Shown here: one piece after another, positions 1 through 33,615 of the stretch | How the letters are laid out: each line of letters starts with the position of its first letter | Numbering within the stretch: the stretch's first letter is position 1 | Source: Oscillospiraceae bacterium | GTDB taxonomy: Bacteria > Bacillota > Clostridia > Oscillospirales > Oscillospiraceae | Direction of reading: 5' to 3' | Assembly: GCA_017415775.1 (NCBI GenBank) | Contig: JAFQFC010000021.1 | Span: forward strand, 1-33,615 | DNA: 33,615 bases | Notes under the pieces: generated by a model | Databases searched by the model: none | Seen by the model: the letters and a program-made list of their open reading frames with translations, nothing else | What the model was told of the DNA's origin: nothing | Translations under genes and position numbers: made by a program

Positions 1-2
1 TG

Positions 3-95
3 ATCATCAATCTGGCGCTTATTGCCGCCTGTATTATCCTCATGGTGAAGAACGGCGGCATCAACTTTACCTTCGCACCCCTCTTCCTGTCCTGA
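3..95 (+). CDS. C-terminal tail of an unidentified membrane protein (partial)
   Basis: An open frame enters from the left edge and ends at TGA 93-95. It encodes about 30 residues: a hydrophobic stretch (INLALIAACIILMV), a short charged KNGG turn and a second hydrophobic end (FTFAPLFLS). This looks like the last membrane segment of a transporter or other polytopic membrane protein, but too little is present to name a family. The stop lies 29 bases before the next gene on the same strand, so it is probably the preceding member of the redox operon. Inference only; the start is outside the window. Confidence 0.5.
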   Translation: MINLALIAACIILMVKNGGINFTFAPLFLS

Positions 96-124
96 TAATT
101 GATAACCTGAAAGGAAATTATGCA

Positions 125-1654
125 ATGGAGCAATATGATGTAATCGTAATCGGCGCGGGAAACGGCGGTCTTGCCGCTGCTGCTACCCTTGCCGAAAAGG
201 GTAAGCGTGTTATCCTGTTTGAAAGACACAATATCCCCGGCGGCTGCGGCAGCAGCTTCAGAAGAGGCCGCTTTGAGTTTGAAATTGCGCTGCATCAGCT
301 GTCCCATATGGGCACCCCGGAGAATCCCGGCCCCCTCAGAGAGCAGTTCGCCCGCTACGGTATCCTCGATGAAATCGACTGGATCGAGATAAAGGAACTG
401 TTCCGGGTTAACTTCCCCGACGGAACCGGCGTAAGCCTGCCGGCCGACAGGGAGAAGTGCGTGGCACATCTTTGCAAGGAGTTCCCTGCAGAGGCGGAAG
501 CCATCAAGGAGTACTTTAAGGTAGTGTACGATTTCTGCGATGAGTCCACCGCCTTCGCCGCCCAGAGCGCAAAGAGCACCGGTGAACCCGGTGCCCTCAA
601 GAAGCTGATCATGAAGACCGGCTTCCCCCGTATTTATCCCACCCTTGCCAAGTATGCCCTCAAGAGCACACAGGAGGTGTTGGATGAATTCTTCAAGGAT
701 CCCAAGCTGCAGTTGGCGCTGAGCGCATACTGGTGCTTCATGGGTATGCCTCCCGAGAGATTCCCCTTTGCGATCCTTGCAAAGTGCACCTACTTCTACA
801 CCGAGACAAAGCCTCACTACCTGCGCGGTACCTCTATGATGATGAACCAGGCCATCATGGAAGCCGTTGGCCGCATGGGCGGCGTTGTGCGGCTCAACTG
901 CGGCGTAAAGCGCATCGTGCTGGAAAACGGCGCAGCTGTCGGCGTTGTGGATGAAAACGGCGTTGAATACAGAGCCAAGAAGATCATCTCCAACATCTCG
1001 CCTCTGACCACATACGGTGCACTGCTCGCCCCCGAGGAAGTACCCGAAAGCGCACGGGAGTACCTTAAACCGTACACCGTGGGTATTTCCGCCCTTACCT
1101 GCTTTATCGGCCTTGACTGCACGCCCGAGGAAATCGGTTTCACCACATCCTTTACCCTCAACTATGAGAGCCTGGATGCCAACAAGGACTTCCGTGATGC
1201 CTACCAGCTGCTGCCGGATCATGATCCCCTTGTTGCCACCTGCTATACCGTTGACGATCCCAGCGTATCGCCTCCCGGCACCAGCATCATTACTGCCGGT
1301 ACCCTCAAATACAGTGCTGAATGGGAAAAGCTCACTCCGGAACAGTATTACGAGATGAAGTACGAGGCGGGCCGTCGCATCGTTGCCAGATTGGAAAAAA
1401 TGTATCCCGGCTTTACCGAGCATATTGAGGAGATGGAGATCGCCACGCCCCTCACCCATATGCGCTATCTCAATCATCCCGGCGGAGCCATTTACGGCTA
1501 TGAGCAGGACCGTATGCAGTCTGTGTTCTTCTTCCCCGCAGAGAGCAAGATCCCCAATTTGGAGTTTGCCAGTGGCTGGGTGACTTCCTGTGGCTTCGGC
1601 CCGAACTATCAATACGCAGACGGCGTAGCTTCAAAGATTGCTGCGGAGGTGTAA
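125..1654 (+). CDS. NAD(P)/FAD-dependent oxidoreductase, phytoene desaturase (CrtI/RetSat)-like
   Basis: A 509-aa flavoprotein. Residues 5-35 form a dinucleotide-binding Rossmann fold (VIVIGAGNGGLAAAATLAEKG, then E33 at the ribose-binding position), followed by the PGGCGSSF segment typical of CrtI/CrtN, carotenoid isomerase and retinol saturase relatives. The C-terminus has the expected second FAD contact (FASGWVTSCGFGPNYQYADG). This family oxidises, isomerises or saturates polyene or isoprenoid substrates, and the substrate here is unknown. No carotenoid synthesis gene (phytoene synthase) is in the window, so a reductase or saturase role on an external lipid-like compound is as likely as pigment synthesis. 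An AAAGGA ribosome site precedes the ATG. The stop is one base before the ATG of the downstream ferredoxin reductase, which suggests that protein supplies the electrons. Confidence 0.8.
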   Translation: MEQYDVIVIGAGNGGLAAAATLAEKGKRVILFERHNIPGGCGSSFRRGRFEFEIALHQLSHMGTPENPGPLREQFARYGILDEIDWIEIKELFRVNFPDGTGVSLPADREKCVAHLCKEFPAEAEAIKEYFKVVYDFCDESTAFAAQSAKSTGEPGALKKLIMKTGFPRIYPTLAKYALKSTQEVLDEFFKDPKLQLALSAYWCFMGMPPERFPFAILAKCTYFYTETKPHYLRGTSMMMNQAIMEAVGRMGGVVRLNCGVKRIVLENGAAVGVVDENGVEYRAKKIISNISPLTTYGALLAPEEVPESAREYLKPYTVGISALTCFIGLDCTPEEIGFTTSFTLNYESLDANKDFRDAYQLLPDHDPLVATCYTVDDPSVSPPGTSIITAGTLKYSAEWEKLTPEQYYEMKYEAGRRIVARLEKMYPGFTEHIEEMEIATPLTHMRYLNHPGGAIYGYEQDRMQSVFFFPAESKIPNLEFASGWVTSCGFGPNYQYADGVASKIAAEV

Positions 1655-1655
1655 T

Positions 1656-2822
1656 ATGGCTAAGACAATTAGAGAAACCCTGCTGGGTACATTGGTTCAC
1701 GGCGAAGAAATTCTGGAGAGCATTCGTGTCAGCAGAAGCATCTCTCAGGATAAGATTCCCGTCGGCAACATTGCCGACAAGAAGGTAGCCGCGCTGCATC
1801 CCGAGAGACTGTCTCTGGTTGTGGCAGACGTTGTGGATACCGGCAAGAATGCAAGAATTATCCGCTTTGCCGGTGCCGACGGATATCTTCCTCCCTTTGA
1901 GGCAGGCCAGTATATCAATATCTTTACCGAGATCGATGGCGTGCGTACCAGCCGCCCCTACAGCATTTCTTCCTCCCCCCGTCAGAGGGCGTATTACGAG
2001 ATCACCGTTGCCCGTACCGCAGAGGGGTTTGTTTCCGATTACATGATAGACAAGGTGCAGATCGGCGACCGCTTCAGTGCCAACGGCCCTGCCGGCGTGT
2101 TCCGCTATCAGCCTGTGTTCCACAGCAAGAAGTCCCTGTATTTTGCCGGTGGCAGCGGTATCACGCCTTTTATGAGCATGATCCGCGAGGTGATGGAAGC
2201 TGCGCTGGACAGAGACATCGTGCTGCTTTACGGCAGCCGCACCCCCGAGGCTGCGCTGTATCACGATGAGCTCGCAGCCTATGCGGAAAAGCATCCCAAC
2301 TTCAAGTATCATTTGGTGATTTCCGAGCCTGCTGAAGGCTGGCAGGGAGAAACAGGATTTATCAATGCCGGTCTCATTGCCAGACTGGTGCCGGACTATG
2401 CCGAGCGAACCGCGTATATTTGCGGTCCCCAGGTGATGAACGACTTCTGCAAGAAGGAACTTGAGAGTATGGGAGTTCCCGCCAAGCGTATTCGCAGGGA
2501 GATGTTCGGTGCAAGAAAGGATATCCAGAACGAGCCTGGCTGGCCTGAAGGACTTACGGGCAATGAGGTGTTCCGCCTTACCGTCGGGGATCGGGTGATC
2601 GATGCCAGATCCGGCGAGTCCATTCTCACCGCCCTGGAGCGTGCAGGTGTCCGTGTGAACGTATGCTGCCGCAGCGGTGAGTGCAGTCTGTGCAGAGTCA
2701 AGCTGGTTTCCGGCAATGTGTTCCTTGCAAGAGGTATGCTGCGCCGCTATGCCGACGAGCAGTACGGATACATCCACTCCTGCAAGGCGTACCCCATCGG
2801 CGATGTGGTGATTCAGCTGTAA
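1656..2822 (+). CDS. Ferredoxin reductase (FNR fold) fused to a C-terminal 2Fe-2S ferredoxin domain
   Basis: A 388-aa protein with three modules: an FAD-binding FNR barrel (RPYSISSSP, the RxYS flavin motif), an NAD(P)-binding domain (YFAGGSGITPFMSMIREV, later YICGPQVMNDFC), and a C-terminal plant-type ferredoxin with Cys spacing C-x4-C-x2-C (CCRSGECSLC) plus a last Cys near the end (YIHSCKA). It passes electrons between NAD(P)H, FAD and a 2Fe-2S cluster, like oxygenase reductases and phenol-hydroxylase reductases. The ATG at 1656 is chosen because GGAGGT at 1645-1650 lies five bases upstream; an in-frame start at 1638 would overlap the previous gene. It is tightly coupled to the CrtI-like flavoprotein and is its likely redox partner. 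Confidence 0.85.
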   Translation: MAKTIRETLLGTLVHGEEILESIRVSRSISQDKIPVGNIADKKVAALHPERLSLVVADVVDTGKNARIIRFAGADGYLPPFEAGQYINIFTEIDGVRTSRPYSISSSPRQRAYYEITVARTAEGFVSDYMIDKVQIGDRFSANGPAGVFRYQPVFHSKKSLYFAGGSGITPFMSMIREVMEAALDRDIVLLYGSRTPEAALYHDELAAYAEKHPNFKYHLVISEPAEGWQGETGFINAGLIARLVPDYAERTAYICGPQVMNDFCKKELESMGVPAKRIRREMFGARKDIQNEPGWPEGLTGNEVFRLTVGDRVIDARSGESILTALERAGVRVNVCCRSGECSLCRVKLVSGNVFLARGMLRRYADEQYGYIHSCKAYPIGDVVIQL

Positions 2823-2846
2823 AGCTGATGTTGAAAGGATGAAATT

Positions 2847-3782
2847 ATGGGATTTTTCTTTGAAGGTTATACCGTTGCAACTGTACTGGGATTTCTCGCC
2901 CTTACGGCTGCTCTGGTGGTATTGAATGAACTGACCCGCCGCAGCAAGATTTTCTCAATACTTATATATTGTGTCCTGCCCGTAGTGCTGGTGGTACTGA
3001 TCGCTATGGATGTGGTCGGCAGCCCCTCCAGCAAAACATGGTTCGGCGTAATAAAGACCTACTCCGCGCTTGCAGGTGTTATCGGATTTATGCTGATCCG
3101 CTATACCAAGCTGGGCAACAAAAAGTTCGCATGGTATTTCCCTGTGGCAATTCTCGGCATCAATATTCTTGAGGCTATCTATCGCGACTATGAAGTATTT
3201 GCAACCTTTAAGACGATGACCGTTGATGCCGCCGGCATTGTACAGCTGGGTGGTCCCTGGAACCTGATGAATGCCCTTGCAGGCGTGTTCCTGCTGCTGA
3301 CCATGACTGGCTGGGTGGGTATCAAGGTTGCAAATACCAAGTCCCGTGACATGGTTTGGGCAGATCAGCTTTGGTTTTGGATCATTGCCTATGATCTGTG
3401 GAATATGGCGTACTGCTACAACTGCATTTCCACCCGTGCCATGTATGCCGGCTTTGCACTGCTGGTTTCCTGCACTGTTGCCGAGTTCTTCATCAAACGC
3501 GGCATCTGGCTGCAGCACCGCGCACAGACACTTGCTCTGTTCGGAATGTTCTCCCTGGCTGTGGATTATCAGGCTATGCCCGTGTTCTCCATTACCGCCA
3601 CTTACAATCCCACTGCATGGACTGTGCTGAGTGCCCTTGCACTCATCGTCAACGCAGCGGTATTTGTATATGAGGTTTGCGTCATCGTCAAGACAAAGCG
3701 CAATCCCCTCAAGAAGGAAATGTTCACGCATCTGCCCGCTTATCGCAAGAACCTTGAGGCAAACGGCCTGAGAGCAGAATAA
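2847..3782 (+). CDS. Polytopic membrane protein, DUF5692-like
   Basis: A 311-aa, strongly hydrophobic protein with about eight predicted membrane spans, for example VATVLGFLALTAALVVL near the N-terminus, IFSILIYCVLPVVLVVLIAMDV, FLLLTMTGWVGIKV and VLSALALIVNAAVFVYEVCVIV. The C-terminus is basic and probably cytoplasmic. It resembles the DUF5692 family of uncharacterised membrane proteins from anaerobic gut bacteria; the assignment is by memory of sequence character and is tentative. It is the last gene of the redox operon, 24 bases after the ferredoxin reductase, with GAAAGGATG as ribosome site, and is followed by a terminator. Its place suggests a membrane partner, substrate channel or quinone-linked anchor for the flavoprotein pair, but no catalytic motif is visible. 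Confidence 0.65.
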   Translation: MGFFFEGYTVATVLGFLALTAALVVLNELTRRSKIFSILIYCVLPVVLVVLIAMDVVGSPSSKTWFGVIKTYSALAGVIGFMLIRYTKLGNKKFAWYFPVAILGINILEAIYRDYEVFATFKTMTVDAAGIVQLGGPWNLMNALAGVFLLLTMTGWVGIKVANTKSRDMVWADQLWFWIIAYDLWNMAYCYNCISTRAMYAGFALLVSCTVAEFFIKRGIWLQHRAQTLALFGMFSLAVDYQAMPVFSITATYNPTAWTVLSALALIVNAAVFVYEVCVIVKTKRNPLKKEMFTHLPAYRKNLEANGLRAE

Positions 3783-3841
3783 TTCAACATAGCGATCAAT
3801 CACAGATACACAGATAAAGAGTCAGCCCTATTATTTTTAAT

Positions 3842-3884
3842 CGGAGTGGCGCAGCGAGAGCGGTGCCACTCCGGTTTTTGTTTT
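3842..3884 (+). terminator. Rho-independent terminator of the redox operon
   Basis: A nine-base stem (CGGAGTGGC at 3842-3850 pairing with GCCACTCCG at 3865-3873), a 14-base loop, and a T-rich tail GTTTTTGTTTT. It closes the operon ending at 3782 and marks the border to the AT-richer integrase remnant. Confidence 0.85.
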
Positions 3885-3906
3885 GCTGTGGTCTAAATTC
3901 TCCAAC

Positions 3907-4149
3907 ATGAAGCGGGACAGAATTGCTGACCTCTTAAATGATATACATGATGCTGCTAAAAAATGGGGTCTCGCCGAACAAACCATTCGACGTTACTGCC
4001 GTGAAGGATTAATTCCTGATGCAGTTCAAACCAATAGAAGTTGGTCACTTCCATATTCTGCTAAATGCCCAGTTAAATTTAGCTACTACATGGCGCAAAC
4101 TCCTCCCCTTTTAAAAAAAAATACTTTCACAAAAGGACAAACATATTAA
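3907..4149 (+). pseudogene. Remnant of a helix-turn-helix gene from a mobile element
   Basis: From ATG 3907 the frame encodes about 80 residues. The middle part (AAKKWGLAEQTIRRYCREGLI, then NRSWSLP) matches the layout of the small HTH proteins of integrative elements, which usually read EAA-x-WG-hs-xRRVQxLCxxGRI and then a W-x-IP beta turn. The C-terminus has no family character and is AT-rich, the gene has no convincing ribosome site, and its neighbour is a truncated integrase, so it is probably decaying. It could also be a working small excision or regulatory protein. Confidence 0.4.
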
Positions 4150-4177
4150 GGGGTTATATAACTACATACAAATTAAT

Positions 4178-4801
4178 ATGAGCTACTCTTCTTGTCGACT
4201 TGCAAGCAATCGGCTCACGAGAAATCATGTGGAGTATCTCTATACAAGCGGTCGACTGCTTGTTACTAATGAGAGCATGAAGCTGAATGATTATTGTGTG
4301 GATTTCGAGCGCAGTATCATCACTATTGACAAGCAGATGCAGCTTCATCAGGAAAAAGGATGTAAAGCCTATCAGCTGGTTCCCACCAAGAACGATAAGA
4401 TGCGCACCATCGTTGCCGCGCCTACCGTCATGACACAGCTGAAACGTCACCATATGATGCAGGCACAGCAAAAGTTGATGGCTGGCGCCGCATGGGGTAA
4501 CACGGACAACTTGGTATTCACGGACGCCTTAGGCAAACCCTTGATGAAATCCACTGTTTATCGAGAGTTCAAGAAGTTGGCTGCCGCTATCGGCCGTCCG
4601 GATGCCCGCTTCCACGATTTGCGTCACACCTTCGCCGTTGCCTCCATTCGCTCCGGCGATGACATCAAAACAATTCAGGGGAACCTTGGCCACGCCACCG
4701 CATCCTTCACACTGGATGTCTACGGTCATGTCACTATGCAGATGAAGCAAGCCAGCGCAGCACGTATGGAGGAATATATCAAAACCGTTTCTGTGGTATG
4801 A
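4178..4801 (+). pseudogene. Tyrosine recombinase (integrase), N-terminally truncated
   Basis: About 207 codons of the catalytic half of a phage or ICE-type tyrosine integrase. Visible active-site parts are HDLRHTFA (His-x-x-Arg), GNLGHATASFTLDVYGHV (second His and the nucleophilic Tyr) and the beta-sheet Lys region (LVPTKNDKMRTIVA). The SAM-like core-binding domain and the first catalytic Arg, expected just before the VDFERSIITIDKQ segment, are missing, so the protein should be inactive. The upstream DNA (4150-4200) has lower GC and no homologous continuation in another frame. The gene points at the 3' end of tRNA-Cys 136 bases away, the usual position of an integrase after insertion into a tRNA. 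This is therefore a remnant of an excised or eroded element. Confidence 0.8.
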
Positions 4802-4900
4802 AAAAGCACTACTTAACATCTGCTAAAACCCTTGGGCCGCAAGGATTTCGGAAGCTGGTAAGGCTAAAAATAAGGCTAAAAACGAAAAATAGGCATAAGA

Positions 4901-4933
4901 AAAACCCCGTAACCGTTGCGGTTACAGGGTTTT
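4901..4933 (-). terminator. Terminator of the tRNA operon
   Basis: A 14-bp stem with one mismatch (AAAACCCCGTAACC at 4901-4914 with GGTTACAGGGTTTT at 4920-4933) and a five-base loop. On the minus strand it is followed by TTCTTATGCC, giving a short U tract, just after the tRNA-Cys 3' end at 4937. It may also stop plus-strand transcripts from the integrase remnant. Confidence 0.75.
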
Positions 4934-4936
4934 CAT

Positions 4937-5011
4937 TGGAGGTGACACCCGGATTTGAACCGGGGAATGAAGGTTTTGCAGACCTTTGCCTTACCACTTG
5001 GCTATGTCACC
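4937..5011 (-). tRNA. tRNA-Cys (GCA)
   Basis: The reverse complement folds as a cloverleaf: acceptor GGTGACA/TGTCACC, D arm GCC...GGC, anticodon stem AAGGT/ACCTT with loop CTGCAAA (anticodon GCA), T arm CCCGG TTCAAAT CCGGG, and an encoded CCA. It is last in the five-tRNA operon, and its 3' end faces the integrase remnant. Confidence 0.95.
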
Positions 5012-5049
5012 ATATATGAGAAACGGAGCTTTCGCTCCGATTCTCATTT

Positions 5050-5125
5050 TGGAGCGGGCGACGAGGCTCGAACTCGCTACCTCGACCTTGGCAAGGTCGC
5101 GCTCTACCAGATGAGCTACGCCCGC
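5050..5125 (-). tRNA. tRNA-Gly (GCC)
   Basis: Cloverleaf on the minus strand: acceptor GCGGGCG/CGCCCGC, anticodon stem CGACC/GGTCG with loop TTGCCAA (anticodon GCC), T loop TTCGAGC, encoded CCA. Fourth gene of the tRNA operon. Confidence 0.95.
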
Positions 5126-5128
5126 AAA

Positions 5129-5204
5129 TGGTGCCTCCGGTCGGAGTCGAACCAACGACACGTGGATTTTCAGTCCACTGCTCTACCAACTGAGCTACAG
5201 AGGC
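5129..5204 (-). tRNA. tRNA-Phe (GAA)
   Basis: Cloverleaf on the minus strand: acceptor GCCTCTG with CGGAGGC, anticodon loop CTGAAAA (anticodon GAA), T loop TTCGACT, encoded CCA. Only three bases separate it from the tRNA-Gly gene. Confidence 0.95.
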
Positions 5205-5208
5205 ATAT

Positions 5209-5285
5209 TGGCGACCGAGAAGGGGCTCGAACCCTCGACCTCCAGCGTGACAGGCTGGCGTTCTAACCAACTGAACTACTCGGCC
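5209..5285 (-). tRNA. tRNA-Asp (GTC)
   Basis: Cloverleaf on the minus strand: acceptor GGCCGAG/CTCGGTC, anticodon stem CCAGC/GCTGG with loop CTGTCAC (anticodon GTC), T loop TTCGAGC, encoded CCA. Second gene of the operon. Confidence 0.95.
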
Positions 5286-5291
5286 AAATTC

Positions 5292-5368
5292 TGGTGGGAA
5301 CAACTGGACTCGAACCAGTGACCCCCTGCTTGTAAGGCAGGTGCTCTAACCAGCTGAGCTATGCTCCC
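5292..5368 (-). tRNA. tRNA-Val (TAC)
   Basis: Cloverleaf on the minus strand: acceptor GGGAGCA with TGTTCCC, anticodon stem CCTGC/GCAGG with loop CTTACAA (anticodon TAC), T loop TTCGAGT, encoded CCA. First gene of the operon, directly after the promoter. Confidence 0.95.
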
Positions 5369-5398
5369 GTCTGGCCATTCTTGCGAACGGCAAGGATG

Positions 5399-5460
5399 AG
5401 TATACCAAACGGGAGCACAGTTGTCAACAGCTAATTCCGATTTTTTTAAAAAATTTTTGC
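5399..5460 (-). promoter_or_regulatory. Strong promoter of the tRNA operon with AT-rich upstream tract
   Basis: On the minus strand TTGACA (5422-5427) and TATACT (5399-5404) are separated by exactly 17 bases, a near-consensus sigma-A promoter. An A/T run at about 5440-5458 lies where an UP element would contact the alpha subunits, as expected for stable RNA genes. The same tract follows the hslO stop codon and may also help end that transcript. Confidence 0.85.
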
Positions 5461-5463
5461 CGG

Positions 5464-6348
5464 TTACTTTTTCAGATCGTCGATGAGCTTTTGCAGCTCT
5501 TCGCCGGAAAAATCGTACACTTCGTCGCAGAACTGGCACGTCAGCTGGCAGGAGCCCTGTTCCCGCAGGATGCCCTCCAGCTCCTCCACACCCAGAGAAA
5601 TGAGGGCCCGCTCCACCCGATCACGGCTGCAGTAGCAGCGGTATTCCACGCCGCTGCTCTCCAGAATACGGATGTCGAAATCGGACATCACGGTGCGCAG
5701 CAGATGCTCCGGGTCGGGGTCCTTGTCCAGAATGGCCGACACGCTGCCGGCGGCCATGATGCCTCCCTCCACCTTGATGATGGTATCCTCGTCGGCACCG
5801 GGCAGCAGCTGGATGAGATAGCCGCCGGCGGCACGGACGCTTTGGTCACGGTCCACCAGCACACCCAGACCGCAGGCGGTGGGGATCTGCTCGGACTCCA
5901 CAAAATAGGCGGCTACATCCTCGGCGATCTCGCCGCCCAGCAGGTCGATGGTACCCACGTAGGGCTCCTTCATCTGCAAATCCTTGATGACGGTCATGGT
6001 ACCTTCGCTGCCCACGGCGCTGCCCACGTCCAGCTTGCCGTCCTCACGCAGGGGCAGGTCAACGGCGGGATTGGTCACGTAGCCACGGACATTGCCGTTG
6101 GGGTCAGCCACCGCCAGCACCGTGCCCAGAGGGCCGCCGCCCTTGATCTGCAGCGTCACGCTGGCGCCCTGACCCTTCAGGGCGTTGCCCATCATGGAAG
6201 CTGCCGCCAGCGTGCGGCCCAGCGCCGCCGTAGCGACGGGCAGCGTCTGGTGGATCTGGCGGGCACGCTCGGTCATCTCACGGCTGCACACAGCGGCGGC
6301 CTGCACGAAGCCGTCGCTGGAAATTGCTCTTACAATACGATCACTCAT
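5464..6348 (-). CDS. hslO: Hsp33 redox-regulated holdase chaperone
   Basis: A 294-aa protein with full-length Hsp33 features. The N-terminal domain starts DRIVRAISSDGFVQAAAV, the core has GNVRGYVTNP, and the C-terminal zinc domain carries C238-x-C240 and, 30 residues on, C271-x2-C274. These four Cys bind zinc in the reduced inactive form; oxidation releases zinc, unfolds the linker and turns the cytosolic protein into a holdase for unfolding proteins. It is the last gene of a minus-strand operon. Its ATG overlaps the end of the upstream small membrane protein gene by eight bases, indicating translational coupling. Oxygen-stress protection fits a strict anaerobe. Confidence 0.95.
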   Translation of the reverse strand: MSDRIVRAISSDGFVQAAAVCSREMTERARQIHQTLPVATAALGRTLAAASMMGNALKGQGASVTLQIKGGGPLGTVLAVADPNGNVRGYVTNPAVDLPLREDGKLDVGSAVGSEGTMTVIKDLQMKEPYVGTIDLLGGEIAEDVAAYFVESEQIPTACGLGVLVDRDQSVRAAGGYLIQLLPGADEDTIIKVEGGIMAAGSVSAILDKDPDPEHLLRTVMSDFDIRILESSGVEYRCYCSRDRVERALISLGVEELEGILREQGSCQLTCQFCDEVYDFSGEELQKLIDDLKK

Positions 6349-6664
6349 GGTTGGTTTCCTCTTGTTCTTCTTTTTTCGTCATTTCCGGCAGATATCTGCG
6401 CACCCGGCCATTCAGCGCAAAGGCCGACAGCAGCACCGCCAGCCCCATCACATGCACCACGGCTGCGTCTGCACGCAGCAGCTGCAGCACCACGCCGCCG
6501 CACAGGGCCAAACCGCACAGGCCCATCCAACAGGCCAGCACCGCTTTGCGCCCTTTCGACAGCGGCTGCAAATCTTTCTCTTTTGTGGTCGTGACCACGC
6601 AGTACACCGCATGGCCCAACAAAATCAGCGACAGGGCGCACAGACCCCAGAATCCGGTATACAT
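6341..6664 (-). CDS. Small three-span membrane protein of unknown function
   Basis: A 107-aa protein with three hydrophobic segments (about residues 4-24, 42-64 and 67-85), a basic loop between the first two (TTTKEKDLQPLSKGRK) and a charged C-terminus (MTKKEEQEETNHE). No family is recognised. It sits 12 bases after the methyltransferase gene and overlaps hslO by eight bases, so it is translated with them. Its gene order suggests a membrane role linked to stress, but that is inference. Confidence 0.7.
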   Translation of the reverse strand: MYTGFWGLCALSLILLGHAVYCVVTTTKEKDLQPLSKGRKAVLACWMGLCGLALCGGVVLQLLRADAAVVHVMGLAVLLSAFALNGRVRRYLPEMTKKEEQEETNHE

Positions 6665-6676
6665 CTTCGTTGCTCC

Positions 6677-7417
6677 TTACTCCCGAATGCAGCAGAAATA
6701 GATGCGCTGCTCCCCTTCTGCCGGGGCACGCATCTTCCTGTCGCCATAGGTACGGATCTCGCCGAAGCCGGCCGCCTGCAGCCATGCCGTCAGCTCCTCC
6801 ACCGTATAGGCCCGCTCTTTGTGCATTTCAAAGCTGCGCTCCCAGCTGCCGTCTTCCTGCAGCCGGAACAGGTCCATATAGTAGGTGCAAATACCTCGGC
6901 GATACTCGGGACGCCACACGCAGTAGGCGTCCTCCGTCTCGTCCAGAAACACCTGACCATCCAGCGCCGCCAGCTTCTCCACCGTATTGATGTCGAAGAT
7001 CAGCACGCCGCCGGGGGCGATAAACAGGCGCAGCCGATCGAAGGTGCGCTGCACATCCTTGGGATTGGTCAGATAATTCAAGCTGTCCAGACAGCAGATG
7101 GCAGCATCCACCGTGCCATACAGGTCCAGCCTGGGCATGGACTGGTGCAGAAACACGGGGGCGATACCCTCCACGCAGCCGCTCTTACTCATGGCAGCGG
7201 CCAGCATTTCCTCAGAGCCGTCCACGCCGATCAGCTCATAGCCGCGGCCCGTCAGGATCCACGTCATGGTGCCGGTGCCGCAGGCCAGATCCAGCACGGT
7301 ATGCACGGGAATGTGGCTCTTTTTGAACAGTTTTTCCAGATAATCGGCCCGTTTTTCGTAGCCTACGTCGCCGGTCAGGGCATCGTAGGTGCCGGCCAGC
7401 GCTTCGTAGCTGCTCAT
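6677..7417 (-). CDS. Class I SAM-dependent methyltransferase
   Basis: A 246-aa protein with the SAM-binding signature at residues 41-50 (VLDLACGTGT), an acidic residue at the end of strand 2 (LIGVDGSEEML) and the motif DAAICCLDSLNYL in the motif II region. It resembles small-molecule methyltransferases of the Methyltransf_11/25 type. The substrate is unknown. Its ATG overlaps the stop of the upstream TrpR-like gene (ATGA, four bases), so the two are co-translated. Confidence 0.85.
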   Translation of the reverse strand: MSSYEALAGTYDALTGDVGYEKRADYLEKLFKKSHIPVHTVLDLACGTGTMTWILTGRGYELIGVDGSEEMLAAAMSKSGCVEGIAPVFLHQSMPRLDLYGTVDAAICCLDSLNYLTNPKDVQRTFDRLRLFIAPGGVLIFDINTVEKLAALDGQVFLDETEDAYCVWRPEYRRGICTYYMDLFRLQEDGSWERSFEMHKERAYTVEELTAWLQAAGFGEIRTYGDRKMRAPAEGEQRIYFCCIRE

Positions 7418-7728
7418 GCCTCTTCCAGCTCCTTCATCCGCTCCAGCACCGTTTCATAGCCGCCGGCGCCGTTGAGAAGCGCACGGTTCACACGGCTGAT
7501 GGTGGCGCTGGATGCACCGGTCTGGCCCAGGATCTCGCTGTAGATCATACCGGAATCCAGCAGGGCCGCCACCTCATAGCGCTGCTCCATGGAGCGCAGC
7601 TCCGAGATGGTGCACAGGTCCTGGAAGAAATTATAGCACTCCTCTTCCGTCTTCAGCGTCAGGATCGCCCGGTACAGACGGTCACTCTTTTCTTTTGTTG
7701 CGATGGTGGATTTTGCCGTTCTTGCCAT
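7414..7728 (-). CDS. TrpR-like transcriptional regulator, YerC/YecD family
   Basis: A 104-aa protein matching the YerC/YecD branch of the Trp repressor fold: an N-terminal helix pair (LYRAILTLKTEEECYNFFQDLCT), then ISELRSMEQRYEVAALL and a helix-turn-helix (YSEILGQTGASSATISRVNRAL). Of two adjacent ATGs, the second (7728) is chosen because GGAGGT lies six bases before it, whereas it abuts the first. It is the first gene of a four-gene operon ending in hslO and is probably autoregulatory. The ligand, if any, is unknown; members outside the true TrpR clade are not shown to bind tryptophan. Confidence 0.88.
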   Translation of the reverse strand: MARTAKSTIATKEKSDRLYRAILTLKTEEECYNFFQDLCTISELRSMEQRYEVAALLDSGMIYSEILGQTGASSATISRVNRALLNGAGGYETVLERMKELEEA

Positions 7729-7793
7729 GATCATACCTCCGCTTTACGGGTTCTTTTCCCCATCCGGGGACATTGCCCCTCATTCCGTTTCGT

Positions 7794-7822
7794 ATTTTAC
7801 CACTTTATTTCGTGAAAGTAAA
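7794..7822 (-). promoter_or_regulatory. Probable promoter of the TrpR-like/methyltransferase/hslO operon
   Basis: On the minus strand TTTACT (7817-7822) and TAAAAT (7794-7799) are 17 bases apart, about 65 bases before the first start codon. The leader contains a short CCCC/GGGG inverted repeat near 7760-7770. Confidence 0.5.
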
Positions 7823-7892
7823 CAGGAGAAACAGAATTTTTTGTTCTTCCCGTCTGCCGCCGGACATAGACTGGCAAAAAAGGAGTTGTGCC

Positions 7893-8543
7893 ATGTCCTC
7901 ACCCATCCTTCTGCAGCCGCAGCAGGAGCTGCTGCTGTGCGACGATGATCTGCCGCTGCTGACTGCCCACGCCGTTCTGCCCTGCCGGGAAGAGCGGCCC
8001 AGCCGCTTTTTTAACAGCTATTACCGCCGCTGCTATCGCTTCTTCGAAGAACGCTGCCGACGGGACTGGTTTCCTGCGGCGCAGGAAGCCTTTCACCGTG
8101 CGCTGGAAAGCGCTGCACCCATCCCCCAATGGCAGGCCCGACTGGACGCCGCCGTGACGCTGCAGCAAGCGCAGCTGGTGAGTCTGCGGCTGGACACCGT
8201 CCTCGTCACGGAAGCGAAGCAGCAGCGCTTCTTACAAGGCGATCTGTGGGATCTGCGCACCGGGCTGCCTCTGGCTCTTTCGGACTGCTTCCCGCCCCGG
8301 TCACGGTGGCGCAGGCGTCTGCTGCGCCACGCCGCCGACCACATACAGGCGCAGGAGGCACGCTTCCACCCCGCATGGCGGCAAGCGCTGCCCCGTGCCT
8401 TCCGACCCCGGAACTTCTATCTGACGGAGGAGGGGCTTTGCTTTTTCTTCCCGCCCGGCACCATCGCCCCGGCGTCGGCAGGCTGTCCCACCTTCTGCCT
8501 GCCCTACGACGACAAGGCGGGGCCGTTTGTTCCCAAAATGTAA
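7893..8543 (+). CDS. DUF3298 / RsiV-like C-terminal domain protein
   Basis: A 216-aa protein. The C-terminal half (RNFYLTEEGLCFFFPPGTIAPASAGCPTFCLPYDD) has the pattern of the DUF3298 domain found at the C-terminus of RsiV-type anti-sigma factors and lysozyme-binding proteins: strand, EGL-x-F-F, P-x-x-I-A-P, then a final PY. There is no membrane segment or signal peptide and no sigma gene beside it, so it is unlikely to be a standard anti-sigma factor. The ATG at 7893 is preceded by AAAAAGGAG at seven bases. It is Arg-rich with several Cys. It stands alone between a divergent operon and a convergent terminator. Confidence 0.75.
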   Translation: MSSPILLQPQQELLLCDDDLPLLTAHAVLPCREERPSRFFNSYYRRCYRFFEERCRRDWFPAAQEAFHRALESAAPIPQWQARLDAAVTLQQAQLVSLRLDTVLVTEAKQQRFLQGDLWDLRTGLPLALSDCFPPRSRWRRRLLRHAADHIQAQEARFHPAWRQALPRAFRPRNFYLTEEGLCFFFPPGTIAPASAGCPTFCLPYDDKAGPFVPKM

Positions 8544-8574
8544 AAGGAGATGGCCCAGCCATCTCCTTTTCTTT
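8542..8574 (+). terminator. Bidirectional terminator
   Basis: A 12-bp perfect stem (AAAAGGAGATGG at 8542-8553 with CCATCTCCTTTT at 8559-8570) and a five-base loop. The T/A runs on both sides let it serve the DUF3298 gene on plus and the convergent acidic-tail gene on minus. Confidence 0.85.
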
Positions 8575-9226
8575 ATTCTTCGTATGCGTACTCTTCCTCG
8601 TCTTCGTACTCTTCCTCGTCTTCTTCCTCTTCCTCGCCGCCCAGCAGGCCCACCTGCTCCAGCAGGTACACCGTGGCGGGATTGCGGAACTGGTCCAGCG
8701 CATCAGGCAGGTCCTCCTCGCCCAGCTGCACCGTGGGATCGAAGAGGTGATCCATCACGACGCCCATGCTCCAGTCCTTCTGCTTGCAGGCCTTGAAATC
8801 GTAGTAATGCTCTGCCGCCACCGAAGGCTGCTTTTGGCTCAGGTAGTACAGGGCCAGCGTAAAGGGCCGCAGGGCGTATTCGTCCTCATACTCCACCTCG
8901 CTGATCCGGTCGAGGAAGGTTGCCTCGTCCTGGCGCATCATCGCCATAGAGGCCAGAATGTGGCACAGGTTGTTGTACGCCTCGGCGTTTTTCTTCTTCA
9001 TTTTGCCCTGCCGATTGGGGCCCAGCTTCCTGCGCACCTTTTCCGCCCGTTCTTCCAAACCCGCAGTGCGTCCGGCCATAAAGTCGCTCACAACGTGGCG
9101 ATAGGCACGGACACGAAGCAGGGATACGATCTGGAAGACCACCACAACAGCGATCAGGATCGGCAGCAGTCCCCAGGTGAAAAGAAGGTCTCCCGCCATG
9201 ATCATTTCGTCCATTTTGTTATTCAC
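8573..9226 (-). CDS. Membrane-anchored helical protein with a poly-acidic tail
   Basis: About 217 aa. One N-terminal membrane span (LLFTWGLLPILIAVVVVFQIVSLL) is followed by a basic segment (EERAEKVRRKLGPNRQGKMKKK), an Ala/Leu-rich helical body that may contain TPR-like repeats (NAEAYNNLCHILASMAMM; LALYYLSQKQPSVAAEHYYDF), and a C-terminus made almost only of Glu, Asp and Tyr after residue 195. The GTG at 9226 is chosen because AGGAGA is six bases upstream, whereas the ATG at 9214 is 18 bases away. It follows the aminopeptidase gene by 16 bases. No known family is recognised. Confidence 0.7.
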   Translation of the reverse strand: MNNKMDEMIMAGDLLFTWGLLPILIAVVVVFQIVSLLRVRAYRHVVSDFMAGRTAGLEERAEKVRRKLGPNRQGKMKKKNAEAYNNLCHILASMAMMRQDEATFLDRISEVEYEDEYALRPFTLALYYLSQKQPSVAAEHYYDFKACKQKDWSMGVVMDHLFDPTVQLGEEDLPDALDQFRNPATVYLLEQVGLLGGEEEEEDEEEYEDEEEYAYEE

Positions 9227-9242
9227 TGTGTCTCTCCTTGTC

Positions 9243-10469
9243 TCACAGGGCAAAGTTGCCGTTCACAAACACGTCCACCGCACGGCCGTCATGGGTGGTA
9301 CCCACGATCTTCAGGTCGGCGGTGCCGATCATGAAGTCCACATGGGTGATGGAGTCGTTCAGTCCCTTTTCCTTCAGCTGTTCCTTGGTCATGTCCCGAC
9401 CACCCTCGATGCAGGGATAGGCCTCGCCGAACGCCAGATGGCAGGCAGCATTCTCGTCAAAGAGGGTGTTGTAGAACAGGATCTTCAGGTTGGAAATGGG
9501 GCTGTCATAGGGCACCAGCGCCACCTCACCGAAGTAGCAGGCGCCCTCATCCACGCTGATGGCCGAGCGCAGCACGTCCTGTCCCTTACCGGCCACCGCC
9601 TCCACGATCTTGCCCTTTTCGATAACGAAGTGGAAGTCGTCGATGATGTTGCCGTCATGGACCAGCGGCATGGAGGCGTACACCACGCCGTTGATGCCCT
9701 CCCGCAGGGGGGCGGTAAAGATCTCCTCGGTGGGCATATTGGCCACAAAGGGCTGGCCCGCCTGGGTCACGTCGTCACCGGCTTCCCATATGTGGCCCTC
9801 CGGCAGTTCGATGGTCAGGTCAGTGCCCAGCGCATTGGTGTAATGCAGGGACTTGAAGCGCAGGGCGTTGAGTTTTTCCCTGCGCTGGGCCAGCATCGCA
9901 ATATGCTCCTGCCAGCGCTGGGCGCTTTGGCCGTCACCCGTGATGCGCATGGTGCGGAAGATGGCCTCCCACAGCTGCTCCATGGCCTCAGCCTCGGGCA
10001 CATCGGGGAACACCCGCTTGGCCCAGCTGGGAATGGGAATGGAAGCGATGCACCAGGGGAAGCCGCTGCTCATCTGCAGGCGGTAGAAGTCTGCCATCGC
10101 CTTGCCGCTGGCACGCTGGGACCGCACCAGACGGTCCGGGTCCACACCCAGCAGATTCTCCGGGTCCTCCGCCGCAATGGAGAGGTAGGCCGCACCGGCC
10201 TTGGCATAATCGTTATAGAAGTGGCTGCGCCACGCAGGCACCTCGTCAAACACGGCGTCGTCGGCCCGCAGGCACTTCTCCCGGGTCAGCACATCGTCAC
10301 GCCAGTTCATCACCACTTCACGGCAGCCGCAGTCGTAGGCTGCGGAGGCGCACAGGCGGGCAAAATAGGCGCATTCCACCGGGGAGGAGATCACCAGCGT
10401 CTGGCCGGGCTGAATGTTCAGCCCCACCTTGGCCAGCAGCGCTGCGTATTCTTTCAGTTTCTGTTCCAT
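9243..10469 (-). CDS. Aminopeptidase, M29 family (AmpS/AmpT-like)
   Basis: A 408-aa metallopeptidase that removes N-terminal residues from peptides in the cytosol. Family marks are the N-terminal VGLNIQPGQTLVISSPVECAYF-type segment and the C-terminal metal-binding set: Glu in GEVALV, His in ENAACHLAFGEAYP, and His/Asp in ITHVDFMIGT. Length matches the family (about 410). ATG 10469 is preceded by GGAAAGG at ten bases; a longer frame to 10496 has no ribosome site. It is co-transcribed with the acidic-tail membrane protein downstream. Confidence 0.92.
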   Translation of the reverse strand: MEQKLKEYAALLAKVGLNIQPGQTLVISSPVECAYFARLCASAAYDCGCREVVMNWRDDVLTREKCLRADDAVFDEVPAWRSHFYNDYAKAGAAYLSIAAEDPENLLGVDPDRLVRSQRASGKAMADFYRLQMSSGFPWCIASIPIPSWAKRVFPDVPEAEAMEQLWEAIFRTMRITGDGQSAQRWQEHIAMLAQRREKLNALRFKSLHYTNALGTDLTIELPEGHIWEAGDDVTQAGQPFVANMPTEEIFTAPLREGINGVVYASMPLVHDGNIIDDFHFVIEKGKIVEAVAGKGQDVLRSAISVDEGACYFGEVALVPYDSPISNLKILFYNTLFDENAACHLAFGEAYPCIEGGRDMTKEQLKEKGLNDSITHVDFMIGTADLKIVGTTHDGRAVDVFVNGNFAL

Positions 10470-10547
10470 AAAGCTTCGTCCTTTCCGACCGTTCATGTTG
10501 CCCTTATTTTATCCCGTTTTTCCCAAAAAGTAAAGGCGAAAGGTAAA

Positions 10548-10595
10548 AGACCGCTCCGGGCTGTCCGGGGCGGTCTGTTTTTCTCTTTTTCCGAC
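10548..10595 (-). terminator. Terminator after trkA
   Basis: Stem AGACCGC (10548-10554) with GCGGTCT (10570-10576), extended inwards by TCCGG with CCGGG, loop of five bases. It starts 19 bases after the trkA stop on the minus strand and is followed there by a CTTTTACCTTT tract; the plus side also has T runs. Confidence 0.75.
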
Positions 10596-11957
10596 TCAAT
10601 CGGCCAGAATGTCCCGCAGGTCGTTCAGGCCGGTGTTGCGGGTGACCACCACCACACGGTCGCCCTCTTCAATGGTGGTCATACCGCCGGGAATGACGGT
10701 TTCGCTGCCCCGGGCGATGGCGGCCAGCAGCACGCCCTTCTTCAGCCGCAGATCCTTCAGCGGCACATGGAGCACGCCGCCGCTCTTGGCTGTGGCGATG
10801 AATTCCAGCGCCTCCACCGTGCCGTCCATCAGCCGGTACAGGCTCTCCACGGCACTGCCCTCGGAATTGGCCAGGGCGCGGACATAGCTGGTGATCTGGT
10901 TGGCCACGATATTCTTGGGGCTGATGATGCTCTCGATGCCGGTGTCCCGCACCAGTTCCATATAGCCGGGACGGTTCATCTTGGCCAGCACCTTGGGCAC
11001 ACCGGAACGCTGGGCCGACAGGGCCATCAGCAGATTCTCCTCATCCCGGCCCGTCAGGGACACGAAGGCGTCCACGCTGAAGATACCCTCGCTGGCGATC
11101 AGCTCGCTGTCGGTACCGTCACCACGGATGATCATGGCGCCGGGCAGCTCGTCGGCCAGAATCAGGCAGTCCTCTTCTTCCTTCTCCACGATCCGCACCC
11201 GGGTATTGGTGCGCTGCAGCTCCCACGTCAGGTACATGGCGATACGGCTGCCGCCCAGCAGGGACACATCCTTCACCCGCTGCAGCGTGCGGCCCATGCC
11301 CCGCAGCATCTTCAAAAGTTCGCTTTTGCGGCCTACCATGTACAATTTATCGCCGGTTCGGGGGACAAAGTTACCGTCGGGGATCACATATTCGCCCTCA
11401 TGCTCAGCGGCGCAGAACAGCACCTCGGCGATACGGTTGCGGTTGAAGGTGCTCAGCGGCACGCCGGCCAGCGCATCCTTGGCGGAAACATAGAAGCCGA
11501 TCATGTCAATGCGGCCGTTGGCAAAGGGCTCCACCGAAAAGGCGGCGGGGAAACTGAGGATCCGGGCGATCTCCCGGGCGGCGGCCAGGTCGGGGTTGAT
11601 GACCATGTCCAGACCGATCTCCTGCTTGAGCATGTCGGCGTCACGGCGGTAATCGGTGTTGCGCACACGGGCGATGGTATGCTTGGCGCCCAGCTTCTTG
11701 GCGATCAGGCAGCACACCAGATTGGTTTCATCGCCGTTGGTCACGGCGATCACCAGGTCCGCCGTGGCCGCGCCGGCACTTTTCAGCACACTGATGCTGG
11801 CGCCGTTGCCCTCGATGCACATGATGTCCAGGGAGCTGTCCGCCTTGTGCAGGGCTGCTGCACTGCCGTCCACCATCACCACATCATGCTTTTCCACCGC
11901 CATCTGACCGGCGATGGCGTAGCCCACCTTACCGCATCCTACGATAATGATCTTCAT
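10596..11957 (-). CDS. trkA: TrkA, NAD-binding regulatory subunit of the Trk/Ktr potassium uptake system
   Basis: A 453-aa protein with the classic double layout: RCK-N (MKIIIVGCGKVGYAIAGQMA, then VVMVDGS), RCK-C, and a second RCK-N (VSLLGGSRIAMYLTWELQ, then RIVEKEEE) plus RCK-C. Each N domain binds NAD(H) or a related nucleotide; the C domains bind ligands such as c-di-AMP in relatives. It sits on the cytoplasmic face of the TrkH/KtrB channel. No trkH gene is in the window, so its partner lies elsewhere. The gene lies 30 bases after the YihY-like gene on the same strand. Confidence 0.95.
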   Translation of the reverse strand: MKIIIVGCGKVGYAIAGQMAVEKHDVVMVDGSAAALHKADSSLDIMCIEGNGASISVLKSAGAATADLVIAVTNGDETNLVCCLIAKKLGAKHTIARVRNTDYRRDADMLKQEIGLDMVINPDLAAAREIARILSFPAAFSVEPFANGRIDMIGFYVSAKDALAGVPLSTFNRNRIAEVLFCAAEHEGEYVIPDGNFVPRTGDKLYMVGRKSELLKMLRGMGRTLQRVKDVSLLGGSRIAMYLTWELQRTNTRVRIVEKEEEDCLILADELPGAMIIRGDGTDSELIASEGIFSVDAFVSLTGRDEENLLMALSAQRSGVPKVLAKMNRPGYMELVRDTGIESIISPKNIVANQITSYVRALANSEGSAVESLYRLMDGTVEALEFIATAKSGGVLHVPLKDLRLKKGVLLAAIARGSETVIPGGMTTIEEGDRVVVVTRNTGLNDLRDILAD

Positions 11958-11987
11958 ACGCTTTTCCTTTCTTCCATCCGTCCGGCT

Positions 11988-12824
11988 TCACCGTTTCCGG
12001 CGCAGCACGGCGTTAAGTTCTGCGCCCAGGATCAGCACCATGGCGCTCATATACAGCCACAGCAGCGTCACCACCACCGCAGTCACGGAGCCGTACAGGC
12101 GGGTATAGTCCGCCAGATGCTCCACATAATACGAAAATCCCACAGAAAGCACCATCCACGCCGCCAGCGAGGTCAGCACGCCCGGCATCATGTGCCGCAG
12201 CGGATGAGGCCGGTCCAGCGCCATGCGGTACAGCACGCTCAGCGCCGTCAGCAGCACAGCCGCCAGCAGGGCAAAGCGCAGCACATTCCACACCTCCGCC
12301 ACCCACGGCAGCAGACCCAGCCGCACCGACACATACGCCAGCGCCCGGCGGCCCACGGTGATCAGCAGCAGTGACAGCGCCAGCGTCACCATCAGGCCCA
12401 GTGTAAAAAGCAGCGTCCGCAGCTTCTGCCGCAGGGAGCTGCGCTGCACCGTTCCAAAGGCACGACGCAAAGCATACAGCAGGCAGTCGGTAGCCCGCAT
12501 CGGCAGCCAGAGGGAAAACACAGCACTGGTCCACAACAGCCGTCGTCCGCCGTTCCGGGCCACATCGGTCCAGTAGCGGTCCACCAGCTCCGTCACCTGC
12601 CGGGGCACAAAATGCGCCATGGCCTGCAGCAGGCTCTCCCGCTCCCAGTCCAGCGCACCGGGCAGCGTACCCAGCAGCACCAGCAAGGGAAAGGCCGCAA
12701 ACACCAGATAATATGTCAGGGCCGCACAGCTGCGGCTCACGCCGTGGCGCTGATAGCGCCGCAGCAGCTGCCGCAGGCAGTCCGCTGTGCGCCGGGTCCG
12801 TTTCTGTCCATAATAGTTTATCAC
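11988..12824 (-). CDS. YihY/virulence factor BrkB family inner membrane protein
   Basis: About 278 aa with six membrane spans. Family features are the N-terminal basic stretch, then SCAALTYYLVFAAFPLLVLLG, the LRRAFGTVQRSSLRQKLRTL loop, and the C-terminal GSVTAVVVTLLWLYMSAMVLILGAELNAV. GTG 12824 is chosen as start because GGAGG lies five bases before it; an upstream TTG would place that GGAGG inside the coding sequence. The family was once named RNase BN but is not a nuclease; its role is unknown. Probably co-transcribed with trkA. Confidence 0.88.
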   Translation of the reverse strand: MINYYGQKRTRRTADCLRQLLRRYQRHGVSRSCAALTYYLVFAAFPLLVLLGTLPGALDWERESLLQAMAHFVPRQVTELVDRYWTDVARNGGRRLLWTSAVFSLWLPMRATDCLLYALRRAFGTVQRSSLRQKLRTLLFTLGLMVTLALSLLLITVGRRALAYVSVRLGLLPWVAEVWNVLRFALLAAVLLTALSVLYRMALDRPHPLRHMMPGVLTSLAAWMVLSVGFSYYVEHLADYTRLYGSVTAVVVTLLWLYMSAMVLILGAELNAVLRRKR

Positions 12825-12986
12825 AAATCCCTCCAAAAGGAAACAATATTTTCCGCAAGGCGAAAGAAGGCGATTCTTTCCTCGTATAATTTCCAGATAT
12901 TTCCGTCAATCTGCCCAAAATTTCCCACCACTGTTCTGCGCCCTTGATGGGAATCTTAATTTTTTCTAAATTTCACTTTTTGGGAC

Positions 12987-13015
12987 TTGGCGATTTTTCC
13001 CAGTCATGCTATAAT
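12987..13015 (+). promoter_or_regulatory. Promoter of the XRE-type regulator gene
   Basis: TTGGCG (12987-12992), 17-base spacer, TATAAT (13010-13015), about 60 bases before the start codon at 13077. The AT-rich stretch 12955-12985 upstream may strengthen it. Nothing else is seen in the 250-base gap 12825-13076. Confidence 0.7.
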
Positions 13016-13076
13016 GTGTTGCAATGAGCATGTGGTTCCATAAACATATGTATTATTTGTAAAGAGGGTCTTATTT

Positions 13077-13457
13077 ATGGATAATCTGACTAAAATGGTC
13101 CGCACGGAGATCGCGCGGCAGTACAAAAGCGTGCGTCAGTTCGCTTTTGCCGTTAACATTCCCCTGTCCACCATCAACAGCGCACTGCACAACGGCATCG
13201 GCGGTTCTTCCTTCGACACGGTGGTGCAGATCTGCCAGGCGCTGGGAATCAAAGCCCTGAGCGCCGACGCCTCCTTCTACCTGACGGAGGAGACCCAGAA
13301 GCTGATGAATCAGTACGCCCGGCTGGACGAGTACGGACGGCACACCATCAAAACCGTGATGCAGGTGGAGTATGACCGCTGCACCGAGCTGTCCTCCGCC
13401 GACGCTGACAGCTACGACATGCCCAGCGTCAACGCTTCCACCGACAAGGCACGCTGA
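13077..13457 (+). CDS. XRE-like helix-turn-helix regulator
   Basis: A 126-aa protein. Residues about 14-45 form a five-helix lambda-repressor-like DNA-binding region (YKSVRQFAFAVNIPLSTINSALHNG, then FDTVVQICQALGI). After this lies a short helical part (LTEETQKLMNQYARLDEYGRHTIKTVMQVEYDRC), the usual linker of Clostridial XRE proteins, and a polar tail. No ligand or peptidase domain. It is monocistronic, with its own promoter and terminator. Target unknown. Confidence 0.8.
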   Translation: MDNLTKMVRTEIARQYKSVRQFAFAVNIPLSTINSALHNGIGGSSFDTVVQICQALGIKALSADASFYLTEETQKLMNQYARLDEYGRHTIKTVMQVEYDRCTELSSADADSYDMPSVNASTDKAR

Positions 13458-13479
13458 CACAACACCATCCACATGGCAG

Positions 13480-13514
13480 CACCCTTCGCAGAACGCTCTG
13501 CGAAGGGTGTTTTC
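13480..13514 (+). terminator. Rho-independent terminator after the XRE regulator
   Basis: A 13-bp perfect stem (CACCCTTCGCAGA at 13480-13492 with TCTGCGAAGGGTG at 13497-13509), loop ACGC, then TTTT. Confidence 0.9.
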
Positions 13515-13568
13515 ATATCCCCCGCCTCCCTCGCATATCCATAGCAAAAAAGGAAAGGCGGGACTTTC

Positions 13569-14351
13569 ATGCGTTCTCATCCGACCAGAATTCTTCTCCT
13601 GCGGCGCAGCCATGCAGCGTGGCTGTCCGCTTTGGCGCTCTCTGCGGCCATATTCTATGTGGTGGCCCGGCCTGCCGCCGTGGCTGCCGGTACCACCCAG
13701 CGGCAGCTGCCCATCTACTCGGTGGAGTGCAGCCAGCCTCTGTGCTCCATCTCCTTCGACGCCGCCTGGGGCAACGAGGACACCCAGCAGCTCATTGATA
13801 TTCTGGCCCGGTACAATGTGAAAACCACGTTTTTCGTGGTGGGCGACTGGGTGGACAAATACCCCGAATCCGTCAAAGCCCTCCACGACGCCGGCCACGA
13901 GGTACAGAATCACTCCAACCACCACGACCATTACAACGCCCTCACCGCCGACGAGATCATTGCCGATGTCACAGCCTGCAACGAGAAGATCGCCAAAGTC
14001 ACCGGCGTGACGCCTACCCTGATCCGCTGCCCCTACGGCGAGTACGACGACCATGTCATCGCCGCCATCCGCTCTATGGGCATGGAGCCGGTGCAGTGGG
14101 ACGTGGACTCTTTGGACTGGAAGGACTACGACGCCGCCACCATCACCAAGCGGGTCACCGGCAAGGCAGCGCAGGGCAGCATTGTCCTGTTCCACAACGC
14201 CGCTCTCCACACCCCGGAAGCCCTGCCGGAGGTGCTGGAATGTCTCATCCAAAAGGGCCTGACGGTGGTGCCCATCTCCCAGCTCATTTATTGGGAAAAC
14301 TACACCATCGACCACACCGGCCGCCAGTTCCCCGCCGAAGCGGGAAAGTAG
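13569..14351 (+). CDS. Polysaccharide deacetylase (NodB domain), membrane-anchored or secreted
   Basis: A 260-aa protein. Residues 1-14 are basic and 17-40 hydrophobic, giving an N-terminal anchor or signal peptide, so the enzyme acts outside the membrane. The NodB domain shows D64 (SFDAAWG), the metal-binding H115-x3-H119 (NHSNHHD), R153-x-PYG (RCPYGEYDD), WDVDSLDW and LFHN near the end. Such enzymes remove acetyl groups from N-acetyl sugars, commonly peptidoglycan or spore cortex; the SFDxAWG form resembles the PdaA/PdaB and YlxY groups. The second Asp of the usual T-F-D-D motif is replaced by Ala, as in those groups. An AGGAAAGG site precedes the ATG. Confidence 0.85.
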   Translation: MRSHPTRILLLRRSHAAWLSALALSAAIFYVVARPAAVAAGTTQRQLPIYSVECSQPLCSISFDAAWGNEDTQQLIDILARYNVKTTFFVVGDWVDKYPESVKALHDAGHEVQNHSNHHDHYNALTADEIIADVTACNEKIAKVTGVTPTLIRCPYGEYDDHVIAAIRSMGMEPVQWDVDSLDWKDYDAATITKRVTGKAAQGSIVLFHNAALHTPEALPEVLECLIQKGLTVVPISQLIYWENYTIDHTGRQFPAEAGK

Positions 14352-14380
14352 AAAAATATCCGGCTTTCGGTGCAAATACC

Positions 14381-14408
14381 TTGCCTTTTCCTGCTGTCGG
14401 AGTATAAT
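14381..14408 (+). promoter_or_regulatory. Promoter-like sequence before the RHS fragment
   Basis: TTGCCT (14381-14386), 16-base spacer, TATAAT (14403-14408). The first ATG after it (14424) opens only an eight-codon frame ending in TGA. The site might drive the RHS fragment and the genes behind it. Confidence 0.4.
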
Positions 14409-14459
14409 AAAATAATAGGAAACATGCCTGCCGGAAAATCGATTCTTTGATCGGATCTG

Positions 14460-15209
14460 CCGCACCGTGGCTATGTGTATGACACCGAGACCGAGCTGTA
14501 TTACCTCCAGAGCCGGTATTATAATCCGAGCTGGGGTAGATTCATCAATGCGGATGGACAGCTGAATGACGATCTCTTTGGCAACAACCAGTTTGCGTAT
14601 TGTGGTAATAATCCTGTTCTTAGAGAAGATTTTAGCGGAAATGCATTTACCTTTGCCTTTATAGCAACTTGCGGGCTTATTGGAGGACTTTCCAATGGGC
14701 TATTCAAGGTTATCACAAATGTATCTACTGGTCGCAACTGGAATGAGGGCGTTTTGGGTGCTGTTGCTGGGGGCATAACCTATGGAGTGACAGCTGTTCT
14801 AACCGGCGGAAATACTGTTGCTGCCAGTTATGCAAGCGCATTTGCTGAATCAATGGTAAACAACGCTTGCGCTTATAATAAAACGACGGCTCGAATTAAT
14901 GACAATGATACGGTTCTTGAGCCTACTCATGAGAATATAGACCAGTCAGCAAGAAGCGTCATACTTGAAACTGTCGGTTACGGAAGTCTTTACGCTGCAA
15001 CAAGTACACTCACACCCAAAAATTTTAACGTTGATTATGAGAATTGGTTTCAACCTCGTAAATTTTCGACTTGCTTCAATAGCAGTTATGTTCTTAAAGT
15101 AGCAGGGCAAGCAAACATTCAAAATGGCATTTTATGGGGGATCAATACAGCGGGAGCAATTGGACAGGAATTATACAAGCGGCAGAAAGCCACTATGATA
15201 ATGCCTTAA
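14460..15209 (+). pseudogene. 5'-truncated RHS protein: end of RHS core plus variable C-terminal domain
   Basis: The frame is open only from TGA 14448-14450. It begins inside the RHS-associated core (HRGYVYDTETELYYLQSRYYNPSWGRFINADG, then NQFAYCGNNPV), which normally closes a shell of many YD repeats; none are present. After the core boundary near residue 55 comes a glycine-rich hydrophobic region (IATCGLIGGLSNGLF; GVLGAVAGGITYGVTAVLTGG) and a C-terminal part with NWFQPRKF that shows no recognised toxin catalytic motif. GTG 14475 could start translation but has no ribosome site. This is the form of an orphan RHS tip, kept as a silent cassette beside possible immunity genes. GC is well below the flanks, pointing to transfer. 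Confidence 0.75.
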
Positions 15210-15218
15210 GGTAACGCT

Positions 15219-15965
15219 ATGAAAAGAAAACTTTTGCGCATATTTCTTTATTTCCATATATACAGCGGAGCGGCAAGTGCTATTTTATTTTTACCTTTTG
15301 CATTTGTTGCAGAAGCCATCGGCATTCCGGACGAGGTTATTTTGTCAATCATCTACTGCTTAGCTGGAGTTTTTGTTTGGTCAGCATTTGTGGTAACCAT
15401 ATTTGCTTTTTTAGGCATCGCGCCAGACCCAGAATTACCTCTGCAAAAGGCGGAAAAGCTAGTGCATCACACGGAAACTTTTGAAGTGTTAGCCAGAATT
15501 TTGCGTGAAAACCTCACGCAACAAGATTATCATCCTTCTGAATTGAGCAGTAGCGAGGATCCAGAATGTATTGAAATATATTCCAAACGCGAGACCCTTG
15601 GCGCAATCAAATGTGTCACTGTTGCTAGAATAAGCGAGCTGGATACTAATTATTTGGAACACACAAGCGATGAGGTGCAGAAATTCTTGAAGTCGTATTT
15701 CCGGGGTCACTTCTTTGCGAATCGGCTTGTTATGGTCTCATTTTTTTGTGTGGATCGGGTAACCCCCGCGTTTTACAACGTCATAAGTAAGAGCCAACTC
15801 ACAAATTTCAAAGTTCGCTATTTGCCGATAGGCATTTCTTTTGGCGGGAAAAAGGTTTATATTGCTAACCCCAAGAAGCATCCTCGCTGGTATAAGGCGG
15901 CAAGAGAAGAAGTTCTTCAACTCTTAAGCGGCATCGTGGATACAACAGACGCAGAGTCAACTTAA
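15219..15965 (+). CDS. Two-span membrane protein, candidate RHS-linked immunity or cargo protein
   Basis: A 248-aa protein. Two membrane spans in the first 70 residues (AASAILFLPFAFVAEAIGI and IIYCLAGVFVWSAFVVTIFAFLGIA) are followed by a soluble domain of about 170 residues, probably cytoplasmic, mixed alpha/beta (CVTVARISELDTNYL; FANRLVMVSFFCVDRV; YLPIGISFGGKKVYIANP). No family recognised. The start is nine bases after the RHS stop, with AAGGTAA before the ATG, so both are one transcript; in RHS systems this position holds the cognate immunity gene. That role is inferred from place only. AT-rich like the rest of the island. Confidence 0.6.
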   Translation: MKRKLLRIFLYFHIYSGAASAILFLPFAFVAEAIGIPDEVILSIIYCLAGVFVWSAFVVTIFAFLGIAPDPELPLQKAEKLVHHTETFEVLARILRENLTQQDYHPSELSSSEDPECIEIYSKRETLGAIKCVTVARISELDTNYLEHTSDEVQKFLKSYFRGHFFANRLVMVSFFCVDRVTPAFYNVISKSQLTNFKVRYLPIGISFGGKKVYIANPKKHPRWYKAAREEVLQLLSGIVDTTDAEST

Positions 15966-16056
15966 AATGCAAAGGATCTGGCCATTTACATTTCCGCAAC
16001 CTAATATCTCCGAAGCACAAATGGGCAGACCTTTCGCATTGCCCCCGCACCTACCA

Positions 16057-16083
16057 CCCGGGAGAGGTAACCCCTCTCCCGGG
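16057..16083. repeat. Perfect hairpin, copy 1 (11-bp arms, loop TAACC)
   Basis: Arms CCCGGGAGAGG (16057-16067) and CCTCTCCCGGG (16073-16083) around loop TAACC, followed by ACGATAAAA. The element is the exact reverse complement of the hairpin at 16452-16478, while the outer flanks (AC before, ACGATAAAA after) keep the same direction. No T run follows, so it is not a standard terminator. Confidence 0.9.
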
Positions 16084-16132
16084 ACGATAAAACAGGCAAT
16101 TTACAGAACCTAAGCTTGCAAGGAGATTTTTT

Positions 16133-16396
16133 ATGCGCGATGATTTTCCGTATTACCATGTTCTTGATCCCGAAGGAAAACTTGATGATCATAGCATAGA
16201 GCGAAATCAAACACGTAGCAGACCAAAGGCGATTCACTATATCTGGCGCTGTATATTGTGTTTAGTAAGTGCGGGTTATTTTATCTATGGAGTCATTTTC
16301 TATGAGCAGAAAGTGCTTTATGGTGCCTCTGCTATCCCATTTGTCTATGGAGCCATAGATCAAATTAAATGCCTTTGGCAAGAATGGCGAAAATAG
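16133..16396 (+). CDS. Small two-span membrane protein between the paired hairpins
   Basis: An 87-aa protein: polar N-terminus (DDFPYYHVLDPEGKLDDHSIERNQ), a basic turn (TRSRPK), then two hydrophobic segments (YIWRCILCLVSAGYFIYGVIF and VLYGASAIPFVYGAI) and a short charged end. A strong AAGGAG lies seven bases before the ATG. No family recognised. The gene is exactly bracketed by the two inverted-loop hairpins, suggesting a cassette unit. A membrane immunity protein is a possible role, but there is no direct evidence. Confidence 0.6.
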   Translation: MRDDFPYYHVLDPEGKLDDHSIERNQTRSRPKAIHYIWRCILCLVSAGYFIYGVIFYEQKVLYGASAIPFVYGAIDQIKCLWQEWRK

Positions 16397-16451
16397 AAGG
16401 GCGGTTGTAAGCAAAAGACGGCAAATCTCTTGCATTTCCCACAACTCATCA

Positions 16452-16478
16452 CCCGGGAGAGGGGTTACCTCTCCCGGG
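16452..16478. repeat. Perfect hairpin, copy 2 (11-bp arms, loop GGTTA)
   Basis: Arms CCCGGGAGAGG (16452-16462) and CCTCTCCCGGG (16468-16478) around loop GGTTA, followed by ACGATAAAA. The about 35 bases before each copy also align loosely (CTTTCGCATTGCCC versus CTCTTGCATTTCCC), so the two are diverged direct repeats in which only the loop is flipped. Confidence 0.9.
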
Positions 16479-16585
16479 ACGATAAAAACCGGCCGCTATA
16501 GCCCCAGTTATTTCCAATTCCTTTCCGCCCAATTTTGCCCTCGCAGCTATACATAGCCGCAAGAGACCTCACGAAAGGAGCCGCC

Positions 16586-16912
16586 ATGAACCGCTATCCC
16601 ATCACCATTGACGAAAACGGCTGCGCCGTGCTGTGCACTGCGCTGCGCCAGCAGTTGGGCGACACCGTGGTGGTCACCCTCGGCAAGGATCGATCGCTGC
16701 AGTTTTACTCTGCCGCAGAATGGTCTGCCGGTCTTGATCGCCTGACCCCCGAGGCGCTGCGCCGGATGCGGCCCATGATCGCCTCCGCCGCACAGCTGGA
16801 TCTCGCCGCTGACGCCGTCTCCCTCCCCGCCGCACTGCTGGCCTATGCACAGCTGGAAGGCAGCGCCGTTCTGCATGAGGAAGAGGGCTGTTGGTATCTC
16901 TGCGCCGAATAA
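16586..16912 (+). CDS. Degenerate MraZ-like (AbrB-fold) protein
   Basis: A 108-aa protein that can be laid over the MraZ pattern of two AbrB-like halves: IDENGCAVLCTALRQQLGDTVVVTLGKDRSLQFYSAAEW, then LDRLTPEALRRMRPMIASAAQLDLAADAVSLPAALLAYAQL and a final beta strand. True MraZ carries a D-x-x-x-R motif in each half (DxKGR, DxxGR); here these read DENGC and DLAAD, so both Arg are lost and DNA binding as in MraZ is doubtful. It is also about 35 residues shorter and far from a division cluster. GAAAGGAG precedes the ATG 16586. It converges on the retron RT and shares its terminator. Family call is by pattern only. Confidence 0.5.
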   Translation: MNRYPITIDENGCAVLCTALRQQLGDTVVVTLGKDRSLQFYSAAEWSAGLDRLTPEALRRMRPMIASAAQLDLAADAVSLPAALLAYAQLEGSAVLHEEEGCWYLCAE

Positions 16913-16933
16913 CGCACTTTTTGACAGCAAAAA

Positions 16934-16966
16934 AGGACTGACGCCATGCGTCAGTCCTCTTTTTAT
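16934..16966. terminator. Bidirectional terminator between the MraZ-like gene and the retron RT
   Basis: Stem AGGACTGACGC (16934-16944) with GCGTCAGTCCT (16948-16958) and a three-base loop, with CTTTTTAT on the plus side and, on the minus strand, TTTTTTGC. It lies 22 bases after the plus gene and 12 bases after the RT stop at 16971, so it ends both transcripts. Confidence 0.9.
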
Positions 16967-16970
16967 GCAT

Positions 16971-18068
16971 TTATGCACTCCACCAGAAGGGCATGCCCCG
17001 GTGCAGCCGATGCAGGCCGGTCAGCAATTCCAGCCGGGCCCGCAGGGCCTGCTGGTCCATGGGGTTCACCTGCAAAATGTAGCCCACCTTACCCAACAGA
17101 TGCAGGGCATACGGCTCCTGCCCGCCGGCCTCCTGCACGCCCTGTGCATCCGCTCCGTAGCGTTTCAGGTAATGGAGCTTCTGCCGCACCTCTCGGCGGT
17201 AGCGGCGGGAGACCTGCACCTTCTCGTTGACGGACAGGCCCAGCACCGCCATATGGCGGCCCTGCCGGATGATGCGGGTCTTGTCCCTGTTCAGTTCAAA
17301 GCCCTCCGACCGGAGGAAGTCCCGGGCCAGCTTCACGATCCGTGCAGCGTCGGCGCTGCGGTCGCTGCTGCTGAGGTAGATGTCATCGGCGTAGCGGGTA
17401 TAGGTAAAGCCCAGCATCGCCGCCATAGCGCCAAAGGTTCCGTCCATCCCGGCCATCGCCAGATTGGACAGCGCCGGACTGGTCACCGCACCCTGGGGCA
17501 GACGGCCGTTCTCGCAGCACAGTCCTGCCAGAAAATCGCACAGCTCCTCCTCGTAGCCGGTAGCACGGTGGAGGGCGAAGGACACTTTTTCCTCCGTAAT
17601 ACTGGGGAAAAAGTCCCGGATATCCAAATGCACCAGCACCTCTGCCCCGCAATGGGGCTCGGCACAGCGGCGCAGCGGCACACCCTTACGGTAGGCGCAG
17701 GCCCGGGGCGACAGGGGCAGTCGGCTAAGGAGATTTTTGTAGATAAACCGCTGGTGATCCCGCAGTTCATAGCAGGGCACGCTGATGCGGCGCACACCGC
17801 TGCCGCCGTTCTTTCGCACCAGCATGTGGTGATAGTAGCCGCTGCCGCTTTTGGCCATCAGCAGGGCTTCCCGGTGCTGGCGCCACAGGTTTTTCCGCGA
17901 GGTCTCGCCGTGGCACTTCCAAAGAGTATACGACAGGGGCGACCACAGCGGCGGAAGGCCTTCCTTGACCTCCTCCATGTCCGGCACCTCGTCGGGCCGA
18001 AACCGTGCCTGCATCAGCACCTGCAGATCCGCTGCAGAAAACAGCACCTGCTTCCCTTCCCATTTCAT
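16971..18068 (-). CDS. Retron-type reverse transcriptase
   Basis: A 365-aa RT. Catalytic blocks in order: LDIRDFFPSI (148-157, first Asp), LPQGAVTSPALSN (190-202), YTRYADDIYLSSS with YADD at 226-229, and a C-terminal thumb (LLGKVGYILQVNP, 324-336). Retron marks: RRCAEPHC at 133-140 fits the NAxxH region just before the first Asp block, and VLGLSVN at 275-281 fits the VTG region followed by a basic RRYRREVR stretch; both differ slightly from the usual retron residues. There is no maturase, endonuclease or fused effector domain. The start at ATG 18068 avoids the ncRNA locus just upstream. The enzyme should copy part of that RNA into msDNA attached to it through a 2'-5' bond. Its own terminator lies 12 bases behind. 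Confidence 0.92.
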   Translation of the reverse strand: MKWEGKQVLFSAADLQVLMQARFRPDEVPDMEEVKEGLPPLWSPLSYTLWKCHGETSRKNLWRQHREALLMAKSGSGYYHHMLVRKNGGSGVRRISVPCYELRDHQRFIYKNLLSRLPLSPRACAYRKGVPLRRCAEPHCGAEVLVHLDIRDFFPSITEEKVSFALHRATGYEEELCDFLAGLCCENGRLPQGAVTSPALSNLAMAGMDGTFGAMAAMLGFTYTRYADDIYLSSSDRSADAARIVKLARDFLRSEGFELNRDKTRIIRQGRHMAVLGLSVNEKVQVSRRYRREVRQKLHYLKRYGADAQGVQEAGGQEPYALHLLGKVGYILQVNPMDQQALRARLELLTGLHRLHRGMPFWWSA

Positions 18069-18127
18069 CGCTCCATCGCCCCTTTCCCGCTGATTTTCGT
18101 CTGTTTTTTCTTCCGGAGAAGATAATA

Positions 18128-18145
18128 CGGCGGGGAAATGATGTA
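18128..18145 (-). repeat. Retron a2 repeat (3' arm)
   Basis: The 18 bases are the exact reverse complement of 18266-18283. Pairing of the two arms closes the ncRNA and places the priming G at 18265 next to the 3' end of the msd template. Confidence 0.88.
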
Positions 18146-18265
18146 CTGCTTCAGGGTACGATTCCACGGAAAGAAGCTTTCCGTGCGAATCGTTGGTCCG
18201 CAAACTGCAAATCGGAGCGGCGACTCGCCGCCCCCGTGCCGGCACAAAACGCAGGTCACTAAGGC

Positions 18266-18283
18266 TACATCATTTCCCCGCCG
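18266..18283 (-). repeat. Retron a1 repeat (5' arm)
   Basis: Perfect 18-bp complement of the arm at 18128-18145. A separate small hairpin (GCCGCC/GGCGGC, 18303-18286) stands just before it in the leader. Confidence 0.88.
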
Positions 18284-18325
18284 AAGCCGCCTCCCGTGGC
18301 GGCCGCAGTTGGTCTTTGTACTTGC

Positions 18326-18354
18326 ATTATAGCACCGGTAATTCTTCCCTGCAA
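18326..18354 (-). promoter_or_regulatory. Promoter of the retron ncRNA-RT transcript
   Basis: On the minus strand TTGCAG (18349-18354), a spacer of exactly 17 bases, and TATAAT (18326-18331). Transcription would begin near 18318, about 35 bases before a1. Such a strong constitutive-type promoter fits production of an abundant structural RNA. The rest of the gap up to 18421 holds no other clear signal. Confidence 0.8.
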
Positions 18355-18421
18355 TCCCGTATTCCCCGAATGGCTGCCAAAATTTTCTCAAAAAGTTTGT
18401 GCATTATGCTAATAAACGACA

Positions 18422-18454
18422 GATGCGCACAGCCCGGAAAGGGCTGTGCGCATC
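18422..18454 (-). terminator. Terminator-like hairpin after the CoA-transferase gene
   Basis: A 14-bp perfect stem (GATGCGCACAGCCC at 18422-18435 with GGGCTGTGCGCATC at 18441-18454) and a five-base loop, 17 bases after the gene's stop on the minus strand. The following T tract is weak (TGTCGTTTATT), but the stem is very stable. It separates the nifJ-but operon from the retron. Confidence 0.75.
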
Positions 18455-18470
18455 ACGTTTGTATGTTTTT

Positions 18471-19811
18471 TTACCGCTGGTTGGACCGGCGCCAGATTTT
18501 CATGCGCTCCGCCTCACGGATCAGGTCCTCCCGGAAGTCCGGGTGGGCAATGGAAATGATCTTCTCGGCACGCTGCCAGGTGGCGGCGCCCTTCAGGTTC
18601 ACCGCACCGTACTCCGTCACCAGATAGTGGGTGTTGCAGCGGGTATCGGTGACCACCGAGCCTTCCTTCAGGGTGGGGCGGATGCGGCTTTGCACCACAC
18701 CGTTTCTGTCGGTCATGGTGGAAGAGCAGCAGATAAAGCTCTTGCCGCCGGGGGACATATAGGCGCCCAGCACAAAGTCCAGCTGACCGCCGGAGCCGCT
18801 GATGTGGCGCACGCCGGAGCTTTCGGCGTTGACCTGACCGAAGAGATCCACGTCCACGGCGTTGTTGATGGAGATGAAGTTCTCCAGCTGGGCCATCACC
18901 CGGGCATCGTTGGTATAATCCACCGAGGTGGACAGACACTCCGGATTCTCATGGAGATAATCGTACAGCTTCTGGGTACCCATGCCGAAGGCATAGACCT
19001 GCAGGCCTCTGTCGATGCTCTTATGGCGGCCGGTGATTTTTCCGGCACGGGCCATGTCCACAAAGGCGTCCACATACATTTCGGTGTGGATGCCCAGATC
19101 CTTCAGGTCAGACTGGGCGATCAGCGTACCCACGGCATTGGGCATACCGCCGATGCCCAGCTGCAGGCAGGCGCCGTTGGGGATCTGCTCCACCACCAGC
19201 CGGGCCACCGCCCGGTCCACTTCGCTGGGATTGGCAGGAGGCAGCTGACGCAGAGGCTGTTGGCCCGCCTCCACCACGAAGTCTACTTCAGAGATATGGA
19301 TGCGGCTGGCCTCCGTGCCGAAGCAGCGGGGCTGGCACTCGTTGACCTCCACGATCACATACTCGGACCGCTCGCACACCGCCTGCAGATGGGAGGTGCT
19401 CAGGCCGAAGCTGAAATAGCCCTCCTCATCCATGGGTGCCACCTGCAGCATGGCGGCACGGATGGGGTCCACGTTTTCCCGGTAGTAACGGGGAAGCTCG
19501 GAGTAGCGCAGAGGGATGTACCAGGCGATGCCTTCTTCCATCATCTTGCGTTCCAGACCGCTGAAGTGCCAGGAGTGCCAGGTAAAATGCTCCGCCGTAT
19601 CGGGAACAGAGAACATCTTGGGCCGCCAGGTCAACACCGCACCGCGGGCCTTCACATCATACAATTCTTCCCAGCGCTCCGCCAGAGCGGCATCCAGCGT
19701 TTCCGGGGCACTGGCGCACCAGCCGAAGTCGATCCAGTCACCGCTGCGGACCACCTGCACAGCCTCCCGGGCCGTACGGAGCTTGCGCTGATATTCTTCT
19801 CTATAGTTCAT
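18471..19811 (-). CDS. but: Butyryl-CoA:acetate CoA-transferase
   Basis: A 446-aa family I CoA-transferase. It follows the layout of the butyryl-CoA:acetate enzymes of Faecalibacterium and Roseburia nearly throughout: [10 protein letters not shown] start, [41 protein letters not shown] (glycine-rich CoA loop, near residues 214-226), [45 protein letters not shown] and the end IWRRSN. It moves CoA from butyryl-CoA to acetate, releasing butyrate and regenerating acetyl-CoA in the cytosol. The ATG at 19811 is four bases after the nifJ stop, so both are one operon. 4-Hydroxybutyrate CoA-transferases are close relatives, but the match in detail favours butyrate. Confidence 0.88.
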
Positions 19812-19815
19812 CGGC

Positions 19816-22800
19816 TTACTCCTGTTCCGCCAGCTTGCGATAGCTCTCATAGCGCTCCTTGGCCTGCTTGGCAGCCTCGGCAAAGAGAGTCTCGGCATTC
19901 AGCGGGAAGGTGCGGTGCAGGGATGCGTAGCGCACCTCGCCGGCCAGGAACTCCTGATAGCTCATGGTGGGTTCCTTGGAATCCAGCGTGAACTTAAACT
20001 TCTCCTTGGCAGGATTGTAGCGGTACAGGGGCCAGTAGCCGGAATCCACCGCACGCTTCATCTCGGCCTGCACCTGATCCATACCGGACTTGATGCCGTG
20101 GTTGATGCAGGGTGCGTAGGCGATGATCAGGGAGGGGCCGGGATAGGCCTCGGCCTCGGTAATGGCCTTCAGCAGCTGGTTGGGATCGGCACCCATGGCC
20201 ACGCTGGCCACATAGCAGTTGCCGTAAGCCATCATCATCTTGCCCAGATCCTTCTTGCCGGTCTTCTTGCCGGAGGCCTGGAACTGTGCCACAGCGCCCA
20301 GAGGCGTGGCCTTACTGCTCTGGCCGCCGGTATTGGAGTAGACCTCCGTATCCACGATGAGGATGTTGATGTCCTCGCCCATGGCGATCACGTGGTCCAG
20401 ACCGCCGAAACCGATATCGTAGGCCCAGCCGTCGCCGCCATACATCCACACGGGCTGCTTGGCCAGATGCTCACGATGGCGCAGGATCAGCTTGCGCAGC
20501 TCGCCGGCACGGTCGGTCAGCTCCATGGGTTCCAGGGCTGCCAGCAGCTTCTCGGAGGCAGGCAGAGAGGCATTGAAGTCATTGAAGGCTTCCAGCCATT
20601 CCGTGATGACCTCTTCCAGCATGGGCTCGATGCTCTTCAGCTCCTCCAGCCAGGCGCGGGTCTTATAGCGCTGCTGCTTGACGGACAGATACATACCCAG
20701 GCTGAACTCGGCATTGTTTTCAAAGAGGGAGTTGCTCCATGCGGGGCCTCTGCCCTGCTTGTTGATGGTATAGGGGATGGACGGCATGGCAGCGCCCCAG
20801 GCCTGAGAGCAGCCGGTGGCGTTGGCCCAGTACATGCGGTCACCGTACAGCTGGGTCAGAAGCTTGGCGTAGGGAGTCTCGCCGCAGCCGGCGCAGGCGC
20901 CGGAGAATTCGCACAGAGGCTGGCGGAACTGGCTGCCCTTCACCGTCTCGGGACGGAAGGCCTGCTTTTCGGTGATGGTCAGGCCATACTCCCAGGCGTC
21001 GGTGACGGTCAGCTCCCGCTCCACACGCTCCATCCGCAGCGCCTTGCCGGTCATGGGGCAGGACGCCACGCAGCTGCCGCAGCCGGTGCAGTCCATATCG
21101 CTGATCTGCAGGGAGAACTGCAGGCCCTTGGCGCCCTTGGCAGGAGCAGTAACAAAACCCTCGGGGGCGTTGGCGGCCTCCGCCTCATCCAGCAGGTAGG
21201 GCCGGATCACGGCGTGGGGGCAAACAAAGGAGCAGCGGTTGCACTGGATGCAGGCGGTGGCATCCCACACCGGCAGGCGGGTGGCGATACCACGCTTCTC
21301 CCAGGCGGTGGTGCCCAGAGGCATGGTACCGTCTTCGTAGCCGATAAAGGTGGAAACGGGCAGGTCGTCGCCCTTCAGAGCGTTGCAGGGACGCAGGATC
21401 TTCTCAATGAAATCAGGAGCAGCCTTGCCGGGTGCAGCAGGCGCATCCTCCGCCGTCAGCCAGCTCTCGGGCACGCTCACCACGGTGACGCCCTGCACGC
21501 CTTCGTCGATGGCGGCCAGATTCATCCGCACCACGGCGTCGCCCTTCTTGGCGAAGGTCTTTTCCGCCGCCGCCTTCATGTAGCCGATGGCCTCATCCAT
21601 AGGAATGATATCCGCCAGAGAGAAGAAGGCAGCCTGCAGCACCATGCTGGCATGGTCACCCAGACCCAGCCGGTTGGCGATGCCGTTGGCGTCAATGATG
21701 CACAGCTTGGCCTTCTTTTCGGCCAGACCCCGCTTGACGGCGGCAGGCAGCTTTTCATCCAGCTCCTCTGCCGTCCAGCGGCAGTTCAGCAGGAAGGTAC
21801 CGCCCTGCTTCAGCTCGCTGACAATGTCGTACTTATTCAGGAAGGACTGGTTGTGGCATGCCACAAAGTCCGCATCCTTCACCAGGTAGGACGAGAGGAT
21901 GGGGCTGGCGCCGAAACGCAGGTGGCTGCGGGTGATACCGAAGGACTTCTTGGTGTCGTACTCAAAATAAGCCTGGGTATAGAGATCGGTGTTGTTGCCG
22001 ATGATCTTGATGGAGTTCTTGTTGGCACCCACGGTACCGTCGCTGCCCAGACCCCAGAACTTGCAGCTGACCATACCGGTCTGCTCCAGTGCCAGCGCCT
22101 CGCCCACAGGCAGGGAGCGGAAGGTCACATCGTCCTCGATGCCCACGCTGAAGCCGTTCATGGGCTCAGGCTGCTTGATGTGGTCAAACACCGCCTTGAT
22201 CTGTGCGGGGGTGGTGTCCTTGGAGCTGAGGCCGTAGCGGCCGCCCACGATGTAAGGTGCGTCGCTGCGGTTGGCATAGGAGGCGCAGACAGACAGGTAC
22301 ATAGGCTCGCCGGCAGCGCCCATCTCCTTGCAGCGGTCCAGCACCGCCACCTTCTTCACCGTGGCAGGCAGTGCGGCACGCAGATGCTCGGCGGAGAAGG
22401 GATTGAAGAGGTGCACCTGCACGAAGCCCACCTTCTCGCCCCGGGCGTTCAGGTATTCCACCGTCTCACGGATGGCACCGCTGACAGAGCCCATGGCCAC
22501 GATGACCCGCTCGGCGTCGGGTGCGCCGTAGTAGTTGAAGATGTGGTAATCCTCGCCGGTGACGGCGTTGATCTTCTGCATGTAGTCTTCCACCACCTCG
22601 GGCAGCGCATCGTAGAAGCGGTTGTTGGCCTCGCGGAACTGGAAGTACACGTCCGGGTTCTGCACCGTATTGCGCAGAGAGGGATGGTAGGGATTCAGGG
22701 CCGACTCACGGAAGCGACGCACGGCATCCCAGTCCATCAGCTCGTGGAACGTCTCATAGGGAATGGCACGGATCTTCTGGATCTCATGGCTGGTACGGAA

Positions 22801-23331
22801 GCCGTCAAAGAAATGCATGAAGGGCACACGGCTGTGGACGGCGGCCAGATGGGCCACACCGGCCAGATCCATGACCTCCTGCACGCTGCCGGTGGACAGC
22901 ATGGCGAAGCCGGTCTGACGGCAGTTCATCACGTCGCTGTGGTCGCCGAAAATGGACATGGCGTGGGTGCCCACCGTACGGGATGCCACATGCAGAACGG
23001 CGGGCTGACGGGTACCGCTGATGCGGTGCAGCACCGGGATCATCAGCATCAGGCCCTGGGAAGAGGTAAAGGTGGTGGCCAGAGAGCCGGATTCCAGCGC
23101 ACCGTGGACGGCGCCGATGGCACCGGCCTCAGACTGCATTTCCACCAGCGTCACCGGCTGGGTGAAAAGATTCTTGCGTCCGTTGGCGGACCATTCGTCC
23201 GTCTTCTCCGCCATAGGCGAAGAGGGCGTAATGGGATAGATGGCAGCTACCTCCGAAAAGGCGTAGGCCACATAAGCGGCGGCTTCGTTGCCGTCTGCCA
23301 CCATAATGTGCTGTTTCTTTTCCATGGTCAT
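19816..23331 (-). CDS. nifJ: Pyruvate:ferredoxin (flavodoxin) oxidoreductase
   Basis: A 1171-aa single-chain PFOR, the usual length. Domains in order: N-terminal pyrimidine-binding domain ([29 protein letters not shown]), domain II/III with CoA-binding parts, a two-cluster ferredoxin domain ([12 protein letters not shown] near residue 691 and [12 protein letters not shown] near 747), the proximal-cluster segment [11 protein letters not shown] near 811, and the TPP motif [13 protein letters not shown] near 967 ending in [14 protein letters not shown]. It splits pyruvate with CoA into acetyl-CoA, CO2 and two reduced ferredoxins. ATG 23331 is chosen for GGAG nine bases upstream; an upstream TTG in frame would include that site. 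Together with but it links glycolysis to butyrate production. Confidence 0.97.
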
Positions 23332-23641
23332 GGTCACATTCTCCTTTTTTATCAAATTCGCAAAGCACGCCTGCCAACACCATGCCGCAGTTGTGCAATT
23401 TCAACATCTTCATTATAACGAATCCTTCACCGAAACGGAAGCATCGTTTTTAAATTCACAGAACTTTTTTCTCCCTTTCTCCAAGCTCGCCGGACGCTGA
23501 ATAAACACTAACCGCCAAAGTGTCTATTATCACAACTTTCTCTGCAAATTTTCCGTGAACATCTTCCCTTTTTGTTGTTTTCCCTTCTTTTTTGTCGTAT
23601 AATGCATGCTGTTGAATTTTGCGCCGAAAGGATGAATTCCC
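23332..23641. promoter_or_regulatory. Divergent promoter region between nifJ and the ABC transporter
   Basis: On the minus strand TATAAT at 23412-23417 lies about 80 bases before nifJ, with only a poor -35 match (TTCCGT). On the plus strand TTGTTT (23575-23580), a 16-base spacer and TATAAT (23597-23602) precede the ABC gene. The middle is AT-rich and holds no gene I can support. Confidence 0.55.
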
Positions 23642-24343
23642 ATGGCATTTGTGGAACTGCAGGACGTATATAAGCGCTACCGCACCGGCGAGATCGTCAC
23701 CGCTGCGGCCGACGGCGTGAACTTTCATATTGAGAAGGGCGAATTTGCCATCATCGTCGGTCCCTCCGGCGCCGGCAAGACCACCGTGCTGAACATGCTG
23801 GGCGGCATGGACACCTGCGACGAGGGCCGCATCCTCGTGGACGGGCAGGACATCGCCCAGTACAGCGACAAGCAGCTCATCACCTACCGCCGCCACGACA
23901 TCGGCTTCGTGTTCCAGTTTTACAATCTGGTGCAGAACCTGACGGCCCGGGAAAACGTGGAGCTGGCCGCCCAGATCTGCCGCGATCCCATGGATGCCGA
24001 CGAGGCGCTGGCCGCCGTAGGCCTGAGTCACCGGCTACAGAACTTCCCCGCCCAGCTCTCCGGCGGCGAGCAGCAGCGTGTGTCCATCGCCCGTGCTCTT
24101 GCCAAGCGGCCCAAGCTCCTCCTCTGCGACGAGCCCACCGGTGCGCTGGACTACCAGACCGGCAAGCAGATCCTGGCCCTGCTGCAGCATGCCTGCCGGG
24201 AAGGCGGCGTCACCGTCATCGTGGTGACTCACAACAGCGCCATCGCCCCCATGGCCGACCGGGTCATCACCATCCGCAACAGCAAGGCGGTGTCCAACAT
24301 CCACAACCCCCACCCCGCCGACGTGAACACCATCGAGTGGTAA
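23642..24343 (+). CDS. ABC transporter ATP-binding protein (MacB/LolD type)
   Basis: A 233-aa ATPase with Walker [10 protein letters not shown] (40-48), Q-loop [13 protein letters not shown] (89-101), signature LSGGEQQR (139-146), Walker B LLLCDEP (159-165) followed by the D-loop, and the switch His in VVVTHN. This is the subgroup that powers FtsX-like permeases working by mechanotransmission rather than substrate passage. The partner permease begins 37 bases downstream. GAAAGGATG precedes the ATG. The pair may export peptides or lipids, resist antimicrobials or act on the cell envelope; the sequence does not decide. Confidence 0.93.
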
Positions 24344-24380
24344 CACGCCCCACCTATTCCACTGAAAGGAGGTACCGGCC

Positions 24381-27300
24381 ATGCACCGTGCCACCGGCAG
24401 GGATACCCTGCGCACCATCCGCCGCTCGCTGAGCCGGTATCTGTCCATCGCACTGATCATTGCCATCGGCGTGGCCTTTTTTGCAGGCCTCACCTCCACC
24501 GGCAGCGACATGCGCCTGACGGCGGATCAATACTATACCGACACCAACACCCAGGATATGTTTATCCTCTCCACCCTGGGCTTTGCCGAGGCAGATCTGG
24601 AAGCCATCCGTGCCGTTGACGGCGTGGAGCAGGTGATGGGCAGTTATTTTGTGGACTGCCTGACCATCTCTCCCGACAATTTCCCCACCCATGTGCTGTC
24701 CCTGCCGGACAATCCCTGGCACGGCAACGAAGCCTACCTCAATCAGCTGCGCATGCTGGACGGCCGGGCGCCCCGGGATGACAACGAGTGTGTCATCGAC
24801 CAGAACATCCGGGATAAGTTCGGCTTTGATGTGGGTGATACCCTGACGCTGCGGGCCGCCCGGGACGGCGATGACCTTACCGACACGCTGGAAAACACCG
24901 CCTTCACCGTGGTGGGCGTGGCCAACTCTCCCCTGTATATCGACATGACCAAGCGAGGTGCCACCACCATTGCCGACGGCTCGCTGGACGCCTGGCTCTA
25001 CATCCCCCACGGCAATTTCAAAACCGACTTCTACACCCAGCTCTCCATCACCTATGGGCCGGCCAGAGAATTTGCCTGCTATGATGAAGGCTATCTCCCC
25101 TCGCTGGAGCCGCTGCGTCAGGCGCTGGAGCAGATCGCCGAGGACCGTGCTCAGCCCCGCATGGAGGAGATGCGTCTCTACCTCACCGACAAGATCGCTG
25201 ACGGTCAGCAGCAGCTGGCCGATGGCCGCAAGGAGCTGGATGACGCCAAGCAGCAGCTGGCCGACGCCCAGAAGGCCATTGATGACGCCCGCGAAAAGCT
25301 GGAATCCGGCCGCAAGGAGCTGGAAAAGGGTGAGACCACCCTGCGCAACGAGATCGCCAACGGCAAGGCACAGCTGGCCTCCTCCCAGAAGGCCTACGAA
25401 AAGGGTCTTGCCCAGTATAACGACTACTACGCCCAGTACGAGGCCGGCCGCCAGGAGCTGCGGGAACAGGAACGCACCCTCGCTCAGGCCGAGCAGCAGC
25501 TTCCTCTGCTGGAGATGAGCTACAACACCCTCCACACCCGCCTGACCATGATGGAAGGGCTGGACACTTCCACCCCCACCGGCTGGGCGACCCTTCAGTA
25601 TCATGCCACCTCCATCACCCCGGACATGAACCGGTTCCCCGACGAGAACGGCAACTCCATGGGCTTCGGTGACATGATGTATGACGGCGCCCCCTACTCC
25701 ACCGCCACCCCCGAAAAGGTGGCCGCCGCCCACGCCGCCCTGACCGCCTATTTCAACGAAATGAAGGCCAAGGTGGCCGACGGCCGGGCTCAGATCGATG
25801 CTGCCAAGGTGCAGCTGGACGAAACGCAGGCACAGCTCAAGGATTTCAAGGCGCAGCTGGACGATGCACAGCGGGCGCTGGATAACGGTCAGCAGCAGCT
25901 GCAGCAGGCCCAGTCCGCCGGACGTCAGGAACTCAATGACGCCAGAGCCGAGCTGGAAAAGGGCGAAAAAGAATTTGCCGAAGGGGAGGAAGAATTCCTC
26001 CGGGAGGCCGCCGACGCCCGGGAGAAGATCGCCGAGGGTGAGGCAGAGCTGGCCCGGGGCCAGCGGCAATTGGGTGATGCGCAGCGGACACTGGCCGATC
26101 TGGAACCGGCCAAGTGGTACATCTACGACCGCAGCGAAGCCCAGCCCGGCTTTGCCGAATTCAGCGACGACGCCGACCGCATGGACAACATCTCCGCCGT
26201 GTTCCCCGTATTTTTCCTGGCGGTAGCCACGCTGGTATGCATGACCACCCTGGCCCGCATGGTGGAGGAACACCGCACCGAGATCGGTACCTTCAAGGCC
26301 CTGGGCTACAGCGACAGCCGGATCCGCCGCAAGTATATGCTCTACTCCCTCAGCGCCACGGCGCTGGGCTGTGCTGTGGGTCTGGCGGCAGGCTTCCGCA
26401 TCTTCCCCACGGTCATCATCACCGCCTACTGCATGATGTACGACCTGCCTGCACCCCTCACCCCCTTCCACATCGGGGTTGCCGCCGGCTGTGCCGCCGT
26501 GGCCCTGCTGTGCGTGGGACTTGTCACCTATTTCGTCTGCCGCGGTGTGCTGCGTCAGATGCCCGCCACCATTATGCGGCCCAAGGCCCCCGCCGCCGGT
26601 AAGCGCATCCCGCTGGAATACATCAAGCCCCTGTGGAGCCGCCTGAGCTTCAGCTATAAGGTGACCGCCCGCAACCTGTTCCGCTACGGCAAGCGGGTGT
26701 GCATGACCCTCATCGGCATCGCCGGCTGCGCCGCATTGGTGCTCACCGGCTACGGCCTGCAGGACGCCATTGACGACATCGTCCGCTGCCAGTTTGAAAA
26801 CGTATTCCATTACGACCTTCTGGCCGGTTTCAGCGTGGAAACCGAGGAAGAGCGGCAGGAGATCTACGACTTCCTGGAAAGCCACCATCTGGTGGCCGAC
26901 TGGATGCCTCAGGCTCGCCGGACCCTTCACGCTGTGGGGACAGAGAAGGACCATGAGGTGAATGTCACCGTGTCCCGGGACTACGCCCGCCTCACCGACT
27001 ATATCCAGCTGCAGAACCGGGAAAGCGGTGAGGTCATCACGCCCCAGATCGAAGGCGCCGTGGTGACGGAAAAGCTGGCCATTCTGCTGGATCTGGAAGT
27101 GGGCGGCACCGTCACCGTCCGTGACAGCGACCACAATACCTATGAACTCACCATCACCGGCATTGCCGAAAACTACGCCGACCATTTCCTTTACCTTTCC
27201 GAGGACTACTACCGTGCCATCTTCGGCGCAGCGCCGGAGTATAACAGCGTCATCCTCCACCTGACCGACGCCGAGCAAATGCAGCAGTTCAAGGTGGAGC

Positions 27301-27779
27301 TGCTGGAGGAAACGTCGGTGCAGATGGTCTCCGCCGTGGCGGATGTGCTGGAGCAGTTCACCGGCATCACCGATAATCTGGGCTACGTGGTGGCCCTCAT
27401 CATCGTGTCGGCAGGTCTGCTGGCCTTCGTGGTGCAGTATAACCTGTCCAACATCAACATCACCGAGCGCACCCGTGAGATCGCCACGCTGAAGGTGCTG
27501 GGCTTCTATGACGGCGAGGTATCGGCCTACATTTACCGTGAAAACATTCTCCTCACCATCCTCGGCACCGGCATCGGCATGGGCCTTGGCGTGATCCTGA
27601 CACGGTTCGTGGTCTCCACCGCCGAGGTGGACAGCATCATGTTCGGCCGCCACATCTACTGGCCCAGCTTTGTCATGGCCGTGGTGCTGACCTTCGCCTT
27701 CTCCGCCTTCGTCAATTTCATCATGCACTTCCGCCTGCGGAAGATCAACATGGTGGAGTCCATGAAGTCGGTGGACTGA
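24381..27779 (+). CDS. Large FtsX-type ABC permease with extracytoplasmic coiled coil
   Basis: A 1132-aa permease. Order: membrane span (about residues 18-40), an extracytoplasmic MacB-like domain (45-240), a long heptad-rich coiled coil (about 250-580, broken by a softer part near 385-465), a first FtsX domain of three spans (600-735, with HRTEIGTFKALGYS), a further span (about 773-795), a second extracytoplasmic domain (820-990), and a second FtsX domain (1000-1130, with TREIATLKVLGF). The coiled coil is Gln/Leu/Ala/Lys-rich (QQQLADGRKELDDAKQQLAD) and could reach far into the wall. AAAGGAGG precedes the ATG. Works with the ATPase just upstream. Confidence 0.9.
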   Translation: MHRATGRDTLRTIRRSLSRYLSIALIIAIGVAFFAGLTSTGSDMRLTADQYYTDTNTQDMFILSTLGFAEADLEAIRAVDGVEQVMGSYFVDCLTISPDNFPTHVLSLPDNPWHGNEAYLNQLRMLDGRAPRDDNECVIDQNIRDKFGFDVGDTLTLRAARDGDDLTDTLENTAFTVVGVANSPLYIDMTKRGATTIADGSLDAWLYIPHGNFKTDFYTQLSITYGPAREFACYDEGYLPSLEPLRQALEQIAEDRAQPRMEEMRLYLTDKIADGQQQLADGRKELDDAKQQLADAQKAIDDAREKLESGRKELEKGETTLRNEIANGKAQLASSQKAYEKGLAQYNDYYAQYEAGRQELREQERTLAQAEQQLPLLEMSYNTLHTRLTMMEGLDTSTPTGWATLQYHATSITPDMNRFPDENGNSMGFGDMMYDGAPYSTATPEKVAAAHAALTAYFNEMKAKVADGRAQIDAAKVQLDETQAQLKDFKAQLDDAQRALDNGQQQLQQAQSAGRQELNDARAELEKGEKEFAEGEEEFLREAADAREKIAEGEAELARGQRQLGDAQRTLADLEPAKWYIYDRSEAQPGFAEFSDDADRMDNISAVFPVFFLAVATLVCMTTLARMVEEHRTEIGTFKALGYSDSRIRRKYMLYSLSATALGCAVGLAAGFRIFPTVIITAYCMMYDLPAPLTPFHIGVAAGCAAVALLCVGLVTYFVCRGVLRQMPATIMRPKAPAAGKRIPLEYIKPLWSRLSFSYKVTARNLFRYGKRVCMTLIGIAGCAALVLTGYGLQDAIDDIVRCQFENVFHYDLLAGFSVETEEERQEIYDFLESHHLVADWMPQARRTLHAVGTEKDHEVNVTVSRDYARLTDYIQLQNRESGEVITPQIEGAVVTEKLAILLDLEVGGTVTVRDSDHNTYELTITGIAENYADHFLYLSEDYYRAIFGAAPEYNSVILHLTDAEQMQQFKVELLEETSVQMVSAVADVLEQFTGITDNLGYVVALIIVSAGLLAFVVQYNLSNINITERTREIATLKVLGFYDGEVSAYIYRENILLTILGTGIGMGLGVILTRFVVSTAEVDSIMFGRHIYWPSFVMAVVLTFAFSAFVNFIMHFRLRKINMVESMKSVD

Positions 27780-27796
27780 TCCCTCTTCCCAAATGC

Positions 27797-27836
27797 AAAT
27801 ACGGCACTGCCCCGCTGGCAGTGCCGTATTTTTTCA
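27797..27836 (+). terminator. Rho-independent terminator of the ABC operon
   Basis: A 15-bp perfect stem (AAATACGGCACTGCC at 27797-27811 with GGCAGTGCCGTATTT at 27817-27831), five-base loop, followed by TTT. Confidence 0.92.
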
Positions 27837-27933
27837 TGCGCCGCTCCCTCCCGGCGGTTGACCGGGCGGGCGGGACATGGTATCATACTTTCTATCATTT
27901 CCGTCATCCCATGACAGATCGTGAGGCCACCTT

Positions 27934-28809
27934 ATGAAGAAAAAGATGGATCCCCGGCTGACGCTGGTCACCGCCATGACCGTTTTCGGCACGCTGGGCC
28001 TGTTCGTCCGCAATATCCCCGTCTCCTCCGGCGAGCTGGCGCTGTACCGTGCCGTGCTGGCAGCACTGCTGCTGGCCGCCTTTTTCCTTGTCACCGGCCA
28101 GAAGATCCCCTTCGCCAAAATCAAAAAGGAAGTCCCCCTGCTGCTGGCCTCCGGCGTGGCCATGGGCATCAACTGGATCCTTCTCTTTGAAGCCTATAAG
28201 TACACCACCGTCTCCGCCGCCACATTGAGCTACTATTTCGCCCCGGTCATCGTCACCGTGGTGTGTCCCCTCCTTTTCAAAGAAAAGCTGACCGGACGGC
28301 AGATCCTCTGCTTCATCATGTCCACCGTGGGTCTGGTGCTGATCACCGGCATCGGCGATATGGGCGGCGGGCAGGACCTGATCGGCATCCTCTTCGGTCT
28401 GGGCGCCGCCGTGTTCTACGCCGCCGTGGTCCTTCTCAATAAGTTCATCAAGAACGTGGAAGGCATCCACCGCACCTTCCTGCAGTTCCTTGCCGCCATC
28501 GTGATCCTGATCCCCTACGTCCTCTCCACCAGCGGCATCACGCTGGGCAGTCTCAGCGGCAAGGGATGGATCAACCTGCTGATCGTGGGTCTTGTCCACA
28601 CCGGCGTCACCTACTGCCTGTACTTCTCCTCTCTCAAGGAGCTGCCGGGCCAGAAGGCTGCCATCCTCAGCTACATCGATCCGCTGGTGGCCGTGCTGAT
28701 CTCCGTCACCGTGCTGGGCGAATCCATGACGCTGTGGCAGGCTGTGGGCGGTTTGCTGATCCTGGGCTTCACCCTGTGGAACGAACTGGCCCCCGCCGCC
28801 AAGGAATAA
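27934..28809 (+). CDS. EamA/DMT family transporter
   Basis: A 291-aa membrane protein with ten predicted spans in two repeated EamA halves. Markers are FGTLGLFVRNIPVSSGELALYRAVLAALLLA in the first span pair, LFEAYKYTTVSAATLSYYFAPV in the first half, and YFSSLKELPGQKAAILSYIDPLVAVLI in the second. Such proteins export or import metabolites such as amino acids or nucleotide-related compounds; the substrate is unknown. It is a single-gene unit with GAGG before the ATG and a terminator right behind. Confidence 0.92.
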   Translation: MKKKMDPRLTLVTAMTVFGTLGLFVRNIPVSSGELALYRAVLAALLLAAFFLVTGQKIPFAKIKKEVPLLLASGVAMGINWILLFEAYKYTTVSAATLSYYFAPVIVTVVCPLLFKEKLTGRQILCFIMSTVGLVLITGIGDMGGGQDLIGILFGLGAAVFYAAVVLLNKFIKNVEGIHRTFLQFLAAIVILIPYVLSTSGITLGSLSGKGWINLLIVGLVHTGVTYCLYFSSLKELPGQKAAILSYIDPLVAVLISVTVLGESMTLWQAVGGLLILGFTLWNELAPAAKE

Positions 28810-28812
28810 GCA

Positions 28813-28844
28813 AAACCGCTCTCCGAATCGGAGAGCGGTTTTTA
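28813..28844 (+). terminator. Rho-independent terminator after the EamA gene
   Basis: A 13-bp perfect stem (AAACCGCTCTCCG at 28813-28825 with CGGAGAGCGGTTT at 28829-28841) with loop AAT and a TT tail. Confidence 0.9.
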
Positions 28845-28882
28845 CATTTTGTATTATTTACCGACAATATTCCGCTTTGTCA

Positions 28883-29161
28883 TCACTTTTGCATCGTCAG
28901 CCATACGGCAAGAGCCACCTGCACCAGCAGAATGGCAGGGATGCCCCAGACGAAGTACCAGTGGCGGGTCTTGTGGCGGAAGGTATACATTCCTGCCCAA
29001 GCACCCACGCTGCCGCCGATGATGGCCAGCAGGAAGAGGGTTTTCTCCGGCACACGGCGCTTGTCCTTCTTCGCCCGGCGCTTGTCGACGCCGTAGACCG
29101 TAAAGGCAAGCAGGTTGACAGCCGCCAGATAGCCCAGCAGCGCCCAGTACAGCGGCGTCAT
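28883..29161 (-). CDS. DUF1294 small membrane protein
   Basis: A 92-aa protein with the DUF1294 pattern: first span, then AFTVYGVDKRRAKKDKRRVPEKTLFLLAIIGGSVGAWAGMYTFRHKTRHWYF, and a last span. The family is widespread, often fused to cold-shock domains, and has no proven function. Its ATG shares one base with the psuG stop (TAATG), so it is the third, translationally coupled gene of the pseudouridine operon. Confidence 0.88.
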   Translation of the reverse strand: MTPLYWALLGYLAAVNLLAFTVYGVDKRRAKKDKRRVPEKTLFLLAIIGGSVGAWAGMYTFRHKTRHWYFVWGIPAILLVQVALAVWLTMQK

Positions 29162-30084
29162 TACTTGGTCAGCTCGGCCAGCTCGCAGGCAGTGGCGGCA
29201 GCCAGACGGGCATTGTTGAACACCAGCTGGATGTTGGAGTCCAGAGAGCTGCCGCCGGTGATCTCCTTGATCTTGGCCAGCAGGAAGGGCGTGGTGGCCT
29301 TACCGTGGATGCCCTGCTCCTCAGCCTCGGCAACAGCCTTCTCGATGGCGCTGTTGATGACGTCGGCATCCATGGAGTACTCCTCGGGGATGGGGTTGGT
29401 CACCAGCATGCCGCCTCGCAGGCCCAGAACCCGCTTGACATAGAAAGCCTTGGCGATCTCAGCAGGGCTGTCCATACGATAGTCCACGCCGAAGCCGCTC
29501 TTGCGGGTGTAGAAGGCGGGCAGCTCCTCGGTGCCGTAGCCCAGCACGGTGACGCCCTTGGTCTCCAGATATTCCAGGGTCAGACCCAGATCCAGAATGG
29601 ACTTGGCACCGGCGCAGACCACCATCACGGGGGTCTCGGCCAGCTCTTCCAGGTCGGCGGAGATGTCCATGGTGACCTCAGCGCCGCGGTGCACACCGCC
29701 GATACCGCCGGTGGCGAACACGCTGATACCGGCCATGGCGGCAACCATCATGGTGGTAGCAACGGTGGTGGCGCCGTCCACGCCCTTGGCCACCAGAATG
29801 GGCAGGTCACGGCGGGAAGCCTTGGTGACCTTCAGGCCTTCCTTGCCCAGATAGTCGATCTCCTCACGGCTCAGGCCGGCCTTCAAACGGCCGCCGATGA
29901 TGGCGATGGTGGCGGGCACAGCGCCGCACTCACGGATGATCTCTTCCACCTTCAGAGCGGTCTCCACGTTCTGGGGGTAGGGCATACCATGGGAAATGAT
30001 GGTGGATTCCAGCGCCACGACAGGGCGGCCTTCGTCCAGAGCTTTCTTGACTTCGGGGGCAATGTCCAGATACTTCTTCAGCAT
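29161..30084 (-). CDS. psuG: Pseudouridine-5'-phosphate glycosidase
   Basis: A 307-aa enzyme that cleaves the C-C bond of pseudouridine 5'-phosphate to uracil and ribose 5-phosphate in the cytosol. Clear marks: VVALESTIISHGMPYPQNVETA near residue 20, ATIAIIGGRLKAGLS, GATTVATTMMVAAMAGISVFATGGIGGVHRGAE (the Lys/Asp/Glu active-site area with the metal site) and the C-terminal GGSSLDSNIQLVFNNA. The ATG at 30084 is chosen because GGAGG lies eight bases before it. It follows the kinase gene, which makes its substrate. Confidence 0.95.
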   Translation of the reverse strand: MLKKYLDIAPEVKKALDEGRPVVALESTIISHGMPYPQNVETALKVEEIIRECGAVPATIAIIGGRLKAGLSREEIDYLGKEGLKVTKASRRDLPILVAKGVDGATTVATTMMVAAMAGISVFATGGIGGVHRGAEVTMDISADLEELAETPVMVVCAGAKSILDLGLTLEYLETKGVTVLGYGTEELPAFYTRKSGFGVDYRMDSPAEIAKAFYVKRVLGLRGGMLVTNPIPEEYSMDADVINSAIEKAVAEAEEQGIHGKATTPFLLAKIKEITGGSSLDSNIQLVFNNARLAAATACELAELTK

Positions 30085-30132
30085 GATGATTTCCTCCATT
30101 AGGTTAATATATTGTTTATTTTACTTATTATC

Positions 30133-31218
30133 TTATTGATTCAGCCGCAGCTGTACGGCTTCAGCACTGAGATGGCTGTTGATGGTATCAGCGCTCTCCA
30201 TGGCGATAGCGGATGCCGCCAGGCCGTACAGAGCGGTGTTCTGCAGGTCGGTGCCCTGCAGGTAAGCCCAGGCAATGGCTGCCATGAAGGCGTCGCCGCA
30301 GCCGGTGGTATTGACTATTTCACCGGGCAGGACCGGCAGCTGTACCTCGGTGCCGGTGGTGCGGTCGGCGGCGTAGACACCGTCGCCGCCCAGGGAGATA
30401 AAGACCCGGTGCATGCCGGTATCCAGCAGCTTCCTGGCCGCCAGACGCAGGCTTTCGGTATCCCGGATGGCCACGCCGGACAGAAGCTCCGCCTCAATGC
30501 GGTTGGGCTTGAGGGTGTGGATACTGCCCAGGACGCTGCGCAGCTTCTCGGCCTTGATGGTGGACACAGGGTCCACAAACAACGGCGCACGACAGTTTTC
30601 CGCCAGCCAGCGGATGCTCTCTTCGGGGATGTTGGTGTCCACCACCACGATCTGGCTGCCGTCCAGCAGCGCACGGCGGGATGCCAGCAGCTCCGGCGTG
30701 ATCTGCTTGCAGATGTCCATGTCGGACACCGCCAGCGCCATATCGCCGTTCTCGTCATTGATAAAGAGATAGGTGGAGGTGTGGCCGCCGGGGATCACCG
30801 GAGAGTGGGACAGGTCGATGCCCAGTTCGGCGCAGCTGGCGCCGATCTTCTGGGCGTACAGGTCGTCGCCCAGGGCCGTCAGCATCTTCACATCCACGCC
30901 CAGCAGGGCCATGTTATGGGCAATGTTGCGGCCCACGCCGCCAAGGCTCATGCGCACCTGGCCGGGGTTGGAGTCCCGGTCCACCAGCGGGGATGCCGAG
31001 CGGCCGCCGATGTCCATATTCACGCCGCCCACCACCGTAACGTAGGGCGCCGTGCGGACAATGTAGCCCTTGCCGGAAATGTAGCCCTTTTTCATCAGGT
31101 TGGAAATGTGCACCGCCGCACTGGAGCGGGTGATGCCGGCCTTGTCTGCCAGCTCCTGCTGGGAGATCATGGGGTTTTCCTTGATCCAATTCAGGATCTG
31201 TCGTTCACGCTGGGTCAT
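30133..31218 (-). CDS. psuK: PfkB-family carbohydrate kinase with N-terminal HTH, probable pseudouridine kinase
   Basis: A 361-aa fusion. Residues 1-55 are a winged helix-turn-helix (MTQRERQILNWIKENP, then ELADKAGITRSSAAVHISNLMKKGYI). Residues 60-355 are a PfkB kinase: VVGGVNMDIGG at the start, MSLGGVGRNIAHNMALLG, and the anion-hole/base motif NTTGCGDAFMAA near residue 300. Placed directly before psuG, it most likely phosphorylates pseudouridine. The HTH suggests it also binds DNA and controls its own operon, but this has to be tested. GAGGTGA lies before the ATG. Confidence 0.85.
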   Translation of the reverse strand: MTQRERQILNWIKENPMISQQELADKAGITRSSAAVHISNLMKKGYISGKGYIVRTAPYVTVVGGVNMDIGGRSASPLVDRDSNPGQVRMSLGGVGRNIAHNMALLGVDVKMLTALGDDLYAQKIGASCAELGIDLSHSPVIPGGHTSTYLFINDENGDMALAVSDMDICKQITPELLASRRALLDGSQIVVVDTNIPEESIRWLAENCRAPLFVDPVSTIKAEKLRSVLGSIHTLKPNRIEAELLSGVAIRDTESLRLAARKLLDTGMHRVFISLGGDGVYAADRTTGTEVQLPVLPGEIVNTTGCGDAFMAAIAWAYLQGTDLQNTALYGLAASAIAMESADTINSHLSAEAVQLRLNQ

Positions 31219-31290
31219 ACCGTCACCTCGTAAACAAAACTTTAGCGTTTAATCACATGTTTATTATAGCATGGCATATGCGCATGTCAA
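31219..31290 (-). promoter_or_regulatory. Promoter and possible operator of the pseudouridine operon
   Basis: On the minus strand TTGACA (31285-31290), 16-base spacer, TATAAT (31263-31268). Between the -10 box and the ribosome site is an inverted repeat TAAAC/GTTTA with an 11-base gap (about 31232-31252), a place where the HTH of the kinase, or another regulator, could bind and repress. Confidence 0.65.
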
Positions 31291-31321
31291 CAGGAAAATG
31301 ACAGCAAATCGATATTCTAAC

Positions 31322-31353
31322 GAAAAAAGCACGCCCGCAGGCGTGCTTTTTTC
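31322..31353 (-). terminator. Terminator after the anti-sigma gene
   Basis: A 14-bp perfect stem (GAAAAAAGCACGCC at 31322-31335 with GGCGTGCTTTTTTC at 31340-31353) and loop CGCA; on the minus strand it ends in a TTTTTT tract, 11 bases after the stop at 31365. Confidence 0.92.
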
Positions 31354-31364
31354 GTATGTGTTTC

Positions 31365-32171
31365 TTACGCCAACGGTCCGGTGTAAAGGGCAAATACTTC
31401 AAATCCCTCATGGTGTTGCTCCAGTTTTCCCGGCTCCTTATAGGTGTGACTGTAAGTCTCCTTCAGCAGCAGCTCCGGACGATCGGGGTGAACCCAGACA
31501 ACGGCCTTGATGTTACCCGCCAGAGCGCCATTGGGAATCGTGTCCGGCCCGGTATACTCCACCTCACCCAGACAGACAAAGCCTTCCGGTGCTGCGCCCT
31601 CAAAGGCAAGATCAAACTCCGCTTCCAGCGCATCATACAGCGCCTGTTCCACATCGGCCTCTTCACTGTGCCAGATGTTTGTAGTCATCATACCGATGTA
31701 AAGCCGCCCCTCATAACAGATCATCTCGGCATTGCGCAGCCGTGCATCCACAAAACGGACATAGGCCATTTTTGGCGGCTGATAGCTGTTGTTGCTGTAG
31801 ACCGTGCAGTACACATAGACCCACAGGGATTCCTCCGGGTTGGTGTAGAACGACCGCTCCCCCTGTTCCCCATACATCATGGTTCCGGCAAAGCTGTACC
31901 CTTCCGGCAGCTCGGAAAGCACCGTGCTGTACCGTTCGCTGCCAGACTGCAGGTACTTTACGCCGTTGTATTCCAAAGCGGCCGGACCAGCCTGTGCCGG
32001 CATCTTCTCGGACAGTTCCAACGCCAGCACCGCACCCACCACAAGGACAAGGCAAGCCGCCAGAGCAGCCCATTTGGCCCACGGGCTTTTCCGCCTCTTT
32101 TCTTCCCCGGCATCACGGATATAGTTCTCCTCTGCGCCGCCGATGGCGTCGAACAACTGCTCTTTCGTCAC
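31365..32171 (-). CDS. Probable membrane-bound anti-sigma factor
   Basis: About 268 aa. A short N-terminal cytoplasmic part (TKEQLFDAIGGAEENYIRDAGEEKRRKSP) is followed by a single membrane span (WAALAACLVLVVGAVLALEL) and an extracytoplasmic domain of about 200 residues rich in Tyr and Glu. This one-span layout and the place after a sigma gene are typical of Clostridial anti-sigma factors. GTG 32171 is the start: it overlaps the sigma stop (GTGA, four bases), and AGGGG lies nine bases before it. No zinc-binding ZAS motif is visible, so it belongs to another class. Confidence 0.7.
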   Translation of the reverse strand: MTKEQLFDAIGGAEENYIRDAGEEKRRKSPWAKWAALAACLVLVVGAVLALELSEKMPAQAGPAALEYNGVKYLQSGSERYSTVLSELPEGYSFAGTMMYGEQGERSFYTNPEESLWVYVYCTVYSNNSYQPPKMAYVRFVDARLRNAEMICYEGRLYIGMMTTNIWHSEEADVEQALYDALEAEFDLAFEGAAPEGFVCLGEVEYTGPDTIPNGALAGNIKAVVWVHPDRPELLLKETYSHTYKEPGKLEQHHEGFEVFALYTGPLA

Positions 32172-32728
32172 AGCGCAAATCCCCTTTCCGTAAGATGCTG
32201 CTGCAGATCGCGGCGCAAGCGGTGCAGTGCCATAGAAACGGTAGTCTCCTTCATGCCCCACCGGGCAGCAATGTCGCCCACGCTGTGGGCATACCAGTAA
32301 CGCTGCAGAAAGAGGTTCCGCTTTTTGACGTCAAGAGCCTGCAGAAAGGCATTGATCTCCCGGACCAGCTCCCGCCGTTCCAGCTCACCCTGCACATCCT
32401 CGCTGCCGGAGACCACCTCTGCCAGCTCGTCCAATACCAGTTCTATTTCCCCACCACCACGCTTCTCCGCCCGATTGCGGGCATAGCGGTTGAAGGCCAG
32501 ATTGCGGGTCAGCTTGCCCAGAAAAGCGCTGAGAATGGAGGGACGATGGGGCGGCATGGCGTTCCAGGCCGCCAACCACGTGTCGTTGACGCACTCCTCC
32601 GTGTCCCGGACGCTGTGCAGGATACGATCGGCGATGGCGGTGCAGTACGGGCCATATTTCTCCTCCGTAACAGTGATAGCCCCCTCCTGCCGCTGCCAGT
32701 ACAATTCGATGATCTTTTCGTCTTCCAT
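32168..32728 (-). CDS. RNA polymerase sigma factor, ECF-like sigma-70 family
   Basis: A 186-aa sigma factor. Region 2 is ILHSVRDTEECVNDTWLAAWNAMPPHRPSILSAFLGKLTRNLAFNRYA; region 4 is FLQRYWYAHSVGDIAARWGMKETTVSMALHRLRRDLQQHL, a helix-turn-helix that reads the -35 element. An acidic linker (GGGEIELVLDELAEVVSGSEDVQGE) joins them. ATG 32728 has AAGGAGGTG six bases upstream; an earlier in-frame codon at 32752 lies before that site. It is coupled with its probable anti-sigma gene. The signal it answers is unknown; envelope stress is common for such pairs. Confidence 0.92.
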   Translation of the reverse strand: MEDEKIIELYWQRQEGAITVTEEKYGPYCTAIADRILHSVRDTEECVNDTWLAAWNAMPPHRPSILSAFLGKLTRNLAFNRYARNRAEKRGGGEIELVLDELAEVVSGSEDVQGELERRELVREINAFLQALDVKKRNLFLQRYWYAHSVGDIAARWGMKETTVSMALHRLRRDLQQHLTERGFAL

Positions 32729-32831
32729 GGACTTCACCTCCTTACCTATCAAGACAGATTCCGTTCCAAAATCTCACGTCGGTTTTTGCTTTATTTTATC
32801 ACAACAATTTGCCTTTCCGCAAGATTCCCCC

Positions 32832-32860
32832 TTGTAAAGTGGAAGAAAAAGGGTTATAAT
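32832..32860 (+). promoter_or_regulatory. Promoter of asnS
   Basis: TTGTAA (32832-32837), 17-base spacer, TATAAT (32855-32860). A second TATAAT (32873-32878) and a small hairpin TTACTGC/GCAGTAA (32881-32899) follow in the leader. The leader is too short for a T-box riboswitch. Confidence 0.7.
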
Positions 32861-32925
32861 ACGTCGTTAGTGTATAATGGTTACTGCTATGGGCAGTAAA
32901 ATATGAGAAACAACAGGTGAAAGAT

Positions 32926-33615
32926 ATGAACTTGACCAAAATTGCGGCCATTTTCGCCGACAGCGAGCAGCTGGGCGGCCAGACCGTCACCGTGGGCGGC
33001 TGGGCCCGCACCATCCGCGACATGAAGACCTTCGGCTTTATCGAGCTCAACGACGGCTCCTGCTTCAAGAATCTGCAGGTGGTCATGAGCGCCGAGGAGC
33101 TGGAAAACTATAAGGAGATCGCTTCCCAGAACGTGGGCGCCGCCCTGATCGTCACCGGCACCGTGGTGCTGACCCCCGGCGCCAAGCAGCCTCTGGAAGT
33201 GAAGGCCGCCTCCATCGAGGTGGAAGGCAAGTCCACCCCCGACTATCCCCTGCAGAAGAAGCGTCACAGCGTGGAGTTCCTGCGCACCATTCAGCATCTG
33301 CGTCCCCGCACCAACCTGTTCTCCGCCACCTTCCGTGTCCGCTCCGTGGCGGCCCACGCTGTCCACACCTTCTTCCAGGACCGCGGCTTCGTGTATATCA
33401 ACACCCCCATTATCACCGGCAGCGACTGTGAGGGCGCAGGCGAGATGTTCCAGGTCACCACGCTGGACATGAACAATCCCCCCCGTCTGGAGGACGGCAG
33501 CATCGACTGGAGCCAGGATTTCTTCGGCAAGCAGACCAGCCTGACCGTCTCCGGCCAGCTGAACGCCGAGAACTTCGCTATGGCTTTCGGCGATGTCTAC
33601 ACCTTCGGCCCCACA
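32926..33615 (+). CDS. asnS: Asparaginyl-tRNA synthetase, N-terminal part (cut by window end)
   Basis: 230 codons of a class II synthetase that loads Asn onto tRNA-Asn. The OB-fold anticodon-binding domain is at the start ([33 protein letters not shown]), then [27 protein letters not shown], motif 2-side [26 protein letters not shown] and [26 protein letters not shown], as in bacterial AsnS rather than AspS. An insertion between the two parts ([21 protein letters not shown]) is typical of Clostridial AsnS. ATG 32926 has AGGTGA five bases upstream. The frame runs off the right edge without a stop. Confidence 0.95.

Follow-up and report, generated by a model that had tools for sequence, protein, structure and literature searches.

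The locus studied here raises the question of whether a solitary reverse transcriptase (RT) gene of an Oscillospiraceae bacterium forms a retron together with the non-coding DNA upstream of it and, if so, what kind of retron it is and what it might do with no effector gene at its side. In the literature consulted, retrons are described as three-part defence systems made up of an RT, msDNA and an accessory, often toxic, protein. A first-pass annotation of the window (the whole 33,615-nt stretch of DNA analysed) had proposed a retron with a complete msr-msd RNA, and the parts of that proposal are considered below.

The reverse transcriptase and its RNA locus

The 365-aa frame of the RT was re-read and agrees with what had been described, the protein carrying YADD and, likewise by direct reading, LPQGAVTSPALSN. 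In Pfam it was matched by RVT_1, a family with no second match in the host assembly, which consists of 75 contigs with 4% contamination; because this assembly is about 76% complete, claims of absence from the host genome are limited accordingly. Retron models ranked first in PADLOC, in NCBIfam and among solved structures. PADLOC placed RT_Ec107-like first (259.2 bits) and RT_III-A second (257.2 bits), both fitting better than II-A, while in NCBIfam the St85-type retron RT scored 200 bits, below its cut-off of 235, and the best match among solved structures was the Ec86 RT, over residues 79-301. The RT could alternatively be one of the group II intron, DGR or DRT kind, standing beside a chance inverted repeat with no retron at all, which would be consistent with weak cross-matches to the NCBIfam group II maturase (58 bits) and DRT (at most 45 bits) models. 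This explanation is, however, hardly tenable, as the best retron model was ahead of the group II maturase by about 142 bits, and it is already contradicted by the conserved RNA, the parts of which recur in relatives.

At two signature motifs the window RT departs from other retron RTs. NAxxH is present in 14 of 16 validated retron RTs and the VTG triplet is found in 14 (PMC6868368); the window RT has CAEPH at the first, being one of only four of 88 RTs that lack the N, and VLG at the second, where it is the sole RT of the 88 with L in place of T. Both changes, and the long terminal branch of the RT in the tree described below, could be read as signs of a decaying retron in which the frame is still open while the motifs have eroded and msDNA production has been lost. 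Against such decay, the frame is complete with YADD unaltered, a1 and a2 match at all 18 bp, and the msr hairpin is preserved. The N of NAxxH likewise differs in two validated retrons, so that CAEPH is not disqualifying, and neither is VLG, since Ec48 and Vc81 vary in the triplet; Ec48, a validated retron RT, is altered at both motifs (PMC6868368). Decay is thus considered quite improbable.

Beside the RT lies a non-coding RNA with paired a1/a2 ends (Table 1). The 59 bases claimed between this locus and the RT start were found on re-reading (a2 to the ATG at 18068), as were the coordinates of the a1/a2 repeats and of the msd hairpin. The pairing of a1 with a2 scored 46, against a maximum of 35.5 among 920 pooled shuffle scores from the 46-locus search described below. 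The candidate branch G is in place, and by analogy with known retrons the 2'-5' branch chemistry would be expected at this residue. As RNA, 18318-18120 folded at -100.3 kcal/mol (z -6.7), which none of 200 shuffles equalled, and the predicted msd single strand folded as DNA at -16.5 kcal/mol (z -4.6). The promoter that had been proposed stood in part: TTGCAG (18354-18349) and TATAAT (18331-18326) are spaced by 17 bases and the -10 element is perfect, but the -35 element is weak (three of six positions against TTGACA) and a consensus scan called no promoter in 16400-18700. The terminator scan found five terminator-like sites where 2.4 were expected.

Table 1. Features of the retron locus, in window coordinates
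Feature	Position	Strand	Basis
Promoter-like TTGCAG-17-TATAAT	18326-18354	-	Upstream of the RNA; sequence reading
a1 repeat, CGGCGGGGAAATGATGTA	18283-18266	-	Sequence; inverted repeat scores higher than every one of 920 shuffles
Predicted branch G (2'-5' priming residue)	18265	-	Directly after a1; A-then-G in 29 of 46 loci
First msr stem-loop, variable	18236-18259	-	MFE fold; sequence variable across aligned relatives
Second msr stem-loop with nonamer GCGAGTCGC (18228-18220)	18214-18234	-	Fold, alignment and covariance-model match 18273-18207
Two-step msd hairpin	18193-18158	-	Sequence reading and fold
Predicted msd single-stranded DNA, approximate	18146-18210	+	By analogy with known retrons, as is the far limit
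a2 repeat, exact reverse complement of a1	18145-18128	-	Sequence and inverted-repeat search
Retron reverse transcriptase, 365 aa, YADD active site	18068-16971	-	Frame and family models
Terminator-like palindrome after upstream CoA-transferase gene	18454-18422	-	Terminator scan; separates the CoA-transferase gene from the retron
Terminator-like palindrome after RT	16958-16934	-	Scan gave + strand only; - strand T-run read from sequence

We infer that the locus would work in the manner of known retrons. A promoter at about 18354-18326 would drive a transcript that carries the msr-msd part as well as the RT message, with a1 pairing to a2. The RT would then bind the msr hairpin with its GCGAGTCGC core, prime from the 2' hydroxyl of G18265 and copy some 60-65 bases next to a2; the product would be msDNA, a branched DNA single strand that holds one long hairpin.

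Elsewhere in the window, five tRNA genes stand in a row (Val, Asp, Phe, Gly, Cys) at 4937-5368 on the minus strand and are adjoined by a phage-integrase-family frame (4178-4801), the region 4178-5368 being a possible integration site. An RHS core match (TIGR03696) and, after it, frames at 15219-15965 and 16133-16396 without a family match occupy 14475-16396, and are possibly a polymorphic-toxin tail with its immunity genes.

Recurrence of the RNA parts in related loci

The window RT is divergent, with at most about 42% identity to anything found. Matches at E 1e-20 or better were obtained in 12 of 300 genomes of the family, the window's own included, and the others were no more than 41% identical; 3 of 32 genomes of the genus and, at 1e-30, 20 of 394 genomes of the order were also matched. 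A profile scan of the species collection, in which the best 80 of 564 relatives were kept, reached a best identity of 42% among the matches listed, and plasmid and phage records about 35%, again among the matches listed. When the species and viral collections were scanned with the single sequence, no relative of the window RT came up.

Several of the loci gathered in this way are of note in themselves. L094 (3650-4714 of MT838960.1), deposited as a gut bacteriophage, is an Ec107-side retron with perfect 20-bp a1/a2 repeats, and also carries a WYL gene and a PD-(D/E)XK gene. Contig 26 of G461, a genome of the same order, has two retron-type RT matches about 4 kb apart (164998-165720 and 169617-170435), one of them with two in-frame TAG stops. 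Within the window's family, L010-L012 have longer RTs, of about 577 aa in L011 and L012 and cut by the contig end in L010; it is probably from L011 and L012 that very strong RT-Toprim type I-C matches come.

A loose GAGTCGC-type pattern was found upstream of the RT in 56 of 90 oriented loci. For a stricter comparison 86 loci were scanned, Ec107 having been added and the duplicates L002, L008, L030, L033 and L049 dropped. In the 700 nt that precede the RT, the exact nonamer GCGAGTCGC was present in 41 of 55 Ec107-side loci (one more being too short), as compared with 1 of 22 type XIII-group loci and none of the six on the III-A side, two of which carry GTGAGTCAC instead. By chance about 0.0035 occurrences of GCGAGTCGC would be expected per 700 nt; it occurs once in the whole window and seven times elsewhere in 1.41 Mb. 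This hairpin, which the present analysis itself derived as the mark of an Ec107-like msr, is thus present in the window.

Around the nonamer, the best inverted repeat was then sought in the 46 of the 86 loci with GCGAGTCGC or GTGAGTCAC. Repeats above the 95% point of the 920 pooled shuffles were found in 31 of these loci, and above the 99% point in 22. An A followed by a G, a feature not used by the search, stood at the end of a1 in 29 of the 46, where about three would be expected with random bases, although the loci are related and the counts not independent. A G directly after a1, as had been picked out in the window, is therefore conserved in homologues.

Comparison of 23 aligned relatives, with the window excluded, revealed changes on both sides in five of the eight pairs of the second msr stem, while RNAalifold gave no consensus stem for the first. 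A covariance model built from the same 23 relatives, the window again left out, matched the window at 18273-18207 with 27.8 bits, the best in the genome; the next match reached 14.6 bits, and the whole-genome E-value was a modest 0.007 (both with the best 150 of 429 candidates scored). On 59 loci the model gave 31 matches at E 1 or better. With regard to the RNA-model search that had been suggested as a check, Rfam at its gathering cut-offs called five tRNAs only in the whole window and not the retron RNA, but the model built from relatives found its best genome match at this locus. The identification as a retron was thus borne out both by the RT, for which retron models are best, and by RNA parts that recur in relatives.

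Affinities with Ec107 and type III-A retrons

Of the retrons that have been characterised, Ec107 (Retron-Eco5) of E. coli comes closest to the locus. A related locus from Pseudocitrobacter, the RT of which has the motif QGAVTSP in common with the window, matched the retron in 373 of 5426 complete E. coli genomes at 60-80% identity, in one place each and always on the chromosome. Two of these 373 copies were opened; each has pyrE on one side, slmA on the other and no further gene in between, a position which we take to be the published site of Ec107, between pyrE and ttk (slmA). Among the E. coli copies (the records include L124 and L125), one RT is annotated with an internal stop and one is intact, the intact copy scoring 440.7 bits against RT_Ec107-like. 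Knowledge of Ec107 goes back to the early 1990s. At its site a palindromic stretch of 34 bp between genes has been replaced, no mobile element lies close by, and the retron is induced when phosphate is short and in stationary phase (PMC6868368).

The window and Ec107 both have the RNA upstream of the RT, an a1 that ends A-then-G and the GCGAGTCGC hairpin; neither has an accessory gene beside it, Ec107 being flanked by pyrE and slmA, and RT_Ec107-like is the top model for both RTs. In contrast, the two RTs are only 33% identical, the stretch from the msr core to a2 is shorter in the window (74 nt, as against 120 nt in Ec107), the NAxxH and VTG motifs are altered in the window RT, and the active site is YADD where Ec107 is reported to have YCDD (PMC6868368). 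This last difference is a point against an Ec107-like reading, as the second residue of YxDD is C (45) or S (12) in all 57 Ec107-side RTs and A in all six III-A-side RTs and in the window.

Type III-A, with its PRTase and winged-helix proteins, has accordingly to be weighed as the source of the locus, the RT and RNA of which would then descend from a III-A retron that has lost both of these genes. The RT scores almost as well with the III-A model as with the Ec107-like one, shares YADD with III-A and occupies the same neighbourhood in the tree, although the two PADLOC models separate RTs poorly, since the Ec107-side L031 scored 349.8 bits with III-A and 348.9 with Ec107-like. In a quick tree of 88 RTs, which took in retron-type RTs only and was no test of retron membership, the window RT had a long branch (1.26) that arose, without starred support, basally on the Ec107/III-A side, beside L084 and near L009, L039, L047 and L035. 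L009, L047 and L084 have a PRTase_III-A gene upstream of the RT, while L039, a III-A RT by model, has a PLD-like gene in place of the PRTase. The window RT, by contrast, has neither a PRTase nor a winged-helix gene of the III-A operon beside it, and a PRTase search of the host genome (about 76% complete) gave one sub-threshold PRTase-CE match, of 19.9 bits with a cut-off of 27. The window further differs from the III-A side in its exact msr nonamer.

In the free tree the window lay outside the 57 Ec107-side rows, which it could join at a cost of 5.8 log units (p-AU 0.28), as compared with 14.9 log units (p-AU 0.07, no rejection) for grouping with five III-A-side rows; placement with a 16-row Clostridia subclade gave an AU p of 0.11. 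None of the three placements was therefore rejected by the AU tests, for which the groups had been named after the tree was seen, nor could the window be placed with an N-terminal profile of the Clostridia subclade (E 0.26). Descent from III-A by gene loss is regarded as unlikely. Instead, the locus is probably a stand-alone retron without an adjacent effector gene, most like Ec107 in its RNA and organisation.

Other known systems resemble the window less. Type XIII retrons (with SWIM and HEAT/WGR proteins) have related RTs, but unlike the window they share upstream genes, one gene being common to 12 of 17 loci and another to 10 of 17 within 3 kb, and they largely lack the msr nonamer; retron type names used here follow PADLOC model names, those of type XIII having been checked in PADLOC on L054 alone. 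Retron-Eco1 (Ec86), of type II-A, has the RT that is the window's best match among solved structures but has an accessory gene (PMC8989520).

Retrons without an adjacent effector gene

In the window the retron consists of RNA and RT between two terminator-like hairpins, with a CoA-transferase gene upstream, a convergent MraZ-like gene downstream and no accessory gene beside it. The convergent gene (16535-16912) encodes a 125-aa protein and its MraZ-like match is weak. A relative of the CoA-transferase is found in 18 of the 31 other genomes of the genus; when an empty site was sought by way of this gene, blastn gave no match past the gene end in 28 other loci and hence no insertion boundary. 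A preference for convergent sites was considered and discarded, only 9 of 48 loci having the upstream gene pointing inward and the downstream gene pointing back, with the window entry set by hand.

On the Ec107 side, the commonest family within 3 kb of the RT was a WYL regulator, in varied places in 6 of 41 loci, a set that included the window and the III-A-side L039 and L047. A scan of near neighbours covering 150 of 183 proteins, from 44 of 54 Ec107-side loci, returned WYL (5), PDC-S26 nuclease (2), defence singletons such as AbiEi/AbiEii and housekeeping genes, with no retron effector among the families listed (the best 25 of 85 from PADLOC and the best 25 of 150 from Pfam). Genes are shared within small sets of loci (L015/L026/L046, L028/L033/L043 and L048/L085). 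The downstream gene common to L015, L026 and L046 was rejected as an effector, being a dihydrodipicolinate synthase in the two checked, and that of L029 proved to be an aldo/keto reductase; a 310-aa gene of L028, common to L043, had no family match.

The WYL genes lie near the RTs of L016, L021, L022, L063, L069 and L080, as well as near L094, and the domain was confirmed by Pfam in L016, L022, L063, L080 and L094. Since eight related genomes had only 16 WYL matches in all, the six of 41 loci make WYL genes look enriched near these RTs. No WYL regulator was found near the window retron. WYL regulators beside defence systems are already known from an earlier study (PMC9122601).

Selection was estimated on related RT pairs and not on the window RT, for which no relative above about 42% identity was found. 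In 11 of 13 pairs dN/dS was 0.06-0.38, with dS high in some, the value of 0.38 coming from a pair of the window's own genus; the two pairs left out of this range (Ec107 against Pseudocitrobacter) were saturated in dS.

The most likely, though still putative, role of the retron is in anti-phage defence or a related stress response, with the effector encoded elsewhere or none needed. Cooperation with a partner from some other part of the genome would be in keeping with the lack of any such gene beside the retron, but the host was searched for one such family (PRTase-CE) in a genome about 76% complete, and we hold this to be one of the less likely explanations.

An Ec107-like group is already known, since PADLOC has an Ec107-like model. 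Searches of the literature on effectorless retrons, retrons in Clostridia and Ec107, with most subscription papers outside their scope, found nothing on the gut-Clostridia group. Many gut Clostridia have units of the Ec107 side; these share an RNA core but not a partner gene, and the RT pairs compared are under purifying selection. As a tentative proposal, which we hold to be possible rather than probable, effectorless retrons related to Ec107 may be widespread in gut Clostridia, kept by selection and acting by means of msDNA on its own or with a host partner common to them, in contrast to three-part retrons in which a toxin is guarded; the window would then carry a far-diverged member of this group or a case of independent effector loss. 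What had been an oddity of E. coli thus becomes a comparative question, namely what purpose msDNA serves when no effector adjoins, to which the window brings a short msd and an RT that has diverged far, the latter being also a further candidate for DNA production.
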